Assembly: GCF_900184735.1 (NCBI RefSeq)
Contig: NZ_LT855385.1
Span: forward strand, 93,132 to 157,131
DNA length: 64,000 nt
Direction of reading: 5' to 3'
From: Paucisalibacillus globulus
GTDB lineage: Bacteria; Bacillota; Bacilli; Bacillales; Amphibacillaceae
The notes below the pieces were generated by a model. The model worked only from the letters and a program-made list of their open reading frames with translations, made no database searches and was not told where the DNA came from. The position numbers and the translations under genes are program-made. Below are positions 1 to 64,000 of the stretch, in pieces. Position 1 is the first letter of the stretch, and each line of letters begins with the position of its first letter.

Positions 1-541
1 GTGTCTACCTTGCCGCGGGCGGCTGGTGAGCCTCGGGCCAACAGGATGTTGGTCACAAAGGCGTTGCCTCAGGATGAGGCGTTCCTAGCCTTTGAACCCC
101 TATTTTGCTCTTGCGGGGTCTCACCGAAGCCTATCATCCCGCAGGACAAGGTACGCTACGAAAGCGATACATCGCACGCAGAAAAAGTGATTTTCTTTTT
201 CAAGGAGTCTCCGTGTATTTCCTTCGCTGGTGTTGAGTGGTTTAAATCAGCACACAGACTTTATAAATTAAGTTGAATAGCTATCTTTTTTAGAGAACTA
301 AACTAGCGCAGGCAGAATACGGAGACTCCTCGAAAATAAAGAGCAATTTTCTTCGTGCGATGATTATGCTGCCGAAGCCTTCCTTGTCCTGCGGGAATAG
401 CACGTGTCCGAAGACCCCGCAGAGGCGGGTTTTCCTCGAGGAGGCTGAGGCCTGGCCCGTGGAAAGCGGAGTATTCTGCCGGAGCGGTAGCATTAGGCTT
501 CACCATTTTAAATAAGGTTAAGTTACCTCACAGTTTCTATC
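1..541. repeat. Composite paired-palindrome element, locus 1 (left end cut by window)
   Basis: This is the long variant of a family with three more copies in the window. The right module has perfect 10-bp arms, GGCAGAATAC (311-320) and GTATTCTGCC (471-480). The left module ends with GTGTATTTCC (213-222). The right terminus, TTACCTCACAGTTTCTATC (523-541), matches the terminal repeat of the other copies. Both modules carry an extra domain of about 60 bp absent from the other copies (about 147-203 and 330-389). The left module also holds a further hairpin domain at about 35-99. No credible gene lies here; the open frames across it are by-products of GC-rich palindromes. Confidence 0.85.
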
Positions 542-575
542 AACAAACAACTTACTGTACGATAATATCCTTTTA

Positions 576-1151
576 CTAAGTTGTACTAGTGGAAAAGAAA
601 TCTTCCCACTTTATAATAATTTCCTTACGTCTTAATGCGTAGATTAACAAAAGTAACGCAGATAATGATACGATGATATGCATAGGAGATAAGCTCGATA
701 ACCACCCACCAATTGATGTGTACAGCAGCGCTAGCGGTATACTACTTAACAGTGATGATCGAGTATAGTCAGAGAAATCGGAAGTTATTTCGATTAAACA
801 CAAGGATAACAAATGAAAATGAATAAAAGGAACTAGACGTAACAAAGAAATTTGTGTCGCAGTTAATTCAGTATGTTTACCAATTAGTTTCTTCTTCATG
901 CGCATTAAGCGTTTTGATGTTTTAGGCATCCACTGAATCACAATATAAAAAATCATACTAGATAATGTAATACCTATTATGGAAAAAACTGTACCATAAA
1001 ACACACCAAATATAATTCCACCTGATACACAAATAAACACAACAGGTAAGAAAAACAGAGGACGGAGTAAGTGTACACTTATAAATAATAACGGGGCGAA
1101 CAATCCTCCTGTCTGTACAATTGCCATGATGTAGTTCCCGAATAATTCCAT
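576..1151 (-). CDS. TVP38/TMEM64 (VTT-domain) family membrane protein
   Basis: A polytopic inner-membrane protein of about 191 residues. Hydrophobic segments fall at roughly residues 7-30, 33-55, 58-78, 130-150 and 155-172. The glycine- and proline-rich stretch around residues 25-55 resembles the core of the VTT/SNARE-associated fold (TVP38, TMEM64, DedA relatives). In other bacteria such proteins are linked to lipid scrambling or membrane homeostasis, but the substrate here cannot be told. I start at the ATG at 1151 because AAGGAGGAG lies just upstream; the longer frame to 1190 has no such site. It is the last gene before repeat locus 1. Confidence 0.75.
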   Translation of the reverse strand: MELFGNYIMAIVQTGGLFAPLLFISVHLLRPLFFLPVVFICVSGGIIFGVFYGTVFSIIGITLSSMIFYIVIQWMPKTSKRLMRMKKKLIGKHTELTATQISLLRLVPFIHFHLLSLCLIEITSDFSDYTRSSLLSSIPLALLYTSIGGWLSSLSPMHIIVSLSALLLLIYALRRKEIIIKWEDFFSTSTT

Positions 1152-1235
1152 ACGACTCCTCCTTCTTTCACAGGTAAGAAAGATATACAATGCATGAACT
1201 ATTTACGGTACATGTATATGACAAGAGACGAGCTA

Positions 1236-1514
1236 TTATGACATGAAAAAATAACCATATAGCACAACATGAACAATAATAATGAATGGTATACCAATGC
1301 GGAAGGAATTATGTTTTGTCTTATGACGAAAAACTCGCATTCCAATAAAAGAACCAATAGCTCCTCCTAAAATAGATACTCCCCATAGGGTGCGTTCAGG
1401 TATACGCCACTCATTATTTTTAGCGCGTTTTTTATCTACACCCATTAAGACAAAACCTAATAAATTAGCAAATCCAATATAATATAGCAATTCAGGGATC
1501 TCTACCATATACAT
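1236..1514 (-). CDS. ysdA: DUF1294 small membrane protein YsdA
   Basis: A 92-residue protein with N- and C-terminal transmembrane segments (about residues 6-24 and 72-90) and a third weak one around 43-60. The motif MGVDKKRAK near residue 24 and the stretch around WRIPERTLW are typical of DUF1294 proteins. The family has no established function. It lies directly downstream of rplT, as in B. subtilis, but a strong terminator (1531-1570) separates it from the ribosomal operon, so it probably has its own expression. GAGAGGAAA lies just before the ATG. Confidence 0.8.
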   Translation of the reverse strand: MYMVEIPELLYYIGFANLLGFVLMGVDKKRAKNNEWRIPERTLWGVSILGGAIGSFIGMRVFRHKTKHNSFRIGIPFIIIVHVVLYGYFFMS

Positions 1515-1530
1515 TTTCCTCTCATTATGT

Positions 1531-1570
1531 AAAAATAACCAAACCAGCCTTAGCTAGTTTGGTTATTTTT
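1531..1570 (-). terminator. Terminator of infC-rpmI-rplT
   Basis: A perfect 14-bp stem (1531-1544 with 1557-1570) whose 3' arm ends in five T residues on the minus strand, immediately after the rplT stop codon. Its A/T-flanked symmetry could also stop plus-strand transcription. Confidence 0.9.
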
Positions 1571-1572
1571 AA

Positions 1573-1932
1573 TTAGTTGTTTAGTGCAGCTTTAGCTTTT
1601 TCAGCTAATTGAGCAAATGCTTGTGAATCGTTCACAGCTAGGTCTGATAACATTTTACGGTTAATTTCAATACCTGCTAGTTTTAATCCATGCATTAATT
1701 TGTTATAAGAAAGATCATTTGTGCGTGCTGCAGCGTTGATACGTGCGATCCATAGCTTACGGAATTCACGCTTTCTATTTTTACGGTCACGATAAGCATA
1801 TTGACCTGACTTCATTACTTGTTGTTTTGCAGTTTTAAATAACGTTCTTTTAGAACCGTAGTAACCTTTAGCTAATTTAAGTACGCGTTTACGACGAGCG
1901 CGCGTAACTGTTCCACCTTTAACACGTGGCAT
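1573..1932 (-). CDS. rplT: 50S ribosomal protein L20
   Basis: The 119-residue length and highly basic N-terminus ([19 protein letters not shown]) match bacterial L20 end to end. L20 binds 23S rRNA early in large-subunit assembly. In Bacillus it also represses its own operon by binding the infC leader, and the matching leader is seen at 2758-2958. It is the last gene of infC-rpmI-rplT. An AGGAGG-type site lies before the ATG. Confidence 0.98.
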
Positions 1933-2011
1933 AGTAATTCCCTCCTAATTGGACCTTCATATATGTCATTTTAGTTTAGTAGTTATAATCCGTTATTGTG
2001 TACAATACTCC

Positions 2012-2206
2012 TTATTTAGGAAGCATTGCTTTGATACGCTTGTAGTCACCAGAAGAAACTAGTGTACCTTTACGTAATTTACGTTTTTGCTTTTGAGATT
2101 TATGAGCGAACATATGGCTTGTGTAAGCATGTGATCTTTTTACTTTTCCGCTACCAGTTTTTTTGAAACGTTTCGCAGAACCTTTATGAGTTTTCATTTT
2201 TGGCAT
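2012..2206 (-). CDS. rpmI: 50S ribosomal protein L35
   Basis: A 64-residue, very basic protein beginning [20 protein letters not shown], the hallmark of bacterial L35. It sits between infC (32-bp gap) and rplT (79-bp gap) in the universal order. GAGGAGG precedes the ATG. The length is within one or two residues of the family norm. Confidence 0.98.
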
Positions 2207-2238
2207 GTTGATTTCCTCCTCGAATGCTTAAATGCTTA

Positions 2239-2757
2239 TTACTTATTTTCATTGATTGGAGCAAGCATCATAAACATGTTACGACCTTCCATCTTCGGTT
2301 GTGATTCAACTGTTGCAATGTCTTTTACTTCTTTTGCAAAGCGATCTAAAACCTCACGACCTAGCTCCTTATGTGTAATTGCACGTCCGCGGAAACGAAC
2401 TGCTGCTTTTACTTTGTCACCTTTTTCTAGGAATTTACGTGCATTCTTCAACTTTGTCTCAAAGTCATGAGCACCAATTCCTGGGGTGAAGCGTACTTCT
2501 TTCACGTTAATAATCTTTTGATTTTTGCGAGCTTCTTTTTCTTTCTTTTGTTGCTCGTAACGGAATTTACCGTAGTTCATGATTCTTGCAACTGGTGGTT
2601 TTGCAGTTGGTGCCACTAAAACTAAATCTAGATTTTGTTTTTGTGCAAGTTCCAATGCCTCTTGACGTGATTTCACACCAAGTTGATCACCATTTGCGTC
2701 AATCAATCGTAATTCTTTCGCACGAATCTTTTCATTAACGTTCATATCTTTGCTAAT
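2239..2757 (-). CDS. infC: Translation initiation factor IF-3, AUU start
   Basis: IF-3 binds the 30S subunit, keeps it apart from 50S and proofreads the initiator tRNA and start codon. The frame stays open upstream to 2847, but that extension runs into the leader terminator and has no homology to IF-3. The only good Shine-Dalgarno, GGAGGT, sits 8 bp before an ATT codon at 2757, giving a 172-residue protein beginning (M)[17 protein letters not shown]. An AUU start is the known discriminatory start of infC in Geobacillus stearothermophilus and E. coli, through which IF-3 limits its own synthesis. The C-terminal ribosome-binding domain (about residues 85-172) is complete. Confidence 0.95.
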
Positions 2758-2958
2758 AGCCAGCCACCTCCAAATTTTTTGGGTTTCTGATCCATTACCT
2801 GACAAGTTCTTATCAAACAAAAAATGCGGGCACATAAATGCACCCACACGTCTTTAGTCGTTTACAAAAGATGTTAACCAGCCAACAACCATAGTAGCGT
2901 TGAAAGGTGAGAAGCGGGTGCCTCTACTTGTCATCAGAATCATTCAATTTTATTCAAC
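2758..2958 (-). promoter_or_regulatory. L20 leader (ribosomal protein autoregulatory leader) with attenuator
   Basis: The transcript upstream of infC contains GAGGCACCCGCTTCTCACC (within 2913-2935), the conserved core of the Firmicutes L20 leader. An intrinsic terminator follows: a GU-containing 9-bp stem (2826-2834 with 2839-2847) and six T residues just before the infC ribosome-binding site. In B. subtilis, L20 binding to this leader promotes premature termination. The same mechanism is inferred here. Confidence 0.88.
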
Positions 2959-2964
2959 TTTTAT

Positions 2965-2994
2965 AGAATACCATGTATATGAATAAATTGTCAA
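2965..2994 (-). promoter_or_regulatory. SigA-type promoter of infC operon
   Basis: TTGACA (2989-2994) and TATTCT (2965-2970) are separated by 18 bp and placed to start transcription at the 5' end of the L20 leader. The -35 box is a perfect consensus. Confidence 0.7.
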
Positions 2995-3049
2995 CCCTTT
3001 GTTCAACATCTATTATACACTACTTATCTAAAATAAGAAAGCCAATATA

Positions 3050-3075
3050 GATTACCTTTAATTGTACAGGTAATC
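3050..3075 (-). other. Inverted repeat downstream of P-loop gene
   Basis: An 8-bp perfect stem (GATTACCT with AGGTAATC) lies 48 bp past the stop codon of the P-loop gene. It has no U-tract on the minus strand, so it is at best a weak terminator or a 3'-end stabiliser. Confidence 0.35.
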
Positions 3076-3122
3076 ATAGGTTTTAGGTTTAATAATATGG
3101 TTAATACTATCCTAATTGTTAT

Positions 3123-3983
3123 CTACTTTCTTTCATTAAAAACTTTTAATGTTCTTAATTTCTCCATGAGCGATGACTTATAATCTGTGATTTCATATTG
3201 TGAATTATTGATTAATGTCTTTTTTATCTGTAACTGATCGTATATCTCTTTCTCTAGGTCACTTCTAGCTTTTAACACGGAAATAGTTCCTTCTAATCCA
3301 ATAAGTCCTTTCTTTTTCCCATAACCCTGATTCGTATAATAATCAATAAAGCCAGATGACCATTCTTTTGGTCTCTCTTTATATGCTTTTTTGAATGAGT
3401 ATTCCAAATTATCTTGTTCAATATATAATAGAACAGGATTTAATTTTTCTATGATTTTCGCTAATGTAAGAACATATTGGATTACCTTTTCGTTTTCCGC
3501 ACCATACTTAACCATACCAATTGTAAGTGGGTTTTGAATAAAGCAACATTCGAATATATATGTATTATTTTCATTTATTGCTTGTTCAGCAAATTGTGTC
3601 CATCTCTGAGTAATTAAGTTTATATTCTCGTCTAATGATAATTCATAAATATCTTTATCAAAGATAGCATGAAATAAGTTATCATCAATAGTAATGCCGT
3701 ATTCCTCCATTATTTTTCGGTACGGTAAGAAATATTCATTCCCCTGCTTAATAACTTTTTCTTGAAATATTTCCTTTAAATCTCCACTACATGCTATAAG
3801 ACCTTCGAATTCGCTCTTATTAAAATATGATACCCCATCAAAATCAGCAGGATGGTCTAGATTGCCTTCGAGAAATAAGGATGCATTTATTTTGCTTTCT
3901 ATTAGAATATCATGAACTAACTTTGCAGTAGTGGATTTACCGAAACCAGGAAGCCCCTCTATCAATATTAATTTTGTTTTCAA
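3123..3983 (-). CDS. P-loop NTPase of unknown specificity (kinase-like)
   Basis: About 286 residues with a perfect Walker A at the N-terminus, GLPGFGKST (residues 10-18), followed by an alpha/beta pattern like small-molecule or nucleoside kinases. No clear family could be assigned. The C-terminal third is rich in K, E and S. The start is uncertain: the ATG at 3989 is only 1 bp from GGAG, whereas the TTG at 3983 is 7 bp away, so TTG is preferred. It stands alone between infC and thrS, with non-coding gaps on both sides, and is not part of the conserved order. It looks like an inserted accessory gene. Confidence 0.7.
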   Translation of the reverse strand: MKTKLILIEGLPGFGKSTTAKLVHDILIESKINASLFLEGNLDHPADFDGVSYFNKSEFEGLIACSGDLKEIFQEKVIKQGNEYFLPYRKIMEEYGITIDDNLFHAIFDKDIYELSLDENINLITQRWTQFAEQAINENNTYIFECCFIQNPLTIGMVKYGAENEKVIQYVLTLAKIIEKLNPVLLYIEQDNLEYSFKKAYKERPKEWSSGFIDYYTNQGYGKKKGLIGLEGTISVLKARSDLEKEIYDQLQIKKTLINNSQYEITDYKSSLMEKLRTLKVFNERK

Positions 3984-4179
3984 GAACATACTCCTTTCAT
4001 AAATAATTTATTATAACGTCTTATATAAAATAACGTTGTCCATTGCACTCACCCCTTATATGTAATCCACAAAATATATAGAATGCTAACCTAAATTTTA
4101 AAATAATAAAATGCGCTTGTACATAACACCAGTTTAATCTTACCATAATATTCTGAACAAAAAGTCAATACTATAGAAA

Positions 4180-4208
4180 AAGGCTACCAAATTTTCATTT
4201 GATAGCCT
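4180..4208 (-). terminator. Terminator of thrS
   Basis: A 12-bp stem (about 4181-4192 with 4197-4208, one mismatch) followed on the minus strand by five T residues, just downstream of the thrS stop at 4215. The 3984-4180 gap holds nothing else recognisable. Confidence 0.85.
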
Positions 4209-4214
4209 TAACCA

Positions 4215-6173
4215 TTATTTTGAAGCTTTCTTCTTGTGTAATGTCTTTTTCTCTATTTCATCTTTAATTAGTTTCTCGAAGGCATCATTGGATAATGTTT
4301 CAGATTTTTGTTCTCCGTATCTTCTTACATTAACCGCATTCTCTTCTACTTCTTTGTCTCCCACTACGAGAGCAAATGGTATCTTTTCAGTTTGCGCCTC
4401 ACGAATCTTGTATCCAATTTTCTCATCACGCTCATCAACTTCTACACGAACTCCTTGATATTGTAACTTTTCAGCTACTTTCTTTGCATAGTCAAGATGA
4501 ACCTGTGGTGATACTGGGATAATTTTCACTTGAACTGGTGCTAACCATGTTGGGAAGGCACCTTTATATTCTTCTAGTAAGAAAGCAACAAATCGTTCCA
4601 TAGTCGATACCACACCACGGTGAATGACGACTGGACGGTGTTCCTTACCATCTTCTCCGATATATGATAGTTCAAAACGTTCAGGTAAAAGGACATCAAT
4701 TTGTACTGTTGATAGTGTCTCATCTTTACCTAAAGCCGTCTTAACCTGTACATCTAGCTTCGGTCCATAGAAAGCTGCTTCTCCTTCAGCTTCTACATAC
4801 TCTAGGTTCATATCTTCCATTGTTTCTTTTAGAGTGCTTTGTGTTCTTTCCCACATTTCATCATTGTCAATATATTTCTCTTTATCTTCAGGATCGCGAT
4901 ATGATAGGCGGAAATAATAATCTTCAATTCCAAAGTCTTTATATACATGCTGAATTAGTTCAACTACACGGATAAATTCTTCTTTTAATTGATCTGGTCG
5001 TGCAAAAATATGTGCGTCATTAAGAGTCATAGCACGAACACGTTGTAAACCAGCTAAAGCACCAGACATTTCATATCGATGCATAGTACCTAATTCCGCG
5101 ATTCGAACTGGCATGTTGCGGTAGCTCCAAAGTTGATTCTTAAAAATCATCATATGGTGTGGACAATTCATTGGTCGAAGTACTAATTCTTCATTATCCA
5201 TTTGCATTGTAGGGAACATATCTTCATGATAGTGATCCCAGTGTCCACTTGTTTTGTACAATTCAACATTTGCTAGAACTGGTGTATATACATGGTTATA
5301 TCCTAAACGCTCCTCAAGGTCCACAATATAACGTTCGATTTGACGTCGAATAGTGGCACCCTTTGGTAACCAAAGTGGTAGACCCTGACCTACTTTTTGG
5401 TTTACAGTAAAGATACCAAGTTCTTTTCCAAGTTTACGATGATCTCGTTCTTTACGTTCTTCCAAAATTTGTAGATATTCTTCAACCTGTGCAGGCTTTT
5501 CAAAAGCTGTTCCATAAATACGTTGAAGTTGTTGGTTATTGCTATCTCCACGCCAATAAGCACCAGAGATACTTAATAGTTTAAATGCTTTAATTTTACT
5601 AGTAGATGGAACATGGATTCCACGACAAAGATCAAAAAATTCTCCTTGTTTGTAGATTGTTACCTGCTCCTCTTCCGGAATTGCATCAATTAATTCTAGC
5701 TTTAAGTCGTCTCCAATATCTGCAAACATTTTCTTTGCTTCTTCACGACTAACTTCAATTCGCTCAATTTGTAAATTTTCATCCACAATCCGCTTCATCT
5801 CTTTTTCAATCTTTGGAAGGTCTTCTGGAGTGATTTTTTCTTCCATATCAAAATCATAGTAAAATCCTTCTTCAATAACTGGGCCAACACCAAATTTCAC
5901 ATCTTTATATAGACGTTTAATAGCTTGTGCCATTAGATGGGCTGTAGAGTGCCTCGCGATTTCAATACCTTCTTGATTTTTATAAGTAATAATCTCAATT
6001 GCTCCACCTTGAGTTAATTCACGTTTTAAATCAATTTGTTTACCATCTAATTTGATTGCTAAAGCTTGTTTCTTTAATCCTGGTGAGATAGAAGCTGCAA
6101 TATCTTCTCCAGTTGTTCCAATTGGGAACCCCTTACTAGCACCATCTGGAAACACTATTTTGATTTCTGCCAT
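4215..6173 (-). CDS. thrS: Threonyl-tRNA synthetase
   Basis: A class II synthetase of about 652 residues charging tRNA-Thr. Domains in order: N-terminal TGS domain (about 1-60), editing/SAD domain with the [10 protein letters not shown] motif (about 75-225), catalytic core including [10 protein letters not shown], whose Cys and His bind the active-site zinc, and a C-terminal anticodon-binding domain (about 540-640). The ATG at 6173 has AAGGAG 9 bp upstream; the GTG three codons earlier overlaps that site and is rejected. A T-box leader upstream ties expression to uncharged tRNA-Thr. The basic C-terminal tail ([11 protein letters not shown]) is slightly longer than usual. Confidence 0.97.
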
Positions 6174-6202
6174 GTCTAACACTCCTTATTCTATTAATTT
6201 TT

Positions 6203-6465
6203 CTGTAATTAAAAAACGCCCATCCCTCTGCATACATTTGCAAAGGGACGAGCGTTGGTCACGTGGTTCCACCCTAATTTCCGTTAACATAAAACGGCTT
6301 AAATCTTTAACGCAGATTTACGCTACTATCTACTTAGAGTTTTCGGTAGTAGAGTTCAAAGGTGGTAATCATTTGGCTGTATGTGGAAGCTTTCACCACT
6401 AGGCTTCCCTCTCTTGGCATTACAGGATTCAAATGACCATGTCCTTATCGTTACAGATAAATATA
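6203..6465 (-). promoter_or_regulatory. T-box riboswitch (Thr) upstream of thrS
   Basis: On the minus strand the T-box core GGGTGGAACCACG (6262-6274) precedes a terminator hairpin (6211-6256) followed by a T-run. About 90 bp further upstream, the sequence GATTACCACC (6361-6370) offers ACC, a threonine codon, in the expected specifier-loop position. Stem I lies at about 6375-6465. Uncharged tRNA-Thr should pair with both sites and favour antitermination. Confidence 0.93.
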
Positions 6466-6512
6466 TTAAATATAATCCACATTATAGCGCTAGTTATAAG
6501 GATAATCAAGAC

Positions 6513-7367
6513 CTAACGTTCACTTTTTAAATAAATTGGAAATGGAAACTTACTAATCGGTTCAAAATCAACTCTTTCTTGGAATACATTGATGACGGTT
6601 AACGTTTTTGGTTCGGAAGGATGATCACCATATATTTTTATTTTCTTAGGTGCCATTGCAACTAACGGGGCTAGATTTAATTCATCCTCATCTAAGCCAA
6701 CTATGTACAGCGGCTCCTTTTGCATTAATACTCGCAATTCCATTCTGGTAAATCTTTTTCCATCTGCTTTAAAGAACGAGAATGTTTTACCTTGTACGAT
6801 ATGAACCACATTGTATATAGGTGTTTTCTTTGCTATATACTCCCGTAACATATTTACAAATTCTTGATGGTCTTCTTCCCGCTTATATTCGTCAATTGCT
6901 AGTCCTACCATATTTAATAAATAATCTTTAAATACCTTTAAGCGAAAGTTTACGATTGAATCAAAGTGTATGGTTGTCGTATTTTTCACATTAGAAACAA
7001 ATAAAGAATATAACAATTGCAGTGGGTCATCTTTTTCCTTCCTCACTTGTACACTTTCATCATCTTCACCAGCAATAAGCCAATGGGTAATATCCAATAT
7101 TTTTTCAATTTCATCTGTATCCGAGTAATAATAGTACTCTTCTGTAATCCCTTTTATCATGGTTGATAACCGATGGGTGACGAATACATCGATCATCGAT
7201 TTTACAACAGAATCAGTTAATTCATTATCAGGTTGATGATAGTCAATTTTTAAATGATTCCCCCAATCTTCATGTGTTTTCCAATGTAATTCAATTTTTT
7301 TGTTATAATGAAATAATTGCTCACAGAAACTAATAACTTCTTTATTCGAAGAAAAATAAACATCCAT
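6513..7367 (-). CDS. ytxC: Sporulation-associated protein YtxC
   Basis: A 284-residue soluble protein matching the YtxC family in length and composition and in position immediately upstream of thrS. The N-terminal region (MDVYFSSNKEVISFCEQLF) and the tyrosine-rich ITEEYYYYSDTDEIEKIL segment near residue 75 are characteristic. YtxC is annotated as sporulation-related in Bacillus, but its biochemical role is unknown. No membrane segment or catalytic motif is evident. GGTGAGTGAAGC precedes the ATG. Confidence 0.8.
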   Translation of the reverse strand: MDVYFSSNKEVISFCEQLFHYNKKIELHWKTHEDWGNHLKIDYHQPDNELTDSVVKSMIDVFVTHRLSTMIKGITEEYYYYSDTDEIEKILDITHWLIAGEDDESVQVRKEKDDPLQLLYSLFVSNVKNTTTIHFDSIVNFRLKVFKDYLLNMVGLAIDEYKREEDHQEFVNMLREYIAKKTPIYNVVHIVQGKTFSFFKADGKRFTRMELRVLMQKEPLYIVGLDEDELNLAPLVAMAPKKIKIYGDHPSEPKTLTVINVFQERVDFEPISKFPFPIYLKSER

Positions 7368-7554
7368 TAAGCTTCACTCACCCTCATCAAAAACCAAACT
7401 GTTACATTATATGGACATACTTTTTAAAAAATGATAAATCCATTAAAACTAGTAACATTAGTTATTAAAGAGTGAGTCTAACATGTCCTATTATTATCGT
7501 TTGTAACATTTTGACTAGACTAAAAAGCTTCTAAAATTCCTCCTAAATAAAAAG

Positions 7555-7583
7555 CCAATAAAAGAAAAATTCTTTTATCGGCC
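7555..7583 (-). terminator. Terminator of nrdR-dnaB-dnaI
   Basis: A 13-bp near-perfect stem (7555-7567 with 7571-7583) followed by a T-rich tract. It overlaps the last base of the dnaI stop codon. The 7368-7554 gap otherwise shows nothing recognisable. Confidence 0.85.
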
Positions 7584-8515
7584 TACCTCTCTCTCCTATT
7601 ATCTGCAAATATAGGAACTTCAGTTGTTACTTGCTTTATTCGCTCCATAATTCTTCCTGCTTTAACCGCTTCAATATCACCACGGTTTGTTTTAGCCAGA
7701 TGATCCTCTAATTGATCCATACTATAGTTAGAGGTGAAGAAAACTGGTAAACGCTCCATCATACGATATTGTAAAATTGTTCCTAGCACTTCATCGCGGA
7801 ACCATGCAGATTGCGTTTCAGCCCCAATATCATCTAACATAAGAACATCTGCTTTTTTGAAAAAATCGATTTTTTCATTAATAGAGTCATCTTTAATAGA
7901 TGATTTCATTTCTCGGACGAATTCAGGCATATAAATTAACATAGACGAAAGATTATATTTTTTTAATTCATTAGCAATTGCCCCAAGAAAGTAAGTTTTA
8001 CCTACACCAAATGGTCCGTAGAGATACAGGCCTTTTTTAGGAAGACCATTCTTAACTTCACCAAGAAATTGAATAATCTCACGAATTGCTTTACTTCTAT
8101 TAGGATCGTTATCAATTCCGTCAATTGTTGCTTCTAAAATTTCTTTCGGCATGTATAAGCTCTGAATTAACTTATGACGCTGCTGTTCTTTCTCATGTAA
8201 GATACGATTATGACATTTCTCATATGTTAAACTGATTTCGTTATTCTCAACACGAAGAATTGGTGAATATCCAGGAACAATATTTTTACAAGATCCATAG
8301 GAAGCACAAGCATCACACTGTTTCGACTGAGATTTATACTCATATAATTTAATAAGGCTTCTCTCAATTTCATGTTTCGGTAATTCTGGATGTAAAGATA
8401 AGAATTCTTTAATCTCAGGGTCACTCAATACTTCATTTTTAATCTTTATATAGTTTTCTTGAAAGTTTTTATTCTTTTCCATCCATTGTTTGAGTGTGGA
8501 TTGTACTGGTTTCAT
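7583..8515 (-). CDS. dnaI: Primosomal protein DnaI (helicase loader)
   Basis: About 310 residues. DnaI is the AAA+ ATPase that loads the replicative helicase DnaC during initiation and restart. The N-terminal domain has the zinc-binding cysteine cluster (CDACASYGSCKN near residue 70 and a later Cys). The C-terminal AAA+ domain shows Walker A GPFGVGKT (about 163-170) and Walker B VLMLDDIGAE. The start at 8515 has AAGGA 8 bp upstream. It directly follows dnaB (25-bp gap), as in B. subtilis. Confidence 0.96.
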   Translation of the reverse strand: MKPVQSTLKQWMEKNKNFQENYIKIKNEVLSDPEIKEFLSLHPELPKHEIERSLIKLYEYKSQSKQCDACASYGSCKNIVPGYSPILRVENNEISLTYEKCHNRILHEKEQQRHKLIQSLYMPKEILEATIDGIDNDPNRSKAIREIIQFLGEVKNGLPKKGLYLYGPFGVGKTYFLGAIANELKKYNLSSMLIYMPEFVREMKSSIKDDSINEKIDFFKKADVLMLDDIGAETQSAWFRDEVLGTILQYRMMERLPVFFTSNYSMDQLEDHLAKTNRGDIEAVKAGRIMERIKQVTTEVPIFADNRRER

Positions 8516-8540
8516 GTCCATCATCCTTGTGTATACATGA

Positions 8541-9905
8541 TTATTTTTTTGAACTATTAGAGTATTGCTTTAGTAGAGATGAAATCTCTTCTTTTTCACG
8601 TTCTAAGTCTATTGCAGACCCTTTATTAGTATTGTGTGTTTTACTTTTTCGTTCCTTAAACCACTCAGGAACAACTTCCTTGCGTGAACCTTGTTGTTTA
8701 TAATTACGATAGTTTTGTTGCTTTTTCTCTGTAGCTATACGATATTGTTCTTTCTCTTTTTTAGCAAAAACCATCGCTTCTTTAGCTGTTTGTAAATTCG
8801 CTCTTGACCAATGACTAGCGATCTTCTCTAAATACGCCTTTGATAACTTCATATTAGTTTGCAACAAGACATAATGAATTAATACATTCATTACTGGAGA
8901 AGGCAACCCTTGGGTAGTCATGATTTCTCTAATCACTTTTAGATCTTGTTCAGAAGCATGGTTACCACTAGATAAATCCTCTAGTAATTGCTTCGGTGAG
9001 ATTGTTTCAAGTTGATGGATTAATTGTTCTTCCTTCGTCATAGATGGTCTCAGCTCAGGTTGCTTTTTACCTTCTATTAGTTCTGCTTGTTTTGGAGCTA
9101 AATGAACAGATGCTTCTTTACGTGATGTCTTAAAGATATCGTGACATGCCTCTTTGAATTCTTCTATATCTAACCTATTTTCATCTGTTAATGCCCAAAG
9201 CACACATTTCTCTATTTCATATTCAGCCAGTCCATAAAGCTGCATCATTTGATTAATGATTCGTTTATTATCTGTTGTTAACACTTTCTTATATGGAATC
9301 ATCCGTGATTTTAACATATGTTCCATCCAAGAAAAATCAATTGTATCTAATTGTGGGCCGTTAGCCTCTGGCAAACGATTAACATTTTGCTTTGGCATAA
9401 AATCAGAATGTATCGTATCAAAAACATCCCCGAATGATGCGGTAATATTGGTACCAAGTAACTGTTCGCGTTGCCCTATATAATGATTGTTAAGTAAGGA
9501 ATATTTGTCCTCACCAATATGATGGTACAAGAGTTGTGAGAGCATAGCATCTCTAAAAAAGTCATACGGAGAGAATGGACTTTGTAATACGTAATGAAAG
9601 ACCGTTTCCTCCGTTGACTTTTCCTCATATGTTTTTAATAAACCTATTCCCTCTAGCTTCAACCTCGCCTCATATATTTCAACTAATGAGATATTTAAAT
9701 AATTCATCAATGTATGGTGTGTCTGAATAGGCACTTCTTTTTGAAGGTCTATCTCATGAAGTAATGTTTGATAAAGCATAACAGCTCTAATGCCAAGTAA
9801 TGGCTGGTAAAGATGGGTTAACGACTTTGAATAATCAACTGGCAAATTACCATGTAAAACAACCGTATAACCATCAACAGGTAATATTTTTCCAATAAAA
9901 TTCAT
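8541..9905 (-). CDS. dnaB: Replication initiation and membrane attachment protein DnaB
   Basis: A 454-residue Firmicutes DnaB (a PriA-DnaD-DnaB primosome component, not the E. coli helicase). It carries the N-terminal winged-helix region (about 20-110) and the DnaB/DnaD C-terminal domain (about 190-400). The charged C-terminal tail ends in SSKK. With DnaI it delivers the helicase to the origin. It lies between nrdR (31-bp gap) and dnaI. AAGGGTTAAG precedes the ATG. Confidence 0.93.
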   Translation of the reverse strand: MNFIGKILPVDGYTVVLHGNLPVDYSKSLTHLYQPLLGIRAVMLYQTLLHEIDLQKEVPIQTHHTLMNYLNISLVEIYEARLKLEGIGLLKTYEEKSTEETVFHYVLQSPFSPYDFFRDAMLSQLLYHHIGEDKYSLLNNHYIGQREQLLGTNITASFGDVFDTIHSDFMPKQNVNRLPEANGPQLDTIDFSWMEHMLKSRMIPYKKVLTTDNKRIINQMMQLYGLAEYEIEKCVLWALTDENRLDIEEFKEACHDIFKTSRKEASVHLAPKQAELIEGKKQPELRPSMTKEEQLIHQLETISPKQLLEDLSSGNHASEQDLKVIREIMTTQGLPSPVMNVLIHYVLLQTNMKLSKAYLEKIASHWSRANLQTAKEAMVFAKKEKEQYRIATEKKQQNYRNYKQQGSRKEVVPEWFKERKSKTHNTNKGSAIDLEREKEEISSLLKQYSNSSKK

Positions 9906-9936
9906 CTTAACCCTTCTTTCTAGATAATAAGGAGTC

Positions 9937-10404
9937 TTAGGAGTTCTTCTTGTCTGTTTGGATTAAATCCTTTAATTCATCTAAGAAAACATTGATATCC
10001 TTAAATTGACGATATACCGATGCAAAACGTACATATGCAACATCATCCACCTTAGAAAGAAGTTCCATAACCATCTCGCCAACTTCTTTACTATCAATTT
10101 CAGATGCGCCTGTATTTCGTAGTTCTTTCTCTACATTAAAAGCAAGCGTTTCTATTTGTTCAATTGAAACAGGCCTTTTCTCACATGCTTTGATTAGTCC
10201 ACGAATCAACTTTTCACGACTAAATTCCTGCCTTGTACCACCTTTTTTTACAACGATTAATGGAATTTCCTCCATTCGTTCAAACGTCGTAAATCGATAG
10301 CCACATTTCTCACATTCACGTCTCCTACGTATAGAACGTCCTTCTTCAATAGGTCTAGAATCTAAAACTTTTGTGTTTTTATTTTGACAGTTTGTACATC
10401 TCAT
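9937..10404 (-). CDS. nrdR: Transcriptional repressor NrdR
   Basis: 155 residues, the usual NrdR length. NrdR senses ATP/dATP and represses ribonucleotide reductase genes. An N-terminal zinc ribbon has CTNCQNKN and CEKCGY (about residues 3-34), followed by [17 protein letters not shown] and an ATP-cone domain (about 49-139). The start is placed at MRCTNCQN (10404), matching the family; the frame runs five codons further. It heads the nrdR-dnaB-dnaI cluster, a conserved Bacillus arrangement. Confidence 0.96.
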
Positions 10405-10433
10405 CCTAATTAACCCCATTTACTAAACAATAA

Positions 10434-10820
10434 CTATTTTTTATCAATTAATGTTAATTCCTTATCCAATTTCTCATAAAATTGTTTGATTAACTTCGAA
10501 CTTTTTCCAAAGTCAAATGGAAGTGCAGATTCACTCGTAACGGTAAAATCAATTGCAGTTTGATATGGTCGCACCATAATAACCGTTGCAATAACAAATG
10601 CTTTACTACCTTTAACAACATGGAAACTAATCTCTCCATGCTCTAAGGAAACAGAATTAATTTTATAGTTAGTTGATCCTCTAATTATCTCCTCAAGCTT
10701 TGCTAGTCCTTTGTCCTTAGTTGTTTTATAATAATGGGTCTCGAGTTCTTTGTCCCAATGCTTCTCTACAGTTTCAGCTTGATTATAAAAAAACCTAGAT
10801 AATTTCTTGCCAAAAGACAT
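10434..10820 (-). CDS. Conserved cytosolic protein of unknown function
   Basis: About 128 residues with no transmembrane segment. The pattern is alpha (residues 1-50, basic and aromatic) followed by four or five beta strands. I recognise no family motif. The start at 10820 (MSFGKKLSRFF) is preferred because GGGAGTGG lies just before it. It sits 29 bp upstream of nrdR and is probably cotranscribed with it. In B. subtilis speD occupies the corresponding place between nrdR and gapB; this protein is not SpeD. Confidence 0.65.
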   Translation of the reverse strand: MSFGKKLSRFFYNQAETVEKHWDKELETHYYKTTKDKGLAKLEEIIRGSTNYKINSVSLEHGEISFHVVKGSKAFVIATVIMVRPYQTAIDFTVTSESALPFDFGKSSKLIKQFYEKLDKELTLIDKK

Positions 10821-10912
10821 CCATTCCACTCCCATTTCTGCTCTTTCCGAATACTATAACTCTATTTATTTTAACATGTTTTATAGATTTACCCTAGTAA
10901 AAATTAAAAGCA

Positions 10913-10948
10913 AAGAGAGTTGAGCACACTATTTAGCTCAACTCTCTT
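10913..10948 (-). terminator. Terminator of gapB
   Basis: A perfect 13-bp stem (10913-10925 with 10936-10948), with A/T-rich flanks, 22 bp past the gapB stop. It cleanly separates gapB from the nrdR cluster. Confidence 0.88.
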
Positions 10949-10969
10949 CTATTCTATCATATTATTAGG

Positions 10970-12001
10970 TTAAGAAACGGATACTTTTTTTGCCTTTAAA
11001 AAACTTCCAACATATTTTACCAGATCCACAACTCTGGTAGAATAGCCCCATTCATTATCATACCATGCTAATACTTTTATTTTATTATCATCCATAACCA
11101 TAGTGGATAACCCATCTATAATGGCTGAGTAATTTGAAGTTGTATAATCAATGGATACTAATGGTTCATCACTATATTGGATAATACCAGATAATTCATT
11201 CTTTGCTGCTGTTTGAAATACATTGTTCACGATTTCTGGTGTTACTGTTTCTTCCACATCAACAACTAAATCAACTAAAGAAACATTTGGTGTGGGAACA
11301 CGTAAAGCCATACCATGTAGCTTTCCATTGAGATGTGGCAGTACTTCTCCTAAAGCCTTTGCCGCCCCTGTTGAAGTTGGAATTATGGATTGTGTACACC
11401 CTCTTGCACGACGCAAATCCTTATGTGGATTATCTAAGTTTTTTTGGTCATTTGTAAAAGCATGAACCGTCGTCATAAGACCATTTATAATTTTAAAGTT
11501 CTCGTCTAATACTTTTACCACTGGCGCTAAACAGTTTGTTGTACAAGAAGCATTGGATATAACATCATCAAGAGCTTCGTCATACGTATCATGATTTACC
11601 CCCATTACAATTGTTTTATCTACTTCTTTACCAGGGGCTGTGATGACTACTTTTCTTGCTCCAGCTTTTAGATGTAATCCCGCTGATTCTTTTGTTTTGA
11701 ATTTACCAGTTGCATCAATTACAACATCAATTGTGAGTCTATTCCATGGTAATTTGTCAGGCTCTCTAGAATTAACAAGTTCTACTTTTTTTCCATCTAC
11801 TAATATTCCTTCATGAAGCGCTTTCACTTCTGGTTGAAAAATTCCGTGTACACTATCATATTTTATAAGGTGGGCCAATGTTTCTGGAGGATAGCTGGCA
11901 TTAATAGCTACAACCTCTAAATTAGGATCTGAAATTGCTTGCCTGAAAACCATTCTCCCAATTCGTCCAAATCCACTAATTGCAATTCGAGTTTTACTCA
12001 T
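10970..12001 (-). CDS. gapB: Glyceraldehyde-3-phosphate dehydrogenase, gluconeogenic GapB type
   Basis: 343 residues. The Rossmann start (MSKTRIAISGFGRIGRMVF) and catalytic cysteine in SNASCTTNCLAP (about residue 154) are intact. After the second beta strand the acidic residue that selects NAD in GapA is replaced: the sequence reads INASYPPETL, like NADP-preferring GapB of B. subtilis. Position between the nrdR cluster and coaE also matches gapB. AGGAGGAC precedes the ATG at 12001; the longer frame to 12046 is rejected. In B. subtilis gapB is repressed on glucose by CcpN; no such site was identified here. Confidence 0.93.
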   Translation of the reverse strand: MSKTRIAISGFGRIGRMVFRQAISDPNLEVVAINASYPPETLAHLIKYDSVHGIFQPEVKALHEGILVDGKKVELVNSREPDKLPWNRLTIDVVIDATGKFKTKESAGLHLKAGARKVVITAPGKEVDKTIVMGVNHDTYDEALDDVISNASCTTNCLAPVVKVLDENFKIINGLMTTVHAFTNDQKNLDNPHKDLRRARGCTQSIIPTSTGAAKALGEVLPHLNGKLHGMALRVPTPNVSLVDLVVDVEETVTPEIVNNVFQTAAKNELSGIIQYSDEPLVSIDYTTSNYSAIIDGLSTMVMDDNKIKVLAWYDNEWGYSTRVVDLVKYVGSFLKAKKVSVS

Positions 12002-12089
12002 GAAAAGTCCTCCTGCATTATGATATACTATTTTATCAAAATTCACATATAGTATAACACATTAAGACTGGAATGTAAGCATAATTACA

Positions 12090-12126
12090 AAAAAACTCAG
12101 AAAGTGGTATTAATACCCTTCCTGAG
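12090..12126 (-). terminator. Terminator upstream of gapB
   Basis: CTCAG (12096-12100) and CTGAG (12122-12126) bracket an imperfect stem with a TATTAATA centre, followed by seven T residues on the minus strand. It would stop transcripts entering gapB from the repeat and the 12.6-13.3 kb gene pair. It could instead be an attenuator in the gapB leader. Confidence 0.65.
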
Positions 12127-12189
12127 CCTCTAATACGGACTTGTTAAATATACTTAGGTTGTTTTCATATAGATTGCTGCTATTTAATT

Positions 12190-12575
12190 AAAAATGTGGG
12201 GTAATTCATTTAAGAAAATAGTGTTAGTATACCGCTTCGGCAGAATACTCCGCTTTCCGCTGGCGACTGGTGAGCCTCCTCGCGCTATCTTCTTTAGGGG
12301 TCTCACCAATGCCTATCCTCCCGCAGAGTCTCCGTATTCTCCCTACGCTAGTACACGTTTCTATACAAATGATTTTTAAATTGTATAAAAATAAATTAAC
12401 ACTCAATCCTAGCGCAGGAAATACACGGAGACTCCTACGGGAATAGCACGTGTCCGAAGACCCCGCAGAGGTGATCTTTCCTCGAGGAGGCTGAGGCCGT
12501 GCCCGTGGAAAGCGGAGTGTATTTCCGTAGCGGCTATGTTGCACCCAAAATAAATTATTAAACGCACAGTTCCCC
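12190..12575. repeat. Composite paired-palindrome element, locus 2
   Basis: The left module has arms GGCAGAATAC (12239-12248) and GTATTCTCCC (12334-12343) around the GGTGAG/CTCACC core (type alpha). The right module has perfect arms GGAAATACAC (12417-12426) and GTGTATTTCC (12517-12526) around the CACGTGTCCGAAGACC core (type beta). The outer terminal repeats are degraded compared with loci 3 and 4, so this copy looks older. Apart from it, the terminator at 12090-12126 and about 60 featureless bases, the 12002-12636 gap is empty of genes. Confidence 0.88.
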
Positions 12576-12636
12576 TATCTACTATAAGTTAAAAACTAGC
12601 CAGAAAAACAATACTCTTTTCTAAAACAGCCTATAC

Positions 12637-13089
12637 TTAAAACTTAATGACATATAATAAATACGAAACCAAGAGGCTGAGCCATTGGACAGTTGCAAAC
12701 AGAAATATTGTTTCCAGTGTATAGTTTGGGTCACTTAACAGTAATAACATTAAAATCGGAATCATCAAGATAGACAGTATACCTGTAACGATTAAACTTT
12801 TTGCCAGGATACTAACCTGATATTCATCGTACTTTTTCTTTCGCTTCATGATAATGATAACAATAATTACAATAGTTAAAGCGATAATAATATATCCTAA
12901 AAATCGCATATTACCAGTAGCGATAAAATCAGACCATCCATTCCAAAGAGTTGAATTTAGGGTTCTAGCGTGTGACAGTAAGCTTACAAATTCCATATGA
13001 CCAGCGGTGAAGATATAAATAAACGAATAAAAAATTGATAATAAGCTAATAAAGACAATATTAACAAGAGGCTCCTTTAACAATTTCAT
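12637..13089 (-). CDS. Four-TM membrane protein paired with an XRE regulator
   Basis: 150 residues with four predicted transmembrane helices (about 9-29, 62-82, 95-115, 125-147) and a basic cytoplasmic loop (MKRKKKYDEYQ). No family was recognised. Its ATG overlaps the regulator's TGA stop (ATGA), so the two are translationally coupled. Small XRE-plus-membrane-protein pairs are common in Firmicutes; their functions are mostly unknown. AGGAGAGTG precedes the ATG. Confidence 0.72.
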   Translation of the reverse strand: MKLLKEPLVNIVFISLLSIFYSFIYIFTAGHMEFVSLLSHARTLNSTLWNGWSDFIATGNMRFLGYIIIALTIVIIVIIIMKRKKKYDEYQVSILAKSLIVTGILSILMIPILMLLLLSDPNYTLETIFLFATVQWLSLLVSYLLYVIKF

Positions 13090-13292
13090 TTTCTATCACT
13101 CTCCTCAAAAATAAATAGAGTTTCAATCGACATATTAAAGAACTTTGCTAGATCGTAAGCTAACCAAATAGATGGGTCAAATTTACTTTTTTCTATGGCA
13201 TTAATTGCTTGCCTCGAAACACCAACTTTCTCTCCTAACTGAGCTTGTGTTAGACCATGTTGTTCTCGTAATGCTTTTACATTGTTCTTCAA
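13086..13292 (-). CDS. XRE-family transcriptional regulator, Cro-like
   Basis: 68 residues, almost entirely a helix-turn-helix: LREQHGLTQAQLGEKVGVSR followed by QAINAIEKSKFDPS. It belongs to the small single-domain XRE class (YazB/Cro-like). The start is a TTG at 13292 with AAAGGAT upstream. It is probably autoregulatory: its promoter carries a perfect 20-bp palindrome (13311-13330). It is coupled to the following membrane protein gene. Confidence 0.85.
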   Translation of the reverse strand: MKNNVKALREQHGLTQAQLGEKVGVSRQAINAIEKSKFDPSIWLAYDLAKFFNMSIETLFIFEESDRK

Positions 13293-13310
13293 TCTAAGAT
13301 ATCCTTTCTT

Positions 13311-13373
13311 ATGTAAGGTTAACCTTACATAAATGATAGTAATTTACTATAAGAATGTCAAGTGAACCTTACA
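13311..13373 (-). promoter_or_regulatory. Promoter and operator of the XRE/membrane-protein pair
   Basis: TTGACA (13356-13361) and TATCAT (13333-13338) are spaced 17 bp apart. A perfect 20-bp palindrome, ATGTAAGGTTAACCTTACAT (13311-13330), lies just downstream of the -10. A matching half-site, TGTAAGGTTC (13364-13373), lies just upstream of the -35. Two sites flanking one promoter is the classic layout for Cro-like autorepression. Confidence 0.75.
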
Positions 13374-13400
13374 AATTCACTTTAAAGTATTAGACATAAA

Positions 13401-13434
13401 AAATGACTATCAAACGTAACGTTGATAGTCATTT
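13401..13434 (-). terminator. Terminator of polA-mutM-coaE
   Basis: A perfect 13-bp stem (13401-13413 with 13422-13434) with a T-run on the minus strand, 13 bp past the coaE stop. Confidence 0.88.
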
Positions 13435-13447
13435 CTGTTAATTACTT

Positions 13448-14050
13448 TCACGAAAGAACTTGCCACTTTTCTAAGATATCTCTAAGCTGCTTGTAGGATT
13501 CTTCCTTTGAACCATTATTATCAATTATCGCATCGGCTTGTTTTACTTTTTCTTTTACTGGTATTTGTGACTGAATGCGTTCTAATGCTTCCTCTTTTGT
13601 AGAATTATCTCGCTCCATTAGCCGTTCTAGTTGGACATGCTCATCAACATATACGACTAGAATTTTATCTACCATATGTGTCAATTTACTTTCAAATAAT
13701 AGTGGTATGTCCATGACAACACAGGATTCTCCATCCTTAAGGTATGTTTCTTTTTGTTCTAACATTCTTTTCCTTACAGCAGGATGAACAATGGAATTCA
13801 ACATCTTACGTTTTTCATTGTTAGAGAAAATAATGGAACCTAGCTTTTTTCGATTAAGTGTTCCATCTGCATTAAGTATTTCTTTACCAAATGCCAAACC
13901 AATCTCTTTTAGAGTATCCTCACCGGGTTCTACAACATCTCTAGCAATTTGATCTGCATCAATAACTGGAAGATGAAGTTCTTTTAACATAGAGGATACA
14001 GTACTTTTCCCACTTGCGATACTTCCTGTTAATCCAATTACTAAAGCCAT
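13448..14050 (-). CDS. coaE: Dephospho-CoA kinase
   Basis: A 200-residue kinase for the last step of CoA synthesis. Walker A GSIASGKST sits at residues 9-17. The substrate-site motif IDADQIARDVVEPG (about 30-43) and the lid region with RLMERD are present. Length is normal. It follows mutM with a 12-bp gap in the conserved polA-mutM-coaE operon; the ytaF gene found here in B. subtilis is absent. Confidence 0.97.
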   Translation of the reverse strand: MALVIGLTGSIASGKSTVSSMLKELHLPVIDADQIARDVVEPGEDTLKEIGLAFGKEILNADGTLNRKKLGSIIFSNNEKRKMLNSIVHPAVRKRMLEQKETYLKDGESCVVMDIPLLFESKLTHMVDKILVVYVDEHVQLERLMERDNSTKEEALERIQSQIPVKEKVKQADAIIDNNGSKEESYKQLRDILEKWQVLS

Positions 14051-14062
14051 ACTAATTCTCCT

Positions 14063-14890
14063 TTAAAGCTTTTGACAATCTAAACAGACATGGGTACCAC
14101 GTCCACCAACCTTCATTTTGGTGATAGTCTTTCCACAATTCGGGCATGCCTCATTCTCCTGACCATAAACTGATAATTCCTGTTGAAACATCCCCATTTC
14201 CCCTTGGCTATTAACATAAGAGCGGATAGTGGTGCCTCCTTGCTTTACTGCCTCCTCTAGGGTCGCTATTGCCTGTCTACGTATTTCTCCGACTTCTTTC
14301 TTAGTCAGTTTATTGGCCTTTTTCAAAGGGTGTATCCTTGCTTTGAATAAGGTTTCATCAACATAAATATTTCCCAGGCCAGCAACAACAGTTTGATCAA
14401 GCAGCACAGCTTTTATAGAACGATTCGTGTTTTTAAGTTTTTTGTAGAAATAATCTAAGGTAAATTCCTTATCAAAAGGATCAGGGCCGAGTTGAATTAA
14501 TGGTTTCTGGGTTAATTCCTCACCCTTCCTTACAATATGCATGGTACCAAATTTACGAACATCGTTATAACGTAATTCCTCTTCTGTTGTAAATTCAAAT
14601 ATGACATGGGTGTGCTTCTTAACTGGTTCATCTTTATAATGAACACTGTATTTCCCTTCCATTCTAAGATGCGAAATTAATGTCATATCATCTAGTTCAA
14701 ATAACAGAAATTTACCTTTTCTTTTTATGTCATGGATCGTTTGTCCCAATAAAAGTAGTTTAAACTCTTCTACATCATCTGGCTTTTTTACGATGTTGCC
14801 CCAAAATACATGGACATCTTTAATTGTCCTGTTCAACACAAATCGTTTTAGGGTATTCCGTATTGTTTCTACTTCTGGTAATTCTGGCAT
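14063..14890 (-). CDS. mutM: Formamidopyrimidine-DNA glycosylase
   Basis: 275 residues. The N-terminal catalytic proline in MPELPEVETIRNTL is intact. The H2TH region contains VAGLGNIYVDETLF. The C-terminal zinc finger has CPNC and CLDC with GGRGTHVC. It removes 8-oxoguanine and other oxidised bases from DNA, with AP-lyase activity. It is 12 bp downstream of polA. Confidence 0.97.
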   Translation of the reverse strand: MPELPEVETIRNTLKRFVLNRTIKDVHVFWGNIVKKPDDVEEFKLLLLGQTIHDIKRKGKFLLFELDDMTLISHLRMEGKYSVHYKDEPVKKHTHVIFEFTTEEELRYNDVRKFGTMHIVRKGEELTQKPLIQLGPDPFDKEFTLDYFYKKLKNTNRSIKAVLLDQTVVAGLGNIYVDETLFKARIHPLKKANKLTKKEVGEIRRQAIATLEEAVKQGGTTIRSYVNSQGEMGMFQQELSVYGQENEACPNCGKTITKMKVGGRGTHVCLDCQKL

Positions 14891-14902
14891 TTCTATTTCT
14901 CC

Positions 14903-17539
14903 TTACTTTGCATCATACCAGCTTTCTCCAAATGCATACTCAGCTTTTAGCGGCACACTAAGCTCAACGGTGTTTTCCATCATTGCTGGAACAATTTCTT
15001 TTAATTTCTCAAGCTCTTCTTTTGGTGCTTCTAAGATAAGTTCATCATGTACCTGGAGAAGCATACGTGCCTGCATCTTTTCGTCTTTAAGCTTTTCCCT
15101 TAAATCAATCATCGCTTTTTTAATGATATCTGCAGCTGTTCCTTGGATTGGTGTATTCATTGCCGTTCTTTCGGCAAAGCTTCTTAAATTGAAGTTTCTG
15201 CTCGTTATTTCTGGTAAGTATCTTCTACGATTCATTAATGTTGTCACATAACCTTTATGTTTTGCTTCCTGAACAATATCATCCATATATGCTTTTACCC
15301 CAGGATAGCTTTCAAAATAACGTTCAATAAATTGTTTTGCTTCCTTACGAGTAATGCCTAGGTTTTGTGATAGTCCAAAATCACTGATACCATATACAAT
15401 TCCAAAGTTAACAGCTTTTGCCTGTCTTCTCATATTGGAAGTCACTTCTTCCTCTTTCACATGGAAAACATCCATTGCTGTCTGAGTATGAATATCCTGA
15501 CCACTCTTAAAAGCAGCAATTAATTTTTCGTCTTTCGCAATATGAGCTAATACTCGTAATTCTATCTGTGAATAATCTGCTGCAAACAAAATCCAATCTT
15601 TTTCAGAAGGTACAAATGCATGTCTTATTTTACGTCCTTCTTCAATCCGAATCGGTATATTTTGCAAATTGGGTTCAATTGAACTTAATCTCCCCGTTTG
15701 GGTTAAAGCTTGGTTATAGCGTGTATGGATTTTGCTAGACTCCTTGTCAACCACTTTTAATAACCCTTCAATGTATGTAGATTGAAGCTTTCCTAGTTGA
15801 CGATACAATAAGATTTTCGGAATTATTTCATGGTCATGTTCTAGTTGTTCCAACACATCTGCAGCTGTTGAATATCCTGTTTTGGTTTTCTTAATAATTC
15901 GAAGTCCGAGTTTTTCAAATAGTATCGGACCTAATTGTTTAGGTGAGTTTATATTGAATTCTTCTCCAGCTAACTCATAAATCTCTTTCTCAATTTCTTC
16001 GAGTCGTCGTTTTAACTCTGTACCCATTTCTTCTAATCTGGGGACATCCACTAGGACACCTGTATGCTCCATTTCTGCTAGGATTAATGCTAATGGCATT
16101 TCAAGTTCCTTAAGCAATGTATACAGTTCATGTTCACGAAGCTCTTCTTCCATCTTTTCTTGTAGCAAATGGAGTGCTTTTGTTTTACGAACCAAATGAT
16201 CTGCCAGTATTTCTTGCCCAGGTACTTTCATTTTTGCGCCCTTACCATATACTTCTTCATCATATAAAACCGACTTTATCCCCATTCTGTGCGCAATAGC
16301 TGGAATGTCATGATTGTTTTCTGAAGGGTCTAGTAAATAGGAAGCTAGTAATACATCGAAATGCATTCCTTGTAGATGAATGCCTTTCTTTAACAATGCA
16401 ACTAATGATTGCTTTGCATCAAAAACAATTTTCTTGCTTTTTGCATCCTCAGCCCATTTCTTAAACACTTCTGACTCTATTGCAACTTCAGTTGGTATAA
16501 AGTATGCTTTTTCCTGGTTCGCAATACCGATCCCTTCAATAGGAGCTGTGTGATAACTATCTGAAAGCATTTCAATAATTAATGCCTCGTCACCTGTAAA
16601 CATTTCTTCAGTAACCTTATCCACTATTTCAAAGTTTATCTCTTCCATTTTTTCTTGTATTTCTTCAACTGTTTCTTCTGCACCGATTCTATTTAATAAG
16701 GATTGGAAGCCTAAATCTTTAAAGAGGGATGAAACGTCCTGACTTGAGTAGCCCTCATATGACAGGTCGTCTATTGATACTTCAATTGGAGATTCACAGT
16801 TAATCGTTGCAAGCTCTCTACTCATATAAGCATCTTCTTTATGATTGGTTAAGTTTTCTTTTAACTTCTTACCACTGACCTCTTCCAAATGTTCGTATAG
16901 GTTATCTAGTGTTTCATATTGTTTTAATAACTTAGTAGCAGTCTTTTGTCCAACACCCGGAACACCTGGGATATTGTCTGAGCTATCACCCATTAACGCC
17001 TTCAATTCAATAATTTGTTCAGGTGTAACCTCCATTTTTTCAAGTAGATATTCCGGAGTATAGGCTTCAACTTCGGAAATTCCTTTTTTCGTTACATTTA
17101 CGGTTACATCTTTAGAAACAAGTTGCAACATATCTTTGTCACCAGAAATAACGGTAACCTCAAAATCCTTCTCTTGCCCCTGCTTTGATAACGTACCAAT
17201 AATATCGTCTGCTTCATAATTCTCTAACTCGTAGTGGCGGATGTTAAAAGCATCTAGTAATTCTCTAACTAATGGAAATTGCTCTGATAATTCAGATGGC
17301 GTTTTTTGGCGGCCACCTTTATATTCCTTATAAGTACTATGTCTAAAGGTAGTCTTCCCTGCATCAAAGGCAACCAATAAATGTGTTGGCTTTTGTTCTT
17401 CTAGAATTCTAAGTAGCATGGTTGTAAACCCATAGACTGCATTGGTGTAGACACCTTTGTCATTATTCAACAATGGCAATGCAAAAAATGCTCGATATGT
17501 AATACTATTACCGTCTATTAAAACTAATTTATTAGTCAT
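14903..17539 (-). CDS. polA: DNA polymerase I
   Basis: An 878-residue repair polymerase that also removes RNA primers. The N-terminal 5' nuclease (about 1-290) keeps GEAD-type metal residues (for example YEADDIIGTLS and GDSSDNIPGVPG). The middle 3'-5' exonuclease domain (about 300-470) lacks the acidic DxE proofreading motif, as in B. subtilis PolA. The polymerase domain has motif A DYSQIELR, motif B RRQAKAVNFGIVYG and motif C QVHDEL. It is the first gene of polA-mutM-coaE. Repeat locus 3 occupies the gap upstream. Confidence 0.98.
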   Translation of the reverse strand: MTNKLVLIDGNSITYRAFFALPLLNNDKGVYTNAVYGFTTMLLRILEEQKPTHLLVAFDAGKTTFRHSTYKEYKGGRQKTPSELSEQFPLVRELLDAFNIRHYELENYEADDIIGTLSKQGQEKDFEVTVISGDKDMLQLVSKDVTVNVTKKGISEVEAYTPEYLLEKMEVTPEQIIELKALMGDSSDNIPGVPGVGQKTATKLLKQYETLDNLYEHLEEVSGKKLKENLTNHKEDAYMSRELATINCESPIEVSIDDLSYEGYSSQDVSSLFKDLGFQSLLNRIGAEETVEEIQEKMEEINFEIVDKVTEEMFTGDEALIIEMLSDSYHTAPIEGIGIANQEKAYFIPTEVAIESEVFKKWAEDAKSKKIVFDAKQSLVALLKKGIHLQGMHFDVLLASYLLDPSENNHDIPAIAHRMGIKSVLYDEEVYGKGAKMKVPGQEILADHLVRKTKALHLLQEKMEEELREHELYTLLKELEMPLALILAEMEHTGVLVDVPRLEEMGTELKRRLEEIEKEIYELAGEEFNINSPKQLGPILFEKLGLRIIKKTKTGYSTAADVLEQLEHDHEIIPKILLYRQLGKLQSTYIEGLLKVVDKESSKIHTRYNQALTQTGRLSSIEPNLQNIPIRIEEGRKIRHAFVPSEKDWILFAADYSQIELRVLAHIAKDEKLIAAFKSGQDIHTQTAMDVFHVKEEEVTSNMRRQAKAVNFGIVYGISDFGLSQNLGITRKEAKQFIERYFESYPGVKAYMDDIVQEAKHKGYVTTLMNRRRYLPEITSRNFNLRSFAERTAMNTPIQGTAADIIKKAMIDLREKLKDEKMQARMLLQVHDELILEAPKEELEKLKEIVPAMMENTVELSVPLKAEYAFGESWYDAK

Positions 17540-17680
17540 TTATCTTTTCCTCCTTACCGCTCACGCTTTTCATCTATTTTACCATTTAAACAACTTATCG
17601 TAAAAATATTGACTGTTTGTAGTGAAATGCTAGGTCGAATACGATTTATGTAAGAGGATGTAGATAAGTTTAAAGTTTAT

Positions 17681-18097
17681 TAGAAACTGTGCGGTAACTA
17701 AGCATTATGGTAGCGCATCATACCCGCTACGGAAATACACTCCGCTTTCCGCGGGCGGCTGGTGAGCCTCCTCGCGCTTACGCACTGCGGGGTCTCACCG
17801 ATGCCTATCCTCCCGCAGGAGTCTCCGTGTATTTCCTTCGCTAGTGTGGAGTGAAATAATTTCAATGCACTCAACACCAATACAAAAATCATTTACTACT
17901 ATAAATTAGAAAGCTTAAACTAGCGCAGGCAGAATACGGAGACTCCTACGGGAATAGCACGTGTCCGAAGACCCCGCAGAGGCGAACTTTCCTCGAGGAG
18001 GCTGAGGCCGTGCCCGTGAAAAGCGGAGTATTCTGCCGGAGCGGTATCATTCCTCCATACTGAATAATTTTAGAGAGTACTTACCGCACAGTTTCTA
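17681..18097. repeat. Composite paired-palindrome element, locus 3 (best-preserved copy)
   Basis: 417 bp bounded by perfect 16-bp inverted repeats, TAGAAACTGTGCGGTA (17681-17696) and its complement (18082-18097). The left module (type alpha core) has arms GGAAATACAC/GTGTATTTCC (17731-17740, 17827-17836). The right module (type beta core) has arms GGCAGAATAC/GTATTCTGCC (17928-17937, 18028-18037). An AT-rich spacer of about 90 bp separates them. It fills the gap between polA and phoR; 17540-17680 shows nothing else recognisable. Confidence 0.92.
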
Positions 18098-18122
18098 TCA
18101 AATCCTCAACTAGATTACAATC

Positions 18123-18179
18123 AAAAAATCCGAATGGATACGAATTCTAGTGATAGAATTTTATATCGCAATTCGGATT
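18123..18179 (-). terminator. Probable terminator of phoPR
   Basis: On the minus strand, AATCCGAAT is followed about 35 nt later by ATTCGGATT and a T-run (18123-18128). The long loop contains a second self-complementary segment around GAATTC. It lies 17 bp past the phoR stop. Confidence 0.7.
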
Positions 18180-18196
18180 CCATATAGATAATTCTC

Positions 18197-19561
18197 TCAT
18201 TGGTTTGGGAAGTAAATATGAAATGTACTACCTACATTCACTTCACTTTCAATCTCTATTTTACCTCTATGAAGTTCTACTATATGTTTAACAATGGCTA
18301 GTCCTAAACCAGTTCCACCTGTATTTCGACTTCGCGCTTTATCCACTCGATAAAAGCGTTCAAAGACTCTAGATAATGCATCATTTGGTATTCCAATACC
18401 AGTATCTTTCACCATGATATGAATAAATTCTTCCTGTTCCTCTGAAAGGAGTGTAACTTCTCCACCTTTTGGAGTGTAATTAATAGCATTTTCTAATAGG
18501 TTGATTAGGACTTGTTTGACCCGAGCTAAGTCTGCACTAAACTTTAGGTTATTTTCACTTTTTATATGTAGAGTTATATCTTTTTGTTTAGCATGCTGAC
18601 ATAGTACAGGAATGACTTCATTAATAATATCGGACAAATCAATAGTAGAAAGAAGTATATGAGATTCGTCCTTCTCTAATTTTGATAAAGTAAGCAAATC
18701 TTGAATTAAGGTTTGCAGACGTTTGCTTTCTTCATTAATAATTCCTAGGAAATGTCTTGCTGTTTCTTTATCATTAAGATCCTCGTCGAGTAGCGTTTCT
18801 GAGAATCCCCTAATGGAAGTTATAGGTGTTTTCAATTCATGGGAAACATTTGCTACAAAGTCCTTACGCATTGTTTCTAGTTTCTTTAATTCTGTTATAT
18901 CATATAACACTAATACAGCACCTTTTAACATATTTCTTTCATCAAATATTGGTGCTCCAACGATTTCAAAATATTGCTTAAAGCCATTGTCAACCATAAT
19001 GGATTCTTTCACATTTTCTTCATATAAAAATGTTTGTTGAATCGATTTATGTAACGTCTCATTATCTAAAACATCATAATATAAATAACCAATATAATCC
19101 TTATCTGTTTTTCCAAAAATAGAGAGAAAATTCTTATTTACAAGATGAATATATCCTTTTTCATCGATCAATATTAATCCACTTTGAATATTCTCTATAA
19201 CCGTTGTTAATTGCTCTGCTTGGATTTTTTCGTTAATGGATAGCTCACTTAAGCTTCGTGCTAGCTTGTTAATTTTCATCAGCAAGGATGCCATACTACC
19301 AGACACAGGATGGTGCATTCTTGCACGGAAATTTCCTCTTACTAATTCATCTAATGTATCAGTAGCCTTCTTAATTGGTTTAACGTACTTATCAAATACA
19401 TAATGAAGCATCATCATGAGGATTATGAATTCTGTTAACAGAACAATAATCACCACAATTAGATTATCGGTAAATTGGCTAAATATAGCTCCAGTTAAAA
19501 TGATGATACATAATATTATTAATGCATAACGCATAATTAATTTGGATGAAAAAAAACTCAC
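18197..19561 (-). CDS. phoR: Phosphate-response sensor histidine kinase PhoR, short form
   Basis: 454 residues against about 580 in B. subtilis. Two transmembrane helices (about 10-29 and 33-53) are joined by a loop of only a few residues (around SQFTDN), so the extracytoplasmic domain is missing. Next come HAMP (about 54-107), PAS (about 115-215), HisKA with FVANVSHELKTPITSIRGF, and HATPase with NLLENAINYTPKGG, DTGIGIP and GTGLGLAIV. It phosphorylates PhoP on phosphate limitation. Its ATG overlaps the phoP stop by 4 bp. Identity as PhoR rests on that pairing and on location by mdh-icd-citZ. Confidence 0.88.
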   Translation of the reverse strand: MSFFSSKLIMRYALIILCIIILTGAIFSQFTDNLIVVIIVLLTEFIILMMMLHYVFDKYVKPIKKATDTLDELVRGNFRARMHHPVSGSMASLLMKINKLARSLSELSINEKIQAEQLTTVIENIQSGLILIDEKGYIHLVNKNFLSIFGKTDKDYIGYLYYDVLDNETLHKSIQQTFLYEENVKESIMVDNGFKQYFEIVGAPIFDERNMLKGAVLVLYDITELKKLETMRKDFVANVSHELKTPITSIRGFSETLLDEDLNDKETARHFLGIINEESKRLQTLIQDLLTLSKLEKDESHILLSTIDLSDIINEVIPVLCQHAKQKDITLHIKSENNLKFSADLARVKQVLINLLENAINYTPKGGEVTLLSEEQEEFIHIMVKDTGIGIPNDALSRVFERFYRVDKARSRNTGGTGLGLAIVKHIVELHRGKIEIESEVNVGSTFHIYFPNQ

Positions 19562-20250
19562 ATTGGATCCTCCATTTTATAACCAAGTCCACGAACAGTC
19601 TTAATATAAATTGGCTTTTTTGTATTAGGTTCGATCTTTTCCCGTAAATGACTTACATGAACGTCCACAATTCTAGTATCGCCAACAAAATCATAATCCC
19701 ATACAGCGCTTAATAATTGATCCCTTGATAATACTTTATCCTTGTGTGTGGCAAGGTAATGCAACAGTTCAAATTCCTTACGAGTAAATGTGAGTACAAT
19801 GCCATCTTTTTCTGCTTCATAACGCTCTGGAAAGATTGTAATGTCGCCAACTTTTAGTTGTTTTGTTTTACTAGTGCCCGTTGTATTCGTTCTTCTGAGG
19901 ATTGCCTTAATTCTAGCTATTACTTCTTTAGGGCTAAAGGGTTTCGTTAAATAGTCGTCTGCCCCTATTTCTAGACCAAGCACCTTATCGAACTCTTCAT
20001 CTCTTGCCGTAAGCATGAGTACTGGTGTATCGATTTGATTTCTCCTAAGATGCTTACAAACTTCAATTCCATCCATTTCAGGGAGCATTAAATCAAGTAT
20101 AATAAAATCATAGCTATTACTGTCCGTTTTCCGGATAGCCTCTAAACCGTCATAAGCAACATCTGTAATAAAGGTTGCCTTTTCTAAGTTGTACTTTAGT
20201 AATGTTACAATCGACTGTTCATCATCTACAATCAATACTTTTTCATTCAT
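19558..20250 (-). CDS. phoP: Response regulator PhoP
   Basis: 230 residues, OmpR family. The receiver domain has DDE at residues 9-11, phospho-acceptor Asp in FIILDLMLPEMDG, and Lys in TKPFSP. The winged-helix C-terminal half contains TRKEFELLHYLA and VRGLGYKME. It activates or represses the phosphate-starvation regulon. Translationally coupled to phoR. A candidate set of PHO repeats lies 72-99 bp upstream of the start. Confidence 0.92.
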   Translation of the reverse strand: MNEKVLIVDDEQSIVTLLKYNLEKATFITDVAYDGLEAIRKTDSNSYDFIILDLMLPEMDGIEVCKHLRRNQIDTPVLMLTARDEEFDKVLGLEIGADDYLTKPFSPKEVIARIKAILRRTNTTGTSKTKQLKVGDITIFPERYEAEKDGIVLTFTRKEFELLHYLATHKDKVLSRDQLLSAVWDYDFVGDTRIVDVHVSHLREKIEPNTKKPIYIKTVRGLGYKMEDPM

Positions 20251-20321
20251 GCTATCATATCCCCATTTCTATTATGCTACGAACTAAACTATCTATCTTC
20301 ATCTTACAATGAAACCAATAT

Positions 20322-20349
20322 AAAGAAAATGATAGAAAGCTATTGTAAA
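20322..20349 (-). promoter_or_regulatory. Candidate PHO box upstream of phoP
   Basis: Three hexamers on the minus strand, TTTACA (20344-20349), TTTCTA (20333-20338) and TTCTTT (20322-20327), recur at an exact 11-bp period. Bacillus PhoP binds TT(A/T)ACA-like direct repeats with that spacing. Only the first is close to consensus, so this is tentative. Confidence 0.4.
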
Positions 20350-20461
20350 TAAATTTTTACATTGAACAGTGGTTTCTATCTTCTAATATTTGCTATTCTA
20401 TCTACTTTTATTTATGTTCTATTCTAATTCCTCGACTATTCCATCCTACACATTTACTTCA

Positions 20462-20475
20462 CCGTTCTAGAACGG
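20462..20475. other. Perfect 14-bp palindrome CCGTTCTAGAACGG
   Basis: It lies between the mdh terminator and the phoP upstream region. It is not followed by a T-run and does not match the Gram-positive LexA box (CGAAC, 4 bp, GTTCG). It could be an operator for an unidentified dimeric regulator. Confidence 0.4.
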
Positions 20476-20493
20476 CATAATATGTGAACATAA

Positions 20494-20533
20494 AAGAGCT
20501 TCATCTCACTGTTACAAGTGGGATGAAGCTCTT
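20494..20533 (-). terminator. Terminator of citZ-icd-mdh
   Basis: A 12-bp perfect outer stem (20494-20505 with 20522-20533), extended inward with one mismatch, with A/T-rich flanks. It lies 3 bp past the mdh stop. Confidence 0.9.
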
Positions 20534-20536
20534 AAT

Positions 20537-21475
20537 TTAATTCAATACATCTAATACTTTCTTAACAGAATCAGCAGATTTATCTAGTGCTGCTTTTTCT
20601 TCTTCTGTTAATTCTAATTCAATTATTTCCTCAATACCATTACCACCCAAGATTGTTGGTACCCCAAGGTAGATATCATGATATCCATAATCACCTTCAA
20701 GATAAGCAATGGAAGGTAGTATCCGTCGTTGATCCTTAAGAATTGCTTCTGCCATTACTACAAGCGAGGCAGCTGGTGCAAAATAAGCACTACCATTTCC
20801 TAATAAGTTAACGATTTCTCCTCCACCCGTCCGTGTTCTTGCGACAATTTCTTTAAGGCGGTTTTGAGAGATTAATTTTTCTAAAGGAATACCTCCTGCA
20901 TAAGAGTAACGAATTAATGGAACCATATCATCACCGTGACCACCTAAGACGAACCCGGTAATATCTTTCACGGAGACATTCAACTCTTGTGCAATAAAGG
21001 TTCGGAAACGAGCAGTATCTAAAACCCCAGATTGACCAATTACGCGTTCTTTGGGGAATCCAGATTCTTTAAAAACAGTATAAGTCATAGCGTCTACAGG
21101 ATTTGTAAGTACAACAATTATCGCCTCTTTAGAGTACTTAACAACTTCTTGTGTAACAGTTCTCATAATTTTAGCGTTCGTATTCACCAAGTCATCCCGA
21201 CTCATTCCGGGCTTTCTGGCAATACCAGCAGTAATGATTACAAGATCTGAATCCCTTCTATCCTCATAGTTAGCTGTACCGATAATAGTAGCATCAAATC
21301 CTTGGACTGGACTTGCTTCTAACATATCAAGTGCCTTTCCTTTAGTTGGATTCTCCATTGATGGAATATCCACTAAAACGACATTCCCAAGCTCTTTTTG
21401 AGCTAGCATTAATGCTGTTGTTGCACCTGTAAAACCAGATCCGATGACCGATATCTTTTTACGCTTGTTTCCCAT
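20537..21475 (-). CDS. mdh: Malate dehydrogenase
   Basis: 312 residues, LDH-like malate dehydrogenase (NAD-dependent malate/oxaloacetate interconversion). The Rossmann motif is [14 protein letters not shown]; the Asp of [15 protein letters not shown] marks NAD preference. Active-site features include NPVDAMTY, the arginine in SRDDLVN and the His in [13 protein letters not shown]. It is the third gene of citZ-icd-mdh, 18 bp after icd. AGGAGGAAAC precedes the ATG. Confidence 0.97.
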
Positions 21476-21493
21476 AGGTTTCCTCCTTGTGGA

Positions 21494-22765
21494 TTAGTTC
21501 ATGTTCTTAATTAACTCATCAGCAAACTCGGAACATTTAACTTCTGTTGCACCATCCATTAGGCGAGCAAAGTCATAAGTAACAACCTTAGAGGCAATAG
21601 TCTTATCCATTGCTTTTGTAATTAGATCTCCAGCTTCTCTCCATCCAAGGTGTTCAAGCATTAATACACCAGAAAGAATGACAGAAGAAGGGTTAACCTT
21701 ATCTAAACCAGCATATTTTGGTGCAGTACCATGAGTTGCTTCAAAAATAGCATGACCAGTATTGTAATTAATATTAGCTCCTGGAGCGATTCCAATTCCA
21801 CCCACTTGTGCAGCAAGTGCATCAGAGATATAATCTCCGTTTAAGTTCATTGTTGCTACAACATCGAACTCATTTGGACGCGTAAGAATTTGTTGTAAGA
21901 AGATATCAGCAATTGCATCTTTCACAATAATTTTTCCTGCAGCAACCGCTTCGTCTTGTGCTTTATTAGCAGCATCTTTGCCATCAGTTTCAGCAATACG
22001 ATCATATTGTGCCCAAGTGAATACTTTATCACCAAATTCTTCCTCGGCAACTTCATAACCCCAGCCTTTAAATGCACCTTCTGTAAATTTCATGATGTTC
22101 CCTTTATGAACGAGTGTAACACTCTTACGTCCTTCATTTAATGCATATTCAATCGCAGCGCGAACAAGACGTTTAGTTCCTTCTTCTGATACTGGCTTGA
22201 TTCCAATTCCAGAAGTTTCAGGGAAACGGATTTTATGTACACCCATTTCATTTTTTAAGAATTCGATAACTTTCTTTACATCATCTGAACCCTTTTGCCA
22301 TTCAATACCTGCATAAATATCTTCTGTATTTTCACGGAAAATAACCATATCCACATCTTCTGGACGTTTTACTGGAGAAGGAACACCTTCGAAGTAACGA
22401 ACAGGACGTAGGCATGTAAATAGGTCTAGTTCTTGACGTAATGCAACGTTTAGAGAACGAATTCCCCCACCAATTGGTGTTGTAAGAGGTCCTTTGATTG
22501 CAATTTTATATTCATCAATTTTATCTAGTGTATCTTGCGGCAACCATTCACCAGTCTTATCAAAAGCTTTTTGACCAGCATAAACTTCTAACCATTCGAT
22601 TTTCTTTGTTCCGTTATAAGCTTTTTCAACTGCTGCTTCTAATACACGGCTTGCAGCTGCCCAAATATCTGGACCAGTTCCGTCTCCCTCAATAAATGGA
22701 ATAACCGGGTTATTTGGAACGTTCAATCTACCATTTTCTACAACTATTTTTTCACCTTGTGACAT
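21494..22765 (-). CDS. icd: Isocitrate dehydrogenase (NADP)
   Basis: 423 residues, the length of Bacillus Icd. The substrate and phosphorylation-loop motif [16 protein letters not shown] contains the active-site Ser. [11 protein letters not shown] and the NADP-site region [16 protein letters not shown] are intact. It makes 2-oxoglutarate from isocitrate. It lies between citZ (83-bp gap holding a hairpin) and mdh. AGGAGG lies upstream of the ATG. Confidence 0.97.
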
Positions 22766-22800
22766 TAATAATTCCTCCTAGACTAGTAAGCTTATCGTAA

Positions 22801-22824
22801 TAATAGCCGGAAGACCGGCTATTA
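22801..22824 (-). other. Intra-operon hairpin between citZ and icd
   Basis: A perfect 10-bp stem (TAATAGCCGG with its complement) and a 4-nt loop. Only a weak T-rich stretch follows on the minus strand, so it may act as a partial terminator or as a block to 3' exonucleases that protects the citZ message. Confidence 0.6.
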
Positions 22825-22848
22825 GAACTAACATAATTAATGATACGT

Positions 22849-23964
22849 TTAGCGATTTTCTAATGGTATATATTCTTGTGTGTTTGGACCAACATACTCT
22901 GCACGAGGTCGAATAAGGCGGTTGTTTGCATACTGCTCTAGGATGTGAGCAATCCAACCAGATACACGACTCATCGCAAAGATTGGTGTGAATAAATCAT
23001 GATCAATTCCAATACTATGGTATACAGAAGCTGAATAGAAATCTACGTTTGCTGGTAGACCCTTCTCCTGCTTAATATATTCCTCAATTTTAACAGACAT
23101 ATTATACCATTTTTCCTGGCCAGTAAGTTCTGTTAATTCTTTGGACATCTTTTGAAGATGTTTTGCTCTTGGATCACCACTTCTATATACACGGTGGCCC
23201 ATTCCCATAATTTTTTCTTTGTTTGCTAATTTTTCTTTAACATACGGAAGTGCATTCTCTTCCGTACCAATTTCAGTAAACATCTTCATAACACGCTCGT
23301 TAGCACCACCATGAAGTGGCCCTTTCAATGCGCCAATTGCTGCCGTAATACCAGAATACATATCTGATAATGTAGCAACACATACTCTTGCTGTGAAAGT
23401 AGAGGCATTAAGTTCATGATCCGCATGTAAAACTAATGCTTTATCGATAGCTTCTACTTCTATCGGACTAGGTTTTTCACCTTTTAACATATATAAGAAG
23501 TTTTCAGCATAACTAACATCTTTAAGTGGTTTAACTGGATCTTTTCCTTGTCTAATACGAGAAAATGCAGCAACTATTGTTGCAATTTTAGCTTGTAAGC
23601 GAACTGCTTTTCTTCTATTAGCTGCTTCTTCCATTATATCTGATTCTTCATCGTATAAACCTAGTAAAGATATAGAAGTTCTAAGTGCAGCCATAGGATG
23701 AACACTAGTTAAGTCATAAGAGCGTAATTGTTCTATTACTGCTTCAGGGACTTCCATATTCTCAACAAGTTCTTGTTTAAAGGCTTCCAATTCAGCTTGG
23801 TTTGGTAATTTTAAATTCCATAGCAAATACACAACTTCTTCAAAACTTGCATTCTCAGCTAAATCATCAATTCTATATCCTACATACGTTAACTGATCAT
23901 CGATGATAGAACTAATTGATGATTGTGTTGCTACAACCCCTTCAAGACCTTTCGTTGCTGTCAT
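22849..23964 (-). CDS. citZ: Citrate synthase
   Basis: 371 residues, type I/short citrate synthase as in Bacillus CitZ. Catalytic His lies in GPLHGGANERVMKMF; the second His and nearby motif in MGHRVYRSGDPRAKHL; the Asp in the YSASVYHSIG to FAMSRVSGW segment. It condenses acetyl-CoA with oxaloacetate. First gene of citZ-icd-mdh. AGGAGAGGG precedes the ATG. The next gene upstream, ytvI, is divergent. Confidence 0.96.
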   Translation of the reverse strand: MTATKGLEGVVATQSSISSIIDDQLTYVGYRIDDLAENASFEEVVYLLWNLKLPNQAELEAFKQELVENMEVPEAVIEQLRSYDLTSVHPMAALRTSISLLGLYDEESDIMEEAANRRKAVRLQAKIATIVAAFSRIRQGKDPVKPLKDVSYAENFLYMLKGEKPSPIEVEAIDKALVLHADHELNASTFTARVCVATLSDMYSGITAAIGALKGPLHGGANERVMKMFTEIGTEENALPYVKEKLANKEKIMGMGHRVYRSGDPRAKHLQKMSKELTELTGQEKWYNMSVKIEEYIKQEKGLPANVDFYSASVYHSIGIDHDLFTPIFAMSRVSGWIAHILEQYANNRLIRPRAEYVGPNTQEYIPLENR

Positions 23965-24104
23965 GATAAAACCCTCTCCTTTTTCTATATTGTTCTAACA
24001 TTAAGCATTGTATAATGTTAAATAATTTCGACAATTCCCTAGTGATTTAATCGGATATTGTCAACCCCAAACCAATTATAAAGTATTTTCAGGCTAAAGT
24101 GAAA

Positions 24105-24118
24105 TGAAACCGTTTAAT
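24105..24118. promoter_or_regulatory. Possible catabolite-responsive element (cre) upstream of citZ
   Basis: TGAAACCGTTTAAT agrees with the cre consensus TGWAANCGNTNWCA at 12 of 14 positions, failing at the last two. It lies about 141 bp upstream of citZ in the divergent citZ/ytvI gap (23965-24268). B. subtilis citZ is CcpA-controlled. Nothing else is recognisable in that gap apart from A/T-rich promoter-like sequence. Confidence 0.35.
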
Positions 24119-24268
24119 TTGTATCATGTTTTTATTTTCCATTGCGTACTTGTCTATTAATATTTCATCTCTCGTGTACATATAATTTAACTGATACAGA
24201 CAATATTTCAATTACTATCATCTTGTACTTCTACTTACCTACTATACTGTTAAAATGGGGTTTTTATC

Positions 24269-25375
24269 TTGTACAAGCAGTTTATTGATCCGATAATCAG
24301 GATATTTGTTTTACTTCTTATCGTAACTATTGCATTCTTTTTAGCAAAGTTTACAATCGTCTATGTTTATCCTTTTATTATTGCGTTTTTTATAGCAGCA
24401 TTGCTGAATCCTTCCGTTAGTTATTTAGAACTAAATTGGAAAATTCCTCGCACTATGGCAACTATAATCGTTATATGCGTAATTTTTCTAATGTTCTTTG
24501 GCATTGTCATATTCTTAATAAACGAGATCATCCAAGGTATGTCCTCACTATTAACAAAACTTCCAGACTATTTCCAATCATTCATGAAGATGATAGAAGC
24601 CATATTAAATGAACATATCATACCAATCTATCAAAAAATTGTTACTTTATTTAAATCCTTGGATACTTCACAGCAAACTGCCATTCAGGAAAACTTGGAA
24701 AATTTCCTTCATAAACTTGGCAATACGGGGACAAACATTATTCAGACTTCAATTGCTCAATTACCTGAAATAGTTGGCTTCTTTCCTAGCTCCATTACAA
24801 TTTTCATCTTTATTTTACTTGCAACATTTATGATAACAAAGGACTGGCATTATCTAACTGAAAAGTTACAACATGTGCTTCCCAAAAATATTCTAGCAAT
24901 TATTAGTGATCTGCATAAAGGCACTAAGAAGGCATTTACTGGATACTTACGAGCACAATTTATCCTAATATTTGTATCAGCAGTACTCATTTATATAGGA
25001 CTGGTAATCTTTAAAGTCGAACATGCTCTAACAATAGCAGCGATTGCAGCTCTTGTAGACTTTTTGCCAGTTATCGGAACAGGAATTATATTCGTACCTT
25101 GGATGATATACACCTTCATAACGGGTGATTTTTCATTAACAATTGGATTGAGTCTTCTTTATATGGTAGTTATTGTTGTAAGACAAATGATTGAGCCAAA
25201 GATACTATCTGCAAGCATTGGAATAAATCCGCTAGCTAGCTTAGTCATCTTGTTTGTTACGATTCAACTGTGGGGAATTGCAGGTGTCGTTATTGCACCA
25301 ATTATTCTAATTTCTGTTTATGTACTTTTTCAATCTGGTATATTCATCAAGATATTCCAATTTATAAAAGGATAG
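24269..25375 (+). CDS. ytvI: AI-2E family transporter YtvI
   Basis: 368 residues with about eight transmembrane helices in the AI-2E/YtvI pattern: two N-terminal helices, a pair around 65-90, a long amphipathic region (95-165), then four more. The family motif region FLPVIGTGIIFVPW lies near residue 268. The family exports small molecules or ions; the substrate is not known. The start appears to be TTG at 24269, with GGGG 10 bp upstream. It is one of the few plus-strand genes and converges with fxsA. Confidence 0.85.
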   Translation: MYKQFIDPIIRIFVLLLIVTIAFFLAKFTIVYVYPFIIAFFIAALLNPSVSYLELNWKIPRTMATIIVICVIFLMFFGIVIFLINEIIQGMSSLLTKLPDYFQSFMKMIEAILNEHIIPIYQKIVTLFKSLDTSQQTAIQENLENFLHKLGNTGTNIIQTSIAQLPEIVGFFPSSITIFIFILLATFMITKDWHYLTEKLQHVLPKNILAIISDLHKGTKKAFTGYLRAQFILIFVSAVLIYIGLVIFKVEHALTIAAIAALVDFLPVIGTGIIFVPWMIYTFITGDFSLTIGLSLLYMVVIVVRQMIEPKILSASIGINPLASLVILFVTIQLWGIAGVVIAPIILISVYVLFQSGIFIKIFQFIKG

Positions 25376-25377
25376 AT

Positions 25378-25764
25378 TTATCTTCGATGAATAACAATTT
25401 TATTCTTATCTACTAATCTTTTTATTAACATTCCTAAAAAGGGCTTTACAAATTTCCTAGTATAAGGTAATACGAGTATAAAACCAGTTAAATCAGTGAT
25501 GAATCCCGGGCTGAACAATAGAACTCCACCAATAAAAATACAGATACCATCAATAATCTCTCTAGCAGGAACCTGGCCATACTGTATAGCTGTTTGAGCA
25601 CGTCTCCAGGTATCTAAACCTTCTTTTTTAGCCAAAGAGACGCCGAAGAACCCTGTTAAAAAGATAATGATAACTACCCACCACGGTCCTATGATTCCAC
25701 CAGCCCAAACAAACAATCCTATCTCTGCTGCAGATAATATTAGAAAAAACAGCAACCATTTCAT
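25378..25764 (-). CDS. fxsA: FxsA family membrane protein (YtzA)
   Basis: About 128 residues with transmembrane helices at about 1-20, 24-42 and 72-93. The FxsA pattern is clear: GLFVWAGGIIGPWW, then a soluble stretch with GQVPAREIIDGICIFIGG and LLFSPGFITD. E. coli FxsA relieves phage F exclusion when overproduced; its normal role is unknown. The start at 25764 has AAAGGG 9 bp upstream; the ATG at 25782 has no site. It converges with ytvI with a 2-bp gap. Confidence 0.85.
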   Translation of the reverse strand: MKWLLFFLILSAAEIGLFVWAGGIIGPWWVVIIIFLTGFFGVSLAKKEGLDTWRRAQTAIQYGQVPAREIIDGICIFIGGVLLFSPGFITDLTGFILVLPYTRKFVKPFLGMLIKRLVDKNKIVIHRR

Positions 25765-25786
25765 GAGCATTAACCCTTTCATGAAA

Positions 25787-25879
25787 AAGAGGTAGAGACA
25801 TTAGCGATTATATCGAACAACCAGGACTAGCTTATTGTTTGTTCATGTAATTACACGTTTGGTTTTGTCTCTACCTCTT
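25787..25879 (-). terminator. Long-range hairpin between pyk and fxsA
   Basis: Perfect 14-bp arms (AAGAGGTAGAGACA at 25787-25800, its complement at 25866-25879) enclose 65 nt. On the minus strand the second arm is followed by TTTTTCAT. It probably terminates pfkA-pyk and lies directly before the fxsA ribosome-binding site, so it may also tune read-through into fxsA. Confidence 0.6.
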
Positions 25880-25948
25880 AAATTTTACGTTACATTATAA
25901 ATAACTACGGTTAATAAGATTCGTTGATATAAAGGTACTCTTAACTAA

Positions 25949-27709
25949 TTATAATACCCCTGCATGACCTTTATAGATGTCACCTTTTGTACTGTCTATT
26001 GTGATATCTTCTCCGTCAGAAATTAGTTCAAATGCATTCTCCACGCCAACTACAACAGGGATTCCGAGGCTTAGCCCCACTACTCCCGCATGTGAAGTAA
26101 GACCTCCTTCAAGGGTTACGATACCAGCAGATTTTTCAATTGCAGGCATCATATCACGGTCGGTACCGTATGTAACAATGATATCTCCTGGTTGCACTTT
26201 ATTTAATGCGTCTTCTGCGTTCTTTACTATAACCGCTCTCCCGTATGCACTTCGCTTTCCAATACCTTGACCTTTTGCTATAACATCTCCAATGATGTGA
26301 ACTTTCATGATGTTCGTTGCACCAGTTTCTCCAACAGGAACGCCTGCTGTAATTACTACCCGGTCACCACGTTTAAGCAGATTTTTACTAAGCCCTAGCT
26401 CAATTGCGTTATCAAGCATTTCATCTGTTGTATTCGCTTTTTTACCTGATACAGCATTAACACCCCAAACTAAAGATAACTGACGGTTAACTCGTTCGTC
26501 ATGTGTGATTGCTACAATTGGTGCTTTAGGTCTATATTTGGATATCATTCGTGCTGTATGACCACTTTCAGTAGGTGTAACTATTGCACTTACAGATAGA
26601 TTCATGGCAGTGTGTGTTACGGACTGACTAATCGCATCTGTTATTGTCATGTCAACTAATTGACTGCGATTCTTTAGAATAGACTGATGGTCTAGAGCTG
26701 TTTCTGTCTTTTCTGCGATGTTATTCATCGTTCTTACAGATTCAACCGGATAACTTCCAGCTGCGGTTTCTCCTGAAAGCATGATAGCATCAGTACCATC
26801 AAATATAGCATTCGCCACATCAGAAGCTTCTGCTCTTGTTGGGCGCGGGTTTCGTTGCATGGAATCAAGCATTTGAGTTGCCGTAATAACCGGTTTACCA
26901 ACCGTATTACATTTTTGAATCAGCATCTTTTGCACAAGTGGTACATCTTCTGCTGGAATTTCTACACCTAAGTCCCCACGTGCAACCATTAATCCATCAC
27001 TAACCTCTAGGATGCTATCAATATTATCCACACCCTCTTGATTTTCGATCTTAGGAATTAGTTGAATATGGGTCGCATTGTGTTGCTCCAGTAATTCTCT
27101 AATTTCTAAAATATCAGAAGGTCTACGTACAAAGGAAGCAGCAATAAAGTCAACTTCTTGTTCGATACCAAATTTAATATCATTTGCATCCTTATCGGTT
27201 ATACCTGGTAAATTAACGGAAACATTTGGAACGTTAACACCTTTTTTGTTTTTGATTAAACCGGAATTAAGAGCCACCGTTTTTAATTCTTTGTTAGCTT
27301 GATCGATTTCCTTAACTTCTAATTCAATTAGTCCATCATCAAGTAAAATTCTTGATCCAACATGTACATCATCAATTAAACCCGGATACGTAATGGAGAA
27401 ACGTTCGGCAGTACCTTCCACTTCATTCATAGAAACGTATACGGTATTACCTTGAATAAGTTCTGCTTGTCCTTCTTTGAAATTACCTGTACGAATTTCA
27501 GGACCTTTTGTATCAAGTAGTATGGCAATCGTCTTTCCAGTCTTTTCTGCTGCCTCTCTGATGTTTTTAATTCGTGCACCATGCTCTTCATAATCCCCAT
27601 GGGAAAAATTAAGACGTGCAACATTCATCCCAGCTTCCATCAAATTCACCAATGTTTCCACTGATTCAGAAGCTGGACCGATTGTACAGACAATTTTTGT
27701 TCTTCTCAT
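25949..27709 (-). CDS. pyk: Pyruvate kinase
   Basis: 586 residues, the long Bacillus form. The catalytic barrel carries [16 protein letters not shown], the Lys/Glu region [11 protein letters not shown] and [12 protein letters not shown]-terminal PEP-utiliser-like domain (about 480-586) holds [11 protein letters not shown] with the phosphotransfer-type His. It makes pyruvate and ATP from PEP. AGGAGG precedes the ATG at 27709; the longer frame to 27772 would overlap pfkA and is rejected. It is cotranscribed with pfkA (19-bp gap). Confidence 0.97.
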
Positions 27710-27728
27710 GAATAAATTCCTCCTAAAG

Positions 27729-28801
<1,073 letters not shown>

Positions 28802-29013
28802 CCCATTACAAGATAAGCTTAAAATCGTAAAATATCAATAAAAAACGCTGGAATTATCTAGTTTATTGATATGTGTTCTACTTATTCTAATCATTTGCAC
28901 GAATAAGTAAAACATATTGAAAATGCGTTATACTCATAAAATAAAATAGAATATAATGGTGTTGCTAAAAAATAGTTATTTTTCGGGAGAGTTTAATCTA
29001 ATAAATAGTAGTA

Positions 29014-29444
29014 GATAGAAACTGTGCTTTAACTAAGTATTTTGGATAGAGCATCATACCCGCTACGGAAAAACACTACGCTTTCCGCGGGCCCGGCCTC
29101 AGCCTCCTCGAGGAAAGTTCACCTCTCTAGGGGTCTTCGGACACGTGCTATTCCCGCAGGAGTCTTCGTGTTTTTCCTTCGCTAGCATGTGTGTCAATTT
29201 ATTACTCCGAATATTTAATATAGATAATCAACTAATAGCAGACATCTCTCAATAGAAGAATTCACTAGCGTAGGCAGAATACGGAGACTCCTGCGGGAGG
29301 ATAGGCATAGGTGAGACCCCTAAAGAAGATAGCACGAGGAGGCTCACCAGCCGCCCGCGGAAAGCGGAGTATTCTGCCGGAGCGGTAATCGTTCCACTAT
29401 CCTCTTTTAAAGGGTTAATAGTACGTTACCGCGCAGTTTCTATC
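29014..29444. repeat. Composite paired-palindrome element, locus 4 (core order swapped)
   Basis: Bounded by 18-bp inverted repeats with three mismatches (29014-29031, 29427-29444). The left module has arms GGAAAAACAC/GTGTTTTTCC (29067-29076, 29168-29177) and a type beta core. The right module has arms GGCAGAATAC/GTATTCTGCC (29273-29282, 29369-29378) and a type alpha core. In loci 1-3 alpha is on the left, so the cores are exchanged here. The A changes in the left arms are matched on both sides, so pairing is preserved. No flanking direct repeat is obvious. Confidence 0.92.
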
Positions 29445-29478
29445 AAGGTAACAAATAATTGTACGAATACAACCAAAT

Positions 29479-29528
29479 AAAAAAAGTTGTCTCAAGGGGG
29501 GAAGACCCCCTATAAGAGACAGCTTTTT
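29479..29528 (-). terminator. Terminator of accD-accA
   Basis: A GGGGG/CCCCC inner stem inside a longer stem formed by AGTTGTCTC and GAGACAGCT, with long A and T runs outside. It starts right after the accA stop and could work in both directions. Confidence 0.9.
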
Positions 29529-30485
29529 TTATTGTTCCTTATATTCTCCAATTTGTTTATATTTTTCCCATCTTTGTTCTAATAATTCATTATTAGATAA
29601 ATTATTTAATTCTTTAAGGGCTTTTTCTATAACAACATCGATATTTGCTGCTTGCAGTTTAATATCACGATGAGCTCCGCCTTTAGGTTCTGGAATTATT
29701 TCATCTACAATACCTAGTTCAAATAAATCTGGTGCTGTGATTTTCATGGATTCAGCAGCTCGTTGAGCAAGTCCAGAATCTTTCCATAATAGTGCTGCAG
29801 CACCTTCAGGAGAGATAACAGAATAGGTAGAGTTTTCTAGCATAAATATCCGATCACCTACACCTAGAGCAAGTGCTCCACCACTTCCACCTTCACCAAT
29901 CACAACACATATTACCGGAACTTTAAGTCCTGCCATCTCCATTAGGTTCCTCGCAATTGCTTCACTCTGACCACGTTCTTCAGATTCCTTACCAGGATCT
30001 GCTCCCTTTGTATCAATAAAACAAATAATAGGTCGGTTAAATTTATCCGCCTGTTTCATATGTCTTAAAGCTTTACGATATCCTTCAGGATGTGGCATTC
30101 CGAAATTACGACGAATATTTTCTTTCGTATTCTTCCCTCGTTGATGACCAATAACCGTAACAGGAACGTCTTTGTAATAAGCGATACCAGATACAATGGC
30201 TTCATCATCGCCAAAGGTTCGGTCCCCATGAAATTCAAGGAAATCTGTAAATAATTCACCAATATAGTCTAATGTGGTTGGTCGTTCTTGGTGTCTAGCC
30301 ATTTGAACTCGTTGCCACGGTTTTAAATTCCCATAGATATTATCTTCTAAATCAGACAATCTTTTCTCAAGAGTGCTAATTTCTTCAGTTAAATCTATTT
30401 CACTTTCTCCAGTAAACTTCTTTAACTCAGCAATTTTTTCTCTTAAGTTTACGATTGGTTTTTCAAACTCTAGTATTTGCTTCAT
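29529..30485 (-). CDS. accA: Acetyl-CoA carboxylase, carboxyltransferase subunit alpha
   Basis: 318 residues. With AccD it forms the carboxyltransferase that moves CO2 from biotin to acetyl-CoA, giving malonyl-CoA for fatty-acid synthesis. The crotonase-like core has [18 protein letters not shown] and the oxyanion glycines [12 protein letters not shown]. An N-terminal coiled-coil region (about 1-55) is present. The ATG overlaps the accD TGA by 4 bp, so the two are coupled. Confidence 0.97.
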
Positions 30486-31342
30486 TTAGGACTACCACCC
30501 TTCTGATGCATTTTCAGCAGTGTGCCTAAAACATAAGTTAAATCATGACGATGAATTACTTGGTCTAACTGCCCATGTTTTAACAAGAACTCTGCAGTCT
30601 GGAAGTCATCTGGCAGTTTTTCTCTTGTTGTTTGCTCAATAATCCTTCTACCAGCAAAACCTATTAAGGCACCTGGTTCTGCAAAGTTATAGTCTCCTAG
30701 GGAAGCAAAACTTGCTGATACTCCTCCTGTAGTAGGATGAGTCATCACAGATACCATTAATCCACCTGCCTCTGAGAAACGACTTATTGCTACAGAGGTT
30801 TTAGACATTTGCATTAAGCTTAGAACACCTTCTTGCATTCTTGCCCCACCAGATGCAGTGAAGATGATGAACGGTATAGATTTTTCCCTAGCATTTTCAA
30901 TTGCTCTAGCAATCTTTTCACCTACTACCGATCCCATGCTTCCCATTCTAAATCTAGCATCCATAACAGCAAATGCGGTAGCATGTCCATCAATATTTCC
31001 TAATCCGGTAACTACTGCCTCATTTAACCCTGTTTTCTTACGGTCCTTTTCCAATTTCCCCTCATATTCCGGGAAATCAAGTGGATTAGATGTTATCATG
31101 CCTTTGTCCCATTCTACAAATGTACCTTCATCAAATAAACTATTAATACGTTCCCAAGCGTTTAATTGATGATGATGACCACAGTTTGGACATACATTAA
31201 GATTCGTACTCAATTCCTTGCGATAGATAATTTTATTACAGTTGTCACATTTCTTCATTAATCCTTCAGGAATATCAACCTTTGATCCTTCAGTCGGGAT
31301 AGAGGCGTATTTCTTCTTCTTATTAAAAAGATCTTTAAGCAA
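30482..31342 (-). CDS. accD: Acetyl-CoA carboxylase, carboxyltransferase subunit beta
   Basis: About 286 residues. The N-terminal zinc ribbon has CDNCNKI and CPNCGHHHQ; the catalytic crotonase fold includes [12 protein letters not shown] and the [11 protein letters not shown] stretch. A TTG at 31342 with AAGGGGGA upstream starts the protein as (M)[15 protein letters not shown], as in B. subtilis AccD; the ORF extension to 31369 has no such support. First gene of accDA. The 177-bp upstream gap holds a half-site AGTGGT like the operator before malic enzyme. Confidence 0.95.
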
Positions 31343-31518
31343 GATATAAGTCCCCCTTTTCATAACCAACCACTATATTTGACAGATTTTCTCTCTGTCC
31401 AAGCACCCTATTTTTAACCTGATTATTTAACTATACAGAACTCTATCCAAAAAAGTTGTCATTAATAGTCGAAGAAAAAGAAAAATTTAATAGAATATAA
31501 ATACAAAACAAAATACGT

Positions 31519-32115
31519 TTATTCTTCGTTAAAAAGACCTTCAATAGTTGAATAGTTTTGGGTGTTATAAAGTTTAATTAAATTTAAATAAAATTCTCTT
31601 GAATAGTGACCTGTAAAACTTTTAGAATACTGATCAATTAATCCCCAAATTCGTGCTAACAATTGGTTTTCCGTTAACTCCACTATATTTTTAAAAAAGG
31701 AATAATGTAGTTCCTTCATCGTTAAAGAGGGATCATTTACTATATTTGTCAATTGTTCAAGTTTGTGCTGGTCCATTTGATGGAAAAGTAGTTTGGCTGC
31801 TTCTTTTTCCAATAATTGCTTTACAATAAGTAGGTCGTCTTTAGTAGTCTGGCTAAGAATAAATGTAGATAATAGCTCAACTGTATGGTAAGGACGATAC
31901 TTACTTAAGAAGGTACCTCCTCCATGCCTAGTCTCTATAATTCCTATTAACTCCATTGCTCTTAGTGCCTCACGAATAGAAGATCTCCCAGCACCTAACT
32001 TATCCGATAGTTCTCTCTCAGATGGAAGTTTATCACCTGGCTTTAAATCGTTTACCTCAATAAACTTGCGAATTTCATCTAAAACCCCTTGATATACCTT
32101 TTGTTTTGGTGACAT
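31519..32115 (-). CDS. GntR/FadR-family transcriptional regulator
   Basis: About 198 residues. An N-terminal winged helix has PGDKLPSERELSDKLGAGRSSIREALRAME split over residues 26-56, followed by an all-helical FCD ligand domain (about 80-195). FCD regulators usually bind organic acids. The preferred start is the ATG at 32115 with GGAG upstream; the frame to 32205 would overlap the malic enzyme gene. It lies between malic enzyme and accDA, and a perfect FadR-type palindrome sits before malic enzyme, so autoregulation and control of that gene are likely. Confidence 0.85.
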   Translation of the reverse strand: MSPKQKVYQGVLDEIRKFIEVNDLKPGDKLPSERELSDKLGAGRSSIREALRAMELIGIIETRHGGGTFLSKYRPYHTVELLSTFILSQTTKDDLLIVKQLLEKEAAKLLFHQMDQHKLEQLTNIVNDPSLTMKELHYSFFKNIVELTENQLLARIWGLIDQYSKSFTGHYSREFYLNLIKLYNTQNYSTIEGLFNEE

Positions 32116-32170
32116 GGACACTCCATGTTTCACTCCTTTAGATAAACCCCTTCCGTTAGAAGGAAAAGTA

Positions 32171-33400
32171 TTATTTAATTTTTGCAAGCTGCCTTGTCTT
32201 TTCACTTATCTCATCTGGATCTACTTGGATACGTGCTACTCCTGAATCCATTGCAGCTCTTGCCACTTCAGAAGCTACTAATGGTGCTACTCTTGGATCA
32301 AATGGAGCAGGTATCACATAGTCTTCATTCAATTCTTCTTCTGTTATTAACGAAGCAATTGCTTCTGCAGCAGCAACTTTCATCTTCTCGTTAATCCGCG
32401 TTGCACGTACGTCTAGAGCACCACGGAATATACCAGGGAACGCAAGAACATTATTAACTTGGTTAGGAAAATCAGATCTGCCTGTGCCAATTACTTTTGC
32501 GCCGGCTTCTTTTGCATCTTTTGGTAGGATTTCAGGATCAGGATTAGCCATTGCAAAGATAATTGGATCAGCGTTCATCTTTCTAACCATATCTTGTGTT
32601 AAAGCACCACCCACTGATACGCCTATAAAAACATCCGCACCGTCAAGCACTTCTTCTAAGGATCCTTCTTTTTTATTGCGGTTTGTAATTTGGGCGACGG
32701 AATCTTTTACATCATTCATTCCATATGAACGTCCTTCAAAGATTGCTCCTCTGGAATCACACATGATAAGGTCTCGTACACCAAAATGATAAAGTAATTT
32801 AACAATAGCAATCCCAGCTGCACCAGCACCATTGGAAACTACCTTAATTTCTGAGAAGGATTTTCCAACAAGCTTTAATGCATTAATTAAGCCCGCAACG
32901 GTCACGATGGCCGTACCATGTTGATCATCATGGAAAATAGGAATATTAGTCTCCTTCTTTAATCGCTCTTCAATAATAAAGCAGTTAGGAGCTGCAATAT
33001 CTTCTAAGTTAACCCCACCAAAGGTAGGTTCCATAAGTTTTACCGTATTTACGATTTCATCCACATCATGTGTATCTAAACAGATAGGAAAAGAATCAAC
33101 TCCAGCAAAAGTCTTGAAAAGTACAGACTTACCCTCCATTACTGGCAATGCCGCTTCTGGACCAATGTTACCTAAGCCTAGAACTGCGGAACCATCACTT
33201 ACAACAGCAACCATATTGCCTTTCATCGTATAATCATAAACCGTTTCTTTACGATCGTGGATTACCTTACATGGTTCAGCAACACCAGGAGAATATGCAA
33301 GACTTAATTCTTTTGCATTGGTAACCTGCACCTTCGATACGGTTTCCAGTTTTCCCTTGTTCTGTTTATGCATATGCAATGCTTCATCTTTTAAATTCAC
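32171..33400 (-). CDS. ytsJ: NADP-dependent malic enzyme, YtsJ type
   Basis: 409 residues, the short malic enzyme form. It converts malate to pyruvate and CO2 with NAD(P)H. Catalytic elements: the Tyr in SLAYSPGVAEPC, FHDDQHGTAIVT (metal Asp), the Rossmann motif NGAGAAGIAIVKLL, and MANPDPEI. The GTG start at 33400 has AAGGAG upstream. Position between accD and dnaE matches YtsJ of B. subtilis, the main NADPH-generating malic enzyme. The promoter carries a palindromic operator. Confidence 0.93.
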   Translation of the reverse strand: MNLKDEALHMHKQNKGKLETVSKVQVTNAKELSLAYSPGVAEPCKVIHDRKETVYDYTMKGNMVAVVSDGSAVLGLGNIGPEAALPVMEGKSVLFKTFAGVDSFPICLDTHDVDEIVNTVKLMEPTFGGVNLEDIAAPNCFIIEERLKKETNIPIFHDDQHGTAIVTVAGLINALKLVGKSFSEIKVVSNGAGAAGIAIVKLLYHFGVRDLIMCDSRGAIFEGRSYGMNDVKDSVAQITNRNKKEGSLEEVLDGADVFIGVSVGGALTQDMVRKMNADPIIFAMANPDPEILPKDAKEAGAKVIGTGRSDFPNQVNNVLAFPGIFRGALDVRATRINEKMKVAAAEAIASLITEEELNEDYVIPAPFDPRVAPLVASEVARAAMDSGVARIQVDPDEISEKTRQLAKIK

Positions 33401-33427
33401 TACTCTTTCGCTCCTTTTTGCGAGTCA

Positions 33428-33481
33428 AAGTGGTCTGACCACTTAACTATTACATTATAACAAAATGTTGAACTCTGTAAA
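33428..33481 (-). promoter_or_regulatory. Promoter and FadR-type operator of ytsJ
   Basis: TTTACA (33476-33481), 16 bp, TATAAT (33454-33459) forms a good SigA promoter. Immediately downstream is a perfect 17-bp palindrome, AAGTGGTCAGACCACTT (33428-33444), with the TGGT/ACCA half-sites bound by FadR-subfamily GntR regulators. Its place between the -10 and the ribosome-binding site suits repression by the regulator encoded just downstream. Confidence 0.75.
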
Positions 33482-33493
33482 GTTTCGTTTTTA

Positions 33494-36400
33494 TTACTTC
33501 CGTTCATAAACTACGTTTGATTTGCCAAAATAATCTATTAATGAGTTTAGAGCATCTCTATTAACATGGATAAAATAGTCCTTTGATAACTGATAGGTTT
33601 TCTTTTGTTCTTCATAATATATAATGACTGGGGTTGATCCTGGATTAACTTTAGCTATTTTTAGAATCACAGGCAAAGCTTCCTTACTAGTTTGCTCTGT
33701 TGTCTTAATAAACAATCTCTGTTTAACTTCTTTATCCAATTTATTTTCATCGAAAGGTTCGATAGAAGATAGAAGCCATTGTTTTTTACCATTACGTGTT
33801 TCAATCTTCCCCGAAATGAAGATTAATTCCTCTTCAACTAAATAACGGCTTTCCTTACGATAAAGCTCCGGAAAGACTACGGCATCCATATCTTCCGTTT
33901 CATCACTTACGGTTAAGAACGCCATTGGCTCTCCTCGCTTCGTACGTATTGTTTTAATACCTTGGATAATAACGGCACTTTTATAGCTTTTACTTGCTTC
34001 TATAGTTTCTGCGTGATTTAAGGAAATATAGCCATTTTCCCTAAGTTGATTTCGATACTGTACGAGTGGATGACTGGATATATAAATGCCAACTAACTCT
34101 TTTTCATCCGAAAGCTTTTTAATTTGCGTAAAATCTTCTATATCTACATAGTTCGGCTCTAAATCCAATTGATCCTGAAATAAACTAGGCTGATCGGTAA
34201 ATTCTCTAAATAATTCACCAGAATCTACAGCCTGATCTATGGAGGCTAAAAGACTTGCTCTATTTCCATAGGTTTCATCAAAAGCTCCCGCTAATATTAA
34301 TGATTCCATTGTTGCGCGATTCACGATTTTAGGTGTAACACGCAAACAAAAGTCAAATAGATTTTTAAATGGCCCTTGTTTCCGAGCTCGAATAATTTCC
34401 TGTACAGCTTGATTTCCAACTCCTTTAATGGATTGTAACCCCATACGAATACAGTCTTTTTCGACTGAAAACCGTCCAAAGCTTCTATTTATAGAAGGAG
34501 TTCCAATCTTTATACCTAAGTCTTTCATTTCTTTCATATACATATGAATTTTATCGTGTTGATTACCGATTGAAGTTAATAGTTCCGCGTAAAAATGCTT
34601 AGGAAAATGTGCCTTTAAATAGGCGAGCTGGTAAGAGATTTTACTGTAAGCAACCGCATGACTTTTTGGAAACCCGTAATTAGAGAATTTAACAATCCAC
34701 GCAAAAATCTCTTCGCCTACTTTTCGCTCGTAACCATTTTCCATACACCCTCTGATGAAAGCTTCTTTTTGTTGGTCCATCATGTCCTGTTTCTTTTTAC
34801 TAACAGCACGTCTCAAAACATCCGCTTCCCCCAACGAGTAACCTGCAATCTGGTGGGCAATTTGCATGATTTGTTCCTGATAGATTAACACCCCATACGT
34901 GGTATTCAAGATTGGCTCTAAATCTGGATGTGGGTAGGTTACTGTTTTCCTACCATGTTTTCGTTCAATATAAGTTGGAATAAAATCCATTGGACCTGGT
35001 CTATATAAAGCATTTACCGCCACAATATCATCAAAGGTATTTGGCTTTAATTGTTCCAAAACTTGTTTCATACCATCTGATTCCAATTGGAAAACACCAT
35101 TCGTTTTTCCACTTTTTAATAATTCAAATGTCAGGTCATCCTGTTCAGGTATTTCATCTAATCGAAAGTTCTTTTCATCCTTAAAACGGATTGAATTGAC
35201 TATCCGTTCAATTAGCGTTAAGTTACGTAATCCTAAGAAGTCCATTTTAAGTAAGCCTAATGATTCTAAATCTGTCATTGGATACTGTGTTAAAGCTGTA
35301 TGGTTTGCTCCAATTGTAAGTGGAACATGCTCAACGAGGGGTTGCTCACTAATCACTACCCCTGCAGCATGTGTAGAGATATGTCTTGGTATCCCTTCTA
35401 ATACCGTTGCAATTTTAAATAACCCTTTTAGACTCTCTGATTGTTGGACGTAATCTGTAAGCTCTCGAGATCCTTTTAATATACTAGCTAATGTACCAGG
35501 AGTTTGGCTTGGAATTTGTTTTAGGATAAAATAAATATCCTGTTGATTAATCCCCATTGTTTTTCCTAACTCTCGAATTAACGAACGAGGTGCAAAAGTA
35601 CCAAACGTAATAATTTGTGCAACATGCTCAGCACCATACTTTTCCCGGACGTAAGCAATTACTTCATCCCTTCTGATATCCGAAAAGTCGATATCAATAT
35701 CAGGCATAGTAATTCGTTCCGGATTCAAGAATCGTTCAAATAACAGATTATATTTAATTGGATCGACATCCGTTATTCCTAATGTATAGGCTACAATGGA
35801 GCCTGCAGAAGAGCCACGCCCGGGCCCTACCATAATACTTTGTTCCTTCGCATATTTGATAAAATCCCATACAATCAGGAAGTAATCACTAAATCCCATT
35901 GATTTAATAATGGAGAGCTCATGCTCTAATCTATACTTTATCTTTTCAGTTACCGTTGGGTAACGTTTATTAATATTCTCCCAACAAATCTTTTCCAAAT
36001 AATCATTTTGTATTGAGCCATCTGGGACTGGATATGTCGGGAGCATTCTAGCATCAAAATCAAATGTGACAGTACATTTTTCTTGAATGTTTCTTGATTC
36101 TTGAATGGCTTCTGGCCAATCTAGAAATGATTGTTCCATTTCAAAGGAAGAACGTAAATGATGGTGCTTCTTTTTCATGTTTGCTTGCTGTAGGGTCCAA
36201 TCTTTACCTTGTTTCATTGCCTGTAAACAATCAAATGCATATACATCCTTCTCTTGAAGGTATGTAACATCATTAATTGCAACAACCTTTGTATGGTATA
36301 TCTCTTGATAGGAACGAATTCCTTTATTAATTAGTCGATCTTGTTCTGTTCCAAAATTACTTACACCCAAATAGAAGTCATCCTGGTGAACATGCGATTT

Positions 36401-36847
36401 CCAAAATGTTAGAAAATCTTCTAGTTGATGATAAGTAGAGTGTTGTACTAGAACAGACACTTTACTAGTATGTACAGGCAGTATAACAACTAGGTTACCG
36501 AAATAACTAACTACCTTTTCTTTTGCAATCCTGTTTTCCTGGTTTCGTTGAATATCCGTACTTAACTTTGTTAAATTATTGTATCCAATTGTATCTTTAG
36601 CTAATAAAATAATTTCCTCGATATGATCCTCTTCATCTGATACCGATACAGTCATTCCAATGATGGGTTTTATCCCATTCGCTTTACATTCCTTATAAAA
36701 TGGAACAACCCCATGTAACACATTCTCATCTGTAATACTTAGCCCATCAAAGTTTAACTGCTTCGCCTGTTTAATTAACTTCTCAATTGTAATGGTGCTA
36801 TTAAAAAAACTATAACCAGTTTTAACTTGTAAATGAGTAAATGACAT
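33494..36847 (-). CDS. dnaE: DNA polymerase III alpha subunit DnaE
   Basis: 1117 residues, the Firmicutes DnaE that extends primers on the lagging strand before PolC takes over. Order: PHP domain (about 1-210), palm with PDIDIDFSDIRRDEV (catalytic Asp pair), thumb and fingers, HhH region (SIKGVGNQAV near residue 800) and OB fold (about 970-1060). The PHP metal site is eroded: positions 7 and 9 are Gln and Lys instead of His, and the later His is replaced in NDVTYL. The polymerase site is intact. It is divergent from ytrH. Confidence 0.95.
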   Translation of the reverse strand: MSFTHLQVKTGYSFFNSTITIEKLIKQAKQLNFDGLSITDENVLHGVVPFYKECKANGIKPIIGMTVSVSDEEDHIEEIILLAKDTIGYNNLTKLSTDIQRNQENRIAKEKVVSYFGNLVVILPVHTSKVSVLVQHSTYHQLEDFLTFWKSHVHQDDFYLGVSNFGTEQDRLINKGIRSYQEIYHTKVVAINDVTYLQEKDVYAFDCLQAMKQGKDWTLQQANMKKKHHHLRSSFEMEQSFLDWPEAIQESRNIQEKCTVTFDFDARMLPTYPVPDGSIQNDYLEKICWENINKRYPTVTEKIKYRLEHELSIIKSMGFSDYFLIVWDFIKYAKEQSIMVGPGRGSSAGSIVAYTLGITDVDPIKYNLLFERFLNPERITMPDIDIDFSDIRRDEVIAYVREKYGAEHVAQIITFGTFAPRSLIRELGKTMGINQQDIYFILKQIPSQTPGTLASILKGSRELTDYVQQSESLKGLFKIATVLEGIPRHISTHAAGVVISEQPLVEHVPLTIGANHTALTQYPMTDLESLGLLKMDFLGLRNLTLIERIVNSIRFKDEKNFRLDEIPEQDDLTFELLKSGKTNGVFQLESDGMKQVLEQLKPNTFDDIVAVNALYRPGPMDFIPTYIERKHGRKTVTYPHPDLEPILNTTYGVLIYQEQIMQIAHQIAGYSLGEADVLRRAVSKKKQDMMDQQKEAFIRGCMENGYERKVGEEIFAWIVKFSNYGFPKSHAVAYSKISYQLAYLKAHFPKHFYAELLTSIGNQHDKIHMYMKEMKDLGIKIGTPSINRSFGRFSVEKDCIRMGLQSIKGVGNQAVQEIIRARKQGPFKNLFDFCLRVTPKIVNRATMESLILAGAFDETYGNRASLLASIDQAVDSGELFREFTDQPSLFQDQLDLEPNYVDIEDFTQIKKLSDEKELVGIYISSHPLVQYRNQLRENGYISLNHAETIEASKSYKSAVIIQGIKTIRTKRGEPMAFLTVSDETEDMDAVVFPELYRKESRYLVEEELIFISGKIETRNGKKQWLLSSIEPFDENKLDKEVKQRLFIKTTEQTSKEALPVILKIAKVNPGSTPVIIYYEEQKKTYQLSKDYFIHVNRDALNSLIDYFGKSNVVYERK

Positions 36848-36979
36848 ACTATCCCGCCTCTTCTTTCTCTTATTCTATTATAGCCAAATTAAATGCTATC
36901 TGTATATCAACTAACATAACTTGTCCTTGTTCTTCATAGAATGAAGGGAACACAACTATCAGTTAAGGGGAAATTTACC

Positions 36980-37312
36980 ATGGAAGAACGCTTCTTTGCT
37001 CAGTTTATACATTGTTTTTTTATTGCTTTAGGTGTCATTCTTGGTGGTTCATTAATTGGAAGCATCGGTGCGTTCGCTACTGGTGATGCACCCTTAACAG
37101 AGGTGCTTCGAATCGCCAAAAAGCTTGGTATCTGGGCAATTGTTGCTGCAATAGGAGGTACATTTGATGCAATAGAAAACTTGCAAAAAGGCTTTCTAGA
37201 AGGCCCATTTATTGAAGTTCTTAAACAAGGGCTACTCATCTTATCTGCTATGGGAGGAGCGAAAGTCGGTATGATCATTCTGGAGTGGCTTATCCAGGAG
37301 GAAATTACCTAA
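36980..37312 (+). CDS. ytrH: Sporulation membrane protein YtrH
   Basis: 110 residues with three hydrophobic segments (about 6-30, 45-65, 82-103). The start at 36980 is set by AAGGGGAAA upstream. YtrH in B. subtilis is made in the mother cell under SigE and is needed for efficient sporulation; its mechanism is unknown. The stop codon overlaps the ytrI start by one base (TAATG). A SigE promoter was not convincingly found. Confidence 0.85.
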   Translation: MEERFFAQFIHCFFIALGVILGGSLIGSIGAFATGDAPLTEVLRIAKKLGIWAIVAAIGGTFDAIENLQKGFLEGPFIEVLKQGLLILSAMGGAKVGMIILEWLIQEEIT

Positions 37313-37815
37313 TGCATATTCCAAGATATTATAGAAAACCAGGTTGGCAACGATTTTTAGTTGGTATTTTCTTCGGTGCACTTATTTCCTACTGGATTGT
37401 ATTATTCATGTATGGAACGATGTATGAGCGACTACTAGAAGAAAACAGTAAAATACAACAAAAGTTGAATAACGCAGAAAATAAAATCCTTGCATTGGAA
37501 AAGGATAATGTAGATCTAAATGAGAAATCCAAACAAAAAATAACAGTCGAGGAAATTGATTTAGTCATCCTAAATGCAGAGGAATTAAAGATTGATACCC
37601 TATTACAACACCAGTTAGAAGGACTAGTCAAAGAAGAGATTCAGGATATTATTGGAAGGGATGTAGCTTCCTTAACAGAAAGTGATTCACTCATCATCTC
37701 TTCTATTGAAAATAAAACGTTTAGAGTAGATGATTTCACGTATTATTTCGTAATTGAACGGTTAATTATTTCACCTACAATAAGAATTGTCGTCAAAGCA
37801 AAAGTTTCTAATTAA
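37312..37815 (+). CDS. ytrI: Sporulation membrane protein YtrI
   Basis: 167 residues: one N-terminal transmembrane helix (about 16-38), then a coiled coil (about 42-80) and a small alpha/beta domain. AGGAGGAAAT precedes the ATG at 37312; the nine-codon longer frame is rejected. Coupled to ytrH through TAATG. Together they form the conserved ytrH-ytrI sporulation operon divergent from dnaE. Confidence 0.85.
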   Translation: MHIPRYYRKPGWQRFLVGIFFGALISYWIVLFMYGTMYERLLEENSKIQQKLNNAENKILALEKDNVDLNEKSKQKITVEEIDLVILNAEELKIDTLLQHQLEGLVKEEIQDIIGRDVASLTESDSLIISSIENKTFRVDDFTYYFVIERLIISPTIRIVVKAKVSN

Positions 37816-37842
37816 TTTTATCCTTATATACAAACACTCTAC

Positions 37843-37880
37843 CCCTTCCTCTTTCATATGTTTATGAGGGAAGGGTTTTT
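37843..37880 (+). terminator. Terminator of ytrHI
   Basis: CCCTTCCTC (37843-37851) pairs with GAGGGAAGGG (37866-37875) with one bulged G, followed by five T residues. Confidence 0.85.
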
Positions 37881-38042
37881 AGATGGGCTTTAGATAATGT
37901 GAACATTTCATGAAACAGTACTTTTGGAGGTATTAATTTGAAATTTTTTCAAGTAAAATAGTTATAGATGAATAAACATTCATATAATAATCAAAAGTAG
38001 ATGTACCTCAGGTGTATGAAAAATGGGAAAGGGGAAGATCTT

Positions 38043-38240
38043 ATGTTAATTATGAATGAAAGAAGTATTCGTGACCGGAAGATCGAGCAGTTAATGAATG
38101 GGCGTACTGCATATGCGGAATCAAAAGAAGTGATCCGTCTGATTAAGAGAGATATAGAGCGTTATGGACTTAATGTGTTATATGATGAAACTCCTACTGG
38201 TTGCTGGTTTATCCCAGTAAAGGTAAGTAAAAGTAGTTAA
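38043..38240 (+). CDS. Small conserved protein of unknown function
   Basis: 65 residues, soluble, basic helical N-terminus (MLIMNERSIRDRKIEQLMNG) followed by a short beta-rich end with TPTGCWFIP. AAAGGGGAAG precedes the ATG. The position between ytrI and nrnA is where B. subtilis has the small gene ytzJ, but I cannot confirm identity. It has its own promoter-like region (TTGAAA at 37938, GTTATA at 37961) and a strong terminator. Confidence 0.7.
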   Translation: MLIMNERSIRDRKIEQLMNGRTAYAESKEVIRLIKRDIERYGLNVLYDETPTGCWFIPVKVSKSS

Positions 38241-38242
38241 TA

Positions 38243-38280
38243 GATGCTGATTTCTAATAGGAAATCAGCATCTTTTTTTT
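38243..38280 (+). terminator. Terminator after the 65-residue gene
   Basis: A perfect 12-bp stem (38243-38254 with 38261-38272) followed by eight T residues. It also lies just past the nrnA stop on the opposite strand, but the T-run favours the plus strand. Confidence 0.92.
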
Positions 38281-38287
38281 GATTGCT

Positions 38288-39229
38288 CTAGCTTTGTTTG
38301 TATTTATCGATTGTCTCTCTTAGATCATGCACAACATCAAGTGCTTCTTCCCAGGAATATATGGATGCACCTGAAGCAAGCGGATGTCCACCGCCATTAT
38401 ATTTTGCAGCTACTTCATTAATTACTGGACCTTTTGAGCGCAACCTTACACGGATTTGGTCTTCTTCTTCGATAAAGAAAACCCATGCTAATATTCCTTC
38501 CACTTCTCCTAAAGTACCAACTAACTGCCCTGTTTCTAGTGGACTTATTTTATATTCATCCAGAATGTCTCTTTTTAATTTAATTACACTTAGTCCATTA
38601 TCAAGCGTAAAGTTCTGGAGAATGTATCCACGCATTCTAGCAATATTATCTTTCACATTATAGATACCATCATATAATTTTGTACGGTCAAAATCATAAG
38701 TTACTAAGTCAGCTGCATATTGTAGCGTTTTTTTCGTCGTACTTGGGAATAAAAATCTTCCTGTATCGCCTACTATTCCGCCATATAATAATCTAGCTGC
38801 ATCAGCATTCATGGTTAGACCTTCAGCATGTTTATAGAAATCATAAATCATCTCACTGGTTGAACTAGCGGTTGTATCAACCCATCTAATGTCTCCATAT
38901 GGGTCAACATTAGGATGATGGTCAATTTTAATAATTTTATCTCCAAGAGTGTACCTATTATCTGCGATTCTAGCGGTATTTGCTGTATCACAAATGATTA
39001 CTAACGCATTCTGATAAACGGAATCGGCGATTTCTTCCATCTGAACTAAAAAGGTAAGAGATGGATCATCCTCTCCAACAACATAAACTTGTTTTTCTGG
39101 GTACGATGCTTTAATTATTTCTCGTAATCCAGCTTGGGACCCTAATGCATCTGGATCTGGACGAACATGTCGATGGATTATAATCGTGTTATATTCTTCA
39201 ATGGCTTGTTGAATTGCTTTTATAGACAT
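38288..39229 (-). CDS. nrnA: Bifunctional oligoribonuclease / PAP phosphatase NrnA
   Basis: 313 residues, DHH-DHHA1 phosphoesterase. DHH-domain motifs: IIHRHVRPDPDALGSQ, IICDTANTARI and KIDHHPN. The DHHA1 domain ends with GGGHPLASGA. It degrades 2-5 nt RNAs and hydrolyses 3'-phosphoadenosine 5'-phosphate. AAGGAG precedes the ATG at 39229; the frame to 39250 is seven codons too long. Confidence 0.95.
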   Translation of the reverse strand: MSIKAIQQAIEEYNTIIIHRHVRPDPDALGSQAGLREIIKASYPEKQVYVVGEDDPSLTFLVQMEEIADSVYQNALVIICDTANTARIADNRYTLGDKIIKIDHHPNVDPYGDIRWVDTTASSTSEMIYDFYKHAEGLTMNADAARLLYGGIVGDTGRFLFPSTTKKTLQYAADLVTYDFDRTKLYDGIYNVKDNIARMRGYILQNFTLDNGLSVIKLKRDILDEYKISPLETGQLVGTLGEVEGILAWVFFIEEEDQIRVRLRSKGPVINEVAAKYNGGGHPLASGASIYSWEEALDVVHDLRETIDKYKQS

Positions 39230-39339
39230 GGTTCTTCTCCTTCTGTTCAAAATATTATCACCTAATAACTAGCTTAGCCCATGTATAAAATGTTAGAATA
39301 TGTATTGGACAACTTTTTGTATGATTAGGAGTAGATGAA

Positions 39340-39645
39340 ATGGATCTTATGGTTATTTTTCCAATTATTATTGTGATATCCGCTGTTATGTACATATATT
39401 ACAAGGTTTCCATCCTGAAGACAAAGGATGGATTAACTCAACGTTATTTTAATGCAAAATCTAGAGTTTGTCTTGGATTATTTTTACTTACTTTTGGAAT
39501 AAACCAGTATGTATTCTATCAAACTCAGATTTCTTTATTTGTCGGGATTCTTTTTGTTATTCTTGGTGTTATGCAGCTTGTTAGGGGCTCCAAGGAAACG
39601 AAGCATTATCGTAATGAATGGAAAAGATTAAATCCAGCTGACTAG
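39340..39645 (+). CDS. ytpI: YtpI-like membrane protein
   Basis: 101 residues with three transmembrane helices (about 3-21, 44-60, 64-82) and a charged C-terminus. AGGAGTAGATG precedes the ATG. Function unknown. Divergent from nrnA and convergent with ytoI, as in B. subtilis. The stop codon is inside the terminator stem. Confidence 0.8.
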   Translation: MDLMVIFPIIIVISAVMYIYYKVSILKTKDGLTQRYFNAKSRVCLGLFLLTFGINQYVFYQTQISLFVGILFVILGVMQLVRGSKETKHYRNEWKRLNPAD

Positions 39646-39666
39646 AATTTCTAGTCAGCTTTTTTA
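39636..39666 (+). terminator. Terminator of ytpI (possibly shared with ytoI)
   Basis: AGCTGACTAGAA pairs with its complement ending at 39660, then six T residues. The stem spans the ytpI stop codon. The opposite strand has A-rich flanks but a weaker T-run. Confidence 0.82.
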
Positions 39667-39674
39667 TTTACCTA

Positions 39675-40982
39675 CTACCTATCAATTATCTGGGCCATTA
39701 ACAGTGCTTTTCCTACTAGCTTTTTCTCATTGTACATTTCTACGTCTATTTTAGCATAGATACGGCCAGTTTCGATGATCGTTGGTTTGATTGTTAGATT
39801 AGCATCTATTGGTACTGGTTTAATGAAGTAAACAGTTAGGTTCTCTACTACTAGATCCCCTTTTTTCAACCGTAATAATAAACGACTGCTTGCTTCTGTA
39901 ATGAGAGATGTAAATACTCCAGGAGATAAAGTACCTAACTGATTGGTCATTTGTGGAATTACTTTGGCTCGATAAATGGTTTTATCATCTTCTATGGACT
40001 CCACATTACTTTTCACAATATCATCGATCGTTTCACCAATTTGTGGCTGTCGTTGAATCTGTTGCAGAGCCTTTAGGACATCCTGCCGGGAAACAATTCC
40101 TTTCAACACGGTTGATTCATCCACAACAGGAACCACTTCAATACCTTCCCACACCATCATATGTCCTACAGATGCTAAGGAGGTTTTCGATTGTACTACG
40201 ATTGGATTTTTTGTCATCACTTTATCAATTGGGAAATTCTTCTCTTTACCAATAATATCTTTTGATGTCACCATTCCAACTACACGATTCTTACCATCTA
40301 ATACCGGAAATCTAGAATGTGTGGATTTTTCATTTATTTCATACCAATCTTCAACACGATCTCCCAATTTTAAGTAATGGGCATTTTCAGCAGGTGTACA
40401 AATATCACCAACCAATACAATCTCTTTCTTTATCAACTGGTCATAAATTGCCCTGTTAATCATGGCAGCTACTGTAAAGGTATCATAACTTGTTGAGATA
40501 ATCGGAAGCTGTTTTTCATCGGCTAATTTCTTAATATAATCTTCCGTATCAAATCCACCCGTTATTAAGACAGCAGCACCTTCATTTAGAGCAAGTTCAT
40601 GTGCTTTTATTCGGTTACCTACTATTAGTAATGACCCTGCCTCTGTATAACGCATCATTGCATCTAATTGCATTGCACCGATTACAAACTTGTTAAGTGT
40701 TTTATGAAGACCTTCCCGTCCACCAAGTACTTGTCCATCCACAATATTGATTACCTCAGCAAACGTAAGTCTTTCAAAATTCTCTTTTTTCTTTCGTTCT
40801 ATACGAATAGTACCTACTCGTTCAATTGTACTAACCAAGCCTATATTCTCCGCTTCTTTAATAGCGCGGTAAGCAGTACCATCACTGACATTTAAATCTT
40901 TCGCAATTTGTCTAACGGAAATTTTACTCCCGACAGATAAAGAAATAATATGTTGAATAATTTGTTCATGTTTTGTTGCCAC
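39675..40982 (-). CDS. ytoI: HTH-DRTGG-CBS-hotdog protein YtoI
   Basis: About 435 residues with an unusual four-domain order: N-terminal winged helix (about 1-60, IRQIAKDLNVSDGTAYRAIK), DRTGG domain (about 70-180), two CBS repeats (about 195-310, VTSKDIIG and VSRQDVL at their ends) and a C-terminal hotdog thioesterase-like domain (about 325-430). It matches YtoI in length and order. CBS repeats suggest sensing of an adenine nucleotide; targets are unknown. The GTG at 40982 has GAGGA upstream. Confidence 0.85.
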   Translation of the reverse strand: MATKHEQIIQHIISLSVGSKISVRQIAKDLNVSDGTAYRAIKEAENIGLVSTIERVGTIRIERKKKENFERLTFAEVINIVDGQVLGGREGLHKTLNKFVIGAMQLDAMMRYTEAGSLLIVGNRIKAHELALNEGAAVLITGGFDTEDYIKKLADEKQLPIISTSYDTFTVAAMINRAIYDQLIKKEIVLVGDICTPAENAHYLKLGDRVEDWYEINEKSTHSRFPVLDGKNRVVGMVTSKDIIGKEKNFPIDKVMTKNPIVVQSKTSLASVGHMMVWEGIEVVPVVDESTVLKGIVSRQDVLKALQQIQRQPQIGETIDDIVKSNVESIEDDKTIYRAKVIPQMTNQLGTLSPGVFTSLITEASSRLLLRLKKGDLVVENLTVYFIKPVPIDANLTIKPTIIETGRIYAKIDVEMYNEKKLVGKALLMAQIIDR

Positions 40983-41062
40983 TACGTTCCTCACCAACTT
41001 CCAACTGTACTAGTCATCTTTAGTATCTATATTATACAGTTGAATGGCTTTAGACTCAATGT

Positions 41063-41287
41063 TTAACCATCTGTTTGTCTAACTTTGGCATACTCCTGTT
41101 CCATTACAGGTGGCTCTGACATTTTCAACAACGTAGCAAAATTTGCTCCAAAAACTAATACAAAAAAAGCTAACCAAGCTCCCCAGAATAACATTTCTAA
41201 TTGTGAAGTAGCTTGTGGTATTAGTGGCCAGGCGAAGTACATAAAGAATGCCGCTAACAATAACCTTAGAAAAGCGTAGTGTCTCAT
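41063..41287 (-). CDS. Small two-TM membrane protein
   Basis: 74 residues with transmembrane helices at about 7-22 and 31-53 and a polar tail (MSEPPVMEQEYAKVRQTDG). AAGGAGGG before the ATG makes it credible. No family recognised. It lies between the end of the pilus operon and ytoI, on the same strand as both, but a terminator (41380-41410) cuts it from the pilus genes. Confidence 0.68.
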   Translation of the reverse strand: MRHYAFLRLLLAAFFMYFAWPLIPQATSQLEMLFWGAWLAFFVLVFGANFATLLKMSEPPVMEQEYAKVRQTDG

Positions 41288-41379
41288 AATTTCCCTCCTT
41301 TGTTCTTTGTAGTAAAGTTTATGAGGAAATTAGATTAATTAGTACCTTGTCCCCTGTCACTTCATAATGCACAAACATA

Positions 41380-41410
41380 AAAAAAGCAAGATAACAAAGC
41401 ATTATCCTGC
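41380..41410 (-). terminator. Terminator of the type IV pilus operon
   Basis: GCAGGATAA (minus strand) pairs with TTATCTTGC, then seven T residues, immediately after the pilO stop. Confidence 0.88.
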
Positions 41411-41962
41411 CTAATCTATGGTATTCCCTGAGTAGAAAGTTGTCATAGTTACAGAAACTGCAACAGACTGTTCATCTTGGGATATTAATAACGTATCCAT
41501 AACCATTAATCTTTCACTTTCTAATATTGAATCCAGAAATTCATTTACATCCTCTAGACTATCGCCTTGGACTTCTAAGGAATACCCTGTCCTATTTACC
41601 TTTACTGCTTCATCCTCTTCATTAGGTTCCTTATCCATCTCACTACCCACTGAAGATATAGAAGTAATTTGTACATTGGCATTAGATGCTAATACTTGTA
41701 AATTTGAAAGAACTTGATCGGGTGACTCCCCATATGGAACTTTTAACATTACATTCTCTAAATCTTCATCTAATTCTTCCTGTTCGGATTGGTTATTAAT
41801 CGTTTCATAGCGCTTTTCAACCATGTCGAGCTGTTGTTCAACATTATTCATTTCTACCTGGAGCGGTCTTATAATCATAAAAAAACAAATGACATAAATA
41901 GCCACAACCGCTATTACAACACCTATTAAGAAATAAGTATGTGTTTTTGTCCACTTATTCAT
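41411..41962 (-). CDS. pilO: PilO-like type IV pilus alignment protein
   Basis: 183 residues: short cytoplasmic tail, one transmembrane helix (about 11-31), coiled coil (about 35-65), then an alpha/beta domain facing outside, the PilO plan. PilO pairs with PilN to connect PilM to the pilus. Sequence is divergent, so the call rests on architecture and on the pilM-pilN-pilO order. It overlaps pilN by 8 bp and is the last gene of the operon. Confidence 0.78.
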   Translation of the reverse strand: MNKWTKTHTYFLIGVVIAVVAIYVICFFMIIRPLQVEMNNVEQQLDMVEKRYETINNQSEQEELDEDLENVMLKVPYGESPDQVLSNLQVLASNANVQITSISSVGSEMDKEPNEEDEAVKVNRTGYSLEVQGDSLEDVNEFLDSILESERLMVMDTLLISQDEQSVAVSVTMTTFYSGNTID

Positions 41963-42494
41963 GCTTTAGCTCCTCTCGCATTATATCTGGCTCAATATAA
42001 AAGGTTAAGGTAGCTAAATAGGTATCCTCTTGACGGTAAATACTACTTAAATCCGCATCTAAGATATAATTCCACTTAAGAACGGTAGAAAGATATTGTG
42101 CAACAGAATCTAAGTTCTCAAAATTCGCATTCAGTACAAATCGATTACTATCCGAATAGTCGAAGCTAATAAATTGACCCGGTGAATCAAGTAAACCAAG
42201 AACATTACGATACAGTGAAACATTTGGAATAATTCCATTCTCAATCGAATCAACTTCTTGTTTTAGTTCAGCAAGTTGTCGTTCTGATCCACTTTCCTGA
42301 TTATGCTTCTGTAGGAGGATTTCTATCTGAGATATTTTCTCCTCCTCTATCTTGATAGCCTGTTCATACTTATTTTGTTGAAAATAAATAAGTAATGATA
42401 CGGCGGCCAGTAAGATTAGAAATAATAGAGCCAGTATAAGAGGTATAAGATATTTATTTGGTTGTTTTTCAAGAAAATTAATTTCCGTGTTCAT
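41955..42494 (-). CDS. pilN: PilN-like type IV pilus assembly protein
   Basis: 179 residues. The N-terminus MNTEINFLEKQPNK resembles the conserved PilN peptide (an INLLP-like motif) that docks into PilM. A transmembrane helix (about 16-38), a coiled coil (about 42-75) and an extracytoplasmic alpha/beta domain follow. It lies 10 bp after pilM and overlaps pilO. Confidence 0.82.
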   Translation of the reverse strand: MNTEINFLEKQPNKYLIPLILALLFLILLAAVSLLIYFQQNKYEQAIKIEEEKISQIEILLQKHNQESGSERQLAELKQEVDSIENGIIPNVSLYRNVLGLLDSPGQFISFDYSDSNRFVLNANFENLDSVAQYLSTVLKWNYILDADLSSIYRQEDTYLATLTFYIEPDIMREELKHE

Positions 42495-42504
42495 CGTTTA
42501 CCCC

Positions 42505-43413
42505 CTATACCTCTTTCTTTAAAGCGAGTCCCAGCACATCAAAGTATTTTACCGATACCTTTTCTTCCGAGAATTGATGGATTGGAATGGAACTATTTTC
42601 TAAGATAGTTTGTTCCACTTTCGATAGGTATGGAAAATCACCAGAAAGAAGAAGCAAGTCAATACTAGACTTTCCTTTTGTTATAGAATACTGGTAAAAG
42701 TCAATAATACGATTTATTTCTACACTATATTCTTGAATAATTTGTATTGCAGTTTCTTTTGTTAATTCAGCTTGCACGTCTGTTGTTTTCATATATCTAG
42801 TAAATATGGCTTTGTGTTGTTGAAAAGCTGTTAATATTAATGCTTCGTGGTTCCAATGTATAAGTAAGACATTTTCTTTATCTTCTTGTTTCTGTTGGTA
42901 GTAATAGCGATAGACAGATAAAGCGGTTAAGTCCGCCACGACAGGCTTAAGTCCTTTCTCTTCAAACGCTTCTTCAAATGATGAAATCTTTTCCTTTGGG
43001 TATGCATATAAAAGAACATTCCTGTTTCTCTCATCCGCATCTAAGAAATCGATAGCAATAGCTGGATCTGAAAAAGGCAGATAGAAACTATTACCAATCT
43101 GCGTCTTAATATATCCAGAAGCCTCTTCCTCTGTTAAGGTTGACGGAATTTGCAACTGCCGTATCACGACGGTGTCATCTGGAACACTAAAACACAGTTT
43201 CTTCCCTTTCCATTTATTCTCCCTTACTAACTTGTGGACAATTTCTTCAAAGACAGCTTTGTTTGTAATGACGCCATCTTTAATTAAACCCTCTGGTAAG
43301 ACTACTTCTCCATGAGTAAGCATACTGTCAATGGAAGTATTCCTGTGACAAGAATATCGTAAAACCCGATTTGTAATCACGATATTCACCCTGCCAGAAT
43401 TCATAAAGCCCAT
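42505..43413 (-). CDS. pilM: PilM-like actin-fold protein
   Basis: 302 residues, soluble, with the two-lobed actin/FtsA-like pattern of PilM: KLCFSVPDDTVVIRQLQIP, then YIKTQIGNSFYLPF, and a late nucleotide-site-like stretch LLLLSGDFPYL. PilM sits on the cytoplasmic face and links PilN/PilO to the PilB/PilC motor. AGGTGATAGC precedes the ATG. It follows the prepilin peptidase by 12 bp. Confidence 0.85.
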   Translation of the reverse strand: MGFMNSGRVNIVITNRVLRYSCHRNTSIDSMLTHGEVVLPEGLIKDGVITNKAVFEEIVHKLVRENKWKGKKLCFSVPDDTVVIRQLQIPSTLTEEEASGYIKTQIGNSFYLPFSDPAIAIDFLDADERNRNVLLYAYPKEKISSFEEAFEEKGLKPVVADLTALSVYRYYYQQKQEDKENVLLIHWNHEALILTAFQQHKAIFTRYMKTTDVQAELTKETAIQIIQEYSVEINRIIDFYQYSITKGKSSIDLLLLSGDFPYLSKVEQTILENSSIPIHQFSEEKVSVKYFDVLGLALKKEV

Positions 43414-43425
43414 GCTATCACCTAC

Positions 43426-44172
43426 TTATACTAGTATGTTGAAATACCAATTCATCAAAGATTCTCCATAATAATATGTAATAATTGTTGCAACTACAAT
43501 ATAAGGCCCAAATGGAACTGGTTGCTTTCGATTTATTATCTTTAAGGCTAAGAGAATGATGCCAAAAATTGAACCAATGATACAGGATAAAAAGAATGCT
43601 AACAGGACGTTTTTCATTCCTAACACAATACCAAGAACCGCAAATAACTTCATATCACCAGCGCCCATACCACCACGGCTGACCAGAATGATAATAGCAA
43701 TTAAAACGAACCCAATTATAGCGCCTGCTACTGGCGACCACCAAGGGTCAAGAGGTTCCAACACTCGGATGATAATAAATAATGGTAAAAAGAATAACAA
43801 TACTTTATTTGGAATAAGCATATACGTTATATCTGAGACAAAGATAATTACTAACATGGACATTAGTAAAAGTGAAGTAATTAATTCCACTGTAAAGCCA
43901 AAATGTATATAACTCAAAGCAAATAATATTCCAGTAGCTAACTCCATTATTGGATAAATAACCGAAATCTTTGTCTTACAGTTCCTGCACTTCCCACGCT
44001 GGAGTATGTATGATAAAACTGGGATGAGTTCATACCAAGATAATGTATGTTTACACTGAGGACAGAAGGAACGATCATTGGTGAAGGCTTGTTTTTTAGG
44101 TACACGGAGGCCTACTACGTTGAAAAAGGAACCGAAGATAAGGCCAAATAAGGAAATAATAATTAATTCCAT
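43426..44172 (-). CDS. pilD: Prepilin peptidase (A24 family)
   Basis: 248 residues, about seven transmembrane helices. The cytoplasmic zinc region has CPQCKHTL and CRNCKTKI (two CxxC pairs), typical of bifunctional peptidase/N-methyltransferases. The catalytic Asp pair is visible: SDITYMLIP and GMGAGDMKLF (GxGD). It cleaves prepilins after the Gly of the G-F/L junction. It is dedicated to this locus; a ComC homologue would be elsewhere. A terminator lies between it and the pilin gene. Confidence 0.93.
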   Translation of the reverse strand: MELIIISLFGLIFGSFFNVVGLRVPKKQAFTNDRSFCPQCKHTLSWYELIPVLSYILQRGKCRNCKTKISVIYPIMELATGILFALSYIHFGFTVELITSLLLMSMLVIIFVSDITYMLIPNKVLLFFLPLFIIIRVLEPLDPWWSPVAGAIIGFVLIAIIILVSRGGMGAGDMKLFAVLGIVLGMKNVLLAFFLSCIIGSIFGIILLALKIINRKQPVPFGPYIVVATIITYYYGESLMNWYFNILV

Positions 44173-44217
44173 AACAAAAAGCCCCTACTTTCTACAAAAA
44201 CATTCTAAAAGGAATAA

Positions 44218-44247
44218 AACGCCCTTAAACTATTGAGAAAGGGCGTT
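44218..44247 (-). terminator. Terminator between major pilin and prepilin peptidase
   Basis: AACGCCCTT and AAGGGCGTT form a 9-bp stem followed by TTTTATT on the minus strand, 18 bp past the pilin stop. It would let pilin message greatly exceed that of the pilD-pilM-pilN-pilO genes. Confidence 0.8.
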
Positions 44248-44264
44248 AAATTTATAGATATTAT

Positions 44265-44633
44265 TTATTCAGTATATTTAAATTTTGCTCCACTAGACTC
44301 TGATTCCTTAGTAACATCTATAGTACCGGTGTATTTTTCTTTAGTACCAGGTTTAGTTGGTATTTCACTTAGAAATCCACTATCTTCTAGTTCAGAAAGT
44401 GTGTATGCAGTTCCATTCGCTGGGTCAACATTACTAGTATATGCTAATCTCGCAGCGTCTTCCATTAATTTAATGTTCGCTTCATCAGCTTTCTTCTCTG
44501 AACTGTCAATCACATTCCCGATTGTAGGAATCGCAATTGCCACAATAATCCCCAAAATAGCAATTACCGCCAATAGTTCTACTAAAGTAAAACCTTTCTC
44601 TTTCTTCAACTTCTTCCATGTTTGCTTTAACAA
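44265..44633 (-). CDS. pilA: Major type IV pilin (prepilin)
   Basis: 122 residues. A 14-residue basic leader ends in KKEKG, cleaved before FTLVELLAVIAILG with the conserved Glu5; the hydrophobic helix runs to about residue 37. The remaining short globular domain (about 75 residues) has no cysteines, as is common in Gram-positive pilins. TTG start with GGTGGGAG upstream. A 172-bp gap before it suggests its own promoter, and a terminator follows, consistent with high expression. Confidence 0.9.
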   Translation of the reverse strand: MLKQTWKKLKKEKGFTLVELLAVIAILGIIVAIAIPTIGNVIDSSEKKADEANIKLMEDAARLAYTSNVDPANGTAYTLSELEDSGFLSEIPTKPGTKEKYTGTIDVTKESESSGAKFKYTE

Positions 44634-44805
44634 AATACTCCCACCTTTACCTTGATTTTTTTGTATTATGTTAAGACAATGTTGTTGTCGGTTGCACTAG
44701 TTACTCCTGACTATCCAAGTGCCCAGATACGGATAATCAATCATTGTATCCTACATAAGTCCTACAATCCAATTATAAAACATAATTAGACATATTTCTA
44801 TATTA

Positions 44806-46005
44806 TTATTGAATATTTTCAAATAAGGAGAACATCGGTATTACTACTGCAGCAATTATTCCACCAACTATAACAGTAAGCACAATAATCATTAATGGTT
44901 CAATTAAAGTTTTTATCCGGTTGGACAATTGATCTAGTTCCTCTTCATAGAACTCTGCAGCTTTAAGAAGCATATGGTCTAATGTACCTGTTTTTTCTCC
45001 TATTTGGACCATTTGAACTACTAAAGCTGGAAATGCCCAATGTTCTTTCATCGGTTTTGTAATGGATTCACCTTTTTCCAAGGATTTTCTCGAACGTGCT
45101 AGAACATCTTGGATAACACGATTCCCTACGATTCTCTCCGTTATTTCGATAGATTGTAAAATCGGGACGGCACTGTTGACCAATGTACTAAGTGTTTGGG
45201 TCATTCGCACTAATACGCCTTTATGAACTAGAACACCTAGAAAAGGAAATTTCAGTTTTAAGTAATCCATTCTAAATGCAAATTGGTCATTTTGTAATAA
45301 AAACTTGTATAAGACAAAACAAAGCATAAATAGGACGACTAACATCCACCAAAATGCCCCTACAAATTCACTTAAATTAAGAATAAATTGTGTATAAGCT
45401 GGTATTTCCTCACCAAAGGAGTTAAACATATTAACAAATTGTGGGACAATAAATACTAATAAAAATACCGTAAGAAAAAAAGTTACAACACTAACAACGG
45501 CAGGATACATAATAGCTGAAATTAACTTTTGTTTATTCCGATATTCTTTTTCATAGTAATCAGCCATTTGATTCAAGATTTCATCCAATTTACCAGCGAC
45601 TTCTCCTGCGCTTATCATATTTACCAGTAATGTTGGAAACACCTTTGGGTGTCGCTCTGCCGCTACAGAAAGTGCTTGTCCCTGGTCAAGTTGTTTATCA
45701 ATATCATCTAAGGCATTCTGCAGGGCATAGTTATTCGTCTGCTTACTCATCGTTTTGGTAGCATCGGAAATAGAAACTCCAGCATGTATTAATGTTGCAT
45801 ATTGTCTTAGAAATATAACAAAATCCTCATTTTTTATTTTTTTATTTAAAATGATTTCTTTATTCCAAGGCTTGGTTTCTTCAATACCTAATATAATAAA
45901 GCCTTCTTTTTCTAGTTGCTCTAGTGCGTCTTTCTTGGAATCTGCATCAATTTTCCCTTTAACTTTTTCTCCTGATAACCGCTTTCCAGTATATTGATAG
46001 TTCAT
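44806..46005 (-). CDS. pilC: Type IV pilus inner-membrane platform protein PilC
   Basis: 399 residues. Two tandem GspF domains (about 65-190 and 270-390), each a helical cytoplasmic bundle with membrane helices at about 165-190, 215-240 and 370-395. The N-terminal region (YQYTGKRLSGEKVKGKIDADS) is also typical. It anchors the ATPases and turns to add or remove pilins. The start abuts pilT (46006), so the two are cotranscribed. Confidence 0.92.
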   Translation of the reverse strand: MNYQYTGKRLSGEKVKGKIDADSKKDALEQLEKEGFIILGIEETKPWNKEIILNKKIKNEDFVIFLRQYATLIHAGVSISDATKTMSKQTNNYALQNALDDIDKQLDQGQALSVAAERHPKVFPTLLVNMISAGEVAGKLDEILNQMADYYEKEYRNKQKLISAIMYPAVVSVVTFFLTVFLLVFIVPQFVNMFNSFGEEIPAYTQFILNLSEFVGAFWWMLVVLFMLCFVLYKFLLQNDQFAFRMDYLKLKFPFLGVLVHKGVLVRMTQTLSTLVNSAVPILQSIEITERIVGNRVIQDVLARSRKSLEKGESITKPMKEHWAFPALVVQMVQIGEKTGTLDHMLLKAAEFYEEELDQLSNRIKTLIEPLMIIVLTVIVGGIIAAVVIPMFSLFENIQ

Positions 46006-47046
46006 TTAGTAACCCCTTTCCTGCATAAAAGGAGCTGCTACTTCAAATGAAATAATATCTTCTTGTAATAACCGCTTTAAATCCATTTCCAAGGTATGCA
46101 TTCCTTGCTCTTTGGATGTTTGTAGCACATTCTGGACTTGATGGAGTTTTTCATTACGAATTAGATTTTTAACAGCAGAAGTATTGATTAATACCTCGGT
46201 TGCTACTCTTCTCCCGGAGCCATCCTTTGTAATTAATAAACGCTGTGAAATGACTGCCTTTAGTATGGAAGACAATTGAATTCTAATTTGTGTTTGTTGT
46301 TCAGCAGGAAACACATCAATAATCCTTTCGATTGTGGAGATAGCATCTGTCGTATGTAATGTCCCAAGTACTAAGTGACCTGTTTCAGCAGCAGTAACAG
46401 CCGTGGAAATCGTTTCTAAATCCCGCATTTCTCCAACTAGAATTACATCCGGATCTTGACGCAGACTCGCCCTAAGCCCTGAAACAAAACTGTTCGTATC
46501 AAAGCCCACTTCCCGTTGGTCAATAACAGATTGTTGGTGGGAGTGCATATATTCAATCGGATCCTCTAGTGTAATAATGTGTTTAGGCATCGACTTATTC
46601 ATAAAATCTATCATCGAAGCAAGTGTTGTACTTTTCCCGCTTCCAGTAGGACCGGTAACTAGAATTAACCCTTGCGGCTGTTTGACGATTTCTTTTGCAA
46701 TTGGCGGCAAATATAGTTCTTCTATAGAAGGAATTCTGGTTGGGACTATCCGTATTGATAATGATAATTCACCACGTTGATAAAATGTATTGATTCGAAA
46801 TCTAGATACACCATGAATTCCATAAGAAAAATCCAATTCTCGATTCTTTTCTAACTTGTCCCATAACTCACCCGGAATAATCTCTCTAACAATGTTAGTA
46901 GTATCTGATGGGTTTAATTTTTCCATATCTTGCTCGATAAGATTTCCATTCACACGGAAAATAGGGGCTTTCCCAATTGTTAAATGTACATCTGATGCCT
47001 GTTTATAGAATGCATCCTTTAACCATTGATCAAATAACTCTTTCAT
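46006..47046 (-). CDS. pilT: Pilus retraction ATPase PilT
   Basis: 346 residues. PilT rather than PilB by length and N-terminus (ASDVHLTIGKAPIFRVNG). Walker A GPTGSGKST, Asp box ITLEDPIEY, Walker B ILVGEMRD, His box GHLVLGTLHT. The C-terminal AVKNLIRNEK matches the AIRNLIRE motif needed for retraction, with conservative changes. Its presence argues for retractile pili (twitching, DNA uptake) rather than a competence pseudopilus, since the ComG system has no PilT. Confidence 0.93.
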   Translation of the reverse strand: MKELFDQWLKDAFYKQASDVHLTIGKAPIFRVNGNLIEQDMEKLNPSDTTNIVREIIPGELWDKLEKNRELDFSYGIHGVSRFRINTFYQRGELSLSIRIVPTRIPSIEELYLPPIAKEIVKQPQGLILVTGPTGSGKSTTLASMIDFMNKSMPKHIITLEDPIEYMHSHQQSVIDQREVGFDTNSFVSGLRASLRQDPDVILVGEMRDLETISTAVTAAETGHLVLGTLHTTDAISTIERIIDVFPAEQQTQIRIQLSSILKAVISQRLLITKDGSGRRVATEVLINTSAVKNLIRNEKLHQVQNVLQTSKEQGMHTLEMDLKRLLQEDIISFEVAAPFMQERGY

Positions 47047-47059
47047 AATTTTAGTCCCC

Positions 47060-48685
47060 CTATATACTTATTGAAACCTGCATAATCTCTTCCATAGTCG
47101 TTAAACCAGTTTGTATTTTTTTCAATCCATCATGGATCAAGAATTCCATACCTTCATTCTTTGCATACGTGCGAATATCAGCAATGGAACGTTGATTTAA
47201 TAACATTCCTTTAATCGTTTCGTCTATGACTAATACCTCATGAACCGCAATCCTACCTCTATATCCACGATGGTGACAGCTACTACAACCTTTACCATAG
47301 TAAACAGTATCAACGGTCATATTATTTTTAGAAAAAATATCTTTTTCCATCTCAGTTGGCTGTCTCTCAGTTAGGCAATCGCGGCAAATCTTTCGTACTA
47401 GACGTTGTGCAACAACACCGTTTAGTGAGGACACTACTAAATAAGGCTCTATGCCCATGTCAGTAAGTCTTGGAATTGCATCTAGGGCACTGTTTGTATG
47501 CAGCGTACTTAATACTAGATGACCGGTCAGGGAAGCACGAATTGCTATTTCAGCAGTCTCCTGATCACGTATTTCTCCAACCATAATAATATTTGGGTCT
47601 TGTCTTAAGATTGAACGTAAGCCTTCCGCAAATGTCAGGCCAACTGAACTATTAACCTGGACTTGGTTTACACCTTCCATTTGAAACTCCACCGGATCCT
47701 CAATCGTGACAATATTAACCGTTTCTTTATTCAAATCATTGATTGAAGCATATAATGTGGAGGTTTTTCCTGATCCTGTTGGTCCTGTTAATAATACCAA
47801 TCCAGATGGTTGTGAAATTAACTGCCTATATTTCCTTTTATTTTGCTCAGAGAAATTTAACTCATTTAACTGCATTAAGGCATTATTTAAATCTAAAATA
47901 CGAATTACTATTTTTTCACCATTGACAGTAGGTAGACTGGATATCCGTAAATCAACGGGTGTCACCCCTACAGTTGTTTTAATCCGACCATCTTGAGGTA
48001 AGCGTGTTTGGGTAATGTTTAGGTTTGCCAAGATTTTGATTCTAGCAATTAACGAATTCTGAAATTGTTTAGGTATTGTTTTCTCAGAACGTAATTGACC
48101 ATCAATACGGTAGCGAACATGTACATGTTGCTCTTGAGGGTCAATATGAATATCACTTGCTTTAAGTTGAACACCAGTTGTTAGTATTTGATCAAGTGTA
48201 TTAATGATTGGGGATTCATCATCATCTTCTAACACACTAGGATCTATTCCGTCATCATTATTAAAGTAGTACCGATTTATGGCATATAAGATATCGTCTC
48301 TTGTTGCAATTACTGGTGATATACCTAATCCAGTTGATATCTCAAGGTCATCAATCACGTAGTAATCCATTGGATCGTTCATCGCAACCAATAATTCATT
48401 TTCCTGCATTCTTAGAGGCATTATGTGTTGCTCCTGCGCCATTTCCTTAGAGACAAATCCAAGTACTCTTTCATCTATTGGATATTGGTATAAAGAAACA
48501 TGTGGTATACCTAATTGAAATTCAAGTACTTCTATTAATTGTCGCTCGGTAATGTACCCTCGCTCAAGTAGTGCATCCCCTAGTTTCTGATTGTTACTTT
48601 TATTTGTCAGTGTTTCATTTATTTGTTCTTCCGATACAAGACCTGCATCCTTTAACAAATCTCCTAAACGCTTCCGTGTCGGCAT
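47060..48685 (-). CDS. pilB: Pilus extension ATPase PilB
   Basis: 541 residues: N-terminal GspE/PilB domain (about 1-140, KRLGDLLKDAGLVSEEQ), then the ATPase with Walker A GPTGSGKTST, ITIEDPVEF, Walker B IIMVGEIRD and GHLVLSTLHT. A zinc site near 430-465 has CRDC and CSSC. It powers pilus assembly. Unlike ComGA it retains the full N-terminal domain. The ATG shares a base with the preceding stop (TAATG). Confidence 0.94.
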   Translation of the reverse strand: MPTRKRLGDLLKDAGLVSEEQINETLTNKSNNQKLGDALLERGYITERQLIEVLEFQLGIPHVSLYQYPIDERVLGFVSKEMAQEQHIMPLRMQENELLVAMNDPMDYYVIDDLEISTGLGISPVIATRDDILYAINRYYFNNDDGIDPSVLEDDDESPIINTLDQILTTGVQLKASDIHIDPQEQHVHVRYRIDGQLRSEKTIPKQFQNSLIARIKILANLNITQTRLPQDGRIKTTVGVTPVDLRISSLPTVNGEKIVIRILDLNNALMQLNELNFSEQNKRKYRQLISQPSGLVLLTGPTGSGKTSTLYASINDLNKETVNIVTIEDPVEFQMEGVNQVQVNSSVGLTFAEGLRSILRQDPNIIMVGEIRDQETAEIAIRASLTGHLVLSTLHTNSALDAIPRLTDMGIEPYLVVSSLNGVVAQRLVRKICRDCLTERQPTEMEKDIFSKNNMTVDTVYYGKGCSSCHHRGYRGRIAVHEVLVIDETIKGMLLNQRSIADIRTYAKNEGMEFLIHDGLKKIQTGLTTMEEIMQVSISI

Positions 48686-49113
48686 TAATTATCCCCACTT
48701 TCTAATTGGATCTTAATGGAAGATTGAATACTTTCTTTTTTCCCGTTGGCCTCCCCAAAACTAGTAAATTCAATAACAACTTCATTATCGGTTATACTAG
48801 TTGGTGCTTCACTTTCAATCCAAAACTTATGATTCACATCTAATTCAATCAGATTTAATTCCTGAATTGCTAAATTCTCAATTTGCTCTACATCGTTTAT
48901 CGTGTCGGGGATAATAGAATCAATATATGTACGAAAATAATCGACTCCCATTTGAGCAATCTGTTCAGCTACGATATTCTTTTCCATTGTTGTCACTTGT
49001 TTCGTAGTATTTGTTATTTGAAATAAAAGGGTCATGATAAATAATAGCAATAATGTAATAATCATTAATGTCATAACCAGAGCTGCACCATATTCATTAC
49101 TACGTTTTTTCAT
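48685..49113 (-). CDS. PilX-like minor pilin-associated membrane protein
   Basis: 142 residues. After a short basic N-terminus comes NEYGAALVMTLMIITLLLL, the PilX/GspK-type segment with Gly-Ala-Ala before a hydrophobic helix (about 10-33). The rest is an acidic extracytoplasmic domain. Such proteins often sit in the priming complex at the pilus tip. The start at 49113 has AGGTGA upstream. Coupled to pilB. Confidence 0.75.
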   Translation of the reverse strand: MKKRSNEYGAALVMTLMIITLLLLFIMTLLFQITNTTKQVTTMEKNIVAEQIAQMGVDYFRTYIDSIIPDTINDVEQIENLAIQELNLIELDVNHKFWIESEAPTSITDNEVVIEFTSFGEANGKKESIQSSIKIQLESGDN

Positions 49114-49114
49114 T

Positions 49115-49507
49115 CTATTCACCTACATATGTATAGGATTGACTTAGTAATTTATTGTTTAAGTAGATTTTAATATTTGTTCTATATAGCTCCACCGTTT
49201 CTTCCTTGCAAAGAGTTAGCTTCACTTTAAATCTATTTTCCATAAATTCTTTAGTAAAAGGTTCTCCCAGATTACATTCATTAATAGGTTGACTATTATA
49301 AAGTGAAGAATCTTCTTTTATATCATAAGCAATTTTACCTAGTAAATTACTCGCAACCAATTCATCATCTGCTTGATTTGTCCATTGCATGATTTGAGGA
49401 AAAATCGGTAAAAAAATCACAATAATCATACCTAAAATTGCAATAGATGCTATAATTTCAATAAGGGTAAAACCGTCATTTGAATGGTTATCTATTTTGG
49501 AAAACAA
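49115..49507 (-). CDS. Minor prepilin (PilV/PilE-like)
   Basis: 130 residues with a class III-type leader: NHSNDG then FTLIEIIASIAILG, with cleavage predicted after Gly and Glu5 retained. A short C-terminal domain with two cysteines follows. TTG start with AAAGGA upstream. First gene of the minus-strand pilus operon, facing the divergent prepilin across 62 bp. Confidence 0.82.
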   Translation of the reverse strand: MFSKIDNHSNDGFTLIEIIASIAILGMIIVIFLPIFPQIMQWTNQADDELVASNLLGKIAYDIKEDSSLYNSQPINECNLGEPFTKEFMENRFKVKLTLCKEETVELYRTNIKIYLNNKLLSQSYTYVGE

Positions 49508-49569
49508 TAGAGTTCAATCCTTTTATGTGTATTTATACCTATTATATCATTCCTAGAGGAAGTGTATAT
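49508..49569. promoter_or_regulatory. Divergent pilus promoter region
   Basis: Only 62 bp separate the two oppositely transcribed prepilin genes, so promoters for both must lie here or overlap the coding starts. It is A/T-rich (TTTATACCTATTATATC at 49534-49550) but no pair of boxes is unambiguous. Confidence 0.5.
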
Positions 49570-50382
49570 ATGAAAAAAAGTCATTTCAATAATGAGAAAG
49601 GGTTAACTCTTATAGAGTTACTAGGTGCTATTGGATTATTCGCAATTGTAATAGTTCTCTCTGCCACTGCATTAACTCAAGCAATAGGTAATCAAGAGAA
49701 AGTCAGTCATAGTATTTCATTGAATAAAGAAATGAACTTAGCTATTAATGATCTTCGTAATCAATATAAAGAAGGTATGGACAAAATTTGTATTTCAGAC
49801 GTTGATATTCAATATACTTTTGAAAATGTACAAAATGGGACTTCCAATGGGAATTGTATAGAAGCTGATCCAGTGCAGGATACATTATCGTTTACACTAA
49901 CTGCTTCAAATGGGAATAATCAAACAGAAATTAGTACTGCTTTTGAGAAAAAATCATTTTCCTATAGTGTAAATAGAGCCATTGGAGATAAGCCACCTAA
50001 CGAGTTTACAGAAGAAGACGATATTTCGGGATGTATTTTTGAGGACAATACACTATTTAATAAATACGTTAATATTTCAACCAATGGGAATCAAAATAAA
50101 GCAATATGTGACGGTGAATTTCTTTTTATGAAGAGTGTTGCCTTTTTTGGGGGATTGAATGTTTTTAACCATAACACTATTGTTGTGAATGAGAATATGT
50201 ATGTGATTGGAAATAATTTATCCTTAAGTAATCATGTAAAGCTTGTAGTAAAGGGAAATCTTTATATTCAGGCAAATGAACAATATAAACCAAATGCAAG
50301 AATAGAGGTTCATGGGCAAGTTTGTAAAGTTGAAGATATTAATAAGATAAAATCATGTGAAATTGAGATTAATTGGAAATAG
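49570..50382 (+). CDS. Large prepilin-like protein with repetitive beta C-terminal domain
   Basis: 270 residues. Leader MKKSHFNNEKG is cut before LTLIELLGAIGLFAIV (Glu5 present). After the pilin helix comes a domain of about 100 residues, then from about 195 a run of short beta strands with regular N/G turns (VFNHNTIVV, NMYVIGNN, LSLSNHVKLVV, NLYIQAN, ARIEVHG). The pattern suggests a small beta-solenoid, and four or more Cys may crosslink. The start at 49570 has AGAGGAAG upstream; the ORF extension to 49480 is spurious. Likely a tip or adhesin pilin; that role is inferred. Confidence 0.82.
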   Translation: MKKSHFNNEKGLTLIELLGAIGLFAIVIVLSATALTQAIGNQEKVSHSISLNKEMNLAINDLRNQYKEGMDKICISDVDIQYTFENVQNGTSNGNCIEADPVQDTLSFTLTASNGNNQTEISTAFEKKSFSYSVNRAIGDKPPNEFTEEDDISGCIFEDNTLFNKYVNISTNGNQNKAICDGEFLFMKSVAFFGGLNVFNHNTIVVNENMYVIGNNLSLSNHVKLVVKGNLYIQANEQYKPNARIEVHGQVCKVEDINKIKSCEIEINWK

Positions 50383-50411
50383 ATTTACCGAAAAATTTAA
50401 TGACTAATATA

Positions 50412-50473
50412 AGAAGCCGCTGTTTGAACTGTACCCCAATTAAGGTTTTGTTCATGAAAAAGCGGCCTCTTTT
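50412..50473. terminator. Possible bidirectional terminator
   Basis: AGCCGCT (50414-50420) pairs with AGCGGCC (50459-50466) with internal GTTTGAAC/GTTCATGAA complementarity, then CTTTTAG. It lies between the convergent plus-strand prepilin and the minus-strand small gene. Confidence 0.55.
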
Positions 50474-50484
50474 AGTTTAGTTCT

Positions 50485-50691
50485 CTAATCGTAATATCCA
50501 GATACATTTAGTAACAAAATGCCAAAAATTACAACTATTAATCCAGCAATAAACACCACAACTACTGTCTTCTTCTCCTTAGTCCCATACCAAGCAGCTA
50601 AAGTCACAATAACCGTAAATAGTAAACCAAAAAATATCGAAGCTTTCGGATTTGTTGGTTGTATGAAATCATTCCAACTAATAAAATCCAT
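50485..50691 (-). CDS. Small two-TM membrane protein
   Basis: 68 residues with helices at about 17-34 and 43-62 separated by GTKEKKT. AAGGAGTG precedes the ATG. No family recognised. It is 38 bp downstream of ytkL on the same strand and is probably cotranscribed with it rather than part of the pilus locus. Confidence 0.68.
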   Translation of the reverse strand: MDFISWNDFIQPTNPKASIFFGLLFTVIVTLAAWYGTKEKKTVVVVFIAGLIVVIFGILLLNVSGYYD

Positions 50692-50729
50692 CTATTCACT
50701 CCTTATGGGTCATTACTACGGATTCAATC

Positions 50730-51410
50730 CTACAATTCTAATTTTTCACCAGGTCTCATAACCTTCCCTTGCCCGGAGCGCAATTTCTGAACAAACTCCT
50801 CCGGATCTTGTTCAATCACCGGGAATGTATTATAGTGAATCGGTACTACTATTTTCGCATTCACCCATTCTGCCGCAACTGATGCATCTTCAGGACCCAT
50901 GGTAAAGTTATCACCAATTGGGATAAATGCAAGGTCAATATCGTTCATTTCCCCGTACATCTTTAAATCTGTAAATAATGCCGTATCTCCTAAATGATAA
51001 ATGGTTTTACCTTCAACAGTTAAAAGGATTCCCGATGGCATTCCAGTATAAATAATGGAACCATCCTCCTCAACGAATGATGAACCATGGAAAGCCTGAG
51101 TAAACTTTACCATTCCAAATTCAAAAACTCGCGAACCACCAATATGCATATTATGAACCTTTACTCCTTTAGAGCCAATATAATCCGCCAGTTCATTTGG
51201 AGCAATTACTAATGCATCATTTCGCTTCGCAATTTCTACTGTGTCTCCTACATGATCATTGTGACCATGAGTCAATAATATGTAGTCAGCTTTTACTTCA
51301 TCTTCTTTTAAATCACATAATCCATTCCCATTAATGAATGGATCAATTAGTATTGTATGTTCCCCAGTTTCTACCTTTACAACTGAATGTCCATGATAAG
51401 ATACTTTCAA
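50730..51410 (-). CDS. ytkL: UPF0173 metal-dependent hydrolase YtkL
   Basis: 226 residues, metallo-beta-lactamase fold. Metal ligands: [10 protein letters not shown] (HxHxDH), HGSS and HLGDTALF, and a C-terminal PIHYNTF. A TTG at 51410 with AAAGGA 8 bp upstream gives (M)[13 protein letters not shown], matching B. subtilis YtkL; upstream ATGs lack spacing. Substrate unknown. Confidence 0.88.
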
Positions 51411-51492
51411 ATCAATCATCCTTTCATACATTTATCGTTCCTATTATAGATTCTATATTTACACGAATATTCCTTTAATAAACATAAAAAAA

Positions 51493-51518
51493 GGCAGCAC
51501 GGGGTTCAATATGCTGCC
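51493..51518 (-). terminator. Terminator of pspA-like gene
   Basis: GGCAGCA (51493-51499) pairs with TGCTGCC (51512-51518), followed by seven T residues on the minus strand. Confidence 0.88.
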
Positions 51519-51530
51519 TTGTCTATTTTC

Positions 51531-52196
51531 TTACTCTTTACCCATTGCTTTCTTTAATGCTTCTAGCTCGTCATCCACATTAGAATCTAACTTTCTAAAC
51601 TCGTCATCTAACGTACGGCTCTCCGTAGACAAATCCTCACTAGTCTCTGCTTCTGCTTCAAAACGCAGTACTTTTTCTTCCATACGTTCAAATCCACGTC
51701 TCGATTCATCCCCACCTATAGAGGACATGCTTCGATTAATCTTCGTTCGTGTTTGTGCGGACTCTGCACGTGCTTTTAATGAATCTTTCTTCAGATTCAT
51801 TTCTTGGTATTCTCGCTTCATTTCATCAAGCTTACTTTTAAGTATTTGGGAATCACTTTTAGCTTGCTCATAAGATTGTTGTAATAAGCTAGCTTGGTTC
51901 TCATATTCTTTCTTTTCTTGTAATGCACGTTTTGCTAACTCATCTTCCCCTGCTACTACTGCCTTTTCCGCTTGGGCCTGTCTCTTCTCGACCATAGCTT
52001 GTGCATCTTCTGCTTTACGTTTTAATATCTTCTCATTGGCAATTTGTTTTGCTACTGCCGCTTCTGCATCTCTTATATCTTCACCCATATCCCGTAAGAA
52101 TTGGTCCAGCATTTTTACTGGATCCTCTGCTTTATCTAACATTGCATTTAGTTCTGAACTTACTACTGTCTTCATTCGTTTGAAAAATTTAAACAT
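51531..52196 (-). CDS. pspA: PspA/IM30-family membrane-stress protein
   Basis: 221 residues, almost wholly alpha-helical coiled coil, starting with the amphipathic helix MFKFFKRMKTVVSSELNAML. GFERMEEKVLRFEAEAE near residue 165 is typical. ESCRT-III-like PspA/Vipp1 proteins assemble on damaged membranes. Whether it corresponds to B. subtilis PspA or LiaH is unclear; no liaFSR genes are nearby. GGAGGGTAAT precedes the ATG. It is divergent from the peptidase at 52334. Confidence 0.87.
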   Translation of the reverse strand: MFKFFKRMKTVVSSELNAMLDKAEDPVKMLDQFLRDMGEDIRDAEAAVAKQIANEKILKRKAEDAQAMVEKRQAQAEKAVVAGEDELAKRALQEKKEYENQASLLQQSYEQAKSDSQILKSKLDEMKREYQEMNLKKDSLKARAESAQTRTKINRSMSSIGGDESRRGFERMEEKVLRFEAEAETSEDLSTESRTLDDEFRKLDSNVDDELEALKKAMGKE

Positions 52197-52333
52197 ACTA
52201 ATTACCCTCCAATTATTTAAATTTTTAACGCGTTACCTTTCATACGTAAATAAAACAAAATGGTTTCAAAAACTTCTCTGTTGTACAATATTTTTTTTAA
52301 AGTTTATAATGGATAGTAAATGAGGTGATATAT

Positions 52334-53431
52334 ATGTCTACAAGAATTGAGGCATTACTAGAGGAACTTAGTACAAAACAACTAGAAAGCATATTGGTTA
52401 CTTCTCCAGCAAATGTCTATTATTTAAGTAACTATTATACGGATCCACATGAGAGAGTGGTTGCTGTTTATGTTTCAACACATCATGAACCAGTCTTAAT
52501 TCTTCCAGCTATGGAATCAGAAGATGCTAAAGCTGCTGGTTGGAATTATTCTATGATTGATTATCATGATCACGAGGATCCTTGGGAATTATTTCTAGCA
52601 TTTCTAAATAACTCAGGAAAAATACCTGAGACACTCGGCGTTGAAGAAGATAATCTAACTTTAAGCCGCTACAATAATATTAAAGAAATCTTACCTGATA
52701 CAGACGTAAAACAGGCACAAGAACTGTTAGCATCTCTACGTGTCATTAAAAATCAACAGGAATACGAATTGCTTAAAAAAGCTGCCGAACTTGCTGATTT
52801 CGGGGTTCAAACTGGGGTGAACGCTCTAAGAGAAGGCATTACGGAACTTGAGGTTATTGCTGAGATTGAATATGAGCTTAAAAAACAAGGTGTTCAGTCC
52901 ATGTCATTCTCTACTATGGTTTTATTTGGTCAAAAAGCAGCTTCTCCACATGGAACTCCAGGTGCAGCTAAATTACAGCCTGGTGATATGGTGTTATTCG
53001 ATCTTGGCGTTATTTATGAGGGATATTGTTCAGATATCACAAGAACTGTTGCCTTTAAATCTGTTAACGACGAACAAAAGAAGATTTATCAAACAGTACT
53101 AGAAGGGCAACTTAAAGCAATTGAAGCATCAAAAATTGGTACTGCAGTTGGAAACATTGATTTAGCAGCACGAGACCATATTGAAGCAAATGGATATGGT
53201 AAATACTTTAATCATCGCATTGGACATGGATTAGGTATTGAAACTCATGAATACCCTTCACTTCATGGAAAGAATACACTTCCTTTAGAAAAAGGAATGT
53301 GTTTTACCATTGAACCAGGCATCTATGTTCCAAAGACAGCGGGAGTCCGTATTGAAGATATGATTTTTGTAACAGAAAACGGCGCTGAAATATTAACCAA
53401 GTTTCCAAAAGAACTACAAATTATTAAATAA
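52334..53431 (+). CDS. M24 family aminopeptidase (Xaa-Pro dipeptidase-like)
   Basis: 365 residues. N-terminal creatinase-like domain (about 1-130) and C-terminal pita-bread domain with five metal ligands: Asp in VLFDLGVIYEG, Asp in GYCSDITRT, His in NHRIGHGLGIETHEYP, Glu in FTIEPGIYVP and Glu in GVRIEDMIFV. It probably cleaves Xaa-Pro dipeptides (PepQ) or N-terminal residues. GAGGTGATAT precedes the ATG at 52334. Confidence 0.9.
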   Translation: MSTRIEALLEELSTKQLESILVTSPANVYYLSNYYTDPHERVVAVYVSTHHEPVLILPAMESEDAKAAGWNYSMIDYHDHEDPWELFLAFLNNSGKIPETLGVEEDNLTLSRYNNIKEILPDTDVKQAQELLASLRVIKNQQEYELLKKAAELADFGVQTGVNALREGITELEVIAEIEYELKKQGVQSMSFSTMVLFGQKAASPHGTPGAAKLQPGDMVLFDLGVIYEGYCSDITRTVAFKSVNDEQKKIYQTVLEGQLKAIEASKIGTAVGNIDLAARDHIEANGYGKYFNHRIGHGLGIETHEYPSLHGKNTLPLEKGMCFTIEPGIYVPKTAGVRIEDMIFVTENGAEILTKFPKELQIIK

Positions 53432-53437
53432 AAAAAC

Positions 53438-53468
53438 AAGGGGCAGACTATTTTGAAGTCTGCCCCTT
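53438..53468. terminator. Bidirectional terminator between peptidase and ald
   Basis: A perfect 12-bp stem (53438-53449 with 53457-53468) between convergent genes, with an A-run on the left and TTAT on the right, so it should serve mainly ald. Confidence 0.9.
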
Positions 53469-53472
53469 ATAA

Positions 53473-54588
53473 TTAGGCTAATAATTCCTCAGATTTTCTA
53501 TATTCCAGCCCATGTGCAATCGCAACTGCCTCATAGGTCACATAACCATCCAATGTATTAAGACCTTTTAATAATGCTGCATTACTTAGACATGCTTGCG
53601 CGTAGCCTTTATTAGCAATTTGAAGTGCATATGGAACGGTCACATTCGTTAAACCAATTGTCGCTGTGCGAGGTACACCCCCAGGCATATTCGCAACAGA
53701 GTAATGAAGTACGCCATGTTTCGTAAATGTCGGGTTATCATGGGTAGTAATTCGATCACTTGTCTCAAAGATACCACCTTGGTCAATCGCAACATCTACA
53801 ATAACAGACCCCTCAGACATCTGCTTAACCATTTCTTCTGTCACAAGTTTAGGTGCTTTTGCTCCTGGAATTAATACAGCTCCAATTACTAAATCAGATT
53901 GTGCAACACAATCTGCAATATTCATTGGGTTAGACATCATCGTGTTTACTGAAGAACCAAAAACATCATCCAAATAACGGAGTCTCTCAGGGCTTAAATC
54001 CAAAATCGTAACATTCGCTCCAAGACCTACTGCTATTTTGGCAGCGTTTGCTCCAACAACTCCTCCACCAATAACGGTTACATTGGCACGTTTTACCCCA
54101 GGTATTCCGGCAAGTAGTATCCCTTTACCACCTTTAGACTTTTCGAGGAACTGAGCACCGATTTGGGCAGCCATACGTCCTGCAACTTCACTCATTGGGG
54201 TTAGTAATGGTAATGTACGATTATCTAATTGTACCGTTTCATAAGCTAGTCCAACTACTTTTTTCTCCAATAGCACACGTGTTAATTCTGGTTCAGCAGC
54301 TAGATGTAAATATGTAAATAATATTTGACCTTCATAAAAATAATCATATTCAGCTGGTAGTGGCTCTTTAACTTTCATAACCATTTCTTGCTTCCATGCT
54401 TCCTTTGCACTATCAACAATAAATGCACCAGCTTGAGTGTATTGCTCGTCCGTAAATCCGGAACCAAGACCTGCTGTAGTTTCTACATAAACTTCATGTC
54501 CTGCATTTGTTAAGGTTAATACCCCAGCGGGAGTGATAGCTACCCTATTTTCATTATTCTTTATCTCTTTTGGAACTCCTATCTTCAT
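53473..54588 (-). CDS. ald: Alanine dehydrogenase
   Basis: 371 residues. It catalyses NAD-linked oxidative deamination of alanine to pyruvate and is needed for alanine use and normal sporulation in Bacillus. N-terminal [20 protein letters not shown] carries the pyruvate-binding Arg and Lys; the NAD site is [15 protein letters not shown]; catalytic His lies in YLHLAAE. Start at 54588 by family; the frame runs four codons further. Confidence 0.97.
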
Positions 54589-54681
54589 ATAGAACACCAT
54601 CCCTCTTTATATGTAAGCACTTTCATTGTACCAAAAAATTTAAAAAGATACACTATTATAATCATATCGAATTAAATAAAA

Positions 54682-54710
54682 ACAATCTACCCCAATTTAG
54701 GGTAGATTGT
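54682..54710 (-). terminator. Terminator of the 51-residue gene
   Basis: ACAATCTACCC pairs with GGTAGATTGT, with one small asymmetry, followed by TTTTTATTT on the minus strand. Confidence 0.85.
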
Positions 54711-54727
54711 AGTTGGATGGGTAAATA

Positions 54728-54883
54728 CTAAGCCTTTCTATTATTAAAGGTCCAAATACCTTTATTATTATGCAATTGGTCTTCTACTACACCACTTTGA
54801 TAACTTTCAAATAACTGGTTTTTCACTGCGGAAACACCGCTTGGATCTTCAAATAGCTTATTTTGATCTTTTTTCTTGGCCAT
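54728..54883 (-). CDS. Small protein of unknown function
   Basis: 51 residues starting MAKKKDQNKLFEDPSG, polar, with no membrane helix and no cysteine. GGAGGTGAGTAC gives a very strong start at 54883; the ORF to 54946 is not needed. A dedicated terminator follows. Size and composition recall minor spore proteins, but it matches none I recognise. Confidence 0.68.
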   Translation of the reverse strand: MAKKKDQNKLFEDPSGVSAVKNQLFESYQSGVVEDQLHNNKGIWTFNNRKA

Positions 54884-54998
54884 GTACTCACCTCCACTAT
54901 TAGTTTGTACCGAAATTGCCAATAAAAGCTTGTTTACTTTTACCAATTGAAAACGCTTTATAATATAATGGAAGTAGATAAGGAAAGGGGAGATTCAA

Positions 54999-55433
54999 GT
55001 GAAATTTGAATACAAAAATATTGTTGTTGCGGTTGATGGTTCAGAAGCATCCGAGATTGCATTTAATAAAGCCCTTGATATTGTGAAGCGTAATGATGCC
55101 CATCTAATTATTGCCCATGTTGTAGACTTCCGATCATTTGCATATGCAGAGGCTTATGATGGTTCTTTATCAGACCAAGCTGAGGCTTACGCAAAGGATT
55201 TAGTGGATAGCTGTGTCGAGAGTGCAAAAGAAGTTGGAATAAATCAAATCTCCCGTTGTATCGAATATGGTTCACCCAAAGTAAAAATTGCAAAAGATAT
55301 TGCACAGAACTTTAAAGCTGATTTAATAATCTGTGGAGCCACAGGTATGAATGCAGTGGAACGATTTTTAATTGGTAGTGTTTCAGAGAGTATAACAAGA
55401 CATGCAAACTGTGATGTTCTAGTTGTGAGGTAA
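54999..55433 (+). CDS. Universal stress protein, UspA family
   Basis: 144 residues, single Usp domain. The nucleotide-binding signature near the C-terminus, GATGMNAVERFLIGSVSESI, fits the ATP-binding G-2x-G-9x-G-S/T class. N-terminal NIVVAVDGSEASE is typical. GTG start with AAAGGGGAG upstream. Divergent from the 51-residue gene, convergent with ackA. Confidence 0.93.
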   Translation: MKFEYKNIVVAVDGSEASEIAFNKALDIVKRNDAHLIIAHVVDFRSFAYAEAYDGSLSDQAEAYAKDLVDSCVESAKEVGINQISRCIEYGSPKVKIAKDIAQNFKADLIICGATGMNAVERFLIGSVSESITRHANCDVLVVR

Positions 55434-55440
55434 ACATAAA

Positions 55441-55475
55441 AAAGGTTTTGATATGGAATACATATCAAAACCTTT
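55441..55475. terminator. Bidirectional terminator between usp and ackA
   Basis: AAAGGTTTTGATATG and its complement form a 15-bp stem with a 5-nt loop between convergent genes. A and T runs on both sides support use in both directions. Confidence 0.9.
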
Positions 55476-55478
55476 ATA

Positions 55479-56666
55479 TTACTGTGTTAAACGAATAACA
55501 TCTCTTGCTATCATAACTTCTTCATTAGTAGGAATGACCATTACTTTTACCGGTGAGTGTGGATAGCTAATAAAAGTTTCTTTCCCTCTCGCAGATTGGT
55601 TTAGCATTGGATCCCAATAAATACCCATAAATTCTAATCCATTTAGTACTTTTGCACGGATAACATCACTATTTTCACCAACACCTGCAGTGAAAATAAC
55701 TGCATCAATACCAGACATTTTTGCTGCATAGGAACCAATATATTTATGGATTCTTCCTGCAAATACATCTAATGCAAGCTCCGCACGTTTATTTGATTCA
55801 GCTTGTTCTTCAATATCACGAAGGTCACTTGAAAAACCTGATAGAGCAAGCATCCCACTTTCTTTATTTAGGACATTGACTACTTCTTCAGCAGTCATTT
55901 CTGTCTTCTCCATGATATAAGGAATTAAAGCCGGATCAATATTACCTGAACGCGTCCCCATTGTAACACCAGCTAGTGGAGTGAATCCCATCGAAGTATC
56001 CATTGCTTTTCCACCTTTAATCGCTGCAATACTAGCTCCATTCCCTAAATGACAAGATATTAATCGCAGGTCTTCAAGTGGTCGATTCATCAATTCTGCT
56101 GCCCGTCTTGAAACATACTTATGGGAAGTACCGTGAAATCCGTATTTACGAATTCCATATTTCTCGTAATATTCATATGGAAGACTGTACAAATAAGATT
56201 TAGGCTCCATTGTTTGATGGAATGCAGTGTCAAATACCGCTACCATTGGAATATTGGGTAATACTTCTCTAAATGCCTGAATACCCGTTAAGTTTGCCGG
56301 ATTATGCAATGGTGCAAGTTCTGAGACTTCATCAATATCCTGAATAACTTGTTCCGTTATAACGACAGAATCACTGAACTTCTCTCCTCCATGAACAACA
56401 CGGTGGCCCACAGCATCAATTTCGTCTAAAGATTGGATTACACCCGATGATGTAAGTTTTTCAAGTAGTAGTTTTACAGCTACTTCATGATTTGGAATAT
56501 CTGTCACGTTTTTATCTTTGTTTCCACTAATTTCAATAGTAAATACTGCTTCTGGTAACCCGATCCGTTCCACAAGTCCCTTTGCCTTCACTGTTTCCTC
56601 TGGCATTTGAATGAGTTGAAATTTCAAGGAAGAACTCCCTGCGTTAATTGCTAATACGTTAGTCAT
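55479..56666 (-). CDS. ackA: Acetate kinase
   Basis: 395 residues, ASKHA fold. It interconverts acetate and acetyl phosphate with ATP. N-terminal [15 protein letters not shown], catalytic Arg in GHRVVHGG, His in [13 protein letters not shown], and ATP-site GNGASIAAI are all present. AGGAGTG precedes the ATG at 56666. It follows ytxK by 14 bp, the same pair as in B. subtilis. Confidence 0.97.
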
Positions 56667-56680
56667 GCTGTACACTCCTG

Positions 56681-57664
56681 TTATTTATGATAATTTGTAA
56701 ACCATTCGTTCATTTTACCTAAGACATCTTCCATTGCATGTGAATTTTTCAATGATGGAAGTTGTACTAATAAAGGTTGTTTCGGTCCTTCTGTATTTTT
56801 CCCCTTCTTTTGTAAGATTAATATGCATTTCGCGTTTTTCTTGGACTTAAATGCACTTTCAGGGAGTTGAAGGACACCGATGATATGAGCATTCTTCTGA
56901 AGAAATGCATGTAGTTTATCGGCATCTTCCCCATCAAAAATAATATTAGGAACCATTAACACTAAATATCCACCAGGGTTTGTATAGTTAATACTTTGTT
57001 CCAGGAATAAATAATGCGCAAAAGAATGCCCTTCATTAGCTTTTAGCTCGAAGTTTGCTGCCCGTATATCATCCGGATAATACCCTACCGGGAAATCGGA
57101 AACAACCACATCAACTGGGTCTAATAGGAAAGGACGTAAACTATCCTGATGGAAAAACTCTATGGGAATTTTCTGTAGGTTAGCACTCACAACCCCAAGT
57201 TGAATTAAGGTTGGATCCACTTCTCCTGCATATGCTTCTGTTGGTTTCTTTAGTTGCGAGATCACTGTTGTTATAAGATTCCCAGTACCGGCCGCTGGGT
57301 CAAAGATTCGAATGTTTTCATAATTTTTCATTAGTTTCTGAACTAAATAACCTAGAATTAATGCGATAGCTTCCGGAGTAATCAAATGTTGTTGTTGAGT
57401 TGTATCCTTCATACCTTTTAGGACTGTAAATTGTATCGCTTTACGAATATCTTCTGGATGATAATCATTTAGATTAATCTTTTCTAATGCTGTATGTAAT
57501 TTATGCGTAAGAATGTCATCCATCGATTCATCTGCACTTTGATAAAATAATGTCTCCATTGCAATAATCAAACTATCCAAATATGTCTCATTTAAGTGTT
57601 GTTCAACAATTTTGGTTGTATCATCTAACCACTCAAATAAAGATTCAACTTTTGTTTTCTCCAT
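56681..57664 (-). CDS. ytxK: Class I SAM-dependent methyltransferase YtxK
   Basis: About 327 residues, similar to the catalytic region of N6-adenine DNA methylases. SAM motif I is [13 protein letters not shown] (near residue 120). The motif IV position reads [12 protein letters not shown], a departure from the usual NPPY/F, so the substrate may not be DNA. ACGGAGGAG precedes the ATG at 57664. Cotranscribed with ackA; tpx lies upstream. Confidence 0.87.
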
Positions 57665-57762
57665 ATAACTCCTCCGTTCATTCAAACCTGTATTATTGTA
57701 TCAGATACCAATGCAACTGTACAAACTAATGATTTTGTCAGAAATTTTCATTATATAAAAAG

Positions 57763-57785
57763 CTCCCCAGCTTCTGCTCGGGGAG
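57763..57785 (-). terminator. Terminator of tpx
   Basis: CTCCCC (57763-57768) pairs with GGGGAG (57780-57785), extended by one further pair, then TTTTTATAT on the minus strand. Confidence 0.8.
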
Positions 57786-57797
57786 ACTTTTCAGATA

Positions 57798-58298
57798 TTA
57801 TTCAGCTTGTTTCGCAGCTTCTAGTGCTTTATCATAGTCAGGATGATTACTTACTTCACTAACATATTCCACATATGTAATCTTATCATTAGAGTCTACA
57901 ACAAAAATAGAACGGGCTAGTAATCGTAGTTCTTTAATTAAAACTCCGAATTTCTCACCGAAGTCTCCATCACGATGGTCAGAAAGCATTTCTAAGCTCT
58001 CAACTTGATTAACTTCTTTCCAACGCTTTTGTGCAAAAGGAAGGTCCATACTAATCGTTACAACTTGTACATTGTCTAATTTCTTAGCTTCTTCATTGAA
58101 ACGGTTTGTTTGAATAGAGCAAACTCCAGTATCAATAGAAGGTACAACACTTATTAATTTTATTTTCCCCTTATAGTCTGAAAGAGACTTTTCTTCTAAA
58201 TCATTCGTAAGTGCCTTAAAATCTGGAGCAGAATCTCCTACTTTTAATTCATTGCCTAATAATGTAACAGGCTTTTCGCCAAATGTAACGTTTGTCAT
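57798..58298 (-). CDS. tpx: Thiol peroxidase (Tpx), one-cysteine variant
   Basis: 166 residues, atypical 2-Cys peroxiredoxin family. The peroxidatic Cys60 lies in SIDTGVCSIQTNRF. The usual resolving Cys, in the RWCGA-like segment of Tpx, is replaced: the sequence reads FAQKRWKEVNQ, with Lys94. Cys60 is the only cysteine in the protein. The fold is otherwise intact (ELRLLARSIFVVD). The start at 58298 has AGGAGGAAT upstream. Position between ytxK and ytfJ is as in B. subtilis. Confidence 0.95.
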   Translation of the reverse strand: MTNVTFGEKPVTLLGNELKVGDSAPDFKALTNDLEEKSLSDYKGKIKLISVVPSIDTGVCSIQTNRFNEEAKKLDNVQVVTISMDLPFAQKRWKEVNQVESLEMLSDHRDGDFGEKFGVLIKELRLLARSIFVVDSNDKITYVEYVSEVSNHPDYDKALEAAKQAE

Positions 58299-58345
58299 TT
58301 TATTCCTCCTATAAATTGACTTATCTCTATTATAGACAAACAAAA

Positions 58346-58372
58346 AGGCGATTTCCAAGAAATGAATCGCCT
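58346..58372 (-). terminator. Terminator of ytfI-ytfJ
   Basis: AGGCGATT pairs with AATCGCCT, extended by GAAATC-like pairing, followed by TTTTTG on the minus strand, just past the ytfJ stop. Confidence 0.85.
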
Positions 58373-58381
58373 AGCTTATAA

Positions 58382-58972
58382 TTAAATATCATAAATCGAT
58401 GGAGATTCTTCTGAATCCGATTTTTCCTTGTTCGTTGACTCTTCCTTGTCATCCGATTTTTTATCTTTTTCGTTTTTATCCTCTTTATCTTTTTCTTTCT
58501 CTTTTCCTTTACTTTCTCCCTTCTCCCGTTTCTTTTCATCCCCTTTTGATCCTTTTCCAATATTACTTTCTTTTAATAGTTGTTGAATTTTTTCGACTGC
58601 TTTTGGTGCAAAGTCTAGCAACTTTTCGTAGATATGAGTATTTTCATCGAGATGCACCATCTTTATACCCTTTGGACTTACAATTAGGAATGCTACAGGC
58701 GTAATGGAAACACCTCCACCACTACCACCACCAAATGGAAAAACAGCCTCACTTCCACTTCCTCCACTTTCACTATCCCCTTGAGAACCTGAACTACTTG
58801 GCATAAATTCAGTACCACCAGCTGCAAAACCAAACCCAACCTTTGAAACTGGAATAATCACACTACCATCAGGTGATTCAACTGGGTCACCAATGATGGT
58901 ATTAACCTCAATCATATCCTTTAAGTTTTCCATTGCTGTCGTCATAAGACCTTGAATTGGATGTTCTTCCAT
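58382..58972 (-). CDS. ytfJ: Sporulation protein YtfJ
   Basis: 196 residues. The N-terminal YtfJ domain (about 1-125) includes DMIEVNTIIGDPVE, a glycine-rich GFGAGGTEF-like stretch and VAFLIVSPKGI. The last 60 residues are a low-complexity Lys/Glu/Asp/Ser tail ending in YDI, which looks disordered and longer than the usual YtfJ. B. subtilis ytfJ is expressed in the forespore. AAGGAGG precedes the ATG. Confidence 0.9.
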   Translation of the reverse strand: MEEHPIQGLMTTAMENLKDMIEVNTIIGDPVESPDGSVIIPVSKVGFGFAAGGTEFMPSSSGSQGDSESGGSGSEAVFPFGGGSGGGVSITPVAFLIVSPKGIKMVHLDENTHIYEKLLDFAPKAVEKIQQLLKESNIGKGSKGDEKKREKGESKGKEKEKDKEDKNEKDKKSDDKEESTNKEKSDSEESPSIYDI

Positions 58973-58991
58973 TGTAATCCTCCTTAAGCAA

Positions 58992-59594
58992 TTATATATA
59001 AACTTCTTCCTTCACTTTAAGATTGCGCATTACTCGTATAGCTGTACGGATAGCTTTTCCTAATCGAATCGTTACAATGCAATCAACCTCCGAATAGAGC
59101 CCCCTTTGTTGGAAATGCGGGGTTACGGAAACTTTTGGTTGAACCTTTAATTCTGTTTGTTCAATGAGAAACCCTATCATTGTTCCTTTTAAGGCCCAAA
59201 TACCACCAGCCAATGCTCCAGTACTACTGGCATCTCCCGTTCCAAAATGTGTTATCCACTTAAATTCATGAAAAGAAATACTCTTAAGCATGAACATGAA
59301 AATTTTACTAATCTCATTAATTTGATTCGTCATTTTTTTAAGTATCCCTAACAAATTATCATCCTGATCTTCTTTTTTAAATTCCTGGACTAATTCAATA
59401 AGCTGTGACTCATCAATCGTATATTCATTTATTTTTATAGTTCGATGGATTAATCTCATTTTCATATAAAATAAATGTATTGTGGCCTGATGTTTATCTT
59501 TTTGATAGCGATATTGTATTCTTATTTTTAATTGCATTAAGAGTAGAAAGATAATAAGAAACAACAATAAACCAATCACAATAACCCAAATCAT
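58992..59594 (-). CDS. ytfI: DUF2953 membrane-anchored protein YtfI
   Basis: About 200 residues: an N-terminal transmembrane helix (MIWVIVIGLLLFLIIFLLL) then a beta-rich DUF2953 domain with GTGDASSTG near residue 125 and a final ALR-type basic stretch. TTGGAGATGG precedes the ATG at 59594. It is 19 bp upstream of ytfJ; the pair is conserved in spore-formers. Confidence 0.85.
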   Translation of the reverse strand: MIWVIVIGLLLFLIIFLLLMQLKIRIQYRYQKDKHQATIHLFYMKMRLIHRTIKINEYTIDESQLIELVQEFKKEDQDDNLLGILKKMTNQINEISKIFMFMLKSISFHEFKWITHFGTGDASSTGALAGGIWALKGTMIGFLIEQTELKVQPKVSVTPHFQQRGLYSEVDCIVTIRLGKAIRTAIRVMRNLKVKEEVYI

Positions 59595-59674
59595 ACTTCC
59601 ATCTCCAAGAATTAATATTGGTAGTCTGCCACAAGTTTCCATTTTTATACGAAAATGTCCATAGATAAAATAAA

Positions 59675-59701
59675 AGGGCTATTCTCATAGAGAATAGCCC
59701 T
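59675..59701 (-). terminator. Terminator of sspA
   Basis: A perfect 11-bp stem (AGGGCTATTCT with its complement) and a 5-nt loop, then TTTTATTTTATC on the minus strand. Confidence 0.9.
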
Positions 59702-59728
59702 AGCCATTTTATACCTATTTACTTTTTA

Positions 59729-59938
59729 TTATCCGTTATATCCACCAAATTGTTGTTCAGCCATTTGAACTAGACGCTTAGTGATTTCTCCACCAACAGA
59801 TCCGTTAGCACGAGAAGTTGTATCTGCACCAAGTTGAACACCAAATTCTTGAGCAATTTCATACTTCATTTGTTCTAGTGCTTGTTGTGCACCAGGTACA
59901 AGTAATTGGTTAGAATTGTTGCTGTTATTGTTTGCCAT
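59729..59938 (-). CDS. sspA: Alpha/beta-type small acid-soluble spore protein
   Basis: 69 residues. The family body is complete: [20 protein letters not shown], with the GPR protease site (E/IA-EFG), then [16 protein letters not shown]. The N-terminus is rich in Asn and Ser. These proteins coat spore DNA and protect it from UV and heat. It sits next to thiI as B. subtilis sspA does. AAGGAGGTGA is a near-perfect ribosome-binding site. Confidence 0.95.
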
Positions 59939-59944
59939 GGTATT

Positions 59945-59989
59945 TCACCTCCTTGGTACGCTTATATTGTGTCGTTAGGAGGTGATTCA
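59945..59989 (-). promoter_or_regulatory. Forespore-type (SigG-like) promoter and SD-complementary inverted repeat of sspA
   Basis: TGAATC (59984-59989), 14 bp, CAATATA (59963-59969) resembles SigG boxes. The Shine-Dalgarno AGGAGGTGA (59945-59953) is perfectly complementary to TCACCTCCT (59977-59985), which lies in the promoter spacer. A transcript starting at this promoter lacks the second arm; one coming from upstream would carry both and could hide its ribosome-binding site. Confidence 0.5.
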
Positions 59990-60052
59990 TTCATAATTTT
60001 TATTGGAAAGTGTTGGAATTGATTTTCGTACTTCCACAACCTCTATTTATGC

Positions 60053-61255
60053 TTAAAACAACCCTTCAAATGCGTCTTCTTCCACTTTCCTATCATTAAT
60101 TTTAATTACCTCTATCCCCTCGATTGCTTCTTGGATAAGGTCATCGTAGTTAAATTTTGATTCATAATAATTTACACGATCACGTTTAGGTTTTGTTTTT
60201 GGTGCTTTTGGTACAAAAATTGTACAACAATCTTCGTAAGGTCTTATTGAAATATCGAATGTATCAATTGCTTTAGATATTTCGATTATTTCATCTTTAT
60301 CCATAGTTACTAGTGGTCTAATAATTGGATAGTTTGTAACTTCATTAATAGTATTCATACTAGTCATCGTTTGACTTGCTACCTGACCTAAATTCTCTCC
60401 AGTCGTAAGAGAAAGAATCCCTTCGTTTTGACAAACTCTTTCACTTATTCGAAGCATCATTCTTCTCATCACAGTCATACCATATCCATCAGGTGTTTCT
60501 TGGAATATCTTTTGTTGTAACTTTGTAAAAGGAACAACATGAACCTTAATACTAGGCCCAAACTTGGTTAACTTTTCGGCTAAGTCTAATACCTTTTGCT
60601 TAGCACGGTCACTAGTGAATGGAGGTGATTCAAAGTGGATTGCTTCAATTTGCACACCACGCTTCATTGCCAAATACCCTGCAACAGGACTATCTATACC
60701 GCCAGATAAAAGTAATAATGTTTTATCAGACGTCCCTACCGGTAAGCCTCCTGCTCCACGAACAACACTAGAAGTGATGTAGGTTGCTTCCCCACGGATT
60801 TCTACCCGTACGTCTATGTCAGGTGAATGAACATTTACTGTGTAGGATTCGGTATTACTTAATAGATGCCCACCTAGAATTTGATTTAATTCTTGTGAGC
60901 GCACCGGAAATCCTTTATTAATTCTTTTCACAGAAACTTTAAATGTGTTAACATTCTCAGAATTTGTTAAAGCATATAACGCAGCATCTTTAATTTTCTC
61001 TAGGTCATTTTCCACTTTAATTGCAAGGCTTAAACTATGGATTCCAAATACATTCTTTACCTTGTCCATAATAGGTTGTGGTGCATGACCATTTAATAAA
61101 ACAAACATTCTTCCTTGTGTTCTTTTTACTTTTACTTCTGGAAAATCCACTAATTTCTGTTGGATATTATTCTGCAGTTTCTCAACAAACTTTTTACGAT
61201 TCTTTCCTTTTAAGGATAATTCTCCATAGCGTATTAAAATATGATCAAATTCCAT
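60053..61255 (-). CDS. thiI: tRNA 4-thiouridine synthetase ThiI
   Basis: 400 residues, the short Bacillus type without a C-terminal rhodanese domain. N-terminal ferredoxin-like and THUMP domains (about 1-165), then PP-loop motif LLLLSGGIDSPVAG and adenylation-domain cysteines in EDCCTIFVP. It thiolates U8 of tRNA using sulfur relayed by the adjacent cysteine desulfurase. GGAGTAGA precedes the ATG. Confidence 0.96.
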   Translation of the reverse strand: MEFDHILIRYGELSLKGKNRKKFVEKLQNNIQQKLVDFPEVKVKRTQGRMFVLLNGHAPQPIMDKVKNVFGIHSLSLAIKVENDLEKIKDAALYALTNSENVNTFKVSVKRINKGFPVRSQELNQILGGHLLSNTESYTVNVHSPDIDVRVEIRGEATYITSSVVRGAGGLPVGTSDKTLLLLSGGIDSPVAGYLAMKRGVQIEAIHFESPPFTSDRAKQKVLDLAEKLTKFGPSIKVHVVPFTKLQQKIFQETPDGYGMTVMRRMMLRISERVCQNEGILSLTTGENLGQVASQTMTSMNTINEVTNYPIIRPLVTMDKDEIIEISKAIDTFDISIRPYEDCCTIFVPKAPKTKPKRDRVNYYESKFNYDDLIQEAIEGIEVIKINDRKVEEDAFEGLF

Positions 61256-61261
61256 TAGTAT

Positions 61262-62401
61262 CTACTCCATAACTTCTTTTAATTGGTTAATTGCTTCATT
61301 TAATTTATTCAAGAAAATCTTAACTTCTTCTATTGTGTTATCGTAAGACAAACTAACGCGAAGTGCAGATTTAGTTCTTATTTGATTGTAGCCACAAGCT
61401 TTGATAATTCTACTTTCATCTAAATCTTTAGAAGAACATGCAGATTTAGTAGAAATAAATATCCCTTGCTTTCCTAAAGTATGAATCATAACTTCTGGTT
61501 TTAACCCAGGAATTGAAAAGTTAACAATATGTGGTGCTGATTCTTCAGGTGTATTTAACACCACTTTTTCCATATTCTTTAGTTCTTGACGAAGAAAATG
61601 ATTTAGTTCTAGAAGTTTGCCTGACTCTTTTTCTTCACGTTCTTTAATCAACCTGAGAGCTTTCACCAACGAAACAGCACCAGCCAAGTTCTCTGTTCCA
61701 GATCGAATTGCAAATTCCTGATCTCCTCCATGGAATAAAGGGAAAAGTTTTACACCTCTACGACAATATAACAGGCCAGTTCCCTTTAACCCATGAATCT
61801 TATGGCCAGACATCGTACATAAATCGATTCCACTATTATCTAGTGAAAGTGGAACCTTACCTAAGCCTTGTACATGATCGACATGAAAGAATAATTTTGG
61901 GTGTTTTTTAGCGATTTCCCCAATTTCCTTTATAGGTTGAATAGAGCCAATTTCATTATTTACATGCATGATACTTATCAGGATGGTATCCTTTCGAATT
62001 GCTTTCTCAACATCTTCAATCGACACGACTCCATCTTGATTAACAGGTAAAAAAGTCACTTCGAAACCTAGCTTTTCTAAGCTTTTACATCCTTCATAAA
62101 CAGAAGGATGCTCAATTTCTGTCGTGATAATATGTTTTCCTCTTCCTTGGTGCTCCAATGCAATACCTTTGATTGCTATATTATTTCCTTCCGTACCACC
62201 TGATGTAAATATAATTTCATCTTCATGTACTTTTAATAGCATTGCCGCTTGTTGCTTTGATTTTATTAAGAGCTTTTCTGTCTCTCCACCAAGTTGATGT
62301 ATAGAGGAAGGATTAGCGAAAAAGCTCGTTGAAACTTGTTCAAAGCTTTTTAAGACTTCTGGATGTGGTTTTGTTGTAGCACTATTATCAAGATATATCA
62401 T
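61262..62401 (-). CDS. nifZ: Cysteine desulfurase partnering ThiI
   Basis: 379 residues, class V PLP aminotransferase. N-terminal MIYLDNSATTKPHPEVL, PLP-lysine in CTMSGHKIHGLKG, and active-site Cys in FISTKSACSSKD. It releases sulfur from cysteine as an enzyme persulfide for ThiI. It lies 6 bp before thiI; in B. subtilis NifZ is dedicated to ThiI. AATGGGGAGGA precedes the ATG. Confidence 0.95.
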   Translation of the reverse strand: MIYLDNSATTKPHPEVLKSFEQVSTSFFANPSSIHQLGGETEKLLIKSKQQAAMLLKVHEDEIIFTSGGTEGNNIAIKGIALEHQGRGKHIITTEIEHPSVYEGCKSLEKLGFEVTFLPVNQDGVVSIEDVEKAIRKDTILISIMHVNNEIGSIQPIKEIGEIAKKHPKLFFHVDHVQGLGKVPLSLDNSGIDLCTMSGHKIHGLKGTGLLYCRRGVKLFPLFHGGDQEFAIRSGTENLAGAVSLVKALRLIKEREEKESGKLLELNHFLRQELKNMEKVVLNTPEESAPHIVNFSIPGLKPEVMIHTLGKQGIFISTKSACSSKDLDESRIIKACGYNQIRTKSALRVSLSYDNTIEEVKIFLNKLNEAINQLKEVME

Positions 62402-62444
62402 TTTATCCTCCCCATTTAACTAAATTAACAAATAAACAAAACGG

Positions 62445-62486
62445 AAGGCTGTCTTTAGGAAAAGTACATTTCCATAAAGCAGCCTT
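62445..62486 (-). terminator. Terminator of ezrA
   Basis: AAGGCTG pairs with CAGCCTT, with inner pairing CTTTA/TAAAG and GGAAA/TTTCC. The T-run is interrupted (CCGTTTTG), so efficiency is uncertain. Confidence 0.7.
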
Positions 62487-62499
62487 TAGAGACTCTTAC

Positions 62500-64000
62500 T
62501 TATCGTATCGTTAATTGATTTTCTTCAATTCGTTTCAATGCACCTGGTTCTACTTCCTCTAGTGCACGAGCAGCTTGTTCCAAAGCAACTTCATAATCAA
62601 AATTCCTAAATAAGGTTTCTGCTTCTAGAAGCTTTGCTGCGAGTAAAGGATACTTACTGCGGTACCTATTCGCATACTGAATAACCTGTTCCGTAAGATC
62701 AGCTTGATCTAACATTACATCTGTCTGTTCAATTAATAAGTCAACGGATGATTTAGCAGTTGAAAGTGATTGTTGAACTTCAGAGATATCCAATGGGTTC
62801 TTCTCTAAGACTGTTAGCACTTGATTACAGTTCTCTAATGCGGTATCCATAGAATTCCAGATGAAACTTGGTACACCTGGGATATTACTCTTTTTAAGTC
62901 TACGATTAATTTCGTTAATTTGATCACGGATATCTGCTAATTTCTCTTTTGCTTCTATCTCATCTTTTCTCAAGTTGTATACACTTACTTTGAAATCATG
63001 GTGTTTTTCCAGTAGCTCTTCCAATTGACCAAATCCTGCTTCTAGTTGAGCCCGCAATTCTGAGTGCGGGGTTTTCTCATCTTCTAAGCCAATTTCTATT
63101 TCGTCATATACTTTTTGTAAATGTGTAATACTCTTTTCTAACGATAAATACTTTTCCATGTCTTGATCGTCAAAGTAATAGGTTTGTTTTAATGTTTCAA
63201 CTTCTGATTTTGTTTCTTCAAAAGAGGCTGCAATTTCTAAAACAGATTTATGATAGCTTGTTGCTTGTGACTCCATGTAATTTTTTGCGATGGCTTCTTT
63301 TTCTAGAAGTTGGTACATTTCTTGAATTCGATCTACAATCTCACTAGTTAACGTTTTAGCATCGGTTGCTTTACCGGTTTCTAAAGCTTTCACACAATCT
63401 AAGAGTCGCTGTTGATATCCTTGTAGTTCCTTTTCAAATCCAAGGTGGTCAATGCGGAATCCTTCTTCTTTCATTTCTTTAATACCAGCATACAAATCAT
63501 CTATCTGGGAAGGGATGTCCTGTTTACAAGCACGGTAAATCTCTGGGAATTCTTCAATCTCAGTTTGCATTTGTTCAAGTTGTAGCTTGAGAGAGTCTAC
63601 TAATTCTTTAGCCTCTGTATAATTGCCTGAATCAACTAATTCATGATAATTATCAAGATTCTCACTTAATTCATCAATTTCAACTTCAAATCGAACTTCC
63701 GCCTTCCCATATTGGAATCGATTTTGGGCAATTGTTTTACGTAAGTTTTTTATAGTAGGTTGTATATATTCAACTTCCTTACGACTTGACTCCTCAGATT
63801 CAACTAGTTCATCTAGTTCCGTTAGGATTTTCTCAATATCTTTTTCGATAGTTTGTAAAGCCTGTTCTGTTTTTCGAAGAATCTTTTTGGCGGTTGAAAA
63901 ACGAAACTTATCTGCTGCTTCTTCCGCATCAAATAGAAATTCTTCTATGTCAGGCAGTTCACTAGAAAGGATTAATTCCCAACGTTCTTTCCAAGACTCA
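62500..64000 (-). CDS. ezrA: Septation ring formation regulator EzrA (5' end beyond window)
   Basis: At least 500 residues, open through the window edge; the N-terminal transmembrane helix would be beyond 64000. The visible part is the spectrin-like coiled-coil cytoplasmic domain: WKERWELILSS, FLFDAEEAADKFRF and NLDNYHELVDSGNYTEAKEL (about 63600-63660) are close to B. subtilis EzrA. It restrains FtsZ ring formation at the poles and acts in division. The ATG at 63570 is internal. Confidence 0.92.
   Translation of the reverse strand, partial: ESWKERWELILSSELPDIEEFLFDAEEAADKFRFSTAKKILRKTEQALQTIEKDIEKILTELDELVESEESSRKEVEYIQPTIKNLRKTIAQNRFQYGKAEVRFEVEIDELSENLDNYHELVDSGNYTEAKELVDSLKLQLEQMQTEIEEFPEIYRACKQDIPSQIDDLYAGIKEMKEEGFRIDHLGFEKELQGYQQRLLDCVKALETGKATDAKTLTSEIVDRIQEMYQLLEKEAIAKNYMESQATSYHKSVLEIAASFEETKSEVETLKQTYYFDDQDMEKYLSLEKSITHLQKVYDEIEIGLEDEKTPHSELRAQLEAGFGQLEELLEKHHDFKVSVYNLRKDEIEAKEKLADIRDQINEINRRLKKSNIPGVPSFIWNSMDTALENCNQVLTVLEKNPLDISEVQQSLSTAKSSVDLLIEQTDVMLDQADLTEQVIQYANRYRSKYPLLAAKLLEAETLFRNFDYEVALEQAARALEEVEPGALKRIEENQLTIR

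Follow-up and report, generated by a model that had tools for sequence, protein, structure and literature searches.

The four repeated loci of the window, by which the whole analysed stretch of 64,000 nucleotides from Paucisalibacillus globulus is meant, are most probably (at roughly 0.8) copies of an IS1595-derived MITE whose interiors have been exchanged by ectopic gene conversion and whose paired modules have stayed unlike through the loss of palindromes. The element is related to a known transposon family, and a MITE that is related to IS1595 and has an 8-bp duplication has been published (PMC3852290, in the part available). Throughout, G, L and C numbers label genomes, loci and contigs, respectively, G000 being the own genome (3.92 Mb, 23 contigs) and G007 and G001 those of two related species. 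A protein of the window shares 90% identity with one of Paucisalibacillus sp. EB02 and 76-84% with proteins of P. globulus and two Ornithinibacillus species, which would place the window in that group.

The family consists of non-coding elements of roughly 500 bases (about 420-560 bp), whose proposed plan runs from an end X through the inverted repeat T, a linker, a module, a spacer, the facing module, a second linker and T' to an end Y. All four loci to which the earlier note had ascribed one shared plan are present as it described them. The T-to-T' units that it delimited hold, while the full element is longer and runs past T to GGCTGTTTTC-type ends (12157-12631 for locus 2); similarly, the two modules that it placed at each locus are present and face each other, with the correction that they are of two unlike kinds, P and G, one of each per facing pair. 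The features are the following:

1..541, no strand: element 1, of which the right part is present, comprising an insert-bearing G module, a spacer, a P module that has an inner insert, and T'
38..104, minus strand: Rfam RF01690 Bacillaceae-1 hairpin, replacing the apical loop of the element 1 G module (66.3 bits, gathering score 35)
12149..12156, no strand: left copy of the 8-bp target duplication TATACTTA, element 2
12157..12631, no strand: element 2, full length, 475 bp, with GG(C/T)TGTTTT-type ends, by the end pattern
12232..12349, minus strand: G-type module of element 2, arm B
12411..12533, plus strand: P-type module of element 2, arm A
12632..12639, no strand: right copy of the 8-bp target duplication TATACTTA, element 2
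17681..18097, no strand: element 3, T-to-T' unit, with decayed outer ends farther out
17681..17700, plus strand: T, left inverted-repeat copy of element 3
17724..17842, minus strand: G-type module of element 3, arm A, GGAAATACAC
17843..17921, no strand: AT-rich spacer of element 3, 79 bp
17922..18044, plus strand: P-type module of element 3, arm B, GCAGAATAC
18078..18097, minus strand: T', right inverted-repeat copy of element 3
29014..29444, no strand: element 4, T-to-T' unit, missing from the orthologous gap of G007
29060..29183, minus strand: P-type module of element 4, arm A variant, GGAAAAACAC
29267..29385, plus strand: G-type module of element 4, arm B

Element 1 is truncated by the window start and its beginning lies to the left of the window. 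The modules are about 118-124 bp long, and each has matching inner and outer arms, mostly of type A (GGAAATACAC) or B (GCAGAATAC). Only two mechanical ORFs of 80 aa or more overlap the four window elements, one of 91 aa at 1-276 and one of 106 aa at 12224-12544.

The family is genome-wide. The covariance-model search for which the earlier note had asked, run with a model (R1) built from 46 modules, gives at least 150 matches in the own genome, far beyond chance, and a 27-base P-module string has 70 genome matches with up to three mismatches vs 0 for its reversed control. The census sequence combines the loci from the P pattern, R1 and the end pattern with the window itself and a 400-kb part of contig 3, and contains 199 cores (95 P, 104 G) that form 84 facing pairs, a lower bound from loci chosen partly by their modules, the R1 loci being among the matches listed. 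All 84 facing pairs join one P and one G, in the contig order P-G in 44 and G-P in 40, and no P-P or G-G facing pair occurs among these surveyed own-genome pairs. The remaining 31 cores (20 G, 11 P) stand unpaired, and two same-strand G-G neighbours are seen. From left to right, arms and cores are laid out as A-G/B-P in 36 pairs, B-P/A-G in 35, A-P/B-G in 8 and B-G/A-P in 3, with 2 incomplete or odd. According to rough ORF picks, the 82 pairs whose gene context could be placed lie in 53 co-directional, 21 convergent and 8 divergent gaps, so that divergent gaps look avoided.

A sample of 464 kb picked without regard to module content gives the balance between pairs and singles: 13 facing pairs stand beside 4 decayed single remnants of the same frame, 1 weak orphan and 4 elements with G modules only, set in a second frame, GAGGCTGGGACA...TGTCCCAGCCTC. 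In the first frame the facing pair within linked inverted repeats is supported, as all 84 pairs face each other and T is recognised on the left in 74, on the right in 80, on both sides in 72 and on at least one side in 82. The obligate two-module arrangement of the earlier note is not supported in general, given the single-module elements of the second frame and the decayed singles of the first. The second frame with a single G-type module, sometimes with an internal duplication, is found at C3:12100, C3:341087, C3:362325 and C3:382653 of G000 and also at L058 and L060; variants of it occur at L052, L056, L057 and L059, and L040 carries a P-type module in a similar frame.

T has a consensus of about TTGATAGAAACTGTGCGGTAAC and a major-allele frequency of ~0.9 among copies picked with up to four mismatches in 14, a choice that favours its conservation, vs 0.4-0.5 for the sequence just outside T and 0.46-0.60 for the linkers. 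Its linkage to the modules, also proposed earlier, is borne out by the 464-kb sample, in which 27 of 29 T matches (up to four mismatches in 18) have a core no more than 400 bp away; the remaining two carry 4 mismatches each, and about 6 matches are expected in shuffled sequence. Gene conversion alone leaves the conservation of T beside variable linkers unexplained, and selection may act on T.

The mobile origin is indicated by the ends of the elements, by their target duplications and by their relatives. Better-kept copies reach beyond T to terminal GGCTGTTTTC repeats, which come in an X and a Y form; end matches number 24 in the own genome vs 1 for the reversed control, and the strict end pattern is found in 30 of 159 family genomes, with 0 matches of the reversed control. 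Element 2 has identical flanks, namely the 8-bp duplication TATACTTA on both sides, and a second 8-bp duplication of the own genome, TAAAACAA, belongs to the element at C2:22241-22733; for element 4, inspection by eye gave no clear duplication, and the ends of most copies are too decayed to show one. Both ends are recognisable, with up to 7 mismatches of 23 at each, in only 9 of the 84 own-genome pairs, and the flanks of these nine agree at 8/8 positions in 1, 7/8 in 2, 6/8 in 1 and 5/8 or fewer in 5, vs 1.3%, 2.5% and 5.1% for 8/8, 7/8 and 6/8 when flanks are re-dealt; one more own-genome element, with a weaker end, has 8/8 flanks. The target duplications are AT-rich and some are nearly single-base runs. 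Two other genera provide perfect 8-bp flanks in 5 of 8 elements with both ends found (L213; L215-L218), a count from which L221 and L231 were excluded for a second end with 7 mismatches; three of the five, L216, L217 and L218 of G123, are two-module elements.

Moreover, similar ends enclose transposase genes. At L212 (G156), the two ends lie around 1,466 bp and are flanked by TTAATGAA twice, a perfect 8-bp duplication; the 336-aa protein encoded between them matches PF12762 (63.6 bits) and NF033547, the IS1595 family transposase (208.7 bits). L232, in G004 of the same genus, contains a 342-codon open frame (PF12762, 68.9 bits) and likewise has perfect 8-bp flanks, ATAATTAA on both sides. At both loci the two ends are similar to X and Y as the better-kept elements have them, and a motif search found no T, P core or G core in either of them. 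As IS1595-family transposons of the same genus and family share the ends and the 8-bp duplications, the elements are identified as IS1595-type MITEs. Judged from sequence, an IS1595-type transposase acting in trans would have moved the element by its GGCTGTTTTC ends and left the 8-bp duplication, and the outer ends would have decayed after insertion. No transposase gene was found inside the elements: the window elements overlap only the two mechanical ORFs given above, and a PF12762 search of the whole own genome gave no match to an IS1595 transposase in a draft assembly where lost repeats could hide one; together with PF12762 matches at E 0.001 or better in only 10 of 61 related genomes, this makes present mobility here doubtful. 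In the comparison of orthologous gaps for which the earlier note had asked, G007 has no element where elements 2 and 4 lie; the G007 orthologue of element 3 is present and collapsed between the two outer arms. Empty gaps, 8-bp duplications and ends common with IS1595-family transposons favour the non-autonomous mobile element among the identities that the note had offered.

G007 and G001 contributed 21 module loci, of which 12 could be placed on surveyed G000 sequence by both flanks and 1 by one flank; 8 are unmapped, and the matching G000 sequence may simply lie outside the surveyed part. Among the 12, G000 lacks the element at one site (L261 vs L065) and two hold only partial elements (L248, L257). 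Flank alignments of orthologous loci are mostly 80-92% identical. The other nine orthologous loci were compared with G007 or G001, and the arrangement is kept at one of them (L249/L127); the whole interior is reversed at three (L242/L179, L253/L155, L259/L082), cores are swapped between arms at two (L245/L143; L034/L172, with one L034 module lost), arms are swapped at two (L244/L207, L256/L141) and one is mixed (L251/L131). Orthologous spacers are 0.53-0.64 identical in seven of eight loci and 0.71 in one, vs 0.54 for shuffled spacers, 0.64 for all within-genome pairs and a median of 0.89 for the nearest paralogue.

Within the own genome, 42 element pairs, not independent of each other, among 68 elements with both linkers read share spacers at least 93% identical, and both linkers match (at least 80%) in 7 of them, one in 16 and neither in 19; linker A is rather alike in all copies (background identity 0.75, vs 0.64 for linker B), so that the 80% line separates it poorly. 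The outer flanks of the same pairs average 0.57-0.59 vs a background of 0.57-0.58, with two single values near 0.8. Relative to ends X and Y, interiors lie in the two orientations 17 and 11 times among 28 elements with both ends typed, end Y being scored in 9% of random sequence. These mosaics fit repeated exchange between dispersed copies, with putative breakpoints in the modules and T. Ectopic gene conversion among the copies is the best reading of the sequence patterns: such homologous exchange would keep interiors alike, with the modules and T as homology islands, and would produce mosaics of either orientation in which the linkers, the spacers and the outer flanks are newly combined. Precise copying of a T-to-T' cassette cannot be the sole mode, since spacers are shuffled independently of linkers.

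The modules of a pair are unlike in every case measured. Random pairs have identities of 0.93 (P-P) and 0.91 (G-G), and P and G are 74% identical; within pairs, identity ranges over 0.66-0.76 for 37 of the 84 own-genome pairs and over 0.48-0.80 for 13 pairs taken from other genomes, and near-identical modules are never met among these 50 (48-80%). Same-type pairs do occur in 3 of the 13 (L050, L224 and L221, typed by motif and by eye), and they are divergent. Collapsed or centre-deleted copies are also found. An exchange that made paired modules alike would produce a long near-perfect palindrome prone to collapse, and most simply the modules of a pair stay unlike because such palindromes are probably lost. 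A distinctly unlikely alternative takes the T-to-T' unit as a self-maintaining cassette for which old transposon shells serve as docking sites of copied interiors, and the unlike P/G pair as a two-part structure under selection, for a bound host factor or an RNA function, rather than the outcome of palindrome instability alone.

The modules are covarying hairpins. An alignment of 62 modules, drawn from the window as well as from other genomes and fitted to the structure, has 97.0% of its cells paired vs 81.0% when shuffled, changes on both sides in 22 of 33 base pairs, and pairing lowered to 37-49% when partners are slid. The structured RNAs among the earlier proposals thus stand as far as hairpin and covariation go; the modules may act as RNA or as DNA. 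Modules conserved as structured RNAs by function, with the element mainly as their vehicle, are an unlikely explanation. In its favour, the covariation is strong, similar modules recur in two different frames and R1 matches 54 of 61 genomes (own included, up to 58 candidates scored per genome), the Bacillaceae-1 RNA hairpin is plugged into some modules, and the element 3 modules fold as RNA better than shuffles (z -2.8 to -4.7). This last holds for both strands, however, and any transcript would necessarily carry one of the two paired modules in antisense. G.U pairs, moreover, are rare and only mildly ahead of A.C, with 28 vs 13 of about 1,940 cells in alignment A2 and 16 vs 7 in alignment A3 (95 distinct own-genome modules), one constant column being left out of each, and covariation in DNA inverted repeats can also come from template switching between arms.

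A dedicated site-specific recombinase that recognises T and inverts or exchanges the T-to-T' unit is very improbable. It would account for a T that is sharply conserved and inverted, for interiors reversed at three orthologous loci with unchanged flanks, and for the flanks of L244 and L207, alike up to T on both sides; yet the spacers of the reversed loci are no more alike than those of copies at different loci, and breakpoints fall inside modules too, as in the 19 of 42 pairs with near-identical spacers and neither linker shared. In-place inversion at T, which the reversed interiors had suggested, is rejected on the same spacers: orthologous ones do not exceed the different-locus average (0.64) in 7 of 8 loci, the 3 reversed included, so a simple flip in place does not account for the reversed loci. 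It is scarcely credible that these are REPIN-like elements mobilised by a RAYT (REP-associated tyrosine transposase). Two facing palindromic units and a RAYT gene in the own genome (L032; NF047646, 82.8 bits, cut-off 80) recall them, but that gene is flanked by a different repeat, GTGCCTGTCACTCCCC, with no P/G core or T in its 3.3-kb locus, and the 8-bp duplications and IS1595 ends point elsewhere. The gene lies at 1300-1863 of L032 (G000 C22), between inverted GTGCCTGTCACTCCCC repeats that form a separate repeat family. Other candidates were set aside as well: IS200/IS605-type and RAYT enzymes occur once each in the genome, neither locus having a P or G core or T; the ISL3 family has no PF01610 match in the own genome; and membership among REPINs by short REP units, of 20-40 bp in the part of PMC3733652 available, is at odds with modules of about 118-124 bp.

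Facing pairs are present in other genera too, and the modules accept further hairpins. Bacillaceae-1 can plug into P and G modules at their apical position and is independent of them elsewhere: it is found in 44 of 61 genomes, including some where R1 gives none (66 vs 0 in G043), and among 20 loci judged by eye, two of these 20 off centre, it lies inside a P- or G-like module in about six (L101, L105, L107, L108, L114, L117). Among the window elements, only the hairpin of element 1 exceeds the gathering score. Two further insert hairpins sit at fixed places of the module, in the inner arm (with GTGCGATG) and the outer arm (GGTAGACACTG...), at about 325-392 of the window, at C3:64132 and C3:259364 of G000, and at L012 and L016. 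Elsewhere in the window, Rfam matches above gathering scores are a T-box leader (6241-6460), an L20 leader (2812-2935) and a c-di-GMP-II riboswitch (44677-44758).

The MITE reading indicates a mobile origin for a hairpin-repeat family widespread in Bacillaceae, and the mosaics show a bacterial repeat family evolving in concert. The facing modules offer a natural test of how similar two facing repeats may get before they are lost, and the Rfam family Bacillaceae-1 is suggested to live partly as a plug-in of such repeats.

No published description of the facing P/G element was found in the open-access literature as far as surveyed, and several known systems share parts of it. Bhal-1 and Bcr1 are likewise intergenic Bacillus repeats with stem-loops, but measure 74 and 167 bp vs about 420-560 here, a comparison made by description only (PMC2267715, in part). 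The Bacillaceae-1 RNA (RF01690; PMC2864571, in part) supplies the hairpin at the apical position of the element 1 G module, with similar placements elsewhere; this plug-in of about 67 bases is distinct from the module and is found without modules too. REPINs, as far as the part of PMC3116915 at hand describes them, also consist of two facing palindromic repeats and a spacer, with paired forms better kept than singles, whereas the present modules belong to two unlike kinds and measure about 120 bp, the own-genome RAYT is unassociated with them, and ends and 8-bp duplications are of the IS1595 type. IS1595-family MITEs (PMC3852290, in part), such as the ISHwa6-related one of H. walsbyi (165 bp, 7 copies, IR 25, DR 8), share ends matching an IS1595-family transposon, the 8-bp duplication and the lack of a transposase gene; the elements described here differ in their size of about 500 bp, their second inverted repeat T, their two large facing hairpin modules and their mosaic interiors.
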